A stretch of DNA of 64,000 nt from Salinibacter ruber DSM 13855 (GCF_000013045.1 NC_007677.1:3454001-3518000); one strand, 5' to 3'; positions 1-64,000 are shown, counted from the stretch's first letter. Numbers and translations are program-made. Notes: a model not told the origin generated them from the sequence alone.

Positions 1-1
1 A

Positions 2-607
2 GCGCGGACCCGCACCGCCCTGGAGCAGACCGCCGATGCCTGCCGGACGCGGGGCGGCACGCCGCTCGTGCTCCCCACCGACGTGACCGACGACGCGGCG
101 GTGGCCGACCTGGCGGCGGCCGTGCATGAGGAGTGGGGCCCGCCGGACGTGCTGGTCAACAACGCCGGGGCGTTCACCGACACGCCCCTCGACGAGCTGA
201 CCCTGGAGGGCTTCCGCGACCAGATCGACGTCAACCTCACGAGCGCCTTCGCCGTGACGACGGCGTTTCTGCCCGCGATGCGCGAACGGGGCGAGGGGCA
301 CCTTTTCTTCATGGGCTCGGTGGCGTCCCTGATGGCCTACCCCGGCAACGCCGGCTACTGTGCCGCCAAGCACGGCCTCCGCGGGCTCGCCCGGACCGTC
401 CGTGCGGAGACGAAGGACGAGGGCCTCCGCGTGACCACGGTGCTGCCCGGCGCCACCGACACGCCCACCTGGGACGGGGCTGGCGTTGCGGAGGAGCGGC
501 TCATGGCCCCGGAGGACGTGGCCCAGTCCGTGGTGGACGCCTACCGCCTCTCCGACCGCACGGTGCTCGAGGAGCTGCTCCTCCGGCCGCAGGAAGGGGA
601 CGTGTGA
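2..607 (+). CDS. SDR-family oxidoreductase, 5'-truncated by window edge
   Basis: NAD(P)-dependent short-chain dehydrogenase/reductase. The frame is open from base 2, so the N-terminal Rossmann glycine motif lies outside the window. Visible are the family NNAG motif after the central strands, the catalytic Ser in the GSVAS segment and the YxxxK pair (YCAAK), followed by the PGATDTPTW stretch typical of classical SDRs. The C-terminus is complete and ends just before the convergent thioesterase gene. The substrate cannot be told from sequence; relatives reduce 3-oxoacyl or sugar substrates. Confidence 0.9.
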   Translation, partial: ARTRTALEQTADACRTRGGTPLVLPTDVTDDAAVADLAAAVHEEWGPPDVLVNNAGAFTDTPLDELTLEGFRDQIDVNLTSAFAVTTAFLPAMRERGEGHLFFMGSVASLMAYPGNAGYCAAKHGLRGLARTVRAETKDEGLRVTTVLPGATDTPTWDGAGVAEERLMAPEDVAQSVVDAYRLSDRTVLEELLLRPQEGDV

Positions 608-614
608 CCCATCG

Positions 615-1130
615 TCAGCGCTCGCCCTCGTCCACGAGCCGCGCCTCCGGGACCCACGCCCACGTCAGCGTGCCGGCGACGAGCGTCGTGTCGTCGTCCG
701 GGGCCGTAAGCGCCACGTCCACCGCAATCTGGCCCAGGGGCCGGGAGCGGACCTGGCTCGTTTCGGCGTCGGTGAGGGTGGCCTCCGCCTGCACGGCGTC
801 CCGCGCGAAATTCTCGAACGAGATGTCCATCGTGCGCAGCAGGGGCGAGGAGCCGTCCGGCACGTTGAGGGCCACGACGAGCCCGGTCGCGGTTTCGGCC
901 AGGAGGGCGAGGGCCGCGGCGTGGAGCCCGCCGAGGTGGTTGTGGAGGCGCTCCTCGTTGTCGAGGCGGACGGCGACGCGGCGCGGGGTGTACGCCTCGA
1001 CGAAGCATCCGGCGGTGTCGACGAACGGGATCACCTCGCCCACGGCCTGGGTGACGAGGGGCGGCCGCAGGCGTGGGGGCGTCCCGTCGTATCGGTCGGC
1101 GATGCGGGCGAACGGATTGGCGTTGGCCAT
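615..1130 (-). CDS. DUF4442-type hotdog-fold thioesterase
   Basis: A 171-residue single-domain protein resembling the DUF4442 branch of hotdog-fold acyl-CoA thioesterases. The central HNHLGGLHAAALALLAE segment matches the family's long hotdog helix, and beta-strand-rich sequence follows. The start at 1130 gives MANANPFAR and no plausible start lies further upstream. It converges on the SDR gene with 7 bp between stops. A second hotdog protein is encoded divergently about 250 bp away. The substrate is unknown. Confidence 0.8.
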   Translation of the reverse strand: MANANPFARIADRYDGTPPRLRPPLVTQAVGEVIPFVDTAGCFVEAYTPRRVAVRLDNEERLHNHLGGLHAAALALLAETATGLVVALNVPDGSSPLLRTMDISFENFARDAVQAEATLTDAETSQVRSRPLGQIAVDVALTAPDDDTTLVAGTLTWAWVPEARLVDEGER

Positions 1131-1381
1131 CGGACAAGGATCTGCTTGTGAGAATCAGGAGGGGGCCACCGGCCGAACGCTGCCAGGGGCCGCACAGAAA
1201 AGGCGCGACTCGTTTCTTGCTTTGGTAACGTATGGGTTCTTTGTCCCTTCACCCGTCGAACCCCCGCGGTTTTCCCGAATAGATTCGACACGACGGCGAA
1301 CGTGTCCCCCCTCGGCTCGTAAAGAGACTCCGTCTGTCTTAACTTGCTCTCCGGACCCTCGCCTCGCAGGTTGTTCGCGTC

Positions 1382-1933
1382 ATGCCCAACCCGTCGCTCA
1401 AAGATACCGCTCTCGACGAACTGGAGCGCCTCATCACCGAGAAGATGCCCATCACGGAGCATCTCGAGTTCGAGCTTGCCGCGGACGAGCAGGGCCGCCT
1501 GCGCGCCTCCGCCCCCCTGAAACCGAATGCCAACCACATGGGCAGCGCGTTCGGGGGCAGCCTCAGCATGCTGGCCACGGTCACCGGCTGGGCGATGATG
1601 CACCAGCTCGTGCAGGACGCGATGCACGACGCGATGGAGGACATGCGGGAACGGGTGGAGGTCATGATCCAGGAAAGCGACATCGAGTACCTGCAGCCCG
1701 TCTACGAAAACATCTCGGTGGTCTGCGAGCCCCCGGACGAGGACGCTCAGGAGCGGTTTCAGGAAATGCTGGACCGCTGGGGACGAGCACGGATCGAGTT
1801 GGAGTGCAAAATCAACGAGGCGGGGGAGCGGGCCGTCACCTTCATCGGCCAGTACGTGGCCCTCGACCGGGGCGAAGAGCAAGGCGACGGGGCCCCGTTC
1901 CACATGGAGAGCTGCGACCCCGCGGACCTGTAG
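1382..1933 (+). CDS. YiiD C-terminal-domain-like thioesterase
   Basis: A 183-residue hotdog-fold protein. The core MGSAFGGSLSMLATVTGWA segment resembles the YiiD_C putative thioesterase family: a conserved turn entering the long hotdog helix, then beta strands. An unusual acidic, Met-rich helical insertion (about residues 75-105, MHDAMEDMRERVEVM) follows the helix. It ends 4 bp before the stop of the convergent GNAT gene. The upstream 250 bp gap separates it from the divergent DUF4442 gene and holds no other gene I can support. Confidence 0.75.
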   Translation: MPNPSLKDTALDELERLITEKMPITEHLEFELAADEQGRLRASAPLKPNANHMGSAFGGSLSMLATVTGWAMMHQLVQDAMHDAMEDMRERVEVMIQESDIEYLQPVYENISVVCEPPDEDAQERFQEMLDRWGRARIELECKINEAGERAVTFIGQYVALDRGEEQGDGAPFHMESCDPADL

Positions 1934-1936
1934 CCG

Positions 1937-2395
1937 CTACAGCATCTCTTCGTACATCCGGTACGGCGGCTCATTCATCCCCAGTGTCTCGTACGCCGCC
2001 TGGGCCGCCGCGTTGTCCTGCTCTACGTAGAGGCGGAGCCCACACACGCCATCGGCCTCGCGGGCCCGCCGGCGCACCTCGCGGTGGAGGGCGGCATAGA
2101 CGCCCGTCCGCCGCGCCGAAGGGCGCACGTACACGCTCTGGATCCACCAGAAGTCCGCGTTGCGCCAGTCGCTCCACTCGGTCGTGATCATCAGGCTTCC
2201 CACGATCGCGCCGTCGCGTTCCGCGACGAAGTAGAACGCCTGCTCCGGCGTGTCGAACACGGCCTGCACGCCGGCCCGCACGGTCTTGGGATCGAGCGTC
2301 TTGTCCTCGGTCTCCTCGGCCATTGCCTCGTTGAAGCGCACGAGCGTCTCGGCGTCGTCAAGCGTAGCGCGGCGAATGGCAGGGGCGTCCGGCAT
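1937..2395 (-). CDS. GNAT-family N-acetyltransferase
   Basis: A 152-residue GCN5-related N-acetyltransferase. It has the N-terminal alpha/beta entry (IRRATLDDAETLVRF), strand beta4 (IQSVYVRPSARRTGV) carrying the acetyl-CoA pyrophosphate-binding R-x-T-G turn, and the C-terminal YVEQDNAAAQAAYETLGM motif, all classic for the family. I start it at the ATG at 2395 (MPDAPAIRR). The upstream in-frame extension to 2683 is arginine-rich shadow sequence. Substrate unknown. Confidence 0.85.
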   Translation of the reverse strand: MPDAPAIRRATLDDAETLVRFNEAMAEETEDKTLDPKTVRAGVQAVFDTPEQAFYFVAERDGAIVGSLMITTEWSDWRNADFWWIQSVYVRPSARRTGVYAALHREVRRRAREADGVCGLRLYVEQDNAAAQAAYETLGMNEPPYRMYEEML

Positions 2396-2615
2396 GATGG
2401 TGGGGCTGCGTGGAAGGCTCAATTCTGAGGGACAGGCAGACGGATCCCTCCTCTGCCTGGGCCCGGCTCCATGGTCGTGAAGCCAAGCGTCACCGTCAAG
2501 CCCTCTCTGACTGGAGGCGGATCGTCGAGCGAGCACAGCGGCGTAGGCTCGCTTTTGTCGGGGCCACGAACTACGTTGCCGACGCTCCCGCCTACAGGAT
2601 AATCTCCGCCGTCGC

Positions 2616-3785
2616 ATGTCTCTCAGCATCGACCCCGATTCGGTCGAAGATACACTCGCCGACCTCGTGCGTATCGACTCCATAAACCCTGCGCTCGGGG
2701 CAGACGAACGCGGGGCGGGGGAGGCGGAGCTCGCCGCCTACATTGCCGACCGGATGCACGACATCGGGCTTGACGTGGACCACTGGGAGCCGGCCCCCGG
2801 ACGTCCAAACGTCGTCGGAGTGCTTTCGGGAGACGGCGACGGCCGCTCACTGATGTGGAACGCCCACACGGATACCGTGGGCGTCGAGGGCATGGACGCG
2901 CCCTTCACCCCCGTTCGGCAGAACGGACGCCTGTACGGGCGCGGCGCCCAGGACATGAAGGGCAGCCTCGCGGCCCAATTAATCGCTGCGCGTACCCTCC
3001 GCGAGTTTGACACCTCGCTTTCCGGGGATGTGCTCGTCGCCGCGGTGGCCGACGAGGAGCACAAGAGCATCGGCACCGAGGCGCTCGTGGACCGCTACGA
3101 CGCCGACGGCGCCGTCGTCACGGAGCCGACGGACCTGAAGCTCGTCCGTGCCCACAAGGGATTCGTATGGATCGACCTCCGCACGCAGGGCCGCGCCGCA
3201 CATGGCTCGCGCCCCGCCGAGGGCATTGACGCCAACATGCACATGGGCCGGGTCTTGTCGAAACTGGAGGCGCTCAACCGATCCCTGTCCTCCGACGAGG
3301 CCCACGCGCTCGTCGGCCCGCCCTCCCTCCACGCGGGTCAGCTCCGGGGCGGCGACGCCCCGAGCGTGTACGCGGCCGAGTGTCACCTGCGCATGGAGCG
3401 CCGCACCGTCCCGGGCGAGTCCGCCGAGGACGCTTTGGAGGAGGTCCAGACCGTTCTGCACGAGCTCAGCGAGGCAGACGACGCCTTCGAAGCAGAAGCT
3501 GAAATCGCGTTCTCAAGAGGGACGCTCAAAACACCCACGGACGCCACCGTCGCCTCCGCTACGCGTGCGGGCCTGTCCCGCACCCTCGCCCCCAACAATC
3601 CTCCTCCGGACACAGGCGCGTCGTTCTGGACGGACGCAGCCCTCCTGTCCGCCGCCGGCACCGAGACCGTCGTCCTGGGGCCGAAAGGGGCCGGCCTCCA
3701 TACCACAGAGGAGTGGGTCGACCTCGCCTCGGTGGCGCAGCTCGCGGAGGTGCTGGTCCACACAGCCCGCCGGTACTGCGCGTAG
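2616..3785 (+). CDS. M20-family zinc aminoacylase/deacylase (ArgE/DapE-like)
   Basis: A 389-residue metallopeptidase of the M20 clan, likely hydrolysing an N-acyl amino acid or small peptide in the cytoplasm. The di-zinc ligands are recognisable: NAHTDTV (His/Asp), GRGAQDMKG (bridging Asp), the catalytic base in ADEEH, the Glu in TEPTD and the C-terminal His in GLHTTEEW. A dimerisation lid domain occupies roughly residues 180-290. No signal peptide. It resembles acetylornithine deacetylase and succinyl-DAP desuccinylase, but no biosynthetic neighbours support either role. Convergent with endonuclease V, 10 bp apart. Confidence 0.88.
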   Translation: MSLSIDPDSVEDTLADLVRIDSINPALGADERGAGEAELAAYIADRMHDIGLDVDHWEPAPGRPNVVGVLSGDGDGRSLMWNAHTDTVGVEGMDAPFTPVRQNGRLYGRGAQDMKGSLAAQLIAARTLREFDTSLSGDVLVAAVADEEHKSIGTEALVDRYDADGAVVTEPTDLKLVRAHKGFVWIDLRTQGRAAHGSRPAEGIDANMHMGRVLSKLEALNRSLSSDEAHALVGPPSLHAGQLRGGDAPSVYAAECHLRMERRTVPGESAEDALEEVQTVLHELSEADDAFEAEAEIAFSRGTLKTPTDATVASATRAGLSRTLAPNNPPPDTGASFWTDAALLSAAGTETVVLGPKGAGLHTTEEWVDLASVAQLAEVLVHTARRYCA

Positions 3786-3795
3786 CTCCATGCCC

Positions 3796-4464
3796 CTATC
3801 CCTCCGCCCGGCTCAGCTTGTGGGCCTGGCGGGTCGGCTCGGGGATCTTGTACCGGGGACTGCAGTCCAGCATCAGGTCCGCCGCGCCGTCGAGCGTACA
3901 GCGGTGGCCGACGCTCACGTAGACCGGGTTCACGTCCGTCCGCGTCCGGAGCACCGTCCCGACCGTCTCCCCGTCGTCGACCAACGGCACGCGACTGCCC
4001 TTCTCCGGGCCGAGCTCGCCCTGCGGCGCCCCGACGAGGATCGACTTCGCGACGCCGATCGCCGGCGCGTCGAGCAGCACGCCGAGGTGGCAGGCCAGCC
4101 CGAAGCGGCGCGGGTGGGCCGCCCCGTGACTGTCGGTCACAAACACGTCCGGCGTCGAATGGAGCCGCTCGAGCGCGGGGAGGACGGCCGGCATCTCGCG
4201 GAAGCTGAGCAGGCCCGGCACGTACGGAAACGGCACCTCGCAGCGATGGGTCGCCTCGTCGACCACGTCCAATTCTGGCAGCCGAAGCACGGAGACGGCC
4301 GCCTGGGCCGTGTCGTCGCGCACGCTGACGTCGATCCCGGCGACGGTCTCGCCCCCGTCCGGCAGGGCCCTCTCGGTCACCTCCGACGCCAACCGACGCT
4401 GGATGCGCTTGGCCTCGTCGGTCGAGACATTCCAGTCGTGGGGGTGCGGACGAGAGTCCTGCAT
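3796..4464 (-). CDS. nfi: Endonuclease V (deoxyinosine 3'-endonuclease)
   Basis: A 222-residue enzyme, the usual family length, that nicks DNA one phosphodiester 3' of deaminated bases such as inosine. Conserved blocks are present: GIDVSV (catalytic Asp45), YVPGLLSFRE (Glu90), DVFVTDSHGAAHPRRFGLA (Asp111) and the substrate-binding GVAKSILVG block. The start at 4464 (MQDSRPHPHDW) is chosen because family homology begins shortly after. In-frame sequence further upstream to 4671 is low-quality. The next 295 bp up to the tRNA contain no gene I can support. Confidence 0.92.
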   Translation of the reverse strand: MQDSRPHPHDWNVSTDEAKRIQRRLASEVTERALPDGGETVAGIDVSVRDDTAQAAVSVLRLPELDVVDEATHRCEVPFPYVPGLLSFREMPAVLPALERLHSTPDVFVTDSHGAAHPRRFGLACHLGVLLDAPAIGVAKSILVGAPQGELGPEKGSRVPLVDDGETVGTVLRTRTDVNPVYVSVGHRCTLDGAADLMLDCSPRYKIPEPTRQAHKLSRAEG

Positions 4465-4759
4465 ACGGCAAGGGGAACGTGGCGTGGCAACGAATCCGTC
4501 GGGGCAGTTTGACGGCTGAAAAAGGAAGGGGTTTGGCGCACGCAACCATTCTTCTCTGGGCCAGTCGTCGCCCCGTCTTCTGCTCCCCCTGCACGGTTCT
4601 TCTCCCTTGCACACCGCAGAGCGCCCCCGATGCCGCAGGGGCGCCCCGTCCGCCACACGAGTCGAGGTCAAAGTTTCGGTGAATCAAGGCGGAAGGGAAC
4701 CCTGATCGCGGTGTGGGCATAGATAGTGGGTCCCAAGCGACGCCAATAGGCTCCGATTT

Positions 4760-4833
4760 GGGTCCATAGCTCAGTTGGTTAGAGCGCTACGTTGACATCG
4801 TAGAGGTCAGTGGTTCGAGTCCACTTGGACCCA
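4760..4833 (+). tRNA. tRNA-Val (anticodon GAC)
   Basis: Complete 74-nt cloverleaf. The acceptor stem GGGTCCA pairs with TGGACCC plus discriminator A. The D-arm has AGCTCAGTTGGTTAGAGC. The anticodon stem CTACG/CGTAG encloses loop TTGACAT, giving anticodon GAC (Val). The T-arm has the GGTTCGAGTCC core. CCA is not fully encoded (ACT follows). A strong terminator follows 5 nt downstream. Confidence 0.97.
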
Positions 4834-4838
4834 CTGCT

Positions 4839-4873
4839 GCCGCTCTCAGGAGGCTCCCTGGGGCGGCTTTTTT
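4839..4873 (+). terminator. Rho-independent terminator of tRNA-Val
   Basis: GCCGC pairs with GCGGC around an inner CAGG/CCTG stem and is followed immediately by six T residues. It sits 5 nt after the tRNA and 50 nt before the thrS start, so thrS is probably transcribed from its own promoter or by read-through. Confidence 0.85.
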
Positions 4874-4923
4874 GTTGGCGGTGTCCCCGCCCGTGCGCTC
4901 TTCCCCGAGGACCCCTCTGTCCC

Positions 4924-6894
<1,971 letters not shown>

Positions 6895-6979
6895 CCGCCC
6901 GCCCCTCCCACGAACCGCCCCAATTCAGGCGACCTTCACTGAAACCTCAAAGGGTCGTCCACGTGTATAGCATACGTCT

Positions 6980-7032
6980 ACTCGGTCCCTCGTGCCGGAG
7001 CCCAGCATTCGCTCCGCACAGACCGAGTTTTT
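6980..7032 (+). terminator. Strong hairpin plus T-run in infC leader (terminator/attenuator)
   Basis: ACTCGGTC (6980-6987) pairs perfectly with GACCGAGT (7021-7028). Inside it GTGCCGGAG pairs with CTCCGCAC with one bulged C, and five Ts follow (7028-7032). It lies 85 bp after thrS and 44 bp before the ATT start of infC. It could simply end thrS transcripts, or act as an attenuator of infC-rpmI-rplT, which in Firmicutes is controlled by an L20-responsive leader terminator. Confidence 0.8.
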
Positions 7033-7075
7033 CACTATCCCCGAGTTCTCCTCTTAAAAAACCACCGATCCCGCT

Positions 7076-7594
7076 ATTGCTGACGTCGATAAACTCCGCG
7101 TAAATCAAGAAATTCGTGCCGACGAGGTCCGTGTGGTCGAACCCGACGGCGACCACGACGTGGTTCCGACCGGCGAGGCCCTCGACCGCGCCCGCGACCA
7201 CGAACTCGATCTCGTGGAGGTTGCGCCGGACGCCGACCCGCCCGTCTGCAAGATCCTCGACTACGGCAAGTACCGCTACGAGAAGCAGAAGGAGGAGCAG
7301 CGGCGCCGGAAGAAGTCGAAGTCCATGGAGATGAAGGAGCTCCGCTTCCGGCCCCGCACCGAGGAGCACGACTTCAACTTTAAGGTCGATCACGCCCGCG
7401 AATTCCTGGAAGACGGCAACAAGGTCAAGGCGTACGTCCAGTTCAAGGGGCGCGACATCGTCTACAAGGACCAGGGCATGGACCTGCTGCGCCGCATGAT
7501 TGAGGAGCTTCAGGAGATTGCCCGCATCGACCAGCAGCCGGAAATGGAAGGCCGGCGAATGGTGATGATCCTCGCCCCGCACAAGAACAAGTAG
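7076..7594 (+). CDS. infC: Translation initiation factor IF-3, apparent ATT start
   Basis: IF-3 binds the 30S subunit and monitors start-codon selection. The protein has the conserved N-domain (RVNQEIRADEVRVVEPDG and LDLVEVAPDADPPVCKILDYGKYRYE), a basic linker, and a C-domain with KAYVQFKGRD. The conserved RVNxEIR block lies upstream of the first GTG (7133). The in-frame stretch between the TAA at 7055 and 7133 has no ATG, GTG or TTG, so the start is most likely ATT at 7076 (IADVDKLRVNQEI), giving 172 residues. Rare-codon starts are a known infC autoregulation device. A GTG start at 7133 would delete the conserved N-terminus. Confidence 0.9.
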   Translation: MADVDKLRVNQEIRADEVRVVEPDGDHDVVPTGEALDRARDHELDLVEVAPDADPPVCKILDYGKYRYEKQKEEQRRRKKSKSMEMKELRFRPRTEEHDFNFKVDHAREFLEDGNKVKAYVQFKGRDIVYKDQGMDLLRRMIEELQEIARIDQQPEMEGRRMVMILAPHKNK

Positions 7595-7762
7595 GGCGAC
7601 CGCACCACCGACGTGGGCCTGCCGACGCGTGCGTGGCCCCGCCCGTGCCCGGCACCTTTTTGTGGACTCTGTGCGGACGGGAACGCACGGGCGCTCCCCT
7701 CATACACGGCGTGTTCGACTTCTGTGTACTTCGTGAATGAATCCCCTCAGGGTGTTGCTGCC

Positions 7763-7960
7763 ATGCCCAAGATGAAATCCCACAGCGGTGCCAAGAAGCG
7801 CTTCAAGAAGACCGGCAACGGCAAGATCAAGCGCAAGAAGGCAAACAAAGGGCACCTGCTGACCAAGAAAAACGCAAAGCGCAAGCGCCAGCTGCGCAAG
7901 AGCGTGGTCGTCGACGACAAGGCGAACCGGGACCGGATTAAGCGCATGCTGTCCACCTAA
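7763..7960 (+). CDS. rpmI: 50S ribosomal protein L35
   Basis: A 65-residue basic protein of standard L35 length. It starts [15 protein letters not shown] and ends KRMLST, with the family pattern of Lys/Arg-rich helices ([17 protein letters not shown]). ATG 7763 is chosen because upstream in-frame sequence is non-homologous. It is the middle gene of infC-rpmI-rplT. Confidence 0.97.
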
Positions 7961-7989
7961 CCGCGCCGAAGACGCCGGGCGGCCTGCCG

Positions 7990-8017
7990 GATGGAGGGCC
8001 TTGTTCGCTCCTCCATC
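7990..8017 (+). promoter_or_regulatory. Hairpin between rpmI and rplT
   Basis: GATGGAGG (7990-7997) and CCTCCATC (8010-8017) form a perfect 8-bp stem with a 12-nt loop, followed by a T/G-rich stretch rather than a clean T-run. It sits 29 bp after rpmI in an unusually long 156-bp gap before rplT. Possible partial terminator, processing site or regulatory structure. Confidence 0.45.
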
Positions 8018-8116
8018 TGTTGTTTGTGGAGTCTTTCCCGGAGCGGGGTTGGCCTGTCGCCAGCACTCGCTTAGGTTGTATTTTCGACTGTGTTGTTAAA
8101 CTGACGTTTTGTTTCT

Positions 8117-8464
8117 ATGCCGCGCGCAACGAACAAGCCGGCGACCCGTCGGCGACGGAAGAAAATTCTAAACAAGGCGAAGGGCTACTGGGGCCGTCGG
8201 AGCAAGGTCTACAAGGTGGCCAAGCACGCGGTCGAGAAGGGCCTGCAGTACGCCTACCGGGACCGCCGTCAGAAGAAGCGCCGGTTTCGGCGGCTGTGGA
8301 TTACCCGCATCAACGCCGCGACGCGCCAGCACGACGTGAGCTACTCCCAGTTCATGGGCCAGTACCGGAAGTCGGACCTTGACATGAACCGGAAGGTGCT
8401 CGCCGACCTGGCCGTCCACGACCCGGACGCCTTCGAGCAGATCGTAGACCACGTGATGGAATAA
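8117..8464 (+). CDS. rplT: 50S ribosomal protein L20
   Basis: A 115-residue L20 of normal length that binds 23S rRNA early in 50S assembly. The N-terminal extended basic helix ([25 protein letters not shown]) and the globular C-terminal domain ([36 protein letters not shown]) are both present. In other bacteria L20 autoregulates this operon. About 40 bp of T-rich sequence precedes the start. A clear terminator follows about 200 bp downstream. Confidence 0.97.
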
Positions 8465-8670
8465 GTGGTGCGCGAAGCGTAACACGTGGAGCGTGTTGCA
8501 TGAGGGCTTCTTTTCTCCTCTCACGCGTCACTCCTCTCGTTTCCCGCTCCCCCGCCGCCCCGTTGCGATGCCGTTGATTCGTGCGCCGTTTCGGTTTGCC
8601 TTTGCGTTTCGGGTCTCTCCGAATCCGCAGGGGCATTGAACGTCGACCGCCACCATTGCTGGTGACCTCG

Positions 8671-8706
8671 TCCCGCCCCTGCCCCGCAGGCTCGGCGGGA
8701 TTTTTT
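8671..8706 (+). terminator. Rho-independent terminator between rplT and pheS
   Basis: TCCCGCC-CCTGC-CCC-GCAGG-CTC-GGCGGGA forms a two-part stem followed by TTTTTT (8701-8706). The 311-bp gap between rplT and pheS also holds a small AACACG/CGTGTT hairpin (8481-8497) but no supportable gene. The terminator implies separate transcription of pheS. Confidence 0.85.
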
Positions 8707-8776
8707 ATTGCCCCCTGCGTTTCGAGCCCCCGGCGCCGCGTCGCTCTCTGTGACCCTTGACTCGCGATTCCCTTCC

Positions 8777-9787
8777 ATGCCCGACGAAATCGACCAGCTC
8801 CGTGAACAGATTGAGGCCGAATCGATCGAGAGCGCCGAGGAGGCCGAGGCCTTTCGCATCAAGTACCTCGGCCGCAATCAGGGCGCGATCCCAGACCTGT
8901 TCGATCAGATCGGCGACCTGCCCCCGGAGGAACGCCCCGAGTTTGGCCGGCGTCTCAACGCCCTGAAGGACCGCGCCCAGGAGCGAATCGACGAGGCAAA
9001 GGCGCGCCTCGAGCGACAAGAGCAGGCGGGCGGCCCCGACATCGATCTCACCCTGCCGGGCCGATGCGGATTCAAGGGGTCGACGCATCCACTCACGCAG
9101 ACGCTCGACGAGATCCTGCGCATCCTGCGCGGGCTCGGCTTTTCCACCCACGAGGGGCCGGAGGTCGAAACCGACTGGCACAACTTCACGGCCCTCAACT
9201 TTCCGCCCGACCACCCGGCGCGGGACATGCAGGACACCTTCTTCCTCGAGGACCCGCCCGAGGGGACGGAGCCTCGTGTCCTCCGCACCCACACCTCGCC
9301 GGGCCAGATCCGGATCATGGAGGCCCAGACGCCCCCCATTCGGGTCGCGGTGCCGGGGCGGGTGTACCGCAACGAGGCGATCTCGTACAAGTCGTTCTGC
9401 CTCTTTCACCAGGTGGAGCTGCTGTACGTGGACGAGAACGTGACGATGGCGCAGCTCAAGCAGGTGCTCTACAGCCTCGCCCGCGCGCTCTTCGGGGAGG
9501 ACGTGACGCTCCGCTTCCGTCCCAGCTACTTCCCCTTCACCGAGCCGAGCGCCGAGGTGGACGTCTGGTGGGACGATGAGGACAGCGACGACGGCGGACA
9601 GTGGATGGAAATTTTGGGCTGCGGCATGGTGCACCCCAACGTCTTCGAGTCCGTCGACGTGGACCCCGAGCGGTACACCGGCTACGCGGTGGGGATGGGC
9701 GTGGAGCGGATGGCCATGCTCCGGCACGGCATCGACGACATCCGGATCTTCTACGAGAACGACGTGCGGTTTCTCGACCAGTTTTAG
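8777..9787 (+). CDS. pheS: Phenylalanyl-tRNA synthetase alpha subunit
   Basis: The 336-residue catalytic subunit of the (alpha-beta)2 PheRS. An N-terminal coiled-coil tRNA-binding arm (about 1-90) precedes the class II core, with [21 protein letters not shown], motif 2 region [10 protein letters not shown], the [19 protein letters not shown] block and motif 3 GCGMVHPNV with [15 protein letters not shown] 8777 gives [12 protein letters not shown], matching family N-termini. Downstream pheT is separated by 136 bp containing an inverted repeat. Confidence 0.97.
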
Positions 9788-9821
9788 TCAGTCATCAGAC
9801 GCTCAAAGCCTCCTCGTGAGC

Positions 9822-9879
9822 GCGTATTTCGTATTGTGTATTCCGTGGAGCAGAGGGCCTTACGGAATACGCGATACGC
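9822..9879 (+). repeat. Intergenic inverted repeat between pheS and pheT
   Basis: GTATTCCGT (9838-9846) and ACGGAATAC (9862-9870) are perfect complements around a 15-nt loop. The structure extends outward through GCGTAT (9822-9827) and ATACGC (9874-9879). The unit is built from degenerate CGTATT words, unlike a terminator (no T-run). It looks like a REP-type or mobile intergenic repeat. Confidence 0.6.
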
Positions 9880-9923
9880 CCCGTCACTCGAAGTTGACTG
9901 TTCTCATCTCTACGACCTGAACC

Positions 9924-12416
9924 GTGGACGTAAGCTACAATTGGCTCAACGAGTACGTCGATCATGACTGGAGCCCCAAGGAGTTGGCCGAGCGCCTCAC
10001 CATGGCCGGGCTTGAGGTGGAGACGGTCCGCCCCCTGGGCCAGTCGCTCGACGGCGTGGTGGTCGGCAAGGTGACCGCCGTCCGCGAGCACCCAAACGCC
10101 GACCGCCTCGTGCTCTGTGACGTGGACCTCGGCGACGGCGCCCCGTCCCAGATTGCCTGCGGCGCGCCGAATGTGGCCGCGGGGCAGAAGGTGCCGGTCG
10201 CCACCGTCGGCACCACGCTGTCGCGTCCCGACCCGGACGATCCCGAGGCGCTGCAGGAGCTAACCGTAGAGGCCCGCGAGCTGCGGGGCGAGGCGTCGAA
10301 CGGCATGATCTGCGCGGAGGACGAGCTGGGCCTCTCCGACGACCACGCCGGCATCATGGTGCTCGACGACGACACGCCCGTCGGCACGCCGTTCCCGGAG
10401 TACCTCGACGCCCACGGCATGCCGAGTACCGACGCGGTGCTCGACATCGAGCTCACCCCGAACCGCCCCGACGCCGCCAGCCACCTCGGCGTGGCCCGCG
10501 ACGTGTCGGCCCTCGCGGATAGCGAGCTGCGGACGCCGACGGTCGACACGCCGTCGCCGGGGGGCCCCGTGGCCGAGGAAATCACCGTCGACCTCCGGGA
10601 CGAGGCCGGCTGCCCCCGGTACGTGGCCCTGCTGGTGCGGGGCGTAGACGTGACCGAGTCGCCCCTCTGGCTGCGCCGCCGCCTCACGGCCATCGGCCTG
10701 CAGCCGCGCAACCACGTGGTGGACGTCACCAACTTCGTGCTCCACGAGTGCGGCCAGCCGCTCCACGCCTTCGACCTCGATGCGATTGCCGACGACACGA
10801 TTGTTGTCCGTCGCACCGACGACGAAACGCCCTTCACGACGCTCGACGGGGAGGAGCGCGACCTGCCCGAGGATACGCTCCTGATCTGCGACGCCGAGGC
10901 CCCGGTGGCCGTGGCCGGCGTGATGGGCGGGGCCAACTCCGAGGTCTCCGCCGACACGACCGACGTGCTCATCGAGAGTGCGTACTTCGACCCGTCCACG
11001 ATCCGCCGCACGGCGAAGGCCCTCGACCTCCAGACCGACTCCTCGTACCGCTTCGAGCGGGGCGTGGACCGCGACGGGCAAGTGTGGGCCGCCGCCCGCG
11101 CCGCCGAGCTGATTGCCAAGCTGGGCGGCGGCACGGTCGTCCCGGGCCTGGTCGACGAGCACCCCAGTCCGCCCGCCGAAAAGACGATCGCCCTCCGCCC
11201 CGATCGGCTCACGCAGGTGCTGGGCACCGAGGTCCCGACCGACGAGGGGACGCGCCTGCTGGGCGCCATCGGCTTCGACGTGGAGGCGGGCGAGGACGCG
11301 CTCCACTGCACCGTCCCCACCTGGCGCCCCGACGTGTCGATCGAGGAGGACCTGATCGAGGAGGTGGCCCGCCTGCACGGCTACGACCAGATTCCGGAGC
11401 CGGAGCGCGTGCCGGTGCCAAGCCGCACCCCGGAGCAGCCGCCGGAGGAGACGCTGGAGCGGCAGGCGCGCCAGTTGCTGAAGGGCCTCGGCTACCGCGA
11501 GATCTACACCAACAGCATGCTGCGCACGGACCGCGCCGAGCGCTTCAACGTGCCCCCGGCCGGCAGCGATCGGGCGCCCGTCGTGGAGACGAAAAACCCG
11601 ATCTCGGAGGAGATGGCCGCCCTGCGCCCCCGGCTGCTGCCGGGCGCGCTGGAGGTCATGCAACACAACCGCAACCACGGGCAGGAGGCGCTCCGCGTGT
11701 TTGAGTTCGGCCGCGTCTTTCGCCGCGCCGCCGAGCCGGACGACCCAATCGTCCCCGGCTACAGCGAACATCCTGCGTTGCTGGTTGCCCTCAGCGGCCC
11801 CCACGCGCCCACCGGCTGGGACACCGAGCCGCGCTCGGCCGACATTTTCGACCTGAAGGGCACCGTCGAGACCCTCCTCGACGACCTGCGCGTGCCGGCC
11901 CTTCAGGTGCGTCCCCGCGATGCGGGCGCGACGGACGAGGCCCCGCCGGTCACGCAGCACCACATCGACGTGGCCGCCGGGGACACGCCGCTCGGCACCG
12001 TGGCCCGGGTCCGGGACGACGTGGCGGCCGACTTCGACCTCGACACTCCGGTCTTCGTGGCGGAATTCCACTGGGCCGCCCTCGTCGACAGCGCGACGGC
12101 AGAGCAACACCGCGACTACGAGCCGGTGAGCCGCTTCCCGGTCGTGGACCGCGACCTGGCCGTGCTCGTCCCCGCCGACCAACCGGTAGGACCGCTGCAG
12201 CGCGCGATCCGCGAGGCCGGGGCGCCCCTGCTCCGCCGCGTGGACGTGTTCGACACGTACGCGGGCGAGGGGATCGACGAGGACACCAAGAGCGTGGCGT
12301 TTACCCTCCGCTTCGGCGCCGACCGCACGCTCACCGACGAAGAGGTGGACGCTCGACTCGACGCCATCGTTGAGCGCCTCGCGGAAAACCACGGCGCCCG
12401 CCTGCGACAGCAATAG
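9924..12416 (+). CDS. pheT: Phenylalanyl-tRNA synthetase beta subunit
   Basis: An 830-residue subunit with the full bacterial domain set: N-terminal B1 and tRNA-binding OB domain (about 40-155, VGKVTAVREHPNADRLVLC), B3/B4 editing domain (about 210-395, GLQPRNHVVDVTNFVLHE and VMGGANSEV), B5 domain, the inactive class II-like fold, and a C-terminal ferredoxin-like anticodon-binding domain (about 735-830, SRFPVVDRDLAVLVP). GTG at 9924 is the start (MDVSYNWLNEYVD). The translated length is standard. Confidence 0.97.
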   Translation: MDVSYNWLNEYVDHDWSPKELAERLTMAGLEVETVRPLGQSLDGVVVGKVTAVREHPNADRLVLCDVDLGDGAPSQIACGAPNVAAGQKVPVATVGTTLSRPDPDDPEALQELTVEARELRGEASNGMICAEDELGLSDDHAGIMVLDDDTPVGTPFPEYLDAHGMPSTDAVLDIELTPNRPDAASHLGVARDVSALADSELRTPTVDTPSPGGPVAEEITVDLRDEAGCPRYVALLVRGVDVTESPLWLRRRLTAIGLQPRNHVVDVTNFVLHECGQPLHAFDLDAIADDTIVVRRTDDETPFTTLDGEERDLPEDTLLICDAEAPVAVAGVMGGANSEVSADTTDVLIESAYFDPSTIRRTAKALDLQTDSSYRFERGVDRDGQVWAAARAAELIAKLGGGTVVPGLVDEHPSPPAEKTIALRPDRLTQVLGTEVPTDEGTRLLGAIGFDVEAGEDALHCTVPTWRPDVSIEEDLIEEVARLHGYDQIPEPERVPVPSRTPEQPPEETLERQARQLLKGLGYREIYTNSMLRTDRAERFNVPPAGSDRAPVVETKNPISEEMAALRPRLLPGALEVMQHNRNHGQEALRVFEFGRVFRRAAEPDDPIVPGYSEHPALLVALSGPHAPTGWDTEPRSADIFDLKGTVETLLDDLRVPALQVRPRDAGATDEAPPVTQHHIDVAAGDTPLGTVARVRDDVAADFDLDTPVFVAEFHWAALVDSATAEQHRDYEPVSRFPVVDRDLAVLVPADQPVGPLQRAIREAGAPLLRRVDVFDTYAGEGIDEDTKSVAFTLRFGADRTLTDEEVDARLDAIVERLAENHGARLRQQ

Positions 12417-12434
12417 CCTCGTGCCCGCGCCCTC

Positions 12435-12506
12435 ATGAGCCGCCGCCTGTTATATCCCTACCTGGTGATTTTCATTCTCGCGGTCGTTCTCCTGATCTTC
12501 GGGTAG
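12435..12506 (+). CDS. Possible 23-residue single-pass membrane peptide
   Basis: An ATG-initiated 23-codon frame 18 bp after the pheT stop encodes MSRRLLYP followed by an uninterrupted hydrophobic run (YLVIFILAVVLLIFG) and a stop. The RR before the hydrophobic stretch gives a positive-inside charge pattern typical of bacterial one-helix small proteins. No homology was recognised. It may be co-transcribed with pheT, or may be chance. Confidence 0.4.
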   Translation: MSRRLLYPYLVIFILAVVLLIFG

Positions 12507-12696
12507 CTTCCCTCGGCGGCTGAGGCCTGCGCGGGCGGAGGCGCCGCGGGCCGAGGCACAAGACGAAACCGTCTCGAATCGCCGGCTGTTGTTTCTTTCT
12601 ACACCTTCGCGTCCGCAATCCGCGCCCGGACGACCTCGACGGGACGGCCGTCGTCCGCAGCCCCCGGTTCTGCGTTTCACCTGTGCAGTGCCCCCT

Positions 12697-13086
12697 ATGG
12701 ACGATCCGACACGCGCATCGTTGCCCGACTCCGACCCCGCCCCGCCCGTGCCGGAGTCCATCAAACCGGACGACACGCTGCCGGACGCGGACCTGAGCCC
12801 CCTGCCGCCCGAGTACCAGGCCGTGGTGCGGCGCCTCCAGGCCGAAGTGGACCGGGCCACCACCGCCCTCGATCGCCTGCAGGCCGAGAACGAACGCCTC
12901 CGGCGTCGTGTCGCGGAGCTGGAGCGGCGCCCAGCGGTGCGTCCGGACGCCACCCCCCTCGTGCTCGACGACGACCCGGGGGCCCTCCGGGACCGCATCT
13001 CGGCCTTCATCGAGGCCATCGACGCGTACCTCGACAACGGGGCCGACGGGGCCCCGAACACATCTTCGTCTCCCGACTCGCCTTGA
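12697..13086 (+). CDS. Small acidic coiled-coil protein upstream of zapA
   Basis: A 129-residue protein with a disordered acidic/Pro-rich N-terminus (about 1-40), a heptad-rich coiled coil (about 44-85, VVRRLQAEVDRATTAL and ENERLRRRVAELERR), and a short C-terminal helical segment (ALRDRISAFIEAIDAYL). It ends 28 bp before zapA. Its position and form suggest a division-associated partner of ZapA, like the short coiled-coil proteins often found beside zapA in this phylum. That role is inferred. ATG 12697 is preferred over a basic in-frame upstream extension. Confidence 0.75.
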   Translation: MDDPTRASLPDSDPAPPVPESIKPDDTLPDADLSPLPPEYQAVVRRLQAEVDRATTALDRLQAENERLRRRVAELERRPAVRPDATPLVLDDDPGALRDRISAFIEAIDAYLDNGADGAPNTSSSPDSP

Positions 13087-13114
13087 CGACGCTTTCCCCG
13101 CTGCCCTCCTCTCC

Positions 13115-13480
13115 ATGGCCGACCCCGAGCCGACCAAGTCGATTCGCGTGCGCATCCTGGGCCGGGAGTACGCCCTCCGCGTGCGGGAGGACGACGAGGC
13201 CCACACCCGGCGCATCGCGTCCTCCGTGGACGCCCGGATGAGGCAATTTAAGGACAACCACCCCGACCAGGCCGAGCTGACGACCGCGGTCATGACCGCC
13301 CTCACCCTCGCCGAGGAGCTGTATCTTCAGCGCGAGGAGCACGAGGACGGCACCACGGCCCTCAACGAGGAGCTGGCCCGCCTGTCGAAGCAGCTGGAGG
13401 AGGCAACCCCCGCGCCCGACGACGCCCCGGACGCGGACGCGCAGGCCGCCGGCGATTCCCCCGACGGACCAACCCCCTGA
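13115..13480 (+). CDS. zapA: Cell division protein ZapA
   Basis: A 121-residue FtsZ-ring-associated protein. The N-terminal globular ZapA head (KSIRVRILGREYALRVREDDEAHTRRIA) is followed by a coiled coil that mediates dimer/tetramer formation (LTLAEELYLQREEHEDG) and an acidic disordered tail, a halophile-style extension. ATG 13115 begins MADPEPTKSIRV. It lies in the same direction as the preceding coiled-coil gene and the following ABC-F gene. Confidence 0.85.
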   Translation: MADPEPTKSIRVRILGREYALRVREDDEAHTRRIASSVDARMRQFKDNHPDQAELTTAVMTALTLAEELYLQREEHEDGTTALNEELARLSKQLEEATPAPDDAPDADAQAAGDSPDGPTP

Positions 13481-13543
13481 TCCGCCCTCCGCCTGGCATG
13501 GACCGGTCGGACGGGCACTCACCGCAGAGCGACGCACCCCTAC

Positions 13544-15553
13544 ATGATCAAGCTCGAAGACATTACCATTGAGTTCGGGGAGGACCCGCTCTTCCAGAAC
13601 CTGTCGTGGACGATCACGCCCGAGCCGCACCGCGTCGGGCTCGTGGGCCCCAACGGCGCCGGCAAAACAACCCTCCTCAAGGTGATTGCCGGCGACCAGC
13701 GGGTGGACTCCGGCACCATCACGCGGGAGGGCGTCTCCATCGGCTACCTGGAGCAGGACGTGCAGGAACTGCCCGAGGACCGGACGGTGCGGGAGGAGGC
13801 GCTCCGCGCCTTCGAAGAGGTGCTGGCCCTGGAGGAGCAGGAGCAGGAGATTAGCCGCGAGCTGGAGGCGATCGACCACGAGAGCGACCGCCACGAAAAG
13901 CTGCTCAACCGGCTGCATCGGGTGCAGGAGCGACTCGACGCCCAGGACGCCCACCGCATTCGCCCCCGCACCGAGGCCACCCTCACCGGGCTCGGGTTTG
14001 CCCAGGACGAGCTCGACCGCCCCCTTCGCACCTTCTCCGGCGGCTGGCGCATGCGGGCGGCACTGGCCCGCCTCCTGCTGAAGCAGCCCGACGTGCTGCT
14101 GCTCGACGAGCCGACGAACCACCTCGACATCGAAAGCATCGACTGGCTCGAAGACACGCTGGAGACCTACCCCGGCGCCGTCATCCTGGTGAGCCACGAC
14201 CGCTCCGTGCTCGACCGCATGGTCACCTCCACCGCCGAGCTCGTGCGGGGCCGCCTGCTCCACTACGACGGCAACTACTCCCACTACCTGGAGGCCCGCG
14301 AGGCGCGCTACGAGCGCTGGCGCCGCAAGTACGAGAACCAGCAGAAGCGGATTGAGAAGATCCAGGAGTTTATCTCCAAGTTTCGCTACAACGCCGCCCG
14401 CGCCAGCCAGGTGCAGAGCCGGATCAAGAAGCTGGAGAAGATGGACCGGATCCCGCCGCCGCCCGATCCGGCCCCCGCCATGTCGTTCGAGTTTCCCGAG
14501 CCCCCCCGCTCCGGCGTCGTCGTGCTGGAGCTCTCCGCGTTTAGCAAGACCTACGACACGGAGCACGGCCCCGAAACCGTCTTTACCGACGCCGGCCCCC
14601 TCACCATCGAACGGGGCGACAAGGTCGCGCTCGTGGGCCCCAACGGCGCGGGCAAGTCCACCCTCGCCCGCATCATCGGCGGCCGGGAGGACTTTGCGGG
14701 CACCCGCACGGAGGGCCACAACGTCGAGATGGCCTTCCACGCCCAGCACCAGGCCAAGACGATGGACCCGGACCAGACGGTGTTCGACACCGTCCGCGAA
14801 GCGGCGCCCGACCGGCCCAAGACCGAACTGCGCAGCCTGCTCGGGCGCTTTCTCTTTACCAGCGAGGACGCGTTCAAAGACGTGCGGGTCCTCTCCGGCG
14901 GCGAAAAGAGTCGCCTCTCGCTCGCCCGCACGCTGCTGTCGCCGGCCAACCTTCTTCTGCTCGACGAGCCGACGAACCACCTCGACATCCAGTCGCGCGA
15001 GGTGCTCATCGAGGCCCTGCAGAAGTACGAAGGGACGTTTGTGCTCGTGAGCCACGACCGCCACGTGCTCGACGCCGTGGCCGAAAAGACGTGGCGCGTG
15101 GGCGGGGGCACCGTGCGCACCTTCCTCGGCAACTACTCCGACTTCCGCTGGCAGGTGGAGGAGGGCTCGGCCCGCCCCCTGCAGGACGTGCACGAGGCGG
15201 AGCCCCCCGCCGAGCCGTCCCCCAATGGGCACGACGCCGCGACCGGCGACACGGACCCGCCCGCCGAGGACAACGACCCGTCCGCCCCCGATGCCCGCCC
15301 GGACGGCCCGTTCGCCGACCTCAATTCGTATCAGCTCAAGCAGAAGCTGGAGGACACGGAGGCCCGCATCCTGGAGATCGAGGAGAAGCAGGAGGAGCTC
15401 GAAGCGGCGATGGCCGACCCGGACGCCTACGACGGCGACGGCTTGGAGGCGCGGGAGCTGTCCGACGAGTACAATGCGCTCAAGAAGGAGCTGTCCGGCC
15501 TCTACGAGGAGTGGGAGGTCCTCACCGAACACGTGATGGCGCTGGAGGACTAG
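13544..15553 (+). CDS. ABC-F family ATPase
   Basis: A 669-residue soluble tandem ABC protein without membrane segments. The two nucleotide-binding domains carry Walker A GPNGAGKTT and GPNGAGKST, signatures TFSGGWRMRAALA and LSGGEKSRLSLA, and paired LLLLDEPTNHLDI Walker B motifs. The inter-domain linker is the helical region that reaches the ribosomal P-site in characterised members. The C-terminus has an acidic linker and a coiled coil (about 590-660, YQLKQKLEDTEARILEIEEKQ), as in Uup/YdiF. Likely a translation-rescue or rRNA-associated factor; the exact subfamily is undetermined. Confidence 0.93.
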   Translation: MIKLEDITIEFGEDPLFQNLSWTITPEPHRVGLVGPNGAGKTTLLKVIAGDQRVDSGTITREGVSIGYLEQDVQELPEDRTVREEALRAFEEVLALEEQEQEISRELEAIDHESDRHEKLLNRLHRVQERLDAQDAHRIRPRTEATLTGLGFAQDELDRPLRTFSGGWRMRAALARLLLKQPDVLLLDEPTNHLDIESIDWLEDTLETYPGAVILVSHDRSVLDRMVTSTAELVRGRLLHYDGNYSHYLEAREARYERWRRKYENQQKRIEKIQEFISKFRYNAARASQVQSRIKKLEKMDRIPPPPDPAPAMSFEFPEPPRSGVVVLELSAFSKTYDTEHGPETVFTDAGPLTIERGDKVALVGPNGAGKSTLARIIGGREDFAGTRTEGHNVEMAFHAQHQAKTMDPDQTVFDTVREAAPDRPKTELRSLLGRFLFTSEDAFKDVRVLSGGEKSRLSLARTLLSPANLLLLDEPTNHLDIQSREVLIEALQKYEGTFVLVSHDRHVLDAVAEKTWRVGGGTVRTFLGNYSDFRWQVEEGSARPLQDVHEAEPPAEPSPNGHDAATGDTDPPAEDNDPSAPDARPDGPFADLNSYQLKQKLEDTEARILEIEEKQEELEAAMADPDAYDGDGLEARELSDEYNALKKELSGLYEEWEVLTEHVMALED

Positions 15554-15660
15554 CGCGCGTCGGCGAAACGCGCCCGGCGTGCAGCGACACGTCGGTTCCG
15601 GGGGCTCGTTCACGTCCCGAGCGTTTCGCTGGACCCCATCCGTTCCGGACCGGCGTCCCC

Positions 15661-16914
15661 ATGCATCCGTTAGCGTTCCGCACCCTGCTCGGAACCAGTG
15701 CCCACATGCTCCGCCCCCGCCTCCTCCTGTGTCTCGGTCTCCTCCTCGGGCTCGGTCCGCTGGAGGGACACGCCCAAATCGAGGCCCTGCCCCGCCCCGA
15801 CACGCTGCAGTCCGCCTCCTTCGGCGTGTCCGTCGCCATCGACGACTCGATTGCCGTCGTCGGCGCCAGCGGGGCGTCGGTGTGCGGCGACAACGCCGGG
15901 GCCGTGTTCGTCTACGAGCGGCAGCCGGGCCCCCTCGTCACCTCGTGGGCCCTTGCGGCCCGCCTCGTCCCGACGCCCTGTCGCGCAGACGCCTTCTTCG
16001 GGGCCGACGTGGCCCTCAGCGGCGCGCGGGTCCTGGTGAGCGCCTCCAGCGAGAACTTCGTCGGGGAGGGCGAAAACGCGGCGTACGTGTTTGAGCGCTC
16101 GGCGGACAGCACCTGGCAGCAGACGGCCCGCCTCACCGGGGCCCCGGACCGGCGCGAGGGGCTCTTCGCGGCGGGCGTGGCGCTCGACGGCGACCGGGCG
16201 GCCGTGAGCACCTCCGGCAACCCCAACCGGAACGACCCCGAACGGGCGTACGGCGGGGCCGTCTACGTCTTCGAACACGACCCCGACACCAATACCTGGG
16301 CCCGGACGGCACGGCTCCAGTCCGATGATCGTTCGGCCTCGGGACTCATCGGGGGCGATGTGGCCCTCGACGGACCGTATCTGGCCGTGGCGGCCTCCAC
16401 CTTTTTTGAGCGCGAGCCGGGCTCCGCCTACGTCTTCCGACACGACCCGTCGACCGATCGCTGGCGCGAGGACGCCCACCTGAAAGACATCGACGCCTTC
16501 TTCATCTCCCTCGACCTGCACGGCGCTACGCTGCTCGTGGGGGAGGGCCGGGCCCGCGACGACGGCTCCGGCGCCGCCACCGTCTACACCCGCGGCGACA
16601 CGTCCTGGCAACAAGCGACCACCCTCCGCCCCTCCATCCCCTACGAATCCGGCTCGTTCGGGGCCACCGTGGCCCTTCACGACGGGCGGGCGCTCATCAC
16701 CGGATACGATGAGCAGCTCGGCAACGAGATCAACATCGACCGCGTGGTCTACGTCTTTCGCCGGCGGCCCGAGGGGGGATGGCGCGAGCGCACGGTCCTC
16801 GACATCGGGTCCGTCGACTTCGGCGCATCCCTCGCCCTGAACGGGGCGGTCACCCTCGTGGGCACCGTCGCCGAGGACGAGTCGGGCACCGCCCACATCG
16901 CCCGGATTCCGTAG
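15661..16914 (+). CDS. Secreted FG-GAP/beta-propeller repeat protein
   Basis: A 417-residue exported protein. A hydrophobic signal segment (LLLCLGLLLGLGPLEGHAQ) ends in an AxA-like site. Then come about six to seven repeats of the form FGVSVAIDDSIAVVGA / AVFVYERQ, e.g. FGADVALSGARVLVSA, FAAGVALDGDRAAVS, GGDVALDGPYLAVAA, FGATVALHDGRALITG. These are FG-GAP-type propeller blades. ATG 15661 is used; ATG 15706 (MLRPRLLL) is an equally credible start closer to the signal peptide. Function unknown, probably surface or periplasmic recognition. Confidence 0.8.
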   Translation: MHPLAFRTLLGTSAHMLRPRLLLCLGLLLGLGPLEGHAQIEALPRPDTLQSASFGVSVAIDDSIAVVGASGASVCGDNAGAVFVYERQPGPLVTSWALAARLVPTPCRADAFFGADVALSGARVLVSASSENFVGEGENAAYVFERSADSTWQQTARLTGAPDRREGLFAAGVALDGDRAAVSTSGNPNRNDPERAYGGAVYVFEHDPDTNTWARTARLQSDDRSASGLIGGDVALDGPYLAVAASTFFEREPGSAYVFRHDPSTDRWREDAHLKDIDAFFISLDLHGATLLVGEGRARDDGSGAATVYTRGDTSWQQATTLRPSIPYESGSFGATVALHDGRALITGYDEQLGNEINIDRVVYVFRRRPEGGWRERTVLDIGSVDFGASLALNGAVTLVGTVAEDESGTAHIARIP

Positions 16915-17033
16915 GAATGGCTTTGTGCCGACTGCCTCAGGGAGGCCCGGCCGGAAAGGGCCCGCCCCCTGCCCCCTCGCTCGTAGCCATTCCCCGTGGA
17001 AGGGGACATTCGTGTTCTCGTCCCGGTTCGCCC

Positions 17034-18197
17034 CTACGGAAGGTGTTCGTGGAGCGTGCGGAGGAGGGTGCCGTCATCGGCACTGTGCTCCCAGTACATG
17101 ACGCCCCCGAGGCCGCGGGACTGGACGTAGTGCGCCTTGGCCCGGAGCGACCGGGGCGTCTCGTGGGTGATCAGGACCGAGGAGTCTGGGGCCCAGAGGG
17201 TCGAGGCCCGTGCGACGGCATCCCATTGCCGCTCGAAGCCGGGTTGCGTCGCCACGTGATTGGCGAGCGTGTCGTAGGAGTAGCTGCCCCGCGACGTGTC
17301 GTAGCACTGGTACAGGCCGTCGTCCCGCGCCCCTGCGCCGGACCAACCGCGCCCGTAGAACGGCACCCCGAGCACGAGCTTCTGCGGGGGGACGCCCGCC
17401 TTCACGAACATGTTGACCGCCGTGGCGGCCGAGCGCTGCAGGGTATCGGGCGCCGCGGGCGGGTAGAGGTTGGCGAGGTGGCCGGTGTGGTCCGACCAGC
17501 CGCCGTGAAAGTCGTACGTCATCAGGTTGACGTAGTCGAGCGGCGTGTGGGCGGCGGCCATGTTGGTGTGCGCCAGATAGTCGGCGTCGGCCCCCGCGGC
17601 GATCGTGAGCAGGTACCGCTCGTCGCCGGTGTGCCCGTCCGCCCGTCCCTGCTTTTCGAGGTGGCGACGCACGGTCCGGAGCAGTCGGGTGAAGTTTTCC
17701 TTGTCCTCCGGGCGGTACACGTTGTCCTGTCCCGGCTGCCCGGGATACTCCCAGTCGAGGTCGAGCCCATCGAGGTCGTGTTTGGCCAATAGGTCGACCG
17801 CCGTGCGGGCGAAGCGGGCCCGCGAGGAATCGGTGCGGGCGGCATCGGAGAAGTAGTCGGACCACGCCCAGCCCCCGATCGAGAGCACAATCTTGAGGTC
17901 CGGATTCGCCGACTTCAGGTCCCGGAGCCGGGCGAGGTTTAGCGAGTCGCGCTCCTGCTCCAGCACCACGCGGCCCTCCTCCGTGACGTTCGCGAAGGCG
18001 TAGTTGATGTGGGTGAGGCGACGGGCGTCCTCCGCAGACACATCGACCGTCCCGTGCACGTAGCCGATGCGCGTATGCTCGGGCGATGTCTCTGGGGCGC
18101 TGCACCCCACGGCAAGCAGTCCGAGGCCCAGGACGAGAAGCGTCCCGAAGCGGATTCCGTGTCGGCGCAAACCTACGTCGAGCCTAGCATTCGTCAT
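17034..18197 (-). CDS. GH18-family chitinase-like lipoprotein
   Basis: A 387-residue secreted glycosidase. The signal peptide ends in a lipobox (LLAVGC). The barrel begins RIGYVHGTVDVS. The conserved SIGGW strand and the catalytic DGLDLDWEYPG motif (DxxDxDxE, Glu as proton donor) are intact, followed by the MTYDFHGGWSDHTGH and GVPFYGRGW blocks. It likely cleaves beta-1,4-linked GlcNAc polymers or related glycans at the cell surface. It lies 63 bp downstream of the GHL10-like hydrolase gene on the same strand, so the two probably form an operon. Confidence 0.9.
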   Translation of the reverse strand: MTNARLDVGLRRHGIRFGTLLVLGLGLLAVGCSAPETSPEHTRIGYVHGTVDVSAEDARRLTHINYAFANVTEEGRVVLEQERDSLNLARLRDLKSANPDLKIVLSIGGWAWSDYFSDAARTDSSRARFARTAVDLLAKHDLDGLDLDWEYPGQPGQDNVYRPEDKENFTRLLRTVRRHLEKQGRADGHTGDERYLLTIAAGADADYLAHTNMAAAHTPLDYVNLMTYDFHGGWSDHTGHLANLYPPAAPDTLQRSAATAVNMFVKAGVPPQKLVLGVPFYGRGWSGAGARDDGLYQCYDTSRGSYSYDTLANHVATQPGFERQWDAVARASTLWAPDSSVLITHETPRSLRAKAHYVQSRGLGGVMYWEHSADDGTLLRTLHEHLP

Positions 18198-18260
18198 GGG
18201 GAGGACGGAGGCGACTGTGCTGGAGAAAAGCTATCTCCCCCACCTCGTCGAACGCGCGAA

Positions 18261-19430
18261 TTACGCCTTCGAGGTCGCCTCCGCGAAGGCGGTCCACAGC
18301 GCATCGTTCATGCTGCCGGCCGCGAAGAGGGTGATGCCGCTGGCGTCGCCCTCGTGCGCTTTCTCGATGAGCCGTTCCAAGCCGCCCGGCGCCACCGCCC
18401 CCACGTTGAGGCCGCTGTACAGGCGGGTGGACCGGCCCTGTCCCCGCAGCCGCTCGATGCCGGCCCGCGTCTCGTCGCGCACCCAGTTCGCCCCGGCGTG
18501 GTAAAAGTTGTGGTACAGCATGGGGTGGACGTAATCGAGGTCCCAGTGGTGCCACCGCTGGCGCACGGCCTCCCAGTTCGGAAAGGTGGCCGCCGAGACT
18601 GCCTTGCCATTCTCGCGGGCGATGGGGATGAGGCGGTCGTTCACCAGATTCGTGATGCTCTCGTACCGGAAGAGGCGCCAGGCCGTACTCGTGGTCGGGT
18701 CCTCGAGGTCGTAGGGATCAGCCCCGTGGTCCCGCTCAAACTTCGACCGGCAGACGTCGCAGTAGCAGTAGTCGTACGGGGCCTGCTCTTCGTGCTGGAC
18801 GATGCCGTACTTCGGCTGAAGGGCCTCGGCGATAACGACGTCGGGAAAGCGAATGTAGTCGAAGTGGATGCCGTCCAGCCCGTCGATGGAGGTGATCTCC
18901 TCAACACGCCGCTCGATGAAGTCTTGGACCCCGGGGCGATTGGGACACGTGAACTTGTAGTAGTCGACGTACGCCGGATTGTCGACCGCCGACTCTCCGT
19001 TCCGGTTCACCACGAACCACTCCTTGTGCTGGTTGACGATCTTGGGGATGGTGCAGGGCATCGATACCATCCATCCGTGTACCTCCAGGCCCACCTCCTT
19101 CGCCGGGGGGAGAATGGTTTCGAGCCACTCGCCCTCGACCGGGAGAAAGTCGCTCCCGTAGTAGGCCGCACTGTTGGTGTACACCTGCGGCAGGATCGCG
19201 TCGATGTTGTGCGCCCGCAGGCGCTCGAAGCGTCGCCTCCACTCCTCGCCTGAGACGTCGAGCTCCGGGGTCATCCACACCCAGTTCGTCGGGGCCGAGT
19301 CGGGCGGCGACGGGTCGCTCGCATTCGTCGAGGCGGAGGGGGCACGGGCAGGCGGGGTCGAAAATCCTGTGGCGGCTGCGCCAAGGGCACCCGCCCCCAG
19401 TGCCTTCAGAAATGTGCGTCGCTCTGGCAT
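18261..19430 (-). CDS. Tat-exported family 10-like glycosyl hydrolase (GHL10)
   Basis: A 389-residue protein starting at ATG 19430 with a twin-arginine signal (ERRTFLKALGAGALGAAATGF). The mature part begins TNWVWMTPELDVSGEEWRRRF and contains the YTNSAAYYGSDFLP, GLDGIHFDYIRFPD and YDYCYCDVCRSKFE blocks typical of the DUF187/GHL10 family of predicted TIM-barrel hydrolases. The Cys-rich CYCDVC patch may bind metal. It precedes the GH18 gene, suggesting joint action on a glycan. The substrate is unknown. Confidence 0.82.
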   Translation of the reverse strand: MPERRTFLKALGAGALGAAATGFSTPPARAPSASTNASDPSPPDSAPTNWVWMTPELDVSGEEWRRRFERLRAHNIDAILPQVYTNSAAYYGSDFLPVEGEWLETILPPAKEVGLEVHGWMVSMPCTIPKIVNQHKEWFVVNRNGESAVDNPAYVDYYKFTCPNRPGVQDFIERRVEEITSIDGLDGIHFDYIRFPDVVIAEALQPKYGIVQHEEQAPYDYCYCDVCRSKFERDHGADPYDLEDPTTSTAWRLFRYESITNLVNDRLIPIARENGKAVSAATFPNWEAVRQRWHHWDLDYVHPMLYHNFYHAGANWVRDETRAGIERLRGQGRSTRLYSGLNVGAVAPGGLERLIEKAHEGDASGITLFAAGSMNDALWTAFAEATSKA

Positions 19431-19598
19431 GGGCAAAGACGTGCGGTCCAACGGGCGGACCCGCCCCCACGGTGATCGGCGCACGGGACGGGGCCACGGG
19501 CGAAAGCGGAACGTGTAAGCTACGGCCTGATGACTGGACCGTACAGCCTAGACCGCCCCGAAACCGCTTCCAAACTCCCTCCTCCCCCCGTCGCCCCC

Positions 19599-21323
19599 CT
19601 ATTCCTCCTGCACGAGCCAGGCCCGGTCGATCGCCCCGTCGGTCACGCGGTACAGCAGCACCTGAGACAGGGGCGTCTCGCGGCCGGGCAGGTTTCGGAT
19701 GGTCTCATGGGCAGTGAAGGTGGGGCCCACGGTCGTGTGGTAGTGAAACTCGGAGTGTAGGTTGGTCGCCCCCTCAAGGAGAGGCCGGTACTGCGTCGCG
19801 AGGGTGTCGCGCCCCTCCATCACGAGCGTGTTGGGGGGGCGGTACACCTTCACGTCGTCGGCGAGGGCGTCGAGAAAGGCGTCCGGGTCGTGGGTGTTGT
19901 ACGCATTGTGCAACTGGAACACCACCTCTGCCGGCGTCCGCGGCACGAGCCTGTCGGGGGCGTAGATGCGTCCCTCCTTCACGACCCGGTGGATGGACGT
20001 GACGTGTTTGATGTCCGCGAAGGGGTCGCGGTTGAGCACCACGAGGTCCGCCATCATTCCGTCCTCAATCCGCCCGAGGTCGTCACGCCCCATGAGCCGG
20101 GCGCCGCCCGCCGTCGCCGTTGCCAGAATCTCGCGGGGCGTGAGGCCAGCCGTGCGCATGAGCTCAAACTCGCGAAAGAGGGCCGGCCCGTGCGGCGTCC
20201 CGATATTGCCCGCGTCGGTGCCGGCCACGACGTCGATGCCGGCCTCGTAGAGCCGCTTCAGGTTGCGCATGGCCGTGGTGTCGGACGGCACCGTCGGGGC
20301 CTGCCGGATGCGCCGGCGGAGGCCGGTCGGGACGAGCGAATCCGGAAGCGTGCGCAGGTCGGTGAGGGAGTTGATTACGTCCTTCTGCCCGATGCGATGC
20401 TCGGCAAGCGTCAGGTCGAGCTGCTGGGCAAACGTTTCGCCGTAGCGCTCACCCACCACGAGCGTCGGCGTGTAGAGCACGTCGTTCTCCCGAAGGAGCT
20501 GCACGAAGGCGTCGTCGACCGGCTGGTCGGACACGCTGTGCACGAGGATGTCCGCCCCGGCCTCAACGGCCGCCCGGGCGGTCTCCAGCGCGGTGGCGTG
20601 GACGGCCACCCGGGTGCCCGCGTTGTGGGCCTCGTCGATGGTCGCCTCGACGACCGGACGGTAGTCGGCCGGGGTCTCGTCCCCGCCCACGATGTACCAG
20701 ATCTTGATGAGGTCCACCCCGGCCATAATTTGGTCGCGGACCTCTTCCCGGGCCGCCTCCGGCGTCGTGATCTGCAGGATGGGCGGATCGCCCTCGTCGA
20801 GCGACGGACGCGCCACGCTGGAGAGGAGCGGGCCCGCCGTCACGACCGTCGGGGCCATGGCCGCGGTGTCGGCGCGGGCCCGCACGTCGAGGTTCCACAT
20901 CGGCCCGCCCACGTCCACTACGCTCGTCACCCCACTGCGCAGGTACCGCCGGAAGGTGTCCGGGAGCCGCTCCTTGATGCGGCGCAGCTCTTCGGCGTAG
21001 GGGCGTTCGGCGCGCAGGTCGATCACGTCGGGGCGCGTGTAGAGCCCGCCGCTCTGGAAGAAGTGGACATGGCCGTCGACGAGACCCGGCATCACGTACT
21101 TGTCGGGCATCTCGTGCACGGTCGCCCCGGGGGGCACCGCCACCTCGCTCGACGGCCCCACCGCGGCGATGCGGCCGCCCTCCCACAGGACCGTCGCGTC
21201 CTCAATCACCGTGGAGTCGGCCGGGTTGAGGGCCGTAGGGCCGACCAGGGCGGTGGGCTGGGCCGCAGCGGGCCCCAACGGGAAAAGACCGGCGAGAAGG
21301 AAGAGAATCCAGAATCGGCGCAT
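19599..21323 (-). CDS. Secreted amidohydrolase fused to an NTF2-like domain
   Basis: A 574-residue exported protein: signal peptide (FLLAGLFPLGPAAAQ), a metal-dependent amidohydrolase domain (about 25-445) with the ligand motifs VDGHVHFF, KIWYIVGG, VAVHATA, ILVHSVSD and GTDAGN, then a C-terminal SnoaL/NTF2-like domain of about 115 residues (FQLHNAYNTHDPDAFLDALADDVKVY). The amidohydrolase part resembles imidazolonepropionase/prolidase-type secreted enzymes. The NTF2-like tail may be a second binding or catalytic cup. Divergent from the toxin-antitoxin module. Confidence 0.88.
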   Translation of the reverse strand: MRRFWILFLLAGLFPLGPAAAQPTALVGPTALNPADSTVIEDATVLWEGGRIAAVGPSSEVAVPPGATVHEMPDKYVMPGLVDGHVHFFQSGGLYTRPDVIDLRAERPYAEELRRIKERLPDTFRRYLRSGVTSVVDVGGPMWNLDVRARADTAAMAPTVVTAGPLLSSVARPSLDEGDPPILQITTPEAAREEVRDQIMAGVDLIKIWYIVGGDETPADYRPVVEATIDEAHNAGTRVAVHATALETARAAVEAGADILVHSVSDQPVDDAFVQLLRENDVLYTPTLVVGERYGETFAQQLDLTLAEHRIGQKDVINSLTDLRTLPDSLVPTGLRRRIRQAPTVPSDTTAMRNLKRLYEAGIDVVAGTDAGNIGTPHGPALFREFELMRTAGLTPREILATATAGGARLMGRDDLGRIEDGMMADLVVLNRDPFADIKHVTSIHRVVKEGRIYAPDRLVPRTPAEVVFQLHNAYNTHDPDAFLDALADDVKVYRPPNTLVMEGRDTLATQYRPLLEGATNLHSEFHYHTTVGPTFTAHETIRNLPGRETPLSQVLLYRVTDGAIDRAWLVQEE

Positions 21324-21411
21324 GGTACTGAGGGCAGTCGCAAGAAACGCGGGTCAGATAACGTACCCACTGGTGGGGAGAGGTGCAGCCGATGCTCACC
21401 GGACCTTCTCC

Positions 21412-21431
21412 ATGTCTTAATGTTATGACAT
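21412..21431. promoter_or_regulatory. Possible operator palindrome upstream of the AbrB-like gene
   Basis: ATGTC (21412-21416) and GACAT (21427-21431) flank an AT-rich centre, 36 bp before the antitoxin start in an AT-rich intergenic stretch. AbrB/MazE-type antitoxins commonly autorepress by binding such palindromes. The assignment is positional only. Confidence 0.35.
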
Positions 21432-21467
21432 CCGTAGTTACGAAAATACCAACTGCCAGATTCTGCC

Positions 21468-21698
21468 ATGCCAGAAGAGACCACGATCCGTCGCATCGGA
21501 AACTCCTCGGGGCTCACCATTCCGAAGGATCTCCTGGACCGTCAGCACCTGGAAGAGGGCGACCAGGTTCATCTCGTCGAAACGGAGGACGGGCTCCTCA
21601 TCACGCCCTACGATCCCGATTTTGAGGACGCGATGGAGGCCTACGAAGGGGGAGCCCGGGACTACCGAAATGCACTCCGTGCGCTCTCTGACCAGTAG
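21468..21698 (+). CDS. AbrB/MazE-family antitoxin
   Basis: A 76-residue protein with an N-terminal swapped-hairpin DNA-binding domain of the SpoVT/AbrB type (TTIRRIGNSSGLTIPKDLL, then EEGDQVHLVETEDGLLITP), and a C-terminal acidic helical tail (DFEDAMEAYEGGARDYRNALRAL) of the kind that neutralises a partner toxin. It is 18 bp upstream of a Doc-like toxin gene in the same direction, the usual antitoxin-toxin order. Base composition begins to fall in this region. Confidence 0.88.
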   Translation: MPEETTIRRIGNSSGLTIPKDLLDRQHLEEGDQVHLVETEDGLLITPYDPDFEDAMEAYEGGARDYRNALRALSDQ

Positions 21699-21716
21699 TC
21701 CTCACGCCTGAGATGG

Positions 21717-22094
21717 ATGAACCCCGCTGGCTCACCCGAAAAAGTCGCCGCAATTCACGACGATCCGTTGAAGCAGCACGGCGGCCTGCCCGGTGCTCGC
21801 GATGAGGGTGCGGTTGAGTCGGCACTGGCCCGCCCAAAGCATCTCCAGACCTACGGCGACGATCCGAGCGTGCACCGGCTTGCCGCCGCGTGCGGCGTGG
21901 GGCTGGCCCGCAATCACAGCTACCGCGGCGGCAATAAGCGCACGGCCTTCATGGCGATGTACGTGTTTTTGCGGCTTAACGGACCCCGGATTGACGTTGA
22001 GGAGATGGCCGTCGTGGACCTGATGAGGTCGGTTGCTCAGAGTGACGGTGGCGAGGAGAAGCTTGTCGTATGGCTTGAAATGCACGCGACCTGA
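21717..22094 (+). CDS. Doc-like (Fic fold) toxin, probably damaged
   Basis: A 125-residue protein of the death-on-curing family, whose members phosphorylate EF-Tu. Recognisable: VAAIHDDPLKQHGGLPGARD, ESALARPKHLQTYG and the Fic motif region NHSYRGGNKRTAFMA. Two anomalies: the acidic residue of the HxFx(D/E)GNKR motif is Gly71, and the family N-terminus (M-x-EP-x-WL) is encoded in another frame from ATG 21713 (MDEPRWL), shifting into this frame near 21734. The protein may be an inactive remnant still translated from ATG 21717. Confidence 0.75.
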   Translation: MNPAGSPEKVAAIHDDPLKQHGGLPGARDEGAVESALARPKHLQTYGDDPSVHRLAAACGVGLARNHSYRGGNKRTAFMAMYVFLRLNGPRIDVEEMAVVDLMRSVAQSDGGEEKLVVWLEMHAT

Positions 22095-22173
22095 AACCTC
22101 CCGATATCATAATTTTCACTCTGCCGTACTCGCTTTAGAGGCACCTGGAGCAGGAAAATTCTCTAAGTCCAAT

Positions 22174-25100
22174 ATGGAACCGTCAGTACCACACCCGGAA
22201 GGCCAAGAGGAACGTCAAGCCACTGGTACACATGGTGGAATTGTGTACCAGGCATGGCAGGCAGTATATGCTTGGCTGAGATTGAGTCGAGGAGAGGTCC
22301 TCTTTCTTGAGCACGCCGAAGACTTCGATGTTGCCTCTGAGGATTCAGTTGAGGGAACGCAGGTAAAAAGAAAAGAGGGTGAGTTGTCTCTCGGACGCGA
22401 AGCTGCTCGAGATGCAATCACCAACTACTGGCAATTACGAACCGATGAGGACCGGACGGTCAAATATCGGCACCTCACAACAGAGAGCAGGGGATTTGAA
22501 CAGGGGGATCCGTTCGATGGTCGAAAAGGACTCGATGTGTGGGATGACGCTCGAAATCGAGGTGAGGCGCTTAGGGTGATCGTGGATTACCTGAAGGACC
22601 AGGATCTCCCGAAAGATCTGATTGCCTTTCTGGAGTCAGAGCCAATTGAGAGAGTCCGCAATGAGCTGATTTTACCCATTCATTGGGATACTCAGGCTTC
22701 AGGGGGAGAGAAGATTAAAGAACTCGTAGATGAGCATCTGATTGAGCACGGTCAGCGTCAACGCAAACCGGTCCCGCCGCGGATTTCGAAGCAAGTTGCA
22801 AGCTCTCTCTTCACGAAAGTCACCGAGGAATCTGCTGAGGAAAGTCCGCGCAGGCTGACTTTCGCGGATTTTGCTGACCTGTTCGAGAGAGAAACGATGG
22901 AGCGGGTTCCTGGCGGTACCCGTGGCGCTGCAAACGTCTACCGCTCGGACTCCACTCAGGCATCACTGCAAACAGGTGCCCCAGGATTCCTCGAACTCGT
23001 GGAAGGAACTCTGCTCTCTGCCGTAGTGCCGAGAACCAATCTTGTGCAGAGGGTTCGAGAGCGTGCAGATAGCCTTCCTCTTTCCGCTCTAGTTGGGTCT
23101 TCTGGAATGGGAAAATCAACGCTTGCAATGCTTTCCGCCGAAGAAGGGGGATGGTACTTGATAAACTTTCAAGGGAAGGACTCTGGTCAAATTCAAAGGC
23201 TGCTGAATCAGGCTACTTTGAGGCTTGCTGACGTTCCAGACGGAAGCACGGTTCTCCTTGACAACCTCAACTTTGAAGGGAGTGTTGAAGAATATGTCGA
23301 GGCCTTCCGAAAATTGATCACCGCTGCGTGGGAGCAAGCAATTCATATTGTGGTAACCACCCAGAATCCCATACCATCCCGCATCAAAGCCCTCATACAA
23401 ACAGATCCTGAGAAAATCGGGATCCCCGTGCCTCCTTTTGATGAGGAAGAGGTCAAGGCCCTGCTTGAAGAGTATGGATGTCCAGAAGCCATCCGAGAAG
23501 CTTGGTCCACAGCTACGATGGCTCAGACATCGGGGCATCCTCAACTTGCCGACGCCTATGTAGCTGCTGCAAGCCAACCCCACTGGCAAGAACCGTCCGA
23601 GAGAGATTTATTTGAGGACCCTGCACCGATCGAACAAGTCAAGAAGGAGGCACGGCAAAAACTTCGTCGGGGACTGCCCGAAAACTCATTGGTGCTTGCA
23701 AGGCGTCTGACTCTCTTGTCTCATCCCTTCACGCGGGAGCATGCACTCAAAATCGCTGAGATCCCTCCTCCAATTCCCACTGCTGGGACGGATTTCGATT
23801 TCCTTGTCGGTCCATGGATTGAACCTCTACCAGCCAATCATTTTCGGATATCCCCACTACTCTCAAACCTATACAATGACACGCTTTCCGAAGATGAGCA
23901 GCATAAACTTCGCTACGAGATTGCAAACTCACTGGTAGGGGCAACTCGTGAGAAGTCCTCTATAACTACTTATGAGCTCAACGAAATTCTTTCGCATGGC
24001 TTGCTTAGTCAGAACGAAGGTGCTTTAGCATTTGCCGCCTCGGCGTGCAATGACTTTGAGAATTTGTCAGAGGTCGCCCCTCATATCCAGTGGTTTGCAG
24101 CAGCTAAGACTGGAGGTGCTCAAGGAATTCTAATTGAGGGAGATCCAGGCCTCAGTTCACAGCTTCGGTTTATACAGTTTCGAATTGCTGTTGCGACCAA
24201 CCAAAGTGTGACTCCCATCCTTGATGCCTGGGAATTTGAACACAACCAGCTTAGGAAGTCGCACCCCCTAAGGGATGCCCTTGATGTCGTACGTGGAACT
24301 GCGGTGCTGAGTCACCCTCAGGCAGATGTACACATCGAACGTGTATTTCGACTTGCACGCCCCATTGTGGAGGTGGATCTTGCGTCGGTAGAGGAATCTA
24401 ATCTGACGAGCAAATTGGAGGAAGCAATTGAGAAAGCCCGAGAGACCGGGGATCGTTCACAGGTTCACGCCTTGCAGGCGAAAGGACTTCTATCGGGGAT
24501 CAACTCACAACTACCTTCTTCTCACGTAGCGGAGATGGTTTCGTATCACGCAGAGGGAGCTGGGGAGGTCCTTGAGTTTGTTAAACTGGCTGTTGGAGAA
24601 ACGACTTCACTTGGGTCAGTCCTGACCGAGGAACTGAGAGAAAACGTCCCACTCACGAATGGACTTACGAGTCGACCCTGGCTCAGAATGGCCGAGCAAG
24701 ACGATCCTGATTGGGGAATTGTTCTGGAAGCCTTCGACTGTCTTCTTGAGCTTGCAGAGGAAAACGGGCTCGATGCGCTCCTCATGGCGACGGAGAGAAA
24801 CCGTGCAATCATCAACTACGAGTATCTGGGCGATGAAAATAAAGCTGTAGAGGTACTATCTGAGGCAGAGGAGACTGTCGGTCCACACCCCCTTCTTAAA
24901 TCGTATCGGGCGAAGATGAGAAACATGGAGGGTGACTACGAGAGGAGATTAGAAATATTAGAAGATATCCTTCCTGGCTGGCAGCCTACCAGTCCTACAA
25001 CACCCAAGACGCATATTTTCCACGACGCAATTGAGGCAGCTGGTAATCTCGGTAAATGGGATCGGGCCACCTACTGGGCACAGAGAGGCCAGGAATCTGC

Positions 25101-26202
25101 TAAGCCCCTTTCAGAGGTATCTGGGCCTTACGTAGAATTGTGCTACGCTGTCGATAAGGCTTTTTCGACGTATAAGGACGAAGATACATGCGAGGCCCTT
25201 GAACTCCTTGGCAACTCGATATCACGGCTTCCGGCTCCCTCAAATCCACGAATACGGATGCTCTACCGGCGTGCTGCACATGTGACAGTCTGGATTCATC
25301 AAGACCTTGGAGGGTTAGAACTTTCCGATATACAGGAACCATCACCTGGCCTTGCCAGCCAATTTGAGGCCGACTCCGAAGAAACTGACGCCGATGTCAT
25401 GGAGAAAAAAGCTCTATTCTCCATACTGGAGGAGAGCACCAACCTGGCAGACTGTGGTGAAGTGGATCTCGAAGTGGCCCACGCGGCTGAGGCTGGAAAT
25501 ATAATGACCCAGTCCATGGGTGCGATGCGAGAACTTAACCAGGGAATTCGAATTGCGGCCGGGGACCTTCCTGATCGGTTTGTAGCTATGATCGAGACTG
25601 CCAGGGAAAGATTAGCGGCAGAGGGGCAGTCGCCTCCTACAGATGATCTAGAAGTTCAAGAGGTCCTCCATTTGCTAACGTATGGTGTCATCAATGAGCT
25701 CGCCTCCGAAACCCCGGATTCCTCTGTTCTTGCTGAGTGGAGGAGTCGCCTCGAAGAGATAGCCTTCGATGTCTCATCTGCCACTTCGTGGTTTGATGTC
25801 GCTGAAAAAGCATTCTCGTCGGCCAATGGTGACCGACGAACTCTGGTCGAGTTAACCCACCTCCTTCAAAACAAGGGTGCCCTACCAAACGAACGGCTCG
25901 TTGCAGCGGCTGCCCTTGCACGAGGCTCCAGCGATGAGAACACTAAGTTGCTCTCGCTAGCAATACTCGTCACATCGGCGGCAAGAGATCCCTTTGGGGT
26001 CGCCGCGAACAATGCTATAGCAAGTCTTGCCGGTGTGGATGTTAAACCGGGCAACGGCATACAGGAGGCCGCTAGGGCTATCATCGAGTCGGATCAATTT
26101 GAGGCACTAAGCTTGGACTCGAACTTTAAAAACACACTTCGTGAGATTACGGACGGCAACATCGACTGGGGAGTGCCGACAGCCAGTACTCAGAGCCTCT
26201 AA
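22174..26202 (+). CDS. Nuclease-STAND NTPase, candidate Avs-like antiphage protein
   Basis: A 1342-residue multidomain protein starting at ATG 22174. N-terminus (about 18-200): a PD-(D/E)xK-type fold resembling the Cap4/DUF4297 nuclease, with GGIVYQAW, HAEDFD (E49/D50/D52) and TQVKRK (Q63, K65). Centre (about 285-480): a P-loop NTPase with Walker A GSSGMGKST (308-316), Walker B TVLLDNLN (D363) and sensor-like IVVTTQNP. The remaining about 850 residues are helical, TPR-like, without further recognised domains. This nuclease-STAND-sensor layout is that of Avs immune sensors, which detect a phage protein and then cleave DNA. The gene is visibly AT-richer than the chromosome and follows a toxin-antitoxin pair, suggesting acquired defence. 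The C-terminal sensor is unlike anything I recognise. Confidence 0.85.
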   Translation: MEPSVPHPEGQEERQATGTHGGIVYQAWQAVYAWLRLSRGEVLFLEHAEDFDVASEDSVEGTQVKRKEGELSLGREAARDAITNYWQLRTDEDRTVKYRHLTTESRGFEQGDPFDGRKGLDVWDDARNRGEALRVIVDYLKDQDLPKDLIAFLESEPIERVRNELILPIHWDTQASGGEKIKELVDEHLIEHGQRQRKPVPPRISKQVASSLFTKVTEESAEESPRRLTFADFADLFERETMERVPGGTRGAANVYRSDSTQASLQTGAPGFLELVEGTLLSAVVPRTNLVQRVRERADSLPLSALVGSSGMGKSTLAMLSAEEGGWYLINFQGKDSGQIQRLLNQATLRLADVPDGSTVLLDNLNFEGSVEEYVEAFRKLITAAWEQAIHIVVTTQNPIPSRIKALIQTDPEKIGIPVPPFDEEEVKALLEEYGCPEAIREAWSTATMAQTSGHPQLADAYVAAASQPHWQEPSERDLFEDPAPIEQVKKEARQKLRRGLPENSLVLARRLTLLSHPFTREHALKIAEIPPPIPTAGTDFDFLVGPWIEPLPANHFRISPLLSNLYNDTLSEDEQHKLRYEIANSLVGATREKSSITTYELNEILSHGLLSQNEGALAFAASACNDFENLSEVAPHIQWFAAAKTGGAQGILIEGDPGLSSQLRFIQFRIAVATNQSVTPILDAWEFEHNQLRKSHPLRDALDVVRGTAVLSHPQADVHIERVFRLARPIVEVDLASVEESNLTSKLEEAIEKARETGDRSQVHALQAKGLLSGINSQLPSSHVAEMVSYHAEGAGEVLEFVKLAVGETTSLGSVLTEELRENVPLTNGLTSRPWLRMAEQDDPDWGIVLEAFDCLLELAEENGLDALLMATERNRAIINYEYLGDENKAVEVLSEAEETVGPHPLLKSYRAKMRNMEGDYERRLEILEDILPGWQPTSPTTPKTHIFHDAIEAAGNLGKWDRATYWAQRGQESAKPLSEVSGPYVELCYAVDKAFSTYKDEDTCEALELLGNSISRLPAPSNPRIRMLYRRAAHVTVWIHQDLGGLELSDIQEPSPGLASQFEADSEETDADVMEKKALFSILEESTNLADCGEVDLEVAHAAEAGNIMTQSMGAMRELNQGIRIAAGDLPDRFVAMIETARERLAAEGQSPPTDDLEVQEVLHLLTYGVINELASETPDSSVLAEWRSRLEEIAFDVSSATSWFDVAEKAFSSANGDRRTLVELTHLLQNKGALPNERLVAAAALARGSSDENTKLLSLAILVTSAARDPFGVAANNAIASLAGVDVKPGNGIQEAARAIIESDQFEALSLDSNFKNTLREITDGNIDWGVPTASTQSL

Positions 26203-26220
26203 TAATACTCGGCAAACATG

Positions 26221-26303
26221 TCGCTCTGAGCTTGACTCAGAGCCAAGCGATTGACGAGGTAAATCAAGTTCGGAGCGACGGAGGATGGACTGTTCGAAAC
26301 AGT
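26221..26303. repeat. Two hairpins after the STAND gene
   Basis: GCTCTGAG (26223-26230) pairs with CTCAGAGC (26236-26243), with a possible outer TCGCT/AGCGA. A second perfect hairpin, ACTGTT-cga-AACAGT, lies at 26289-26303. Neither has a T-run. They sit between the defence gene and the convergent thioredoxin gene and may terminate or stabilise transcripts, or mark the edge of the insert. Confidence 0.45.
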
Positions 26304-26352
26304 ACCACTGGCTTTGATAAGCCTTCTCAGTAGTTCAACACTCCTCTCGTAC

Positions 26353-26946
26353 CTACCGTCGCAATCGAGACTGCTTGAGGTCTGATCGCATTGACTCGTC
26401 CACCAGCCTCTCCAGCGCGTCGTCGAGCGCCCATTTGAGGATCACGCCGCTGTGCTCGTACCGGATGCGGCCCTGCTTGTCGATCAGGTAGGTGCGCGGC
26501 ACCGCCTCGCCGGGAAAGTGACGGGCGGCCAGTCCGGGATCGACGATCTGTGGGAAGTTGACGCCCTTTTCCTCCACGAAGGGGCGCACCGCCTCCGCCC
26601 CGCCCCGGTCCACCGCAATCCCGACGAACTGCACGCCCGCGTCCTCAAACTCGCGCTGCAGGTCCACGAAGCCGGGCATCTCCACGCGGCACGGCGGGCA
26701 CCAGGTGGCCCACACGTTCACCACCACGACCGCCCCGCGGTGGTCCTCAAGCCGAAAGCGATCGCCCTCCAGCGTCTCGGCCGCCACCGTCGGGGCCGGG
26801 CGTCCCTCCGCGGCCAGCTCAATGCTCGGCATGTACTGCTGATAGACGTAGATCCCCATCACCAGGAGCACGGGCCAGTGCCAGTAGGCCCTGACGTAGG
26901 TCCAGACGATGTGCCACGGGGAGCGGTCGCGATCGGAATCCGGCAT
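26353..26946 (-). CDS. Membrane-anchored TlpA-like thioredoxin
   Basis: A 197-residue thiol-disulfide protein with one N-terminal transmembrane anchor (about 20-38, WPVLLVMGIYVYQQY). The periplasmic TlpA/ResA-type domain has the active site WATWCPPCRVEMP, a cis-Pro region (EAVPRTYLIDKQGRI) and the characteristic central insert. It probably keeps cytochrome or other exported cysteines reduced. It is downstream of a second TlpA-like gene in the same direction, 56 bp apart. Confidence 0.88.
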   Translation of the reverse strand: MPDSDRDRSPWHIVWTYVRAYWHWPVLLVMGIYVYQQYMPSIELAAEGRPAPTVAAETLEGDRFRLEDHRGAVVVVNVWATWCPPCRVEMPGFVDLQREFEDAGVQFVGIAVDRGGAEAVRPFVEEKGVNFPQIVDPGLAARHFPGEAVPRTYLIDKQGRIRYEHSGVILKWALDDALERLVDESMRSDLKQSRLRR

Positions 26947-27002
26947 ACGGGCGAATCCGGGGGGGTCGGTGCGCGGGCATCGAGGGGCGGGCGGAGGCGC
27001 GG

Positions 27003-27557
27003 CTACGACCGTTCCCGCAGGAGGGCCTCCAGCAAGGGACGGATCCGGTCCTCGGTGGTCATGCCCGGAATGTGCTTGCGGATCGTTCCCTCGGGCCCGA
27101 TCACGAACGTCACGGGCAGGCCCCGCACCCCGCCGTACTTCTCCGCGATGGAGCCGTCACCCAGCCCAATCGGGTAGTTGATGTTCATCTTGTCGGCGAA
27201 GGCCCGTACCTCTTCGGGGCCGGCGCTCCGTTCGAGGGCCACGCCCACGAACTGGAGGCCCCGGTCGCCGAGGTCGTTCTGCAGCGACACGAAGTCCGGA
27301 ATTTCGCGCCGGCACGGCGGGCACCAGGTCGCCCAGAAGTTGAGCACCACCACGTCGCCGCGCTGGTCGTCGAGGCGAAAGGTCCCACCGTCCAGGGTGT
27401 TCAGCGAGAAATCGGGGGCGTCCTGTGCGGTGTCGCCCCCCGTCGTTTGGGCAGGCGAGGCGGGCTGTTCGGCCATCACGAGGGCCACGAGCCCCCCGAC
27501 GACGAGCAGCCCCGCTGCGAACGAGCCCACCCAGTTGGGAAAAGAAAAAGATAGCAT
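27003..27557 (-). CDS. Second TlpA-like thioredoxin
   Basis: A 184-residue paralogue of the next gene, starting at 27557 (MLSFSFPNWV) with an N-terminal signal or anchor (FAAGLLVVGGLVALVMA), then a thioredoxin-like domain with FWATWCPPCRREIP and the GVRGLPVTFVIGPEGTI cis-Pro strand. Together the pair suggests a periplasmic redox relay. Longer upstream in-frame starts to 27830 are arginine-rich and not family-like. Confidence 0.88.
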   Translation of the reverse strand: MLSFSFPNWVGSFAAGLLVVGGLVALVMAEQPASPAQTTGGDTAQDAPDFSLNTLDGGTFRLDDQRGDVVVLNFWATWCPPCRREIPDFVSLQNDLGDRGLQFVGVALERSAGPEEVRAFADKMNINYPIGLGDGSIAEKYGGVRGLPVTFVIGPEGTIRKHIPGMTTEDRIRPLLEALLRERS

Positions 27558-27657
27558 GGGGATACAGGAGTCGTCTCCAAAGAATCGAACCAAGAACGAG
27601 CCGACCGGGCGGCCGGCGAACGACCCTCCGGCGCCAGCGGAGGGCGGACGGAGACGA

Positions 27658-28035
27658 CTAAATTTGGAGGACGACCGGACGCAAGGCGTCCAGCGTTGGC
27701 GAGATGGGCGGTGACGGGGGCCGCTGCGCATCCAGGCGGACGGGGGGAAGCTCGGCGGAGGCATCTCCAATCGCCTCGCCCCCCGACGGGCCGTCGAGCG
27801 AATTCGTTGACCACTCCGACGACACCGCACGAACCATTGCCCCGGCGTCCGTCGCCGAACAGGACCACTGCGCGTTCGACGCGGCGGTCGTTACGACGGG
27901 CGCCGATGCCCCGTCGGCACCTCCCCCAGCCCCGCGGCACGGCGTAACGGCCTGCGCCAGGGGGCCCACAACCAAAATGAGGCCAAGGGCGACGGCCCAG
28001 CGGCCCATGGTACTGGACGACCGGAGGCGATGCAT
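27658..28035 (-). CDS. Hypothetical small exported protein
   Basis: A 125-residue frame with a credible signal peptide (MGRWAVALGLILVVGPLAQA, from an internal ATG at about 28008) followed by a low-complexity Ala/Ser/Pro-rich region containing two cysteines (TPCRG, QWSCS). It is immediately upstream of the two thioredoxin genes on the same strand and could be a substrate. No homology recognised; the signal peptide is the main support. Confidence 0.5.
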   Translation of the reverse strand: MHRLRSSSTMGRWAVALGLILVVGPLAQAVTPCRGAGGGADGASAPVVTTAASNAQWSCSATDAGAMVRAVSSEWSTNSLDGPSGGEAIGDASAELPPVRLDAQRPPSPPISPTLDALRPVVLQI

Positions 28036-28182
28036 GGCAGTGGAGGCGATTGGTACGAGGTGCTAGACAAACCTTTGGTTCACAGATCGAGTTCCTCCGT
28101 CGGCCCTGCGTGTCCCTGAACTCCACCCTGCCCAGCCCGGTAGGACCGCCCTCGGTCCGCCATACCAAGTCCCCTCTTTCCT

Positions 28183-29292
28183 ATGCCGTCGCCCTCGCTG
28201 GTCACCTCGCTCCGTTCGTCGGACCGTACGCCGCTCCTGTTCACCGTCAACATGGGACTGGAGGACGTGGTCGTGGACGAGTTTCGGGAGCGGGCGGCGG
28301 CTGCGGGCCTCAACGTGACCAACACCGACGACGCCCCCTTCGGCCTGCAGAGCTACGCCCTCGTGGAGGTCGACGCGGCCCCCGACGACGCCCTCGACGT
28401 GGCCCGCCGGATGCGCTCGGTGCACCATGTGCTGGCGCCCCTCTACACGTTCACGCTCCCTGCGGACGGAGAGGACGCCCTCCAGACGATCCACGATACG
28501 GTGACGACGCTCGACGTGGAGGCGATGGAGACCGCGGACACCTTCCGCGCCTCGTCGGTACGACAGGGCGAGCACGACTTCACGAGCGTCGACGTGCAGA
28601 CGCGGGCCGGCGGGGCCCTCGACGCCCGCTACGACGCGTCCGTCGACCTGGAGGACTACGACGTGGAGGTGCGGGTGGACGTGCGCGACGACCAGTGCCT
28701 CGTGAGCGTACAGCACACCCGCGAAGCCCTGAGCCGCCGGCAGCTGGAGGGCTATCAGCCCCGGGCCGCCCTCAAGGCGAACGTGGCCTACGCCCTCCTC
28801 CGCCTCGCCCACCTCGACGCCCCCCCAAACACGCTGCTCGACCCCTTCTGCGGCTCCAGCACCATCCTGCTGGAGGCCGCCGACCTGTGGGCCGACACGC
28901 AGTGTTACGGCAGCGACTGGAACGAGGAGGCCGTGTCGGGCGCCCGCACGAACGTCGACCTGGCGGGCCTGAGCGACCGCATTGCGATTCGGAAGGGCGA
29001 CGTATGGCACCTCGACGAGACGTTCGCGGACGTGACGGCCGACCTGATCGTCACCAATCCCCCCTTCGGCGTGCGCATGGCCAGCAGCATGGACTTCTAT
29101 CCCTTCTACCGGCGCGTCCTGGGACAGATGGGGGCGGTCCTGCGGCCCGGCGGCCTCGTGGTGATGCTGGTGCTGCGGCAGGGCCCCTTCAATACGGTCC
29201 TCGACGAGTCCGAGCAGTTCGCGAGTCGTCACGTGCGGGCCATCGAGATCGGGGGGCTGTATCCGTACGTCTTCGTGCTCGAACGCCTGTAG
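28183..29292 (+). CDS. THUMP-domain class I RNA methyltransferase (Trm14/RlmL-like)
   Basis: A 369-residue enzyme. The N-terminal THUMP/ferredoxin-like RNA-binding half (about 1-180, LLFTVNMGLEDVVVDEF) is followed by a UPF0020 methyltransferase domain with the SAM motif LLDPFCGSSTILLEAA and catalytic NPPFG (292-296). This combination N2-methylates guanosine in tRNA or 23S rRNA. The start is ATG 28183. Which RNA is targeted cannot be decided from sequence alone. Confidence 0.9.
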   Translation: MPSPSLVTSLRSSDRTPLLFTVNMGLEDVVVDEFRERAAAAGLNVTNTDDAPFGLQSYALVEVDAAPDDALDVARRMRSVHHVLAPLYTFTLPADGEDALQTIHDTVTTLDVEAMETADTFRASSVRQGEHDFTSVDVQTRAGGALDARYDASVDLEDYDVEVRVDVRDDQCLVSVQHTREALSRRQLEGYQPRAALKANVAYALLRLAHLDAPPNTLLDPFCGSSTILLEAADLWADTQCYGSDWNEEAVSGARTNVDLAGLSDRIAIRKGDVWHLDETFADVTADLIVTNPPFGVRMASSMDFYPFYRRVLGQMGAVLRPGGLVVMLVLRQGPFNTVLDESEQFASRHVRAIEIGGLYPYVFVLERL

Positions 29293-29418
29293 GCCGGCCG
29301 TGCCCCCACTAGGGCCGCGTAGCCGGCCTCATCAAGACCCGCCGTGCTCGGCTCGGTCCTGGCGCCCACCGGCGCCCCTCCCAAAAATCGTCAGCGTACT
29401 CCGCACCGGCTCGCTTCC

Positions 29419-31254
29419 ATGCACCTGCACCTCTCCCCCGTGTCTCTTCTCGTTTCGTCCCACGGCCGGACGCCGGCCCGCCCCAGTAGCGCTCACACTG
29501 CCTTCCTGGCCGTCGGCCTGCTACTGATGGCGGGCCTAGTGGCCCCACAGGCCTCCCCGGCACAGCCCGCCTCGCCCCCGGCGGTAGACGCCCTTCTCCG
29601 GAGCGACTCCAGCGCGATGATTCCGGTCGTCGAGCGGTTCGCCGAGGACCGCGCGGCCCTTCGCCGCCGCTACGACGCCGCGGGGCCGGAGCGCTGGGCG
29701 CGGATGCGGACGTTTTACACCCGGTGGCGCGACGAGCTGGACGCCGTCCGCTTCGATCGGCTCGGCGTAGAGGGACGCATCGACCACGTGCTTCTCCAAA
29801 ACGAGATCCAGGGGGCGCTGCACCGGCTGGACCGGACGGAGCGCCGCCACGCCGAGATGGAGCGATACCTGCCCTTCGCCTCCACGATCACGGCCCTCTA
29901 CTACCGGTGGCGGGCAGACCCTGCCCTCGACCCGCGCGCCGCGGCCGACACGCTGGCCGCCCTCCGAGACACGATCGAACACGTCCGGGAGCGCCTCTCG
30001 GAGCAGAGCATCGACGCAGAATCGGAGCGTGTCGTCGCCTACCGGGCGGCCAACGCCGTCAAGGACCTCCGCGGTAATTTGCGGGAGTGGTATGAGTTTT
30101 ACGACGGCTACCACCCTAAATTTACCTGGTGGGCCGAGACCCCGTACGAGGCCGTCCAGGACGACCTGGAGACATACGCACAGTTTCTCCGCCGGGAGAT
30201 CGTAGGCGTCGAGGAGGGGGCGGCCGATCCCCTCATTGGGGACCCGATTGGGGCCGAGGCGCTCAGGACGGACCTCCGGCACGCCATGATTCCGTACTCG
30301 CCGAAGGAGCTGATTGCCCTGGCCGAGCAGGAGCTCGAATGGGGCCGGCGGCAGATGCGGGCGGCGGCCCAGGAGATGGGCCACGGGGACGACTGGCGCG
30401 CCGCCCTGAAAGCGGTGAAGACCCGTCACGTGGAGCCGGGCCAACAGCCGACGCTCGCACGGGACCTGGCCGAGGAGGCCGTGTCCTTTCTCCGGGAGCG
30501 AGATCTGGTAACGATTCCCCCGATGGCCGAGGAGGTCTGGCGCATGCAGATGCTCTCCCCAGAGATGCAACGCATCGCGCCGTACTTTCTGGGGGGCGAG
30601 GTCGTCCGGGTGGCCTTTCCGGCTCAGAAGATGTCCCACGAGAACAAGCTGATGAGCATTCGGGGCAACAACCGGCACTTTTCCCGGGCGGTCGTCCACC
30701 ACGAGCTCATTCCGGGGCACCACCTCCAGGGCTTCATGACGGACCGGTACAACGCCCACCGTGACCTGTTCTCCACGCCGTTCTGGGGCGAGGGGTGGGC
30801 TCTCTACTGGGAGATGCAGCTCTGGGACCTCGACTTTCCCCAATCGCCGGAGGACCGGATTGGAATGCTGTTTTGGCGCAACCACCGGGCGGCGCGCATC
30901 ATCTTTTCCCTCCGCTTTCACCTGGGGACGATGTCGGGGCAGGAGGCCGTGGACTTTCTGGTGCGGGAGGTCGGGCACGAGCGGGCCAACGCGGAGGCGG
31001 AGGTGCGGCGCTCCATCATCGGCACGTATCCCCCTCTGTACCAGGCCGCCTACATGCTCGGCGGCCTCCAATTCCGGGCACTCCACGAGGAGCTCGTCGA
31101 GAACGGCGACCTGTCCAACCGCGAATTTCACGACCGGATTCTGCGGGGCGGGCGCATGCCGGTCGAGCTGGTGCGCGCCCGGCTCCAGCAACGGCGTCTC
31201 CCGAACGACTACGCGCCGCAGTGGCGGTTCGCCGGGGCTCCGCAGACGGAGTAG
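29419..31254 (+). CDS. Secreted DUF885 metallopeptidase-like protein
   Basis: A 611-residue protein with an N-terminal signal region (FLAVGLLLMAGLVAPQASPAQ) and the DUF885 fold. The zinc-like motif HELIPGHH begins at His428, and FWGEGWALYWE supplies the downstream Glu. Relatives are predicted periplasmic peptidases. ATG 29419 (MHLHLSPVS) is chosen over a basic upstream extension. It converges on the small barrel gene, with a terminator hairpin between them. Confidence 0.87.
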   Translation: MHLHLSPVSLLVSSHGRTPARPSSAHTAFLAVGLLLMAGLVAPQASPAQPASPPAVDALLRSDSSAMIPVVERFAEDRAALRRRYDAAGPERWARMRTFYTRWRDELDAVRFDRLGVEGRIDHVLLQNEIQGALHRLDRTERRHAEMERYLPFASTITALYYRWRADPALDPRAAADTLAALRDTIEHVRERLSEQSIDAESERVVAYRAANAVKDLRGNLREWYEFYDGYHPKFTWWAETPYEAVQDDLETYAQFLRREIVGVEEGAADPLIGDPIGAEALRTDLRHAMIPYSPKELIALAEQELEWGRRQMRAAAQEMGHGDDWRAALKAVKTRHVEPGQQPTLARDLAEEAVSFLRERDLVTIPPMAEEVWRMQMLSPEMQRIAPYFLGGEVVRVAFPAQKMSHENKLMSIRGNNRHFSRAVVHHELIPGHHLQGFMTDRYNAHRDLFSTPFWGEGWALYWEMQLWDLDFPQSPEDRIGMLFWRNHRAARIIFSLRFHLGTMSGQEAVDFLVREVGHERANAEAEVRRSIIGTYPPLYQAAYMLGGLQFRALHEELVENGDLSNREFHDRILRGGRMPVELVRARLQQRRLPNDYAPQWRFAGAPQTE

Positions 31255-31291
31255 CGTGCCGCAGAGGCCGCGAGTTTCTCGCCCCCCAACA

Positions 31292-31329
31292 GAAAACGCC
31301 CCGCCGGCCCGACTGGCCCGACGGGGCGT
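31292..31329 (-). terminator. Terminator of the outer-membrane protein gene
   Basis: ACGCCCCG (31296-31303) pairs with CGGGGCGT (31322-31329). Read on the minus strand the hairpin is followed by TTTT. It lies 28 bp after the stop of the minus-strand barrel gene and 38 bp after the plus-strand DUF885 gene. Confidence 0.75.
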
Positions 31330-31356
31330 GTCTCAAACCTAGACCGAGGAGAAATC

Positions 31357-31863
31357 CTACAGGGCGAAGAGCAGCCCGCCGGTGATTCCAAGGCGATCGA
31401 GATCCCCAATCGTGATCTGTCCCTGGACGAAGGGCTGGAGCGTGCCGGTGTCAAACTCAACACCACCGACGAGGTTGAGTCCCGTGTCGGTACTGGAGAC
31501 GCCCCCCGCCTCTGAGGCCGTTATGCCGATTCCGCCCCCGGCATACGGAGAAAATGTCTCTTCGGTAGGGAAAATATAGTGTGCATTCAGGTCAATCGTG
31601 TAGATTGATACGTCCGTTCCTCCTTGGTCGTCGGCAAAGTAAAAGTCAAAGGCTCCGGACAACTGCACCGGCGCCTCCACGTTTTGGGAAAGATCGTACC
31701 GGACATCCCCCCCAAGGGCGAATTCTTCAATGTCACCAACGTCGATGGTGACGCGAGGGCCAATCTCAAAGCCCGAACTCGACTCCATCTGCGCCTGCGC
31801 GGTCAGCGGAAATGCGACGGCAAGGATGAGGGCGACAGTAACGAGGGGTGCAAAGCGTTTCAT
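31357..31863 (-). CDS. Small outer-membrane beta-barrel protein
   Basis: A 168-residue exported protein starting at 31863 (MKRFAPLVTV) with signal peptide ending LTAQAQ. Alternating hydrophobic beta strands are separated by Gly/Asp turns (FEIGPRVTIDVG, FALGGDVRYDL, AFDFYFADDQ, FSPYAGGGIGI, LNLVGGVEFDTG), and the last strand ends GGLLFAL. This fits an 8-strand OmpA/OmpW-like barrel. Function unknown. Confidence 0.8.
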   Translation of the reverse strand: MKRFAPLVTVALILAVAFPLTAQAQMESSSGFEIGPRVTIDVGDIEEFALGGDVRYDLSQNVEAPVQLSGAFDFYFADDQGGTDVSIYTIDLNAHYIFPTEETFSPYAGGGIGITASEAGGVSSTDTGLNLVGGVEFDTGTLQPFVQGQITIGDLDRLGITGGLLFAL

Positions 31864-32420
31864 AGGGTATCGGCTACGGTTGTTGACGGGGTCAGTAAAG
31901 ATGAAGGGTCTTATTTTGCCTCGACTATCTGGACAAAAAGAGGACACATGAAACCCCTCTTTGTTCATTTTGATCCACTGTTTGCGGGGTATCCGAAATA
32001 CACCCAAACTCTCCACCAAAATCCTCTTAGTCCTTTCCCGCCATAGACGAAGGACCGTAAATCAAAAGCACCGGCTCTTCTCGCCCCTCTTCGGGGATGT
32101 CTTTCGTGGTTCCGCCCAGAGACACACGTAGGATCTCCCGCTGCCCTTTTTATCAAGGTGAAGCCTCCCTGGTCGTTGTCCTCTGAATAAGAAGTGTCTC
32201 TCTGAGAACGGCGACTTCGCTTGCAAGAACTTCTATTCTCTCTGGGGCCGGCTTTGCCCCACGGCGGTTAACATTCCAGCGCCCGCGTTCGATGACTAAC
32301 ACAAATCCCCGGTTGCATTTGTCGACGGCTTCGGAGGAGAATCTTCGCCAACCTGGGACCAATCCGTTCTGGGAGGGCTCACCTGTACTGCATGCACCGA
32401 AATGACCTTGTGGCGACGTG
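31864..32420. other. AT-richer intergenic region without a supportable gene
   Basis: 557 bp between the barrel gene and the first chemoreceptor, with lower GC than the flanks. A 69-codon minus-strand frame (32153-32362; e.g. KPAPERIEVLASEVAVLRETL) has mildly coding-like composition but no recognised family, and could be a gene remnant. The promoters of both flanking genes must lie here; I cannot place them. Confidence 0.4.
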
Positions 32421-34265
32421 ATGACTGCGTTTCTCGACTTCTTCCTGCCAGACGCCCTCCCTGAAAATTCTGATCAACGCCGGAAGGCGCGCCTGACGCT
32501 GTCGATCACGCTTCTCATCATTGGGGCCTGCCTCGCCTACACTGGGGCTCACTACCGATGGGAATTCTGGAGCGGGATCCCTGTGCTTCTGGGCTCGGCG
32601 GCCCTCCTGACGGGGGTCCCGATTGCCCTGCGCCAGGGCGCCTCCCCGTCCCTCATGGCGAAGGGAACCGCCGTGGTGATGCTGGGGCTCATCACGCTGC
32701 TCACGATTCGCTCCGGGGGAACTGCGTCCACGTCGGCCCCCTGGTTCATGGTCGCGCCGTTGATTGGGCTTCTGCTGACCGAGCAGTGGTTTGCCGTTCT
32801 CCTCACGGTGGTGAGCATCGCGGAGCTGTCCGTCATCTACGGCCTTGAACTGAGCGGCTACGCCTTCCCGACGCCCATGCCCGACTCCATGGCCGGCGAG
32901 TCGCTCTTTTTCTCCTACGTCGGCCTCATCACCGTCGTCCTTCTCATCGCGCGGGTGTTCAAGCAGGAACAGAGCCGCGCACTGCGGAGGGCTGAGTCCG
33001 CCGTGGAGGACGCCAAGGCGCAGAAGCAGGAGACTGAGGAGATGGCCGAGCGACTCAAGCAGCAAAAAGACTCCGTTGAGGAGCAGGTGGAGGCGGCCAC
33101 CCGGGAGCTTCAGGCGCAGAAGGAGGCGCTCGCCAGCCACACGAGCGAGATGCTCGACGCGATGAACCGGTTTGCCGACGGGGACCTCAGTGTTCGCGTC
33201 GACACGGACCGCGACGACGAGATTGGCGATCTCTTCGACGGGTTCAACCGGGCGGTCGAGAGCGTCCGGCAGACCCTTGTCTCCGTCCGCGACGCGGCCG
33301 AGGAGACCGCCCGAACGACCGAGGAGATCAGCGCCTCCTCCGAGCAGATGGCGACCGCCGCCGAGCAGCAGTCCGCCCAGGCCGAGGAGGTGGCCGCGGC
33401 CGTCGAGCAGATGAACCAGACGATTAGCGAAAATGCGCGCAGCGTCCAGCGGGCCGCCGAGGCCACCCGGGACGCCGCCCAGCAGGCCGAGCGCAGCGGC
33501 GAGATCGTCGCGGAGGCGACGCAGCAGATCCGGCAGATCGCCGAGGGGGCCCAGGCCACGGCCTACACCATCGAGAGCGTGGGCGACTCGAGCGAAGAGA
33601 TCATCCAGATCGTCGACACGATCGACGAGATTGCGGGGCAGACCAATCTCCTCGCCCTAAACGCGGCGATCGAGGCGGCGCGCGCCGGGGACGAGGCCGC
33701 CGGGCAGAGCGGACAGGGGTTCGCCGTGGTCGCCGAGGAGGTCCGAGAGTTGGCGGAGGAGGCCGACGCGGCCACGACCGAAATCGAACAGATGGTTCAG
33801 GAGGCGACCGGCGAGATCGAGGACGCGGTTAGCGCTGCCCACCAGAGCAGCCAGCGGGCCCAGAAGGGGCTGGAGCTGGCCGGCGAGGCGGACAGCGCCC
33901 TGGACGAGGTGGCCGCCTCCATCGACCGCGCCCAGCAGAAGGCCGACGAGATTGCAGCCGCCTCCGAGGAGCAGTCCACCACCAGCAACGAGATCGCCCG
34001 GAGCGTGCAGTCCATCTCGACGGCGGCCCGGGAGTCGGCGGCCGGTGTCACACAGGTCTCCGATTCGGCGGACGACCTGGAGGCGACCGTCCAGCGCCTG
34101 CGGGAAAGCGTCGAAAAATTTGAGCTTGAACGGGGCGACCACGCGAGCCCGTCCACCCGCCCCGCCCATCCTCCTCACTCTACGGAGGACCGGGCCGACG
34201 ACGCCTCCGCCGCCGGTCCACACGCCGACCCGGCACGCCCCGCGATGAGCTCAACGGGCGACTAA
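32421..34265 (+). CDS. Methyl-accepting chemotaxis protein, multi-TM N-terminus
   Basis: A 614-residue chemoreceptor. The N-terminus has about six hydrophobic helices (residues 25-175) and no periplasmic sensor domain. A coiled coil ([15 protein letters not shown]) and HAMP-like segment ([28 protein letters not shown]) lead into the long signalling hairpin. The tip is intact: [21 protein letters not shown] and [14 protein letters not shown], with a small [10 protein letters not shown] insertion at the turn. It may sense membrane state or energy. ATG 32421 follows a GTG at 32418. Confidence 0.92.
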
Positions 34266-34844
34266 ATAGACACAAATAAATACGTCTATTCAAGCGTTAT
34301 TCTGAACGACCGACGATCGAAGGGAGGCGGGAGTCGGAGAATCGTTCTGGCTCAGCGAGGATGCTGATTTCGGGACTCACTGATTTCGGGACTCATCGGT
34401 CTGACGCCCGCTTCTGCTGACCGTCGAAGAGATTTATTTTATCAGTCGCTTCGCTCATGTCTCGGCTCCGCTTCGCTACGCTCGGAGTGACTCATCAGCA
34501 AGGTTCGTTTGCATGTCTACTTCGTCCCCGAAGCGAGGCGCGGACGTAGCGCGAGCCCCGCGAAACGCGGAGGAAAAGCGACGACCGGCCGGCCCCGTAT
34601 CGCGTCTCCGTATTGCCCCGAATACGTCTTCGTCTCTCCTCGGGATCGTGACGACGCGTCTGCGTGACGGGCCCGATGGTTCGCCCATCGCGCCCGCCGA
34701 CGACGCCCCCGCACGTTCCCCGGCTGCGCGGCTCTAATCGGACTCTAACCCGTCTCTCACCGCCCTATAAGATCCCTTCGGCCGAGGAGGCGTGGGCACG
34801 ACTGACAGATCAACCGCCGCCCCCTGTTCAGTCGTCGCCACGCC
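34266..34844. other. Intergenic region between MCP and efflux cluster
   Basis: 579 bp. Contains an AT-rich AATAGAC/GTCTATT hairpin just after the MCP stop (34265-34290), a tandem 16-bp repeat, a CTCCG/CGGAG hairpin around GCTTCGCT words near 34475, and a GGGC-CGATGG / CCATCG-CGCCC hairpin near 34669-34695. Short open frames on both strands look like shadows. The efflux operon promoter is presumably in the last 100 bp. Confidence 0.4.
34364..34395 (+). repeat. Perfect 16-bp tandem duplication
   Basis: CTGATTTCGGGACTCA occurs at 34364-34379 and again immediately at 34380-34395. No function is apparent; it could be replication slippage or a paired binding site. Confidence 0.8.
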
Positions 34845-36200
34845 ATGCACTGCCTGCCACCAAAAACGCACTGGGGCCTCGGGCTTGCCCTTCTGTTGGG
34901 GACGTTCGCCGTTTTGGACGGGCCCGTCGTTCGTGTCGCACAGGCCCAGACGGCCGGGGGGCCGGACACGCTCACGTTCGCGCGTGCCACCCGCCTGTTG
35001 CTGGACCACAACCCGCAGCTCCGCGCCGCCCGTGCTCGGGCCCAGGCCGACGGACAGAGGGCGCAGGCCGCGGCCCTCTTTCCCAACCCGACCCTGGAGG
35101 GCTCCGCCGAGCATACCCCACGGCCCAACGGCGGGGCCGACGACGAATGGTTCCTGACCCTCACCCAGCCCCTCAACTACCCGGGCGAGCAGCGCGCCCG
35201 GCGGCAGTCGGCCGACGCCGCCACACGGGCCGCGAAGGCACGGCTCCAGGAGACCCGCACGGCCCTCTACCGGGACCTGCGCCACCGCTACCTCGCCGTC
35301 GTGGCCGCGGACGCCCGTCGGCGCCTCCTGCGCCGGTACGCCGACGCGGTGCAGCAGGCCGCCCGGGCCGCCACCGTGCGGTACGAGGAGGGGGACCTAA
35401 GCCCGGTCCGGCGCACGCGCCTCCAGAGCGCCGAGGCGACCTTCACGAACGACCTGGCCGACGCGGAACAGCAGCATCGGGCCGCGCGGCGGGAACTGGC
35501 CGCCCTGCTCCGTCCCAGCCGGACGGCGCAGTCGGAGGGGCTCCCCTACGCGGTTGTGGACTCCCTCTCGTTCCGGGCGGTCGCCGTGGACGCGCAGGCG
35601 GCCCTGTCGGTCGCCGAGGCCCAGCGGGATCGGCTTCGGGCCCGGCGTGCGCGGGTTGAGCGCGAACGCCGAGCCCTCGAACGCACGCGCTACCAGCGGT
35701 ATCCGGACCTAAGTCTGTCGGCGGGGCCGAAGCAGCTGTCGACCCCGGGCGGCACGGCCCTCGGCTTTACGGCCGGCCTCCAGATGGAGCTCCCACTCTG
35801 GGACGGGGGCCGCACGGCCGTCGCGGCCCAGGAAGGTCGTCGCAGCCAGGCCGAGGCCGCCCTCGACGCCACCCGGCGTGCCGTAGAGGTGGACGTGCGC
35901 AACGCCCTGGACCGCCTTCGGAGCTACCGGGACCGCCTACAGGACACGGCGGACTCTCCGCTTCGGAAGACCGACGAGCACCTCCAGGACGCACTGTTCA
36001 CCTACGAGCAGGGCGAGCTGACCCTCTTCGAGCTGCTGGACGCCATCGAGGCCGCCCGGCAGACGAAATTGCTCCGTGTGCGCCTCACCGCAAAATACCT
36101 GCGGGCGCTCTACGACCTGGAGGCCGCCATGGGCGTGGGGCCGCAGGACGCGCCCATCGTCGTCGAGGGCGCCCTCTCCCCCCATGCCCCTGACCTGTGA
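34845..36200 (+). CDS. TolC-family outer-membrane efflux channel (CusC/CzcC-like)
   Basis: A 451-residue protein: signal peptide (ALLLGTFAVLDG to AQAQ), then two TolC-type helical repeats. The first begins TLTFARATRLLLDHNPQLRAARARAQ and the second LSFRAVAVDAQAALSVAEAQ, each with the beta segment seen as PNPTLEGSAE / YPDLSLSAGP. It forms the outer-membrane exit duct of a tripartite pump. First gene of the metal-efflux cluster; the adaptor follows 97 bp downstream. Confidence 0.9.
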   Translation: MHCLPPKTHWGLGLALLLGTFAVLDGPVVRVAQAQTAGGPDTLTFARATRLLLDHNPQLRAARARAQADGQRAQAAALFPNPTLEGSAEHTPRPNGGADDEWFLTLTQPLNYPGEQRARRQSADAATRAAKARLQETRTALYRDLRHRYLAVVAADARRRLLRRYADAVQQAARAATVRYEEGDLSPVRRTRLQSAEATFTNDLADAEQQHRAARRELAALLRPSRTAQSEGLPYAVVDSLSFRAVAVDAQAALSVAEAQRDRLRARRARVERERRALERTRYQRYPDLSLSAGPKQLSTPGGTALGFTAGLQMELPLWDGGRTAVAAQEGRRSQAEAALDATRRAVEVDVRNALDRLRSYRDRLQDTADSPLRKTDEHLQDALFTYEQGELTLFELLDAIEAARQTKLLRVRLTAKYLRALYDLEAAMGVGPQDAPIVVEGALSPHAPDL

Positions 36201-36297
36201 GTCCTGAAGGCCTTCCCTTCGCACCGTTCCGGCACTGTACCGACGCTGCCCCTCCCTCAGCGGACCAGACTCACCTTCCAAAACCGCTTTCCCACAC

Positions 36298-37407
36298 ATG
36301 CACCGCCGCCTCCTTCGCCCACTCGTTCTGGTTCTTGCCCCTGCACTCTTCCTCATCGGCTGCGGAGAGGCCGACGCGCCGCCCTCCACCGCCACGGCGG
36401 AGACGCCCCCCAACCCAAACGTTATTACACTGAGCAAGACTGAACTTGAGGAGGTCGGCGTCGAAACCGTCAAGGTCACGGAGCACCCGGTCACGACAAC
36501 CCTTGAGCTCCCGGCCCGGGTGCGCCCGGCCGCCGACCAGGAGGCCTTCGTGACGTCGCTGGTGGATGGACGGGTGGAGCGGCTCCGCGTGAGCCCCGGG
36601 ACGCGGGTGGCGCAGGGCGAGGTCGTGGCCGACGTGGCCGCCCCGGACCTGAGCCGGATGGTGGCCGACCTCCGACAGGCGCGCAGCGACCTCGACCGCC
36701 AACGCCGCCTGGACGAGCGGGGCGTGGCCGTTGAGAAGAACGTGCGGGCCGCCGAGCGCAACTGGCAGGCCGCCCGGCAGCGCCTCCGCTCCGTCGGGGT
36801 GCGGCCGGCCCGCATCGAACAGGTCGCGACCGGCGCCCAGGACATGCGGACGCTCCCACTGGAGGCGCCCCTCGACGGCATCGTCCTGAACCGGATGGGG
36901 GTCCTCGGCGCCCCCGTGCAGCAGGGCGATACGCTCTACCGCATCGTCGACCTACAGCCGATCCGCGTGGTGGCCCGCGTCTTCGAGCAGTCCCTCGATA
37001 AGGTGCGTACCGGCCAGCCCGCCACCATCACCACCCCGATGGCCCCCCGTAGCTACCAGGGCACCATCGGCCGGATCATCCCCCAGGTCGGCGACGAGAG
37101 CCGGGCGGCCAGCGCACGGATCGTGCTCGACAACACCGACGGCACGCTCCGCCCCGGCATGTACGCCTCGGTGCAGGTGCAGCGGACGGGCGCCCCGCAG
37201 GCCGCCCTCCCCGCCGACGTCCTACTGACCGACGCTTCCGGCGCCTACGTTCTCGTCCGCGATGGGCCCCGCCGGTTTCGGCGCGTCCACGTGGACGCCG
37301 ACGCCGAGAACGACGGGGACGTGGCCGTTCCGTCGCTCGATGTCGGGACGAAGGTGGTCACCCAGGGTGCCTACCAGATCGTGAGCGCCCTGAACCAGTC
37401 GCGGTGA
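36298..37407 (+). CDS. RND periplasmic adaptor lipoprotein (CusB/CzcB-like)
   Basis: A 369-residue membrane-fusion protein with a lipobox (FLIGC), beta-barrel and split lipoyl halves (DGRVERLRVSPGTRVAQGEVVADVAAPDLS and LEAPLDGIVLNRMGVLGAPVQQGDTLYRIVDL) around a short alpha-hairpin (LRQARSDLDRQRRLDERG), and a C-terminal membrane-proximal domain. It links the inner-membrane pump to the TolC channel. No His/Met-rich metal-binding N-terminus is visible. The stop lies 74 bp before the pump start. Confidence 0.92.
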   Translation: MHRRLLRPLVLVLAPALFLIGCGEADAPPSTATAETPPNPNVITLSKTELEEVGVETVKVTEHPVTTTLELPARVRPAADQEAFVTSLVDGRVERLRVSPGTRVAQGEVVADVAAPDLSRMVADLRQARSDLDRQRRLDERGVAVEKNVRAAERNWQAARQRLRSVGVRPARIEQVATGAQDMRTLPLEAPLDGIVLNRMGVLGAPVQQGDTLYRIVDLQPIRVVARVFEQSLDKVRTGQPATITTPMAPRSYQGTIGRIIPQVGDESRAASARIVLDNTDGTLRPGMYASVQVQRTGAPQAALPADVLLTDASGAYVLVRDGPRRFRRVHVDADAENDGDVAVPSLDVGTKVVTQGAYQIVSALNQSR

Positions 37408-37481
37408 TCGACTGGGCACGACGCCCCCCCCGTTCCCCCCGCCCCCTTCTACATCCGCCTCCCGACCCTCGCTACGCCCCA

Positions 37482-40400
37482 ATGTTCGACCGCCTCGTCA
37501 CGTCCGTCGTCAAGAATCGGATTCTGGTTCTGCTCCTCATGGCTGTGCTGGTCGGGTGGGGCCTCTACAGCTGGCAGCAGGTGCCGGTGGACGCCTATCC
37601 GGAGCTTACGAACAACCAGGTGCAGATCCTGACACGGGTGCCGGGCATGTCGCCGGTTGAGGTGGAAAAGCTGGTGTCCTACCCCATCGAGACGGGCATG
37701 ACGAACCTCGAAGGGGTGACGGACAACCGCTCGCTGAGCCAGTTCGGCCTGAGCGTCGTCACGCTCGTGTTTGAGGAGGACATGGACCCGTATTTCGTCC
37801 GTCGCCTCGTTTCCCAGCGCCTCTCGAAGGTGAAGGAGGACCTGCCGGAGAAGGCCGAGCCGGGGCTGGGGCCGCTCTCGACGGCCCTGGGCCAGGTGTA
37901 CCAGTACACCCTCACCGACGAGCCGGGCGACGGGCGGTCCTACTCCGCCCGGGCACTCCGCACGATGCAGGACTGGATCCTCGCCCCCGAGCTCCGCACG
38001 GTGGAGGGCGTGGTGGAGGCCAACGCGCTCGGCGGCTTCGTGAAGCAGTACCACGTGCGGTTCCGTCCCGACCAGCTGATGAACCACGGCCTCTCGCTCG
38101 ACGAGGCCTACGCGGCGCTGCGGGAAAGCAATCAGAACGTCGGCGGCAGCTACATCACCCGCAACGACCAGCAGTACGTGGTCCGGGGGGTGGGCCGCCT
38201 CGGGGCCGGCGACGGAACCGTCGTGGAAGACATCGAGAACACCGTCATCACCAGCCGGGCCGGGACGCCGGTCCTGACGAGCGATGTGGCCGACGTGGAG
38301 GTGGGCCACGCCGTGCGCTACGGCGCCGCCACCGCCGACGGCGAGGGGGAGACGGTCGTCGGCATCGTCATGATGCGCCACGGGGCCAACGCCCAGAAGG
38401 TGGTCAACAGTGTGCAGGCCAAGATGGACGAGCTGAAGCAGGCCCTGCCGCCCGGTGTGGGCGTCGACGTGTACTACAACCGCAACGAGCTGACGAGCGC
38501 GGCGATCTCGACGGTCACGACGAGCCTGCTGATTGGGGGCCTGCTCGTGCTCCTCGTCCTCGTCGGCTTCCTCGGGGACTGGCGCTCGGCCCTCATCGTG
38601 AGCCTCGTGCTGCCGATGACGGCCCTCATCACGTTCATTCTCATGAACTACTTCGGGTTCAAGGCGAACCTCATGAGCCTGGGCGGCCTGGCCATCGGCC
38701 TCGGGATGTTCGTGGACGGGGCCATCGTGATGGTCGAGAACATCTACCGTCTCCGCGAGGAGAACCCGGACGCGTCGATCGGCCTCATCGTGGTGCGGGC
38801 CGGGCGGGAGGTGGCGCGTCCGATCGCCTTCTCCGTGGGCGTGGTCGTGGCGGTCTTCCTCCCCCTCTTCACCCTGCAGCAGATGGAGGGGCGCATGTTT
38901 CGGCCCATGGCGTTTACGGTGTCGTTTGCGCTCATGGCTGCCCTGCTGTTGGCCCTCACGATGGCCCCTGCCCTGAGCTCGTACCTGCTCGCCTCCGTGG
39001 GGGATTCAGGCAGGACGCCCGACGCGGCCGACGGATCCCCCCAAGAAAACGGAGCGCCGACCCGGCCTGCGGACGGCTCCCCCGGAGCATCGGCGAACTC
39101 GCAGACCCGCGTGGTGGCGGCCCTCCAGTCGGTGTACGAGCCCCTCCTCGACGCCGCCCTCACCCACCGGTGGGCCACGGTGGGCACCGCCGTAGTCGTG
39201 GTCGGCCTGGGCGCGGGCCTCTTCTCGACCCTCGGGACCGAGTTTGCGCCGGACCTGGAGGAGGGCTCGGTGGCCATCCAGGTGGCCCTGGAGCCGGACG
39301 CCGCCCTCGAAACGTCCACCGAGGTGCAGACGAAGGTCGAGCGCGCCCTCATAGACTTCCCGGCGGTGACCACGGCCGTGAGCAAGACGGGGCGCCCCGC
39401 CGTCGCCTTCGACCCGATGGGCCAGAATCTCACCGACATGTTCGTCGGCCTCGCCCCCCGCGACACGTGGGCATTCGACTCGAAGGCGGCGCTCGTGGAC
39501 TCGATGCGGGCCCGCGTCAACCAAATCCCGGGGGCCAACTTTGCCTTCACCCAGCCCATCGCGCTGCGCCTCGACGAGATGGTGAGTGGGGCCAAGAGCG
39601 AGATCGCGCTCAAGATCTTCGGCGACGACCTCGACGCACTGCGCCGCCTGCAATCGGAGGCCGCCGACGCGGTGTCCGACATCGAGGGCGTGGCGGACGT
39701 GCTGCCCTCCCAGATTGCCGGCTACGGCTACGTGGAGGTCGACATCGACCGCGACCGGGCCGCCCGCTACGGCCTCAGCGTGGGCACCATCCAGCGGGCC
39801 ATCGACGTGGCCATCGGGGGCGAGCAGCTGAGCACGATCCGGGAGGGGGACCGGCGCTTTGCCCTCGTCGGGAAGTTTCAGGCCGCCGCCCGCGGCTCCG
39901 TCGAGTCGATCCGCACCCTGCCGCTGACGACCGCCGAGGGCGCGCGGGTTCGGCTGCAGGACGTGGCGTCCGTTGAGCTTACGGAGGCGCCGGCAGAGGT
40001 GTCGCGGGAGCAGGGCAAGCGAAAAGTGACCCTGGGCATCAACCTCAGCGGCCGCGACGCCGGCAGCTTCGTGGCGGAGGCCAAAAAGGCGTTCCGGAGC
40101 GAGGTGGCCCTTCCCGCAGGGTACCTGGCCGAGTGGGGCGGCCAGTTCGAAAATCAGGAGCGGGCGCAGGACCGGCTCCTGCTCATCGTGCCCATCACGC
40201 TCGCCATCGTGTTCGTGCTCCTGTTCATGACCTTCAACTCCCTGGGGCAGGCGGTGCTCGTCTTCCTCAACATTCCGGCCTCGGTCGTGGGCGGCGTCGT
40301 CCTGCTCTGGGCGATGGACCTCTACATGAGCGTGCCGGCCTCGGTCGGCTTTATCGCCGTGCTCGGGATCGCCGTTCAAAACGGCGTGGTGATGGTGAGC

Positions 40401-40730
40401 TTTATCGACAACCTCCGCGAGCGGGGGCGTCCCCTCGCCGAGGCCGTGCGAACGGGCGCGCTCCTGCGCCTGCGCCCCATCCTCATGACGACGCTCACGA
40501 CGCTGCTCGGCCTGCTGCCGCTGCTGGTCGCCACCGGCATCGGCGCGAACGTGCAGCGCCCCCTCGCGGCCGTGGTCGTGGGCGGCATCTTCACGCTCGT
40601 CCCCTCCACCCTTCTGCTGCTGCCCACCCTCTACGGCTGGTTCAACCCCGAGGCGCAGTCCGAGCGGGCAATCGCCCGGGCGGTGGAGGCCCGCGATCAG
40701 GCCGAGCTTCGGGGCAGCGTGACCGCCTAA
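37482..40730 (+). CDS. Heavy-metal efflux RND pump (CusA/CzcA family)
   Basis: A 1082-residue inner-membrane proton antiporter. The N-terminus (RLVTSVVKNRILVLLLMAVLVGWG) is TM1. The large periplasmic loop contains VDAYPELTNNQVQI. TM4 carries the HME-type proton-relay signature GLGMFVDGAIVMVEN. A second RND half follows from about residue 560 (HRWATVGTAVVVVGLGAG). An acidic Pro/Ser-rich insert of about 40 residues (SGRTPDAADGSPQENG) lies in the cytoplasmic linker, a halophile feature. ATG 37482 (MFDRLVTS) is the start. The signature does not settle the metal (Cu/Ag versus Zn/Co/Cd). Confidence 0.94.
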   Translation: MFDRLVTSVVKNRILVLLLMAVLVGWGLYSWQQVPVDAYPELTNNQVQILTRVPGMSPVEVEKLVSYPIETGMTNLEGVTDNRSLSQFGLSVVTLVFEEDMDPYFVRRLVSQRLSKVKEDLPEKAEPGLGPLSTALGQVYQYTLTDEPGDGRSYSARALRTMQDWILAPELRTVEGVVEANALGGFVKQYHVRFRPDQLMNHGLSLDEAYAALRESNQNVGGSYITRNDQQYVVRGVGRLGAGDGTVVEDIENTVITSRAGTPVLTSDVADVEVGHAVRYGAATADGEGETVVGIVMMRHGANAQKVVNSVQAKMDELKQALPPGVGVDVYYNRNELTSAAISTVTTSLLIGGLLVLLVLVGFLGDWRSALIVSLVLPMTALITFILMNYFGFKANLMSLGGLAIGLGMFVDGAIVMVENIYRLREENPDASIGLIVVRAGREVARPIAFSVGVVVAVFLPLFTLQQMEGRMFRPMAFTVSFALMAALLLALTMAPALSSYLLASVGDSGRTPDAADGSPQENGAPTRPADGSPGASANSQTRVVAALQSVYEPLLDAALTHRWATVGTAVVVVGLGAGLFSTLGTEFAPDLEEGSVAIQVALEPDAALETSTEVQTKVERALIDFPAVTTAVSKTGRPAVAFDPMGQNLTDMFVGLAPRDTWAFDSKAALVDSMRARVNQIPGANFAFTQPIALRLDEMVSGAKSEIALKIFGDDLDALRRLQSEAADAVSDIEGVADVLPSQIAGYGYVEVDIDRDRAARYGLSVGTIQRAIDVAIGGEQLSTIREGDRRFALVGKFQAAARGSVESIRTLPLTTAEGARVRLQDVASVELTEAPAEVSREQGKRKVTLGINLSGRDAGSFVAEAKKAFRSEVALPAGYLAEWGGQFENQERAQDRLLLIVPITLAIVFVLLFMTFNSLGQAVLVFLNIPASVVGGVVLLWAMDLYMSVPASVGFIAVLGIAVQNGVVMVSFIDNLRERGRPLAEAVRTGALLRLRPILMTTLTTLLGLLPLLVATGIGANVQRPLAAVVVGGIFTLVPSTLLLLPTLYGWFNPEAQSERAIARAVEARDQAELRGSVTA

Positions 40731-40758
40731 CGTCCTTTGCCACAGACAACATTCCGCC

Positions 40759-41097
40759 ATGAAGATGATCGTCGCCTACATTCGACCCGTCAAACAGGAC
40801 GAGGTCGTCGAGCGCCTGCGCCGGATGGGCGTGCCCGGCGCCAGCATGCACCCCGTCGAAGGGTTCGGGCGGGAGGCCGAGCCGAGCGGGCAGGACTCCT
40901 ACGGGCCCCAGGTGACGCCCTACGCAGAGATGGTGCGGGTCGAAGTCGTCTGCGCGGACGCCCGGGTTGAGGACTGGACCCGGGCCCTCGCGGAGGCGGC
41001 CCAGACCGGGCGGCGGGGCGACGGCAAAGTGTTCGTGCTGCCGGTCGCCGACGCCGTGGACATCCGAACCCTCCAAACGGGAGATACGGTCGTCTGA
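40759..41097 (+). CDS. PII-like signalling protein of the metal-efflux type
   Basis: A 112-residue GlnB-fold protein (MKMIVAYIRPVKQDEVVERL, ending with the B-loop GDGKVFVLPVADAVDIRT). The T-loop (FGREAEPSGQDSYGPQ) lacks the uridylylated Tyr of nitrogen-regulatory PII. Such divergent PII proteins are known beside CusA/CzcA-type pumps. It starts 28 bp after the pump stop, so it is probably translated from the same mRNA and may modulate pump activity or report metal/nucleotide status. Confidence 0.9.
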   Translation: MKMIVAYIRPVKQDEVVERLRRMGVPGASMHPVEGFGREAEPSGQDSYGPQVTPYAEMVRVEVVCADARVEDWTRALAEAAQTGRRGDGKVFVLPVADAVDIRTLQTGDTVV

Positions 41098-41153
41098 GAT
41101 GCGCTCCGCATCCCGCCCCCACACTGCCCCCAATCCTCGTCGCCACGACTGCC

Positions 41154-41648
41154 ATGACCGCCGCACACCTCCACCTCGCCCTCAACCACATTCCCGTCCT
41201 CGGCACACTCCTCGGCACCGTCCTCCTTGCCTACGGGCTCTGGCAGAGACAAGAGCCCGTCCGGGACGTCAGTCTCGGCCTCCTCGTCGGGGTCGGGGCT
41301 GTCGCCGTAGCGGTGTACTGGACCGGCGAGCCCGCCGAGGAGATCGTCGAAGGCGTGGCGGGGGTCTCCCACGACGCGATCGAGGCGCACGAGGCGTGGG
41401 GCTGGTACGCCGTCCTCGCAAGCACCGGGACGGGCGTGGCCTCGCTCGGCGCCCTGCTGTACGGCCGGTCTCGACGCACACTCGCGCGGTGGGCCGCCCA
41501 ACTTGTGCTCGTGCTCTCCCTGCTCACGACCGGCGTGATGGCCTACACCGCAAACCTGGGCGGGAAGGTGCACCACCCTGAGCTCCGTGCCGCCCCGACG
41601 ACCGTGGGGACGCCCGACGGCCCGGGGGCGGACGTGCACGACGAGTGA
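41154..41648 (+). CDS. DUF2231-like four-helix membrane protein
   Basis: A 164-residue integral membrane protein with four predicted helices and conserved histidines near the membrane faces: HLHLALNHIPVLGTLLGTVL at the N-terminus and IEAHEAWGWYAVLA mid-protein, plus GEPAEEIVEG between helices 2 and 3. This pattern fits DUF2231-type proteins, some of which are suspected to bind haem or metals. It lies 56 bp after the PII-like gene and before a HiPIP gene. Confidence 0.8.
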   Translation: MTAAHLHLALNHIPVLGTLLGTVLLAYGLWQRQEPVRDVSLGLLVGVGAVAVAVYWTGEPAEEIVEGVAGVSHDAIEAHEAWGWYAVLASTGTGVASLGALLYGRSRRTLARWAAQLVLVLSLLTTGVMAYTANLGGKVHHPELRAAPTTVGTPDGPGADVHDE

Positions 41649-41811
41649 GGCGCCGCCGCGCCGCCTCGACGAACGGCCCCCGCCGGACGACGGAATCGGG
41701 GGGATTCCACCACACGAGCGCCCGTCAGAGCTCCCCTAACACCCTTTCCCCTCGTACACAATCTTGCGGATTGCATCTGCATTTTCTCCTTTCACAACCA
41801 CGTACAGTCCC

Positions 41812-42207
41812 GTGACCGATACAAACTCAGACCCTGTGTCCCGACGACAATTTCTTCGCTCGCTCGGCCTCGCCGGGGCCGTGGGCGCGAGTGGCACGCT
41901 CCTGGTGGCCTGCGGGGGCGGCTCCGACGGCTCCGGAAGTGGGGCCGACGGCACCGACAGCGAAAGCGCGACCGCGTCGGCGGACTGCTCCGACCTGTCG
42001 CGCCTCTCGGACGCCCAAAAACAGCGGCGCAAGCAGCAGGTGAATGCCCTGAACTACGTGAAAGCCTCCCCCAAACCAAACAAGAACTGCGCGAACTGCC
42101 AGCTCTACCAGCAGGAGAAGTATGGCTCGGGCTGTGGCGGATGCCAGCTCTTTCCCGGCCCCGTGGCGGGAGAAGGGTACTGCAGCTCCTGGGCCAAACA
42201 GAGCTAG
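41812..42207 (+). CDS. High-potential iron-sulfur protein (HiPIP), Tat-exported
   Basis: Small periplasmic 4Fe-4S electron carrier. The twin-arginine signal SRRQFLRSLGLAGAVGASGTLLVAC ends in Cys, so the protein may be lipid-anchored. An acidic Gly/Ser linker follows, then the HiPIP core with cluster cysteines in NCANCQLY, GCGGCQLFPG and GEGYCSSWA. GTG 41812 places the RR about ten residues from the start; ATG 41764 is an alternative. HiPIPs serve the respiratory chain in Rhodothermus relatives. Confidence 0.9.
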   Translation: MTDTNSDPVSRRQFLRSLGLAGAVGASGTLLVACGGGSDGSGSGADGTDSESATASADCSDLSRLSDAQKQRRKQQVNALNYVKASPKPNKNCANCQLYQQEKYGSGCGGCQLFPGPVAGEGYCSSWAKQS

Positions 42208-42424
42208 GCCCGGCGCCCGCTCGGTTGCCCTTTCGGGGGGACGGCCCGCCCGCCCCCACCGCCATCACGAACCGGGGGCAGGGCCGTCCCCTGCGTTTCC
42301 GGCCCGTATACGGCACGGTTCCCCAGAACGCCGCTGTGGGGGCGCCGCGTGGGTCGGCACGACCGAACCACGGGGCTCGTACAACACGAGTGCATCTACA
42401 GGTCACCCACCGCACGCCCCGTCG

Positions 42425-43168
42425 ATGAGTGACGCCCCCCATCTTTTGCTTGTCGAGGACGAGCCCGACGTCGCCTCGTTCGTGCAGCAGGGGCTCAACG
42501 AAGAGGGGTACGAGGTGAGCTGGGTCGAGGCCGGCCGGCGTGGGCTCGACTACGCCCGGCAGGGCGGCATCGACCTCGTGCTGCTGGACATCCGTCTCCC
42601 CGATCTGTCCGGGCTGGAGGTGTGCGAGCGCCTGCGCCTGCACCGCCCCGAGCTGCCGATCCTGATGCTCACCGCCCTCGACGCCGTGGAGGACCGGGTG
42701 CGGGGCCTCCGGGCCGGGGCGGACGACTACCTCCCCAAGCCGTTTGCCTTCGACGAGCTTCTGGCGCGCATCGAGGCCCTCCTGCGCCGCGTGGACCGGC
42801 CCTCGGAGCCGGGGCGGGTGGAGGACGGGCCGCTCGTGCTCGACCCGGCGGCCCGCACCTGCACCTTCGACGGCGAAGAAGTCGACCTTACGCCCACCGA
42901 GTTCGACCTGTTGGCCTTCCTCATGGCCCGCCACGGCCAGGCGTTGAGCCGCGACACGATCCACCAGGAGGTGTGGGGGCATGATTTCGATCGCGGGACG
43001 AACCTGATCGACGTGTACGTGAACTACGTCCGCCGCAAGCTCGACGAGGTTGGCTGCGAGGCGCCCATTGAAACCGTACGGGGCATCGGCTACCGGTACA
43101 CCGCCTGCTCAGAGGCAGACGCCTCCGCCGACGACCGCTCCTCCCCCACCGATTCCGCGAGCTCGTGA
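42425..43168 (+). CDS. OmpR-family response regulator
   Basis: A 247-residue regulator: receiver domain (1-115) with phosphoacceptor Asp55 in LVLLDIRLPD, acidic pocket VEDEPD, conserved Thr/Lys (LTALDA, LPKPF), and a C-terminal winged-helix domain (LTPTEFDLLAFLMARHG, VYVNYVRRKLDE, ETVRGIGYRY). The stop overlaps the kinase start (TGATG), implying translational coupling. By position it probably controls the adjacent efflux genes, like CusR/CzcR. Confidence 0.94.
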   Translation: MSDAPHLLLVEDEPDVASFVQQGLNEEGYEVSWVEAGRRGLDYARQGGIDLVLLDIRLPDLSGLEVCERLRLHRPELPILMLTALDAVEDRVRGLRAGADDYLPKPFAFDELLARIEALLRRVDRPSEPGRVEDGPLVLDPAARTCTFDGEEVDLTPTEFDLLAFLMARHGQALSRDTIHQEVWGHDFDRGTNLIDVYVNYVRRKLDEVGCEAPIETVRGIGYRYTACSEADASADDRSSPTDSASS

Positions 43169-44673
43169 TGACGGCCTTCCCCTCCCGGCCCGGTTCCCCT
43201 GACGCACCGCCAGACGAACGCCCGTCCTTTCGGCGGCGCCTGCTGATGCGGATCGGCCCCGCGGTCGTGCTCGCCCTCGGCGTGCTGGCCGCCATCGCCT
43301 GGGGCGGGGCCTACCTGACCGTCCACCAGAGCGCGACCGACGCACTGGCGACGGAGGTGAATGAGATGCGCGCCGACGTGGGCGGTCAGGACACACTGGA
43401 CCTGTCCCGGTACGCGTGGGACGAGGCCCACCACCGCCTGGCAGTCGACCGGGTCGACCCCATTTTCGTGCAGGTCTTCACGCCGGACGGCCGCCTCGTG
43501 CGCCGGTCGGCCAACATCGACTCGCTTCCCGTACGCGTTCCGGCCCGGCGCCGGCCGGTTCATGCGGAGGGGATCTGGCCCTCCCTCCATACCTTCACGC
43601 TGGGCGGCCGCTCGTTCTACTACCGCACCCGGCCCCTGCGGGCCTCCTCCGGCGGCCGACTGGGCTTCGTTCAGGTCGCCCGTCTCGTGCCCGAGCACCG
43701 CTCCCTGCTGTGGGGCTTCGGGGCGGCACTGGGCGGCCTCTGGCTGCTGCTGTCGGGCGGGCTGATGGGCCTCGTGGCCTGGGCCGCCGGGCGCGTGCTC
43801 CGCCCGCTCCGCTCCATCACCGAGGTGGCCCGGTCGGTGACCTCCGCGGAGCTAGAGGAGCGAGTCGACATCCCGCCCACCGCCGACCGCGAGACCGCGA
43901 CGCTGGGCCGCGCCTTCAATGCCCTGCTCGACCGGATCGAGGAGCACGTGGCGGCCCTGCGGGGATTTACCGCCAACGCGGCCCACGAGCTGCAAACCCC
44001 CCTCACCGCCCTTCAGGGCCACGTCGAGCTGGCCCTGCGCCGCGAGCGCACCCCGGAGAGCTACCGCGAGACCCTTCGCCTCCTGGACCGCAAACTCGGG
44101 GGGCTGGTGCGGACGCTCCGCGCCCTGCTAACGCTGACCCGCCTCGATCGGGAGGGCGCCTTCGAGCGAAGCCTCGTGGACCTGTCCGCCCTCGCCGCCG
44201 ACGAGGCGGATGCGGTGCAGCCCGCGGCCGACAAGAAAGGACTTGCCCTCACGGTCGACGCCGATGCGTCCGTCCGCGCCTCCGGGCAGCCAGCCCTGCT
44301 CCGGAAGGCGGTCCGGAATCTTCTCGACAACGCCGTCAAGTACACCCGCGAGGGAGGCGTCCGCGTCGATGTCGGGACGACCGCGGACGGGCAGGCGCGC
44401 CTCACCTGCACCGACACGGGGGTGGGCATGTCCGACGAGGAGTGCGCCACGGCGACGGAGCGCTTCTACCGGGGCACCGAGGCCGGCCGCATGGCTCAGG
44501 GAAGCGGGCTCGGCCTCTCGCTCATCCGCCGCATCGTGGAGGAGCACGACGGCGAGCTGCGGCTCGACTCCACCCCAGGGGAGGGCACTCGGGTCACCAT
44601 CATTCTTCCAGCGCCCTCGTCGTCCGTCCCCTCCCTTGAGCCTGAGCACAAGCAGGTGCCCGACGTCGCGTAG
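43168..44673 (+). CDS. Sensor histidine kinase (CusS/CzcS-like)
   Basis: A 501-residue membrane kinase. TM1 (VVLALGVLAAIAWGGAYL), a periplasmic sensor of about 120 residues, TM2 (LWLLLSGGLMGLVAWAAG), HAMP, HisKA with phosphorylated His273 (AAHELQTPLTAL) and HATPase with NLLDNAVKYT and GSGLGLSLI. ATG 43168 overlaps the regulator's stop. It likely senses periplasmic metal or redox for the efflux cluster. A GTG at 43165 is the alternative start. Confidence 0.94.
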   Translation: MTAFPSRPGSPDAPPDERPSFRRRLLMRIGPAVVLALGVLAAIAWGGAYLTVHQSATDALATEVNEMRADVGGQDTLDLSRYAWDEAHHRLAVDRVDPIFVQVFTPDGRLVRRSANIDSLPVRVPARRRPVHAEGIWPSLHTFTLGGRSFYYRTRPLRASSGGRLGFVQVARLVPEHRSLLWGFGAALGGLWLLLSGGLMGLVAWAAGRVLRPLRSITEVARSVTSAELEERVDIPPTADRETATLGRAFNALLDRIEEHVAALRGFTANAAHELQTPLTALQGHVELALRRERTPESYRETLRLLDRKLGGLVRTLRALLTLTRLDREGAFERSLVDLSALAADEADAVQPAADKKGLALTVDADASVRASGQPALLRKAVRNLLDNAVKYTREGGVRVDVGTTADGQARLTCTDTGVGMSDEECATATERFYRGTEAGRMAQGSGLGLSLIRRIVEEHDGELRLDSTPGEGTRVTIILPAPSSSVPSLEPEHKQVPDVA

Positions 44674-45456
44674 CCCCTTTCCCCCAACGGCTGCGCCCGT
44701 GGCAGGGGGACGAACGTGGGGCCTGGCGCGCGGCGGCCCTTTTGGGAGAGACGGGCAGGACTCGGACGCTCCTAAACGAGGCCCCCACCTACAAAACCCT
44801 CCCGGTCGGTTCGGCGGACACACCTGCCCAGTTCCTTTCACTTCTCCGTTTCCACTCGCAGAATTCCATCCCGGCTTCCGGCCGGGACGGGGCCCCGCGG
44901 TTCACGAAACCCTTTTCTCAGAGACGGGGCGATCCGTGCGCGTTCCTGGCCCTCGGCGCCCCGACGCCGGACGAGACACGCCGCCACATAGAAAACGCCC
45001 GGCACCCCCACCAGAGGGCCGGGCGTCGGCGCTTCAGGGCGCCGTTGGGAGAGATGACTGCAATACGAGTCCCACCAGGAACTCGAAGTGCGCCTCAAAG
45101 ACACGCCTGTACCCGCAACCCTAACGTCGCCCGCCCCTGCTTCAGACACTCTTCACTTTGGGGGCCTCAGCGTCGGAGACTCGCGGCTCCGGGTCGGGCG
45201 TTCCCACACCGAAAGCATGGGGGAGCCGGCGGGGACGGCCTCGGCGCACTTCCCTCCATTCGCGTGGACGAGGGGCCGTCCCCCAGCGCCCGTCGGCCCT
45301 GCGGGGTCCCACGACGCGGAGGAGGGCTGGCCGCGCCCCTTCAATGCGTCTTTTATAAACGATGCCGTCACGGTGCTCCGCACACGTTTAATACGCGTCC
45401 GCTGCCCGACGATAACTCCATTCATGCCCGATTTTTGTAACAAAGACGTTTTTCTT
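44674..45456. other. Long intergenic region with orphan terminator
   Basis: About 780 bp between the kinase and the GAF chemoreceptor. A 232-codon plus-strand frame here is Arg/Pro-rich and frame-inconsistent with halophile coding style, so I do not call it. The only clear element is a minus-strand terminator-like hairpin near 45000. The last 100 bp (AT-rich, TTTATAAACG and ACACGTTTAATACG) probably holds the chemoreceptor promoter. Confidence 0.45.
44991..45026 (-). terminator. Orphan minus-strand terminator hairpin
   Basis: ACGCCCGGC (44995-45003) pairs perfectly with GCCGGGCGT (45018-45026) and, read on the minus strand, is followed by TTTTC. No minus-strand gene ends here; the nearest upstream minus-strand gene is clpB beyond 47 kb. 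It may end a small RNA transcribed leftward from about 45.1-45.4 kb. Confidence 0.6.
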
Positions 45457-47148
45457 ATGTGTTCGTTCGCCGACGACACCTCCAAGGCCGAACGGTCCGC
45501 GCCAGCGTCCTCCCCGCAGCCGTCCGCCGACGGCCCAACGCCGTCTCCCGCCCGACGCATATTTGTTGCCTTCGGGGCGGCCATGCTGACCGCCAGCGCC
45601 GGGGTCGCGGGGGCCTTCGCACTGTCATCGGTCTGGATCAGCGCATTCGTTCTCGGCACGTGTGGACTGCTCGCGACCGGAATTGCGAGCCACGTTGCGT
45701 GGCGGGTGGGCCGGTCCGTCCACCGCGTCCGGCATACCGTGGAGGCCCATCCGGCCGAGGGCCGGGGCACATCGCAATCGTCCCGCCCGGATGACTTTTT
45801 CGGGGACCTTCCTGCCCGCCTCCGCACCCTAACCGACGAGGTGGAGCGGAGGGGCGCGCACATGGACGCCCTCGGACAGATGATGACGCGTACGAGCACG
45901 GAGGCGGAGGTGCACGCGGCGTTCCGTACGTTCCTAGAAGAGGTGCGCAACGTGACCCAGGCCCAGTACGCGGCCCTCAGCATCTTCGACGAGAACGGCG
46001 AGATCGTGGAGTTCTTCACGCTCGGCCTGACGGACGAGCAGGAGGCGGCCATCGACCATCCCCCGGAGGGAGAGGGCCTGCTCGGATACATTCCCGAGCA
46101 ACAGGTCACGCTGCGGCTCGACGACATGACCACCCACAGCGAGTCGGTCGGCTTTCCCGACGGGCACCCGCCCATGCAGTCGCTGCTGGCGGCGCCCATC
46201 ACGTATCAGGACCAGGCGCTCGGCAACCTCTACCTGTCGGACAAGGAGGAGGTTACGACCTTCGACGCGGCCGACGAGCGGTTCGTCGAGGCGGCCGCGG
46301 AAGCGGCGGCCGTCCTCATCAACGAGCGGCAGTCGCGGCGGCGCAACGAGCGCACCCGACAGACGCTCCGCCGCGAGACACGGGCCCTCGCCGACGTGCT
46401 CGGGCAACTGGCCGAGGGCGACCTGTCGGTCGACGTTCCGCAGGACAGCGACGACGAGGACCTGGCCCGCGTGTGGGCCCGACTGGACGAGACGGTGCAC
46501 AGCCTCCGCACCCTCATCGGGCGCATTACCGAAGCAACCCGGGAGCTCTCCGCCACGTCCACCCAGCTGTCCAGCACGGCAGACGACATGTCGGCCGGGG
46601 CCGAAGAGCAGTCGACCCAGCTCGACGACGTCGCCGCGGCGATGGAGGAGATGTCGCGAACCATTGGCGAGAACGCCGAGACGGTCGACCGCACGTCCAA
46701 GCGTGCCGAGGCCGCCCGGGCAGCAGCCCAAGAGAACGGCGACATCATCTACCGGGCCATCGAGAAGATGGAGCAGGTCGGTGAGGTCGTCGAGCACTCC
46801 GCCGAGACGATCAACCAGCTGGGCGCCTCCAGCGAGGCAATCGGGGAGATCGTGGCGACGATCGACGACATCGCGGACCAGACGAACCTGCTCGCCCTCA
46901 ACGCCGCCATCGAGCAGCAGTCCGCCACGAGCGAGCGGGTCTCCCAAAACATCAAGGAGATCTCGACGGTCACCTCGCAGACCGCCCAGGACGTGACGGA
47001 GATCGCCCAGTCCGCCGCCGACCTCAGCGACCTGTCCGGGCGGCTCGTCGCCACGACCGACCAGTTCGTCCTTGAGGGCGAGGACCAACAGGCCCCCGCG
47101 GCGTCCCCGGCCCGTGGCGACGGGGCGCCGTCCGTCTCGGCACCGTAG
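45457..47148 (+). CDS. GAF-domain chemoreceptor with shortened signalling hairpin
   Basis: A 563-residue protein (an in-frame ATG at 45424 is possible). Two hydrophobic helices (about 25-75) precede a GAF domain (about 145-290, ending GNLYLSDKEEVTTFDAADERFVEAA), a HAMP-like segment (GQLAEGDLSVDVPQDSDDEDLARVW) and an MCP coiled coil. The tip reads [16 protein letters not shown] (ends residue 486) but jumps straight to QQSATSERVSQNIKEIST. The turn and most of the descending arm (FAVVAxEVR etc.) are absent compared with the MCP at 32421-34265. Signalling to CheA/CheW may be altered or lost. Confidence 0.88.
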   Translation: MCSFADDTSKAERSAPASSPQPSADGPTPSPARRIFVAFGAAMLTASAGVAGAFALSSVWISAFVLGTCGLLATGIASHVAWRVGRSVHRVRHTVEAHPAEGRGTSQSSRPDDFFGDLPARLRTLTDEVERRGAHMDALGQMMTRTSTEAEVHAAFRTFLEEVRNVTQAQYAALSIFDENGEIVEFFTLGLTDEQEAAIDHPPEGEGLLGYIPEQQVTLRLDDMTTHSESVGFPDGHPPMQSLLAAPITYQDQALGNLYLSDKEEVTTFDAADERFVEAAAEAAAVLINERQSRRRNERTRQTLRRETRALADVLGQLAEGDLSVDVPQDSDDEDLARVWARLDETVHSLRTLIGRITEATRELSATSTQLSSTADDMSAGAEEQSTQLDDVAAAMEEMSRTIGENAETVDRTSKRAEAARAAAQENGDIIYRAIEKMEQVGEVVEHSAETINQLGASSEAIGEIVATIDDIADQTNLLALNAAIEQQSATSERVSQNIKEISTVTSQTAQDVTEIAQSAADLSDLSGRLVATTDQFVLEGEDQQAPAASPARGDGAPSVSAP

Positions 47149-47189
47149 GACTCGCTTCTCAATGAAGCCCGCGGCGCAGGGCCGGTCCC

Positions 47190-47232
47190 AAAAAACGCCG
47201 CCGCCCTCCGGACCCCGGACGACGACGGCGCA
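47190..47232 (-). terminator. Terminator of clpB
   Basis: An imperfect GC-rich hairpin (CGCCG...CGGCG outer arms, TCCGG/CCGGA inner) that on the minus strand runs into TTTTTT (47190-47195). It lies 35 bp after the clpB stop. Confidence 0.7.
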
Positions 47233-47266
47233 GCTGTTCCGCCTCTTGCATTCCAGGCCTCGTGGG

Positions 47267-49957
47267 TTAGGCGTCAACGGCCGCGGCCCCGTCCCCGCCG
47301 GTCGCGGCGGCGTCGGCGGCCTGCTCGGCCCCCGCCGGTGCCACGGCCTCGAACGTGAGGCCCTCCTCGTCGTCGGCCCGCTCGATGCGGACGTGGTCGC
47401 CGTCGGCGATCGTGCCGTCGAGCAGCGCCTGCGAGAGGCCGTTCGACACGTGCCGCTTCATCACGCGCTTCAGCGGGCGGGCGCCGAAGGCCGGGTCGTA
47501 GCCGCGGTCGGCGAGCCAGTCCTTCGCGTCGTCGGACAGCTCGAGCGACAGGTCGTGGTTCTTGTCCGCGATCTGCTGGACACGCCCGAACTGGATCTCG
47601 ACGATCTCGCGGATGTGCTCGCGGCTAAGCGAGCGGAACATCACGATGTCGTCGATCCGGTTCAGGAATTCGGGCTTCACCTGGCGGCGCAGCATCTTGA
47701 GGACCTCCTCCTCAAGCTCCTGATGCTCGCGCTCCGAGAGGTACCCGCCCTCCACCTCGTCCATCCGCTCCGAGATCACGTCGGAGCCCATGTTCGAGGT
47801 CATGATGATGATCGTGTTCGTGAAGTCGACCGTGCGCCCCTGGTTGTCGGTCAGGCGCCCGTCGTCGAGCACCTGCAGGAGCACGTTGAAGATCTCGGGG
47901 TGCGCCTTCTCGATCTCGTCGAGGAGCACCACGGAGTAGGGCTTGCGCCGGACCGCCTCGGTAAGCTGGCCGCCCTCCTCGTAGCCGACGTAGCCGGGGG
48001 CCGCGCCGATAAGGCGGCTGGCCGTGTGGCGCTCCTGGTACTCGCTCATGTCGATGCGCACCATCGCGTCCTCGTCGTCGAAGAGGAACGTGGCGAGCGT
48101 CTTCGCCAGTTCCGTCTTCCCCACGCCGGTGGTGCCCAGGAAGATGAACGAACCGATCGGCTGATCGCCCTCCTGCATGCCGGTGCGCCCCCGGCGGACG
48201 GCGTTGGAGACGACCTCGATGGCCTCGTCCTGGCCGACCACGCGCTCCGACAGCTCCTCTTCCATGCGGAGGAGCTTCGCGCGCTCGCTCTCCAGCATCT
48301 TCGACACCGGAATGCCGGTCCAGTTGGAGACGATCTCGGCGATGTCCTCGCCGTCGACCTCCTCCTTCAGCAGCGCGCCGTCCTCCTGGATCTCTTCGAG
48401 CTTCTGGTTGGCCGCCTCGGCCTCCTCCTTCAGGTCCGGAATTTCGCCGTACTGAATTTCGGCGACCGCGTCGTACTTGCCCTCCCGCTCCAGGTTTTCG
48501 GCCTTCACGCGGAGCTCATCGATGCGCTCCTTCGCGGAGCGAACCGTCTGGATCAGGTCCTTCTCCTCCGTCCAGCGGGCCTTCAGCTCGTCGCGCTCGT
48601 CCTCGAGGTCGGCGATCTTCCGGTCGATCTCGTCGAGCTTCTCGGCCTGGTCCCCCTCGTCGCGCTTCACGGCCTCGCGCTCAATTTCGAGCTGCCGGAT
48701 CTCCCGCTCCAACTGGTCGAGGTCCGCGGGCATCGAGTCGATCTCCATGCGGAGGCGGGCGGCCGACTCGTCGATCAGGTCGATCGCCTTGTCCGGCAGC
48801 TGCCGGTCGGTGATATAGCGCTCGCTGAGGTCGGCGGCGTTGATGAGCGCGCTGTCGTTGATGCGCACGCCGTGGTGCACCTCGTAGCGTTCCTTGAGGC
48901 CGCGCAGGATCGAGACCGTGTCCTCCACGCTCGGCTCTTCTACGAGCACCTTCTGGAAGCGGCGCTCCAGGGCCCGATCGTCCTCGATGTGCTTGCGAAA
49001 TTCGTCGAGCGTGGTCGCGCCGATGGCACGCAGCTCCCCGCGGGCGAGAGCGGGCTTCAGAATGTTGGCCGCGTCCATGGCGCCCTCCGACGCCCCGGCC
49101 CCCACGAGCGTGTGCAGCTCGTCGATGAAGAGGACGATCTCGCCGTCGGACTCGGACACCTCGTTGACGACCGCCTTGAGCCGGTCCTCAAACTCCCCCC
49201 GGTACTTGGAGCCGGCCAGAAGCGCCCCCATGTCGAGCGCCACAATGCGCTTCGACTGCATCGACTCCGGCACGTCGCCCTGCACGATGCGCGTGGCGAT
49301 GCCCTCGGCGATGGCCGTCTTGCCGACGCCGGCCTCGCCCACGAGCACCGGGTTGTTCTTGGTGCGGCGGCTCAGAATCTGCAGCACGCGGCGGATCTCC
49401 TGCTCGCGCCCGATCACCGGGTCGATGTCGCCCTCGCGGGCCATCGCGTTCAGGTCCTGGGCGAAGCGGTCGAGCGCCTCGTAGCGACTCTCGGCGTGGG
49501 GGTCGTCGGCGCCCTGCCCGCCGCGCACGTCCTCCAGCGCCTCCATGACGTGCTCCTTCGAGCCGCCCTGGGCGCGAAGGGCCTGTCCGATCTCGTTCTG
49601 GCCCTCGACGAGGCCGATGAGGAGGTGCTCGGTCGAGACGTACTCGTCGTCCATCACGTCCGCCTCGGCGCGGGCGCGGTCGAACACCTTCTTCAGCTCC
49701 TCCCCCACATACTGGTCGCCAGCACTCGCGCCCGTCACCGTGGGCAACGACTCTAGGGCCGCCTCCACCTCCGTGCGGAGGCGATCGAGGCTCACCCCCA
49801 CACGCCGCAGGATCGACACGGCCACGCTGTCGGGGTCGCTCAGGAAGGCCTCCAGCAGGTGCGGCGGCTCAATGCCCTGGTGGTTCTTGGAGGCCGCCAG
49901 CTCCATCGCCTTCTGCACGGCCTCCTGGGCCTTGACGGTAAATTTTTGCAGGTTCAT
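47267..49957 (-). CDS. clpB: ClpB-type AAA+ disaggregase
   Basis: An 896-residue Hsp100. N-terminal Clp repeats (about 1-150), NBD1 with [13 protein letters not shown] and [13 protein letters not shown], a ClpB-type coiled-coil middle domain (about 400-540, [19 protein letters not shown] and [10 protein letters not shown]), and NBD2 with [12 protein letters not shown] and the [15 protein letters not shown] Walker B. The coiled-coil insert favours ClpB over ClpC/ClpA, though the N-domain ([21 protein letters not shown]) is conserved in both. It rescues aggregated proteins with DnaK. Divergent from the phasin gene. Confidence 0.92.
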
Positions 49958-50117
49958 AAGTCAATCTTGGGGTTGGTCAAACGGCAATGGGAGTGCGGCG
50001 CGGCCCTCGGCCCAAGCGGGCGTCCCTGGACGAGCCTCCACGCTATGCATCCCGTGTAATAGACGAAAAGTGTACCAGCCGGCAGTGATCTGACAGGATG
50101 ACAGAGAGTTGTTTGGT

Positions 50118-50163
50118 CCGTGATGCGTGAAGCATGAGGAGGAAAAAACGTCACGCATCACGG
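50118..50163. repeat. Perfect 13-bp inverted repeat in the clpB-phasin divergent region
   Basis: CCGTGATGCGTGA (50118-50130) and TCACGCATCACGG (50151-50163) are exact complements around a 20-nt loop containing GGAGGAAAAAACG. The 389-bp divergent region holds no gene. There is no T-run after the stem, so it is not a standard terminator. It is either a regulatory cruciform or a REP-like element built from TGATGCGTGA words. Confidence 0.75.
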
Positions 50164-50271
50164 TTCACGCTTCTGCCAGTGTGCGGAGCGTTCTGCCATC
50201 CCGCAATATCCCCATTCAATTCGTGCCGCGTTTCATTCCAGCCCGGAACCAATGACGCGCTGCGTTATTAC

Positions 50272-50279
50272 TATATTTG
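50272..50279 (+). promoter_or_regulatory. Possible Bacteroidota-type -7 box of the phasin gene
   Basis: TATATTTG matches the Bacteroidota TAnnTTTG element, 68 bp before the phasin ATG in a locally AT-rich patch. No convincing -33 TTTG was found at the expected distance. Confidence 0.3.
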
Positions 50280-50346
50280 CAGTGTCTCACACATTGCAAT
50301 TGTGCTTTCCTCGCAGGCCCATCCATCAACGAGTTGACGGACTGCC

Positions 50347-51006
50347 ATGACGGCCACGAACGACGAGACGCCCACGGACGACCGGAAAGGCTTCTCCTTG
50401 AAGACGCTGCCCGACGAGGTATCGGGACGGGCGCGCGAGATTTGGCTCGCCGGCCTCGGGGCGCTGGAGCGGCTCGAACAGGAGGGCGACAAGGTGTTTG
50501 AGACGCTCGTTGAGCGCGGCCGAAACTACGAGGACGCGCGCCGCGACCAGATCGAAAAGGCCACCGAGACCGTCCGCGAGCAGCAGGAAACCCTTACCGA
50601 AGACGTGACCCAGCGGCTCGACGACGCCACGCAGTCGGTGGAGCAGGCCGTCTCGGACACCCTCAGCGGCACGCTCGGCCAGCTCGGATTGGCCAGCCGC
50701 AGTGAGGTGCGCAACCTGTCTCGGCGCGTGGGGGAGCTGTCGAAAAAGCTGGACGCCCTCTCGGAGATGCTCAACGCTCAGCAGACGGCCGTCGAGCCCC
50801 GTGTCTTTCACGTCGCGCCCAGCGACGACGGGTGGAGCATCACGGTGGAGGGGGAGGAGGCCCCCGTCGGCACCCACGACACGAAGAAGGAGGCCGTCAG
50901 CACGGCCCGTGCCACGGCCAAGGAGCAGGCGCCCAGCCAACTCGTCGTCCACAAACAGGACCGTTCGGTCCAGGAGAGCTTCTCGTACGAGGCGGACGAG
51001 GCGTAG
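50347..51006 (+). CDS. Phasin-like protein fused to a DUF2188 domain
   Basis: A 219-residue protein. The N-terminal half is a phasin/polyhydroxyalkanoate-granule type amphipathic coiled coil (REIWLAGLGALERLEQEGDK, VFETLVERGR, RDQIEKATETVREQQETLTE). After a hinge (SRSEVRNLSRRVGELSKKLDALSEML) comes a C-terminal DUF2188-like domain of about 65 residues (RVFHVAPSDDGWSITVEG, ATAKEQAPSQLVVHKQDR). It may coat PHA granules or act as a stress-linked scaffold. A strong terminator follows. The fusion is unusual to me. Confidence 0.82.
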   Translation: MTATNDETPTDDRKGFSLKTLPDEVSGRAREIWLAGLGALERLEQEGDKVFETLVERGRNYEDARRDQIEKATETVREQQETLTEDVTQRLDDATQSVEQAVSDTLSGTLGQLGLASRSEVRNLSRRVGELSKKLDALSEMLNAQQTAVEPRVFHVAPSDDGWSITVEGEEAPVGTHDTKKEAVSTARATAKEQAPSQLVVHKQDRSVQESFSYEADEA

Positions 51007-51040
51007 CCTTCGGTTCGGCCTGACCATCCCGTACGGCACG

Positions 51041-51075
51041 AAAGCGGCCATCCCTCCAGGGTCGGCCGCTTTTTT
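51041..51075 (+). terminator. Terminator of the phasin gene
   Basis: AAAGCGGCC (51041-51049) pairs with GGCCGCTTT (51064-51072), with an inner CCCT/AGGG, followed by a T-run through 51075. It lies 35 bp after the phasin stop. Confidence 0.88.
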
Positions 51076-51130
51076 CGTACATGCCTCCGCCTCCACACCG
51101 CTCAATGCCATCGACGCGTCCCCCCTCCTC

Positions 51131-51496
51131 ATGCACGCCGGAAGCCTCCGCGAGAAGCTGGAGCAGTTCGACGAACAGTGGGCGCCCCGCATCATCGCGG
51201 CAGTGAACGACCAGCACGTCAAGCTCGCCAAGCTGGAGGGGCCGTTCGACTGGCACCACCACGACGGCGCGGACGAGTTTTTTCTCGTCCTCCGTGGACG
51301 GCTCGTCATCGAGTTCCGGGACGCGGACGATCGGCGGCTCGACGAGGGCGACTTCTGCGTCGTCCCGAGCGGCACCGACCACCGCCCGGTCGCCCCCGAC
51401 GGGGAAGCGCACGTTCTCCTCGTGGAGCCCGCCGCCACCCGCAACACCGGGAATCTCGACACCGACCGCACGGTTGAGGATCCCGAATGGATTTGA
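51131..51496 (+). CDS. Small cupin-domain protein
   Basis: A 121-residue single-domain cupin. Motif 1 is FDWHHHDGADEFFLVLRG (His cluster and Glu as metal ligands) and motif 2 FCVVPSGTDHRPVA (His ligand). ATG 51131 (MHAGSLREKLEQF) fits the usual start of this mannose-6-phosphate-isomerase-like small cupin group. No catalytic role can be assigned; small cupins often bind metals or sugars. It starts 55 bp after the phasin terminator. Confidence 0.85.
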   Translation: MHAGSLREKLEQFDEQWAPRIIAAVNDQHVKLAKLEGPFDWHHHDGADEFFLVLRGRLVIEFRDADDRRLDEGDFCVVPSGTDHRPVAPDGEAHVLLVEPAATRNTGNLDTDRTVEDPEWI

Positions 51497-51609
51497 GCCG
51501 CCGGCTCGGGTCGGGGCGGACCGCTGGGGGCGGCTCCGCGAGGCGCGCGCCGCCGCGTCTCTTCCACCGACGGCAACACGTTTTTCTTTTCCAGAGCGCC
51601 CGCCTCCTC

Positions 51610-52080
51610 ATGATCCACCAGGACGTGCTCATGCGGCAGATCCGCCAGTTCACGAAGGCGATCGCCACGCTGCTGGGCCAGTCGTCCCGCGAACAACCCG
51701 ACGACCTGCTGCAGGGGATCGATGAGGCCTGCCGCACCCACCTCGACGGGCGGGCCGAGGACCTGCGGACGCTGCCGCCCGACGCGCTGATGGAGCTGTG
51801 CCACGAGAACGACCGGTTTGTGCCGGACGTGGCCCAGACGCTCGCCCGTGCCCTCCACCGGATGGGCGAAACCTACGAGTACCGGGACGACGACGAGAAG
51901 GCCGGGGGCTGCTTCGCCCGGTCCCTCCTCCTCTACCGCCACCTCCTCCACGACCCGGACGCCCCGGTCTCCTGGCAGGCCGGCACGACCGTCGCCGCGC
52001 TGTCGAAGCGGGTCGACGCGTTGCCCGTGGACGACGCCACTCAGGAGGCGCTGGACGCGATGCGGAACGGAGCAGACTAG
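51610..52080 (+). CDS. Small helical protein, DUF6483-like
   Basis: A 156-residue protein beginning MIHQDVLMRQIRQFTKAIATLLG, the pattern of DUF6483-like proteins, then an all-helical, TPR-like acidic body (LTLARALHRMGETYEYRDDDEKA-type segments, CFARSLLLYRHLL). It starts at ATG 51610, after a less plausible upstream extension. Its stop overlaps that of the convergent ABC transporter by four bases. Function unknown. Confidence 0.7.
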   Translation: MIHQDVLMRQIRQFTKAIATLLGQSSREQPDDLLQGIDEACRTHLDGRAEDLRTLPPDALMELCHENDRFVPDVAQTLARALHRMGETYEYRDDDEKAGGCFARSLLLYRHLLHDPDAPVSWQAGTTVAALSKRVDALPVDDATQEALDAMRNGAD

Positions 52081-53882
52081 TCAAGCATCCCTTCGTCGAC
52101 TCCGCTCGGCTCCCGAAACTGATACGACGCGAGCCGGCGGTAGAGCCCGCCCGCCTGCATCAGCTCGGCGTGGGTGCCGCGCTGCACGACGCGGCCGTCG
52201 TCGAGCACGAAGAGGCGGTCGGCCGTCTGGACGGTGGAGAGGCGGTGCGCGATGATGAACGTGGTGCGCCCTTCCATGAGCCGCTCCAGGGCCTCCTGCA
52301 CGAGGGCCTCCGACGCCGAATCGAGGGACGAGGTGGCCTCGTCCAGGAGCAGCAGCCGCGCGTCGCGCAACAGGGCCCGGGCGATGGCCACGCGCTGGCG
52401 CTGCCCGCCGCTCAGCTTGACGCCTCGCTCGCCCACCTCCGAGTCGTAGCCCTCGGGCAGGTCCACGATGAAGTCGTGCGCGTTGGCGGCGCGGGCCGCC
52501 TCGGCCACCGCCTCGTCGGACGCGTCGAGCCGCCCGTAGCGGATGTTCTCCCCGATCGTGGCGTTGAAAAGGTGCACCTCCTGCGACACGGACGCGATCT
52601 GGGCACGCAGCGATTGTCGCGAGACGTCGCTCAGGTCGTGGCCGTCGACGCGGACACGCCCCTCCTGGGGAGCGTAGAAGCGGGGAATCAGGCTCATCAG
52701 GGTCGACTTCCCCGCGCCGCTCGGTCCCACGAGGGCGACCGTCTCGCCCGCCGCCACGTCGAGCGAGATGTCCTTGAGCACGGGCCGCCCCTCGTCGTAG
52801 GCAAAGGTCACGTCGTCGAGGCGCACACGGCCGTCGATCGGGGGCAGGTCGATGGCGTCCGCGGCGTCGCGGAGGTGGGGCTCGGTGTCGAGCAGGTCGA
52901 ACAGGCGCTCGGTCGCCCCCGCGGCGCTGTTGAAGGTGGAGTAGAGCTGCGACATGCTGCTCACGCTCCGCGCGATGTTGAAGGCGTAGAACACGAACGC
53001 CACGAGGTCTCCCTCCGTGAGCCGCCCGGCCAGCACCTCGATGCCGCCGTACCAGAAGATCGCCACGAGGGCGGCGAAGAAAAGCAGCCCCACCGTCGAC
53101 TCGAACAGGGCCGTGACGACCACCCGGTAGCGCGCCGTGCCGAAGAGGTCCTCCACCGCCTCGTTGTAGCGGTCCACCTCGTAGTCGGACCGCGCAAACG
53201 CCTTGACGACGCGGATGGACGCGAGGGCCTCCTCCGCCACGGCGGTCGTGTCGGCCAGCCGGTCCTGGATGTCGCGGGCGAGCGCCCGAATCTTGCGCCC
53301 GAAGTAGATCGCAAACCCGGTGACGGCCGGCACGATGAGGAAGATGATGAGGCTGAGGCGCCAGTTGAGCACCACCATGAGCGCCACCGAGCCCACCAGC
53401 GAGAGCGACTGGGTCAGAAAATTGGGGAGCGCGTCCTTCACCGCGCTCCGCACCGAGCCTACGTCGTTGGTGAGACGCGAGGTGAGGTCTCCCGTCCGGT
53501 GGTCGGTGAAGAACCGCAGGCTCTGCCGGTGGAGGTGTTGGTAAACCTTCTTGCGCAGGTCCGCGACCACGCGCTCGCCGGTCCAGCCCAGCAGGTATTT
53601 GCCCCCAAAGGCCGCCGCGGAGCGGGCCAGAAAGAGCACGATAAGCGCCACGGTCAGCCAGTCGAGCAGGGCCCGGTTTTCCTGCTGAAACACCGCGTCC
53701 ACCAGCTCGCGCAGTCCCAACGGCACGACGAGTGCCACCGCCGCCCCCACCACGGTGAGCACCACGGCCCCCACGAGGCGGACCCGGTAGGGCCACCCGA
53801 GCCGAAGGATGCGCCGGAGGGACGTCCACAGCCGCTCGGGGCGGAGCGACGGCTCTTCAGACGTAGAATCGGTCTCCGGCAT
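52077..53882 (-). CDS. MsbA-like ABC exporter (fused TM-NBD half-transporter)
   Basis: A 601-residue protein: six transmembrane helices (about 30-310; e.g. LVGAVVLTVVGAAVALVVPLGL) with cytoplasmic coupling loops, then a nucleotide-binding domain with Walker A GPSGAGKST, Q-loop, signature KLSGGQRQRVAIARALL, Walker B LLLLDEATSSLD and H-loop AHRLST. It acts as a homodimer, probably exporting lipid or a hydrophobic compound. No accessory genes indicate a specific substrate. Confidence 0.93.
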   Translation of the reverse strand: MPETDSTSEEPSLRPERLWTSLRRILRLGWPYRVRLVGAVVLTVVGAAVALVVPLGLRELVDAVFQQENRALLDWLTVALIVLFLARSAAAFGGKYLLGWTGERVVADLRKKVYQHLHRQSLRFFTDHRTGDLTSRLTNDVGSVRSAVKDALPNFLTQSLSLVGSVALMVVLNWRLSLIIFLIVPAVTGFAIYFGRKIRALARDIQDRLADTTAVAEEALASIRVVKAFARSDYEVDRYNEAVEDLFGTARYRVVVTALFESTVGLLFFAALVAIFWYGGIEVLAGRLTEGDLVAFVFYAFNIARSVSSMSQLYSTFNSAAGATERLFDLLDTEPHLRDAADAIDLPPIDGRVRLDDVTFAYDEGRPVLKDISLDVAAGETVALVGPSGAGKSTLMSLIPRFYAPQEGRVRVDGHDLSDVSRQSLRAQIASVSQEVHLFNATIGENIRYGRLDASDEAVAEAARAANAHDFIVDLPEGYDSEVGERGVKLSGGQRQRVAIARALLRDARLLLLDEATSSLDSASEALVQEALERLMEGRTTFIIAHRLSTVQTADRLFVLDDGRVVQRGTHAELMQAGGLYRRLASYQFREPSGVDEGMLD

Positions 53883-54145
53883 GGGCGGTGCGGGCGGACG
53901 GCGTTGTGGTCGTGCGTGTCGGCTTCAGTGAGTCAACCTTTTCTGCGACGGCAGGGATTCGCGGGGGGGCGTTCTCGTTTGGGAAAAAGACGCCAAACCA
54001 GTTGCTTAGCGCCGCGAATGGAGGCAGGTTGGCGCTCTGACTCGTTTCCCCAAACGGCCCCTCGACTGTGAAGCCGTGCGCAACAACCACGAGGCGTGCG
54101 TGTGAAAGGGCTAGACTCGTGTCTCCCGCCCACCACCGTCCCCCC

Positions 54146-54544
54146 ATGCGCTTCCCTACGCCATCTGTCTTGCTTCTCCTCTCGGTCGGACTCCTCGGGG
54201 CCTGTGGCACCGCCGGCGGTGCCCTGTTCGACGACGGCCGCGAGTCGTACGTCCAGGAAAACGCGCTGTCGGGCAAAGACAGCGTCCACGTGATGGAGGG
54301 CCGCATCTACCGCGGCATGCCGATCGACCACGCGCTGGCGGCCCTGGGGCCGCCCGCGGGCCAAGACACCACGACGGCCGACGGCGAGACGCGCGTCGAG
54401 TACATGTACCGGTCCCGCCCCAATGCCTTCGACCCCGGCAACGTCCCCCGGGCGTACGTCTATGCGGAGGAGCAGACAGTGACCGACTGGACGGGCCTCG
54501 ACCGGATCCCCCGCTTCGACGCGTACTACGAGGGCGGGATGTGA
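54146..54544 (+). CDS. Small outer-membrane lipoprotein, SmpA/BamE-like
   Basis: A 132-residue lipoprotein (lipobox LLGAC). The mature part has GRIYRGMPIDHALAALGPPAGQD, reminiscent of the G-M-x(5)-L-G-x-P core of SmpA/OmlA/BamE-type domains, followed by beta strands (RVEYMYRSRPNAF, RAYVYAEEQTVTDW). ATG 54146 is chosen for the signal peptide. The similarity is weak and function is not established. Confidence 0.68.
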   Translation: MRFPTPSVLLLLSVGLLGACGTAGGALFDDGRESYVQENALSGKDSVHVMEGRIYRGMPIDHALAALGPPAGQDTTTADGETRVEYMYRSRPNAFDPGNVPRAYVYAEEQTVTDWTGLDRIPRFDAYYEGGM

Positions 54545-54709
54545 CGCGACGATCGGTCCGGCCCCCTTCGCCCGACAACGCCGAACGCGCCCAAAGACAA
54601 TCTTGGCCCCCGGCGAATGCGCGCAGGGGCTCATTTTCCTCGCGTGCCCCTCACAAAGGACCCTGCCGGCCTGCTTTCCCACCGGTAAAGCCTCTCCCAC
54701 TTTTCATTC

Positions 54710-54749
54710 CTCAATAATGAGCATCACACCTCAAGAATGAGCGTCACGA
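54710..54749 (+). repeat. Near-perfect 20-bp tandem duplication spanning the lacI-type start codon
   Basis: The 20 nt at 54710-54729 and 54730-54749 differ at only three positions (CTCAATAATGAGCATCAC versus CTCAAGAATGAGCGTCAC). Each copy contains an ATG-AGC. Only the second (54737) is in frame with the LacI protein; the first opens a 7-codon minicistron ending in the second copy. Confidence 0.85.
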
Positions 54750-55732
54750 TTCGCGATGTCGCCGACGAGGCAAGTGTATCGGCGACCACTGTCTCACGAG
54801 TCTTCAACCACGACCACCTGGTCAACAGCGAGACTCGGGAACATGTGCTCGAAGTAGCGCAGCGCATGGGCTACGCTCCCGATGCCACTGCCCGAAGCCT
54901 CAGCAGTGGCCGTACGCGTTCCATCGGGGTCATCCTCCCCGCCCCGCACGGCGAGTTTTTCTCGGAGCTGATTCGGGGGCTCGACGACGCCGCGCAGGAG
55001 GCCGACCATTTTCTACTCATCGCGAGTTCACACTACAACCCGGATGAGGGCAGGTCGGCCTTGGAATCACTGGCTGGGCGCGTGGACGGGCTGGTGATTA
55101 TGACGCCTCGGGCGCGGTCCGATCCGTTGACCGAAGGAATGGACCTTCCGACGGTTTTCGTTAACAGCGAGCTCCAGGGGGATGCTTTCGACCTGTACCG
55201 CATGGAAAACCGTGAGGGTGCTGCCCACGCAGTGCGTCATCTGATCGAGGCGGGGCATTCCCGGATTGCCGCCATCACCGGACCGCCTGGAAGCTACGAC
55301 GTGGAGCGGCGGATGCGGGGCTATCGCGACGCCCTGGCTGAGCACGATCTCGACGAGGGTCCCCTCGTGGAGGGGGACTTCACACAGAAAAGCGGCTACC
55401 AAGCCGGGAAAAAACTTCTCGAGGGAGAGGAACTCCCGGACGCGGTTTTTGCCTGCAACGACTACATGGCGATTGGAGCCATGCTGGCCTTTCAGGAGTC
55501 CGGACTTCGCGTGCCCGACGACATCGCGGTGGCCGGGTTCGACGACATCACGAGTGCCCGCTACGCCAATCCCCCGCTCACCACGGTGCGGGTCCCGGTG
55601 TACGAGCTAGGCCGGCGGGCCGGGGAGCGGCTTCTCCAACGCGTGCAGTCCAGCCGTCCGCCAGAGTCCGAGACCTTTCGCGTCCCCCACGAGCTGAAGG
55701 TGCGCGACAGCACGAAACCGCGGGACTCGTGA
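54737..55732 (+). CDS. LacI-family transcriptional regulator of the glycan locus
   Basis: A 331-residue repressor. The N-terminal helix-turn-helix (TIRDVADEASVSATTVSRVFN) and hinge (ATARSLSSGRTRSIGVILP) precede a periplasmic-binding-protein-like sensor (about 60-325) with GFDDITSARYANPPLTTV and VELGRRAGERLL-type C-terminal segments. It probably senses a sugar from the locus. Operator-like GAAAC/GTTTC palindromes upstream of susC are the likely target. It is 139 bp upstream of the symporter gene. Confidence 0.94.
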   Translation: MSVTIRDVADEASVSATTVSRVFNHDHLVNSETREHVLEVAQRMGYAPDATARSLSSGRTRSIGVILPAPHGEFFSELIRGLDDAAQEADHFLLIASSHYNPDEGRSALESLAGRVDGLVIMTPRARSDPLTEGMDLPTVFVNSELQGDAFDLYRMENREGAAHAVRHLIEAGHSRIAAITGPPGSYDVERRMRGYRDALAEHDLDEGPLVEGDFTQKSGYQAGKKLLEGEELPDAVFACNDYMAIGAMLAFQESGLRVPDDIAVAGFDDITSARYANPPLTTVRVPVYELGRRAGERLLQRVQSSRPPESETFRVPHELKVRDSTKPRDS

Positions 55733-55871
55733 CGGGTCCATGGGGGCGTCACGTCTCGATTGATCCCAGGCGGGCCGGGAAGATGACTTCTCCTGCGTCC
55801 TGAAAGCCGAGGGGGGACCCTCATCGCCTCCGTCGTCTGACAGTTGTGGCCACACACGGCCCCAGTGCCCT

Positions 55872-57413
55872 ATGCGATCTGGCTCATTCGGCATTCTTGA
55901 CTGGGTCGCAGTTGCGGGGTACGTCCTCGTCATCCTCGGCATCGGATTTTGGGGAACGCGCCGGTCCGACACGAGCGATGACTACTTTCTCGCGGGGCGC
56001 TCCATTTCTTGGCCCCTCACGGGCCTTTCGCTGTTTGCGACCAACATGTCAGGGAGCACCCTGGTGGGCCTGATTGGGGGCGCGTACCAGATGGGACTCG
56101 TCATCTACAACTACGAATGGACGGCGGTCGTCGCTCTCCTTGTCCTCATCTTCTTTTTCCTCCCTGTCTACCGTCGTCTCGGCATTACGACGGCACCTGC
56201 GTTTCTGGAGTATCGCTTTGACGTGCGCACCCGAAAGTACTTCTCGGCCCTCGCTCTCACCGGGAACGTCTTGATCGACATGGCGGGCACGCTTTACGCG
56301 GGAGCCATCGTGATGCGGGTCGTGCTTCCCACGCTGTCGCTAGAAGTGTGTGTAGGGGTGCTTGCCCTCCTGGCGGGCATGTACGCCATCGCAGGGGGGC
56401 TTCGCGCCGCCGTCTATACTGATGTGCTCCAGGGTGTCCTCCTGCTCGCGGGTACAGCCTGCGTGTCGGCGGCAGCGTACTGGCAGGTGGGCGGATGGGG
56501 GGCAGTTGAGAGCGCCACCACCCCGTCCATGCGAAACCTCATCCTTCCAGCTAACAGTGAGGTTCTCCCGTGGCCTGGCCTCTGTACAGGCCTAATGCTG
56601 CTGGGTGTATATTACTGGTGCATCAATCAGGTGATGGTGCAGCGTACGATGGCGGCACGCTCACTTGATGAGGCCCGGCAGGGAGCACTACTTGCCGGAG
56701 CACTTAAACTCCCGGTTTTGATCTTGATGGTAATGCCTGGCCTTCTCGCCTTAGTTCTGTATCCTGATCTACAGAATCCGGACCTCGTCTTTCCAACACT
56801 CGCGTTTGATCTTCTTCCTAGCGGTCTACGTGGCCTTGTCCTAGTGTCGTTTGTTGCGGCAGTCATGTCGTCCGTCGACTCCGTGCTAAACTCCGCGTCG
56901 GCCCTCCTCACGATGGACTTCTACGCGGCGCTGCGCCCAGAGGCATCAGAGCGCCAACTTGTGCTCGTTGGACGGATCGTCGCCGCTGTCGTCCTGGTTC
57001 TCGGCGCTGCGATCGCGCCGCAAATTGCCCAGTTCTCGTCGCTTTGGACGTACCTGCAGTCCGCGCTCTCGTACCTCACCCCTCCCATCGTCGCCGTCTT
57101 CCTCGGCGGGCTCTTTGTCCGTCGCGTGAACCACCACGCCGCGTTTTTCACCCTCGTGGCCGGCAGCCTGCTGGCGCTCGCTCTCCTCCTCGTCGATCCA
57201 GGCCTACACTTCCTCTACGTGGCGGGCCTTCTCTTCGTGGCGAGTCTGGTCGTGATGGGAGGCGTCAGCTACGCCACGGCTCCCTGGATCGCCTCCGCCC
57301 CCAACGCGGCGGCCATGTGGCAACGGAGTGACTCGGACATCACCCCCGAAACGACGACGGCCACCATCCTCCTGCTCATCGCCATCGCCGTCACCGTCGG
57401 TCTTCTGTGGTAG
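55872..57413 (+). CDS. Sodium:solute symporter (SSS family)
   Basis: A 513-residue transporter with about 13-14 transmembrane helices. Family landmarks: FWGTRRSDTSDDYFLAGRSI, the sodium-site region SLFATNMSGSTLVGLIGGAYQMG, GGLRAAVYTDVLQGVLLL and VMSSVDSVLNSASALLTMDFY. It likely imports the sugar released by the locus using sodium, fitting a halophile. Composition is a little AT-richer between about 56.5 and 56.9 kb than neighbouring genes. Confidence 0.94.
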   Translation: MRSGSFGILDWVAVAGYVLVILGIGFWGTRRSDTSDDYFLAGRSISWPLTGLSLFATNMSGSTLVGLIGGAYQMGLVIYNYEWTAVVALLVLIFFFLPVYRRLGITTAPAFLEYRFDVRTRKYFSALALTGNVLIDMAGTLYAGAIVMRVVLPTLSLEVCVGVLALLAGMYAIAGGLRAAVYTDVLQGVLLLAGTACVSAAAYWQVGGWGAVESATTPSMRNLILPANSEVLPWPGLCTGLMLLGVYYWCINQVMVQRTMAARSLDEARQGALLAGALKLPVLILMVMPGLLALVLYPDLQNPDLVFPTLAFDLLPSGLRGLVLVSFVAAVMSSVDSVLNSASALLTMDFYAALRPEASERQLVLVGRIVAAVVLVLGAAIAPQIAQFSSLWTYLQSALSYLTPPIVAVFLGGLFVRRVNHHAAFFTLVAGSLLALALLLVDPGLHFLYVAGLLFVASLVVMGGVSYATAPWIASAPNAAAMWQRSDSDITPETTTATILLLIAIAVTVGLLW

Positions 57414-57508
57414 GCCCGGCGACGAACGGAAACGCTCCCCGGAGCGGCGGCCCGAAACGGCGCTCAGCGCGATGACACGGCGGGTCGGGACACAATCCTG
57501 TGGTCCAC

Positions 57509-57589
57509 TTGACATTTTGATAACCTCCGGTTTATTATGAAACCGGTTTCTTGAAACCCGTTTCACTCCAACAATTCGTTTCAAGAAAC
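57509..57589 (+). promoter_or_regulatory. susC promoter with phased LacI-type operator array
   Basis: TTGACA (57509-57514), 18-nt spacer, TATTAT (57533-57538), then directly GAAACCGGTTTC (57539-57550). Half-sites GAAAC/GTTTC start at 57539, 57546, 57553, 57560 and again at 57578, 57585: alternating orientation, 7-nt pitch, 2-nt gaps. CpG-centred palindromes of this kind are typical LacI-family operators. Binding here would block initiation of susC. Confidence 0.75.
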
Positions 57590-57656
57590 CGACCAGACGG
57601 AACCGCTCCCGGCCTCCGTCCCACGCGAACACTTCCTAAGCGATTTGCTCAGCATC

Positions 57657-60600
57657 ATGCTCTGGAAAAAAGCGCTTTTATCGTTCGCCCTGCTGTTGAT
57701 GGGCGGGGTCGGTTCCGCCATCGCCCAGACTGGGACCATTACGGGGATGGTGACGGAGGCCTCGTCTGGAGACGCCTTGCCGGGTGCAAACGTCGTCATC
57801 GTTGATTCTCAGCGAGGCACAAGCACCGACGCGGACGGGGCGTTTCGCATCCCTGGCCTCGAACCGGGGACGTACCAAGTTCGGGCCTCTTTCGTAGGAT
57901 TCCGTTCTCGCACCCAGGAGGTCGATGTGGCGGCCGGTGAGACCCTTGAACTGAACTTTGCCCTGGCGCCGGACGCAATGGCGATGGACGAGATGGTCGT
58001 CGTGGGGTATGGCACTCAGGAACGGAGTGATCTTACTGGCTCGATTTCATCGGTGCCCACGGAAGATTTAGCGGAAACCCCAATTGAGAGCGCTCAAGAG
58101 GCGATTCAGGGACGCGTGTCTGGTGTGACAGTGACTCAAAACACAGGAAGCCCGGGCTCTGGCTTCAGCATACGGATCCGCGGAACCGGCACTACGGGCA
58201 ACAGCAATCCCCTTTACGTGGTGGATGGTGTCCCGGTGTCGGATCCAACGGAAACGGGGGCGGGTGGCATCAGCTTCCTCAATCCCAACGACATTGAGTC
58301 AATCGACATTCTGAAGGGGGCGTCTGCGGCAGCCATTTACGGGGCACAGGCAGCCAACGGCGCGGTCATCATCACCACAAAAAGCGGAAGCGCCGGCGAG
58401 CGCAGCGTCAGCTTTAGTGCCTACACGGGCATCCAGCAAACGCCGCGCACGATCGACATGCTGGAGGGGCCTGAGTACGCCGCCCTGCGCAACGAGGCCA
58501 ATATCAACGCCGGTCAGGCGCCCACTTTCACGTCGCCGAGTGCCTACCTCGGTCCTGAAGGAAGTACAGACTATCAGGACTTGGTCTTCGAACGTGGGAT
58601 TACACAGAACTACAGCCTAGCGGTGTCTGGAGGGACCGAGGATCTGACGTACCGAATCAGTGGCGGGTACTTTGAGGAGGGAGGTATTATTGACAAGTCG
58701 AGTCTGGAGCGGCTGAATGCACGGGTCAACACCGAGTTCGAGGTCAACGACCTACTCACTGTGGGCGAAAACTTGACTTTCGAACGGAGGACCCGCAGCA
58801 CGATCTCAGAGTCGGACAATGTGCGGAATCTACTGATCCAGACGCTGCAGGTTGACCCCACGGTGCCGGCGCGCGACAGTGCAGGCAATTTTACGGCCCA
58901 ACCCCGCACGAACGCCAACAATCCGCTGGCTGCTCTAGACTTTCGGAATAACGAGTATAACGAGAACCGTCTCGTGGGAAATGTCTTTGCGGAGTTATCC
59001 TTTTTGCCGTCGCTCCGTGTTCGCTCTCAGCTCGGCTTTGACTTGCGTAACGGCAACACGTATGCCTTTACCCCGGAGTACGACATCAGCCCCAGCTTCC
59101 GCAACGTCTCCCCAAGCACCACGCAGTATTCGGATTTTCAGAGTTCGCTTATTTGGGACAATACCTTAACTTTTGACAAGGCTTTTGGCTCCCACGACGT
59201 GGAAGCGGTGGGGGGTACTACCATCGAGACGAACTACTACCGCTTCATCAACGCTACCACGCAGGGACAGCCGGGCAACGATCCGTCGCTCCGGTACTTG
59301 GGCGCTGGCCCCGAGGTCGTGAACATCGGCGGGAGCCTCGCGGAGTCGAACCTACTGTCGTTCTTCGGACGCCTCAACTACAACTTCTCGGACCGCTACC
59401 TGCTGACCGCCGTGGCGCGCTACGACGGCTCCTCGCGGTTCGGGGCGAACAATCGATTTGCGTTCTTTCCATCCGTCTCGGCGGCGTGGCGTATTTCTGA
59501 AGAACCCTTCTTCCCCGACAACGAACTGGTGACCAACCTGAAGCTACGGGCCGGGTGGGGGCAAAACGGAAACCAGCGCATCGGGGACTACCCGTTCGCA
59601 GCCACCATTGCCGGCAATCAGGACTACGTGCTGAACGGCCAGCTAGCTCCAGGGTCTGCTCCGCTGCAGTCGCCGAACCCTAACGTAAAGTGGGAGGAGA
59701 CAACTCAGACGGACATCGGGCTCGATGCGGCCTTGTTTGGCGACCGTCTGAACCTGAGCGCCGGGTTTTACAACAAGGTCACCTCCGATCTGCTGGTGTC
59801 TCTCCCCCCGATTCCTACGAGCGGTCTGGTGAGTGCCAGCCCCGAGAACGCCGGAGAAATTCGGAACCGCGGCTGGGAGTTTTCGGCCGACTACTCTCTG
59901 ACGCCGGCTGAAGATCTGACCGTACGGGTTGGCGGCAACCTGACGACCCTGAGCAACGAAGTGGTGAGCCTCGCCCAGTCGACCGACTTCGTGATCAATA
60001 GCGGAAACTACCGAAACGGATCCATCACGCGCACCGAGCCGGGCCACCCGGTTGGGGCCTTCTACGGCTACAAGACTGACGGCCTGTTCCAGACGCCGGA
60101 AGAAGTGGCCAACGCGAATGAGCTGAGTGACGAGGGACCCTACCAGAGCGCCGACACGGCGCCGGGTGACATCCGCTTCAAGGACCTGAATGGAGACGGG
60201 CAGATCACCCAGGCAGACCAGACCTTCATCGGCAATCCGACGCCCGACTTCACCTACGGGTTCAACCTGGACGTCGAGTACAAGGGGGTGAGCCTGAGCA
60301 CCCTTTTTCAGGGCGTGCAGGGCAACGACCTCTTCGCGGCCTACAAGTTCTACACGGTGTTCAACACGGCATTCAACATGAGCGAGGCCGTCAAGAACCG
60401 CTGGACGGGCCCCGGCACGAGCACCCGCATGCCCCGCCTCACGTCCTCTGATCCGAACCAGAACAGCCGCATCTCCGACTTCTACGTGGAGGACGGATCG
60501 TACCTCCGCCTTAAAAATGTCCGGCTGGGATACTCGGTGCCGTCGCGTCTGCTCAGCTCCCTCGGCGCCGGTCTGGATCGGGCCCGCCTCTACGTGAGCG

Positions 60601-60743
60601 CCAAGAATCTCTTCACGCTCACGGGATACGACGGCTACACCCCCGAAATCGGCGTCAACAACAGCACGCTCGACCGCGGCATCGACCGGGCCACCTACCC
60701 GCAGCCACGGGTCTACACCGTCGGCATCAACCTCGGCTTCTAA
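57657..60743 (+). CDS. SusC/RagA TonB-linked outer-membrane receptor
   Basis: A 1028-residue transporter. Signal peptide (LSFALLLMGGVGSAIAQ), carboxypeptidase-like CNA-B domain (about 22-105, GTITGMVTEASSGDALPGANV), plug domain with EMVVVGYGTQERSDLTGSIS, VDGVPVSDP, IDILKGASAAAIYGAQAANG and VIITTK, then a 22-strand barrel ending TVGINLGF. It imports oligosaccharides with SusD. ATG 57657 is preferred to a TTG at 57645. Confidence 0.96.
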   Translation: MLWKKALLSFALLLMGGVGSAIAQTGTITGMVTEASSGDALPGANVVIVDSQRGTSTDADGAFRIPGLEPGTYQVRASFVGFRSRTQEVDVAAGETLELNFALAPDAMAMDEMVVVGYGTQERSDLTGSISSVPTEDLAETPIESAQEAIQGRVSGVTVTQNTGSPGSGFSIRIRGTGTTGNSNPLYVVDGVPVSDPTETGAGGISFLNPNDIESIDILKGASAAAIYGAQAANGAVIITTKSGSAGERSVSFSAYTGIQQTPRTIDMLEGPEYAALRNEANINAGQAPTFTSPSAYLGPEGSTDYQDLVFERGITQNYSLAVSGGTEDLTYRISGGYFEEGGIIDKSSLERLNARVNTEFEVNDLLTVGENLTFERRTRSTISESDNVRNLLIQTLQVDPTVPARDSAGNFTAQPRTNANNPLAALDFRNNEYNENRLVGNVFAELSFLPSLRVRSQLGFDLRNGNTYAFTPEYDISPSFRNVSPSTTQYSDFQSSLIWDNTLTFDKAFGSHDVEAVGGTTIETNYYRFINATTQGQPGNDPSLRYLGAGPEVVNIGGSLAESNLLSFFGRLNYNFSDRYLLTAVARYDGSSRFGANNRFAFFPSVSAAWRISEEPFFPDNELVTNLKLRAGWGQNGNQRIGDYPFAATIAGNQDYVLNGQLAPGSAPLQSPNPNVKWEETTQTDIGLDAALFGDRLNLSAGFYNKVTSDLLVSLPPIPTSGLVSASPENAGEIRNRGWEFSADYSLTPAEDLTVRVGGNLTTLSNEVVSLAQSTDFVINSGNYRNGSITRTEPGHPVGAFYGYKTDGLFQTPEEVANANELSDEGPYQSADTAPGDIRFKDLNGDGQITQADQTFIGNPTPDFTYGFNLDVEYKGVSLSTLFQGVQGNDLFAAYKFYTVFNTAFNMSEAVKNRWTGPGTSTRMPRLTSSDPNQNSRISDFYVEDGSYLRLKNVRLGYSVPSRLLSSLGAGLDRARLYVSAKNLFTLTGYDGYTPEIGVNNSTLDRGIDRATYPQPRVYTVGINLGF

Positions 60744-60825
60744 ACGGCGCTCCACACGCCCTCCCGGCGCCCCACACGGGGCTCAGCCTCGACACACCCT
60801 TTCCACACCGACCGATTGATCGGCC

Positions 60826-62361
60826 ATGTACCGACGCCTTCTCTCCAGCCTCCTTGCGGCCGTCGTCCTCACCGCCCTCTTCACGGGGTGCGATAGCTTC
60901 CTGCAGAAATCGCCGCAGGGCGAACTGACCTCCGAGAATTTCTTCCGGAATGGGGAGGACGCCCAGCGGGCCCTGAATTCGGTATACGACTACGCCCAGG
61001 CGCGGTCGTTCGACTTCTTCCCGCCCTATCCCATGATTTTTGGCTCCATCGCCTCAGACAACGCCACGAAAGGTGGAGAAAGCGGGAGCGATCAGATCTC
61101 GGTCCAGCGCGTGGAGCAGTTCAATCCGCGCCCCACAGACCCGTACATCACCTCTACGTGGAATACGATGTACACGGGCATCTACCGGGCGAACCTCGTG
61201 ATTGCGAACGTGCCGGACATCGAGAGCATGAGCGCCAGTCAGCGCGAGCAGATTGTGGGGGAGGCGAAGTTTCTGCGCGCATACTTCCACTTCTACGCGC
61301 TGAAGATGTACGGCCTGGGTAACGACCGGGCCAACGACGGGCCGGGCATTCCCCTGATTACCGAGCCGCTTCCAGCTTCGGATGCCGACGTGCCCCGCAC
61401 GTCGGAGGCGGAGGTGTGGGCACAGATCGAGACAGACCTGCAGGATGCCGCCACCGCGATGGGGCCCACTGCGCCGGACCTGGGCCGGGCCACGGAGGGC
61501 GCCGCGAAGGCGTTGCGCGTGGAGGCACACGTCTTCCAGGAAGAGTGGAGCGACGCGCAGACCCTGGCCAGGGAAATCATCGACTCGGGCCGCTACAGCC
61601 TCGACCCAGACTACAGCCGCGTCTTTGACCAGCGTGGAGAGTTTGGCCCTGGGTCGGTCTTCGAAATTAACCATGTGGACCTCTCGAGTGCTCTAGAGGG
61701 CACGGTCGGGACCATCTACCAGAACAGCCGGGACACCTGGGGCTACGGATTCAACTGTCCCACTCAGGCGCTCTATGACGCCTTTGAGGCCAATGACCCA
61801 CGCCGAGATGCTACCATCATCGAGAGCGGCGAGACGATTACCGGTCCGGAGGGTAACACCGAAACGGTTGAAGTCGTCGGGGCCTGTGCCGCTAACGGTC
61901 CCGATGGATACCTCAACGAAAAGATGTGGCTGCCGGCCGCACGCCAGCCCTCTGGCCCCCGCAAGGGTCCCACGAATCGGCGCGTCATCCGCTACGCCCA
62001 CGTGCTGCTGTGGCACGCGGAAGCCGCCAATGAGAACGGCGATCCGCAGGCGGCACTGGAATCGCTGAACAAGGTGCGCGCCCGGGCCCGTGACGATGAC
62101 GACGATCCGTCGAACGATCCGGATGGGGTCCTCCCCGACATCACGACCGCCAACCAGAGCGAGCTCCGCGACATCATCTGGCACGAGCAGCGGGTGGAGT
62201 TCGCGATGGAGTACCAGCGCTTCTTCAACCTCGTGCGACAGGGGCGCACTGACTTGATGGCCGACGATGGATTTCAGGAGGGCGTCAACGAGCGCTTCCC
62301 CATTCCGCAGGAGCAACTCGACCAGGGCACGGCGCTCGACCAGAATCCCGGGTACGAGTAG
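60826..62361 (+). CDS. SusD/RagB surface glycan-binding lipoprotein
   Basis: A 511-residue lipoprotein (lipobox LFTGC) with the SusD N-terminal pattern SFLQKSPQGELTSENFF, TPR-like helices (IVGEAKFLRAYFHFYALKMYG, AAKALRVEAHVFQEEW) and the C-terminal ELRDIIWHEQRVEFAMEYQRFFNLVRQG block. It caps the SusC barrel and captures oligosaccharide. It starts 82 bp after susC, almost certainly in the same operon. Confidence 0.96.
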   Translation: MYRRLLSSLLAAVVLTALFTGCDSFLQKSPQGELTSENFFRNGEDAQRALNSVYDYAQARSFDFFPPYPMIFGSIASDNATKGGESGSDQISVQRVEQFNPRPTDPYITSTWNTMYTGIYRANLVIANVPDIESMSASQREQIVGEAKFLRAYFHFYALKMYGLGNDRANDGPGIPLITEPLPASDADVPRTSEAEVWAQIETDLQDAATAMGPTAPDLGRATEGAAKALRVEAHVFQEEWSDAQTLAREIIDSGRYSLDPDYSRVFDQRGEFGPGSVFEINHVDLSSALEGTVGTIYQNSRDTWGYGFNCPTQALYDAFEANDPRRDATIIESGETITGPEGNTETVEVVGACAANGPDGYLNEKMWLPAARQPSGPRKGPTNRRVIRYAHVLLWHAEAANENGDPQAALESLNKVRARARDDDDDPSNDPDGVLPDITTANQSELRDIIWHEQRVEFAMEYQRFFNLVRQGRTDLMADDGFQEGVNERFPIPQEQLDQGTALDQNPGYE

Positions 62362-62453
62362 CCCCTCGCAGGACGAGTGTCCCGGCCCGCCCTTGCACTT
62401 CACACGTATTCTTGACCATCAGAGGCCCGGCTTTACAGGGCCCGTTGCCTGCC

Positions 62454-63368
62454 ATGACCCACGACTCCTCCTACGCCCACCAGGTGCTGCGCTTCTTGCT
62501 GATTGTCGTCGCCGCCGGCCTCGTGCTGGCGGGGTGCGACTCGGGCCCCGCCACGGACACGGCGGACGGTGTGATTGCGCCTGTGACTCCCCAGATCGAC
62601 TTCCGCGTTCAGCCAGACCTCTCGCAGTCCGATACCCTCACGCTGGAATACCAGGGCCTCAGCGAACGTCCTCGTCCTGACACCGCCAGTTTGCCCGACG
62701 TTTATACCGTAGAGGTGGGCAAAGAGAACGGCACTCCGGCCGACGGATCAAGTTCATTCCTTGTCACCTTCACAGGTCCCCGCCAGTCCGGAAACTACGC
62801 TTCCCCGATCCGCTTCCGCGCCGGGGGCGTAACCGCCACGGTCCGGTTTGCTGGCACGGTGATCGGCCCGCAGACCATTGCCGACTTTGAAAGTGGAACG
62901 GAGGGATTCTTCGCTTTCGGCGGACCGGGCATCAGCCAGGAGGAGGGCCAGCTCCGCATTGACGGCACCAACCTGGGCGGCGTGGGCGTCTTCCCGGGTA
63001 TCTCGAAGCCGTTCAGTGCACCAACGAACTTCGAGGACACGCCGGTCGTGGAGATGCGCATTCGCGCGACGGCGTCGAGTGACGGTCCAGCCGTCATCCG
63101 CACGGCGCTCAACGGAGCGGGCGACAACGCAGATGCCAACGTCACCGTGCCTGAACTCGTAGCGGAGGTGCCAGCCGACGGGGAGTACGCGACCTACTAC
63201 TTCGACTTCCGAGGCAACTTTCAGCAGTTCGACGGGGTGCCCGTAGACCCGACGCAGATGGGAGAAATCGTGCTCCTACTCAATGACAACAACCCGAACA
63301 CCTTCACGGGAACGATCTACATCGACGAAATCCGCCGGCGCCCCGTGATCCCGGAGTCTAGCAATTAG
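62454..63368 (+). CDS. Surface lipoprotein with C-terminal glycan-binding-like domain
   Basis: A 304-residue lipoprotein (lipobox LVLAGC). After an extended Thr/Pro region comes a beta-sandwich-like C-terminal half (IADFESGTEGFFAFGGPGIS, MRIRATASSDGPAVIRTAL, IVLLLNDNNPNTFTGTIYIDEIRRR) resembling galactose-binding-like/CBM folds. It lies between SusD and the GH16 enzyme, the usual slot of a SusE/F-type accessory glycan-binding protein. ATG 62454 is chosen for the signal peptide. Confidence 0.78.
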   Translation: MTHDSSYAHQVLRFLLIVVAAGLVLAGCDSGPATDTADGVIAPVTPQIDFRVQPDLSQSDTLTLEYQGLSERPRPDTASLPDVYTVEVGKENGTPADGSSSFLVTFTGPRQSGNYASPIRFRAGGVTATVRFAGTVIGPQTIADFESGTEGFFAFGGPGISQEEGQLRIDGTNLGGVGVFPGISKPFSAPTNFEDTPVVEMRIRATASSDGPAVIRTALNGAGDNADANVTVPELVAEVPADGEYATYYFDFRGNFQQFDGVPVDPTQMGEIVLLLNDNNPNTFTGTIYIDEIRRRPVIPESSN

Positions 63369-63413
63369 CTTCCACGCGGGGCGCACCCTTTTTCCGCAGC
63401 CTACGCTCCTGCC

Positions 63414-64000
63414 ATGTACACAATGCTCCTGTATCTACGACCGTTCGCCGTTGCTCTGCCACTGTTCTTCGCCACCGGGTGCGACTCGGGGGGAGGAAAC
63501 GGAGGTACGGAGTCCAATACCGCTCCGACCGCCACGTTTAGCGTGTCTTCCAACAGGCCCACCGCCGGAACTGAGGTGCAATTCGACGCTACCGGCTCCA
63601 GCGACGCGGAAGGCGGCATTACCTCCTACGAGTGGTCCATCGGAGAAACGACGAAAACGGGTGCGCAGGTGCGCCACACTTTCCCAGAAACCGTAGAGAA
63701 CAAGTACGGGGAGAACGCACGCTACGAGGTGACTCTCACGGTGACGGACGCGAACGGGGCCACCGACGACGCTTCGAAGAGCGTGCGCGTCGCTCCCATC
63801 AACGCCACCGTCACCTGGAAGCAGGTCTGGGGCGACGAGTTTGAGGGACAGGGCCTCCCGAACTCGGACAAGTGGTACTATGAAACCGGTGGCGACGGTT
63901 GGGGCAATCAGGAGCAGCAGTACTACACGGAAAATGACCCAGAAAATGCACGTTTAGAAAACGGCAATCTCGTCATCGAGGCTCGTAAGGAATCCTATCA
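63414..64000 (+). CDS. PKD-GH16 endo-beta-glucanase lipoprotein, 3'-truncated by window edge
   Basis: Open frame running off the right edge (195 complete codons visible). Lipoprotein signal (FFATGC), acidic linker, a PKD domain (about 38-130, TATFSVSSNRPTAGTEVQF, SYEWSIGE, YEVTLTVTDANGATDD) and the start of a GH16 domain (VWGDEFEGQGLPNSDKW, GGDGWGNQEQQYYT, LENGNLVIEARK). GH16 enzymes with this N-terminus are mostly beta-1,3(4)-glucanases/laminarinases. The catalytic ExDxxE is beyond the window. Confidence 0.88.
   Translation, partial: MYTMLLYLRPFAVALPLFFATGCDSGGGNGGTESNTAPTATFSVSSNRPTAGTEVQFDATGSSDAEGGITSYEWSIGETTKTGAQVRHTFPETVENKYGENARYEVTLTVTDANGATDDASKSVRVAPINATVTWKQVWGDEFEGQGLPNSDKWYYETGGDGWGNQEQQYYTENDPENARLENGNLVIEARKESY

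Follow-up and report, generated by a model that had tools for sequence, protein, structure and literature searches.

Salinibacter ruber DSM 13855, a bacterium and not a haloarchaeon, carries one large gene that joins a nuclease domain, a STAND-type ATPase and a long helical half. Is its product an immune sensor and, if so, of which family? With a probability of about 0.78, it is a stand-alone immune sensor of bacterial NLR/Avs design, made by a single gene and lying outside Avs1-5. The window, i.e., the whole stretch of 64,000 nucleotides that was analysed, had been read before, in a first-pass annotation that proposed an Avs-like sensor in an acquired defence island. Not all of this could be kept.

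The gene itself is as annotated, an intact open reading frame for one protein of 1342 residues. Its ATG at 22174 is favoured over a longer frame from 22033, since the homologues begin at the equivalent position. Scans for promoters and terminators gave signals near chance level. The features of the protein are the following:

22174-26202, plus strand: nuclease-STAND-TPR protein, whole gene, 1342 aa (open reading frame, homologue starts, GC3 0.49)
22213-22818, plus strand: PD-(D/E)xK nuclease, Cap4/DUF4297/LmuA-like, residues 14-215 (PADLOC, profile, model)
22321-22323, 22360-22362 and 22366-22368, plus strand: nuclease active site D50, Q63 and K65 (DUF4297 alignment)
23023-23613, plus strand: STAND P-loop NTPase, residues 284-480 (near-invariant columns, weak AAA_16, Foldseek)
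23614-23898, plus strand: winged-helix/arm region of the switch, residues 481-575 (conserved columns, model)
23899-25413, plus strand: TPR-like helical superhelix, residues 576-1080 (AlphaFold2, TPR profile, region identities)
25414-26199, plus strand: fast-evolving C-terminal tip, residues 1081-1342, candidate ligand-reading surface (region identities)

Nuclease, switch and helical arm

The N-terminal domain belongs to the Cap4/DUF4297 branch of the PD-(D/E)xK superfamily; it has the catalytic residues and the core fold. The PADLOC model of LmuA matches residues 13-236 (E 6e-9) and also 11 of 14 homologues. A search of PDB sequences with a profile built from 21 homologous nuclease regions detects the DUF4297 of HerA-DUF4297 (8xav) with an E of 6.6e-11, and D50, Q63 and K65 align in exact register with its D40, Q53 and K55. 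The nuclease mutant of HerA-DUF4297 is D40A/Q53A/K55A, and active-site mutations abolished defence (PMC11291478). Among 22-23 homologues E49, D50 and Q63 are near-invariant, while position 65 is K or, in several of them, R. Of the active site first read as E49/D50/D52 and Q63-x-K65, all stands except D52: position 52 is variable (D or Y) and not conserved, and D52 therefore probably lies outside the active site. The AlphaFold2 model of the N-terminal half (pLDDT 81.9; homologues from plasmid records were left out of the input rows) contains the expected alpha-beta-beta-beta-alpha-beta core, built from helix 20-35, strands 42-45, 51-54 and 58-65, helix 76-88 and strand 95-102. Foldseek with this model returns Cap4, LmuA and HerA-DUF among its matches. 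The earlier reading stood or fell with a nuclease fold at the N-terminus, and it was found by profile as well as by structure.

Curated models catch the domain poorly. Pfam Cap4_nuclease gives 15.5 bits, under its gathering cut-off of 26.2, and NCBIfam NF042945 (DUF4297_antiphage) a weak partial match to residues 14-98 (E 0.13, 11 of the 300 bits required). To judge by its scores, the nuclease is a divergent subfamily of Cap4/DUF4297, sub-threshold to the Pfam model.

The central part is a STAND NTPase with Walker A, Walker B, GxP motif and winged helix. The annotation had rightly pointed to GSSGMGKST (residues 308-316, Walker A) and D363 (Walker B). Both are near-invariant, as is GHP at 454-456, the position of the GxP motif, and so are W548, S560 and L562 within the winged-helix/arm region. 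No curated STAND model scores above threshold for the 1342-residue protein, AAA_16 and NACHT matching at sub-threshold level only; its relatives give weak nSTAND matches. By fold, the N-terminal half is best matched by the SeAvs3-terminase structure (Foldseek E 2e-12), then by CED-4, MalT, a STAND-TPR protein and plant NLRs; NRC4 is also among the matches. The TM-score of the whole N-half model against Avs3 is low (0.26). Such low scores result from differing relative orientations of the domains; the Avs3 match is supported by local structure and by its E-value and thus speaks for shared modules, not for a shared overall pose. Other searches yielded little: the PDB sequence search with the protein alone gave no match, whole-family profiles hit mostly the P-loops of AAA+ proteins (e.g., midasin and p97) and were uninformative, and from a viral fold library the N half drew AAA+ ATPases of a generic kind.

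The C-terminus is helical, as had been noticed from the sequence. It had also been described as a sensor of no recognised family, and this has to be corrected. The AlphaFold2 model of residues 575-1342 is a confident, all-helical superhelix without strands (pLDDT 82.5), the family profile of the sensor half weakly matches consensus TPR proteins (E 1e-3), and by fold the half matches superhelices of generic TPR and HEAT type. The arm is TPR-like. Its parts evolve differently. Segment 901-1080 is conserved about as well as the ATPase, or better, in most of six homologue pairs; residues 1081-1342 (~260) show the lowest or near-lowest identity of all regions in all six. Being the least or nearly least conserved region, this tip is the best candidate for the surface that would read the ligand.

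Known systems, relatives and neighbours

SeAvs3 (AVAST type 3; 8dgc) has the same parts, a Cap4-type PD-(D/E)xK nuclease, a central STAND ATPase and a long helical C-terminal sensor, yet its chain has ~2000 residues, compared with ~1340 in the present family. The order effector, STAND, helical sensor is common to Avs1-Avs5, and the 1342-residue protein has it too. No Avs model of PADLOC or NCBIfam, libraries that presumably contain such models, matches the 1342-residue protein at E<=1 in a search that had no positive control, and PADLOC's match none of the 14 homologues at 0.1. By curated models the protein thus appears to fall outside Avs1-5. "Avs-like", as first proposed, remains valid for the domain order and for Avs3 as nearest fold, but with no curated match it describes the probable mode of action, not the family.

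Similar designs are known. Those of the P2/P4 hotspots and of Avs5 share an effector-STAND-repeat layout with an interchangeable N-terminal effector (PMC12931631, PMC9122126). Avs5 (SIR2-STAND-TPR) and the TIR-, SIR2- or Mrr-STAND-repeat proteins agree with ours in layout and differ in effector; further, Avs5 has an nSTAND3 module, which the 1342-residue protein does not match. HerA-DUF4297 (8xav) has a nuclease of the same family with identical spacing of the catalytic D/Q/K, yet there a HerA hexamer acts as the separate ATPase, and a STAND or TPR half is absent. LmuA of Lamassu (PDLC03848; 9nxx) has a nuclease domain similar in sequence and structure; here, in contrast, nuclease and STAND-TPR form one chain, which lacks a conserved partner gene. 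LmuA acts together with the SMC-like LmuB. No LmuB, which Lamassu calls for, was found in the window, nor is one conserved at the annotated homologue loci.

Full-length homologues of the same architecture have about 1290-1460 residues, typically ~1330, and the closest is ~35% identical. The family is rare and scattered across same-order relatives, Proteobacteria, Deinococcus and a planctomycete. In the Salinibacter order it occurs in 3 of 114 genomes, this one included, and in the Mesorhizobium order in 5 of 298. Many homologues are carried on large plasmids, e.g., in Agrobacterium, Rhizobium, Bradyrhizobium, Paraburkholderia, Janthinobacterium, Caulobacter, Sphingopyxis, Ciceribacter and Deinococcus; further ones occur in Candidatus Brocadia (the planctomycete), Maritalea and Mesorhizobium. 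Phage records and viral contigs encode no relative that we could find. Peptide-pattern scans from the single protein detected none among genome or viral contigs; scans with subfamily alignments detected three in genomes and zero in viral contigs. We found no activity or phage assay for any member.

Trees of the nuclease/ATPase half and of the sensor half have 12 of 19 splits in common and few strongly supported conflicts, so that both halves mostly travel together. Free shuffling of sensor halves among nuclease halves is, on the same count, unsupported in the core family. Variants do exist. In a more distant relative from the same phylum (L043, genome G343) an NNH5 domain replaces the nuclease. 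A Burkholderia protein of 628 residues (L014) is a nuclease without the STAND half, and in Rhizobium leguminosarum (L009) the gene is split into a nuclease-ATPase gene and a sensor gene. A protein of 2175 residues from the Mesorhizobium order (L041:4605-11129) has only the N-terminal nuclease and P-loop region in common with the family; its remainder resembles nothing recognisable, and the protein gave no Pfam match. At L045:5088-6347, where an integrase and restriction-modification genes adjoin, lies a sensor-only remnant. It shares ~72% identity with the sensor from Agrobacterium fabrum, and the effector half seems to have been lost there.

The company of the homologues is of the defence type, not housekeeping. 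At 10 of 13 annotated plasmid loci at least one defence-type gene lies within ~7 kb, a count read from annotation and without a plasmid background rate. The neighbours comprise Qat, a CBASS cyclase, AAA-plus-helicase (Gabija-like) pairs, SIR2, TIR, HEPN and GTPase-associated genes (GASH); a same-order homologue has a type IIG restriction enzyme nearby. The family is mobile, patchy and clustered with defence genes, which are general traits of anti-phage systems. No partner gene is conserved across the annotated homologue loci, and this argues for a single-gene system. Two loci show peculiarities of their own. In Bradyrhizobium sp. 192 a second large STAND protein (L010:968-4951), with nSTAND3, HEAT repeats and a weak N-terminal LmuA match, lies ~2 kb upstream of the homologue. 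At L038:11677-13767 an MmeI-like restriction sequence and the C-terminal portion of a protochlorophyllide-reductase-type gene share one open frame; a defence gene may have inserted itself into a gene for pigment synthesis here.

Could the protein mainly guard against plasmids or foreign DNA, a Lamassu-like nuclease being set free once abnormal DNA is signalled by the sensor arm or by a host factor? LmuA is the closest nuclease by PADLOC, Lamassu has been described as acting on plasmids and phages (PMC10586767), and the large plasmids that carry so many homologues would fit. Yet neither an SMC-like LmuB nor any other conserved partner adjoins the homologues, and the STAND-TPR half resembles the protein-sensing Avs and NLR proteins. 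We consider this explanation unlikely. Very improbable is a non-immune STAND regulator with MalT-like signalling that uses a nuclease-like domain for DNA binding: the fold matches to MalT and a STAND-TPR protein are what it can claim, but near-invariant catalytic residues, a mobile, patchy distribution and defence genes nearby do not go with such a role, and an output domain of a transcription factor was not seen.

A possible mode of action

The stand-alone immune sensor, then, might work as follows. At rest, the TPR-like arm would keep the STAND ATPase closed. A molecule made by the invader, probably a conserved phage protein, would bind to the superhelix, most likely to its variable C-terminal tip. 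Nucleotide exchange and oligomerisation of the ATP-bound STAND modules would follow. In Avs3 and HerA-DUF4297, dimerisation of Cap4-type nucleases activates the cutting of double-stranded DNA (PMC11291478, PMC12198126). By analogy, the N-terminal DUF4297/Cap4-type domains would pair as dimers and cut double-stranded DNA via D50, Q63 and K65. The infection would be aborted by destruction of phage DNA and probably also of host DNA, and the cell would die.

Somewhat short of an even chance is given to a bolder version, in which the protein represents a new family of single-gene nuclease-STAND sensors with a TPR core of its own and a fast-changing tip, recognises a phage product that Avs1-5 do not see, and exchanges nuclease for NNH5 on a shared switch.

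If the mechanism is true, a distinct family would join the bacterial NLR-like sensors, with members in a halophile and among soil bacteria, from which few defences have been tested so far, and a new recognition arm would be available for pairing with its phage trigger. Domain swaps and a split gene, as they occur in nature, would serve as built-in tests of the sensing half against the killing half.

The insertion site in Salinibacter

How did such a gene come to its place? In base composition it is a clear outlier within the window. Its GC content is 52%, compared with 63-70% in the adjoining 2-kb bins, and its GC3 is 0.49, when most other genes of the window have 0.7-0.94. The AT-richer composition of the first-pass annotation is hereby confirmed and, judged by it, the gene is foreign. 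Its acquisition was recent. An ordinary sugar-uptake cluster at 54737-62361, with a LacI regulator, a sodium:solute symporter, a TonB-dependent receptor and a SusD-like protein, is also below most of the window in GC. The surroundings of the gene are:

19599-21323, minus strand: amidohydrolase, flank gene upstream
21468-21698, plus strand: AbrB/MazE-type antitoxin, 76 aa (Pfam MazE_antitoxin, E 1e-10)
21717-22094, plus strand: Fic/Doc toxin, 125 aa (Pfam Fic, E 1.5e-13)
26353-26946, minus strand: thioredoxin-like gene, flank gene downstream

The adjacent toxin-antitoxin genes had been correctly recognised. The AbrB-Doc pair, which ends 79 bp upstream of the STAND gene on the same strand, represents the sole other mobile-type genes at the site. 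Outwards from 21323 and from 26353 the genes are again of host type, which makes this a small insertion; of the "acquired defence island", acquisition and the defence-type setting remain, but not an island of several systems.

A search of 12 further Salinibacter genomes, not all of them complete, did not turn up the STAND gene. In four of these congeners both flank genes lie close together, with no STAND gene between them. In G004 the AbrB-Doc pair is followed directly by the downstream flank gene, with no STAND gene; G006 and G010 have the pair at the site, inverted and divergent, and G003 a remnant only. From this comparison, the site (21324-26352; congener loci L046-L049) is a small turnover spot that has gained the STAND gene. 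We saw no repeats at the boundaries of the insertion and no integrase gene beside it, and therefore we propose no transfer mechanism.

Two further explanations can be judged from here. That the STAND gene is cargo dependent on AbrB-Doc, both forming one addiction unit, is hardly credible: the two are close and on the same strand, yet G004, G006 and G010 have AbrB-Doc without the STAND gene, and no Doc neighbour occurs at the annotated homologue loci elsewhere. Just as little credit goes to a decaying, horizontally acquired relic devoid of current function, for which the distance to the nearest homologue might be adduced, since a full-length frame of such length, with all motif residues intact, is unlikely to survive long drift.

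One more congener (G012, L050) has ~7 kb of other genes between the flank genes, together with a second thioredoxin-like copy.
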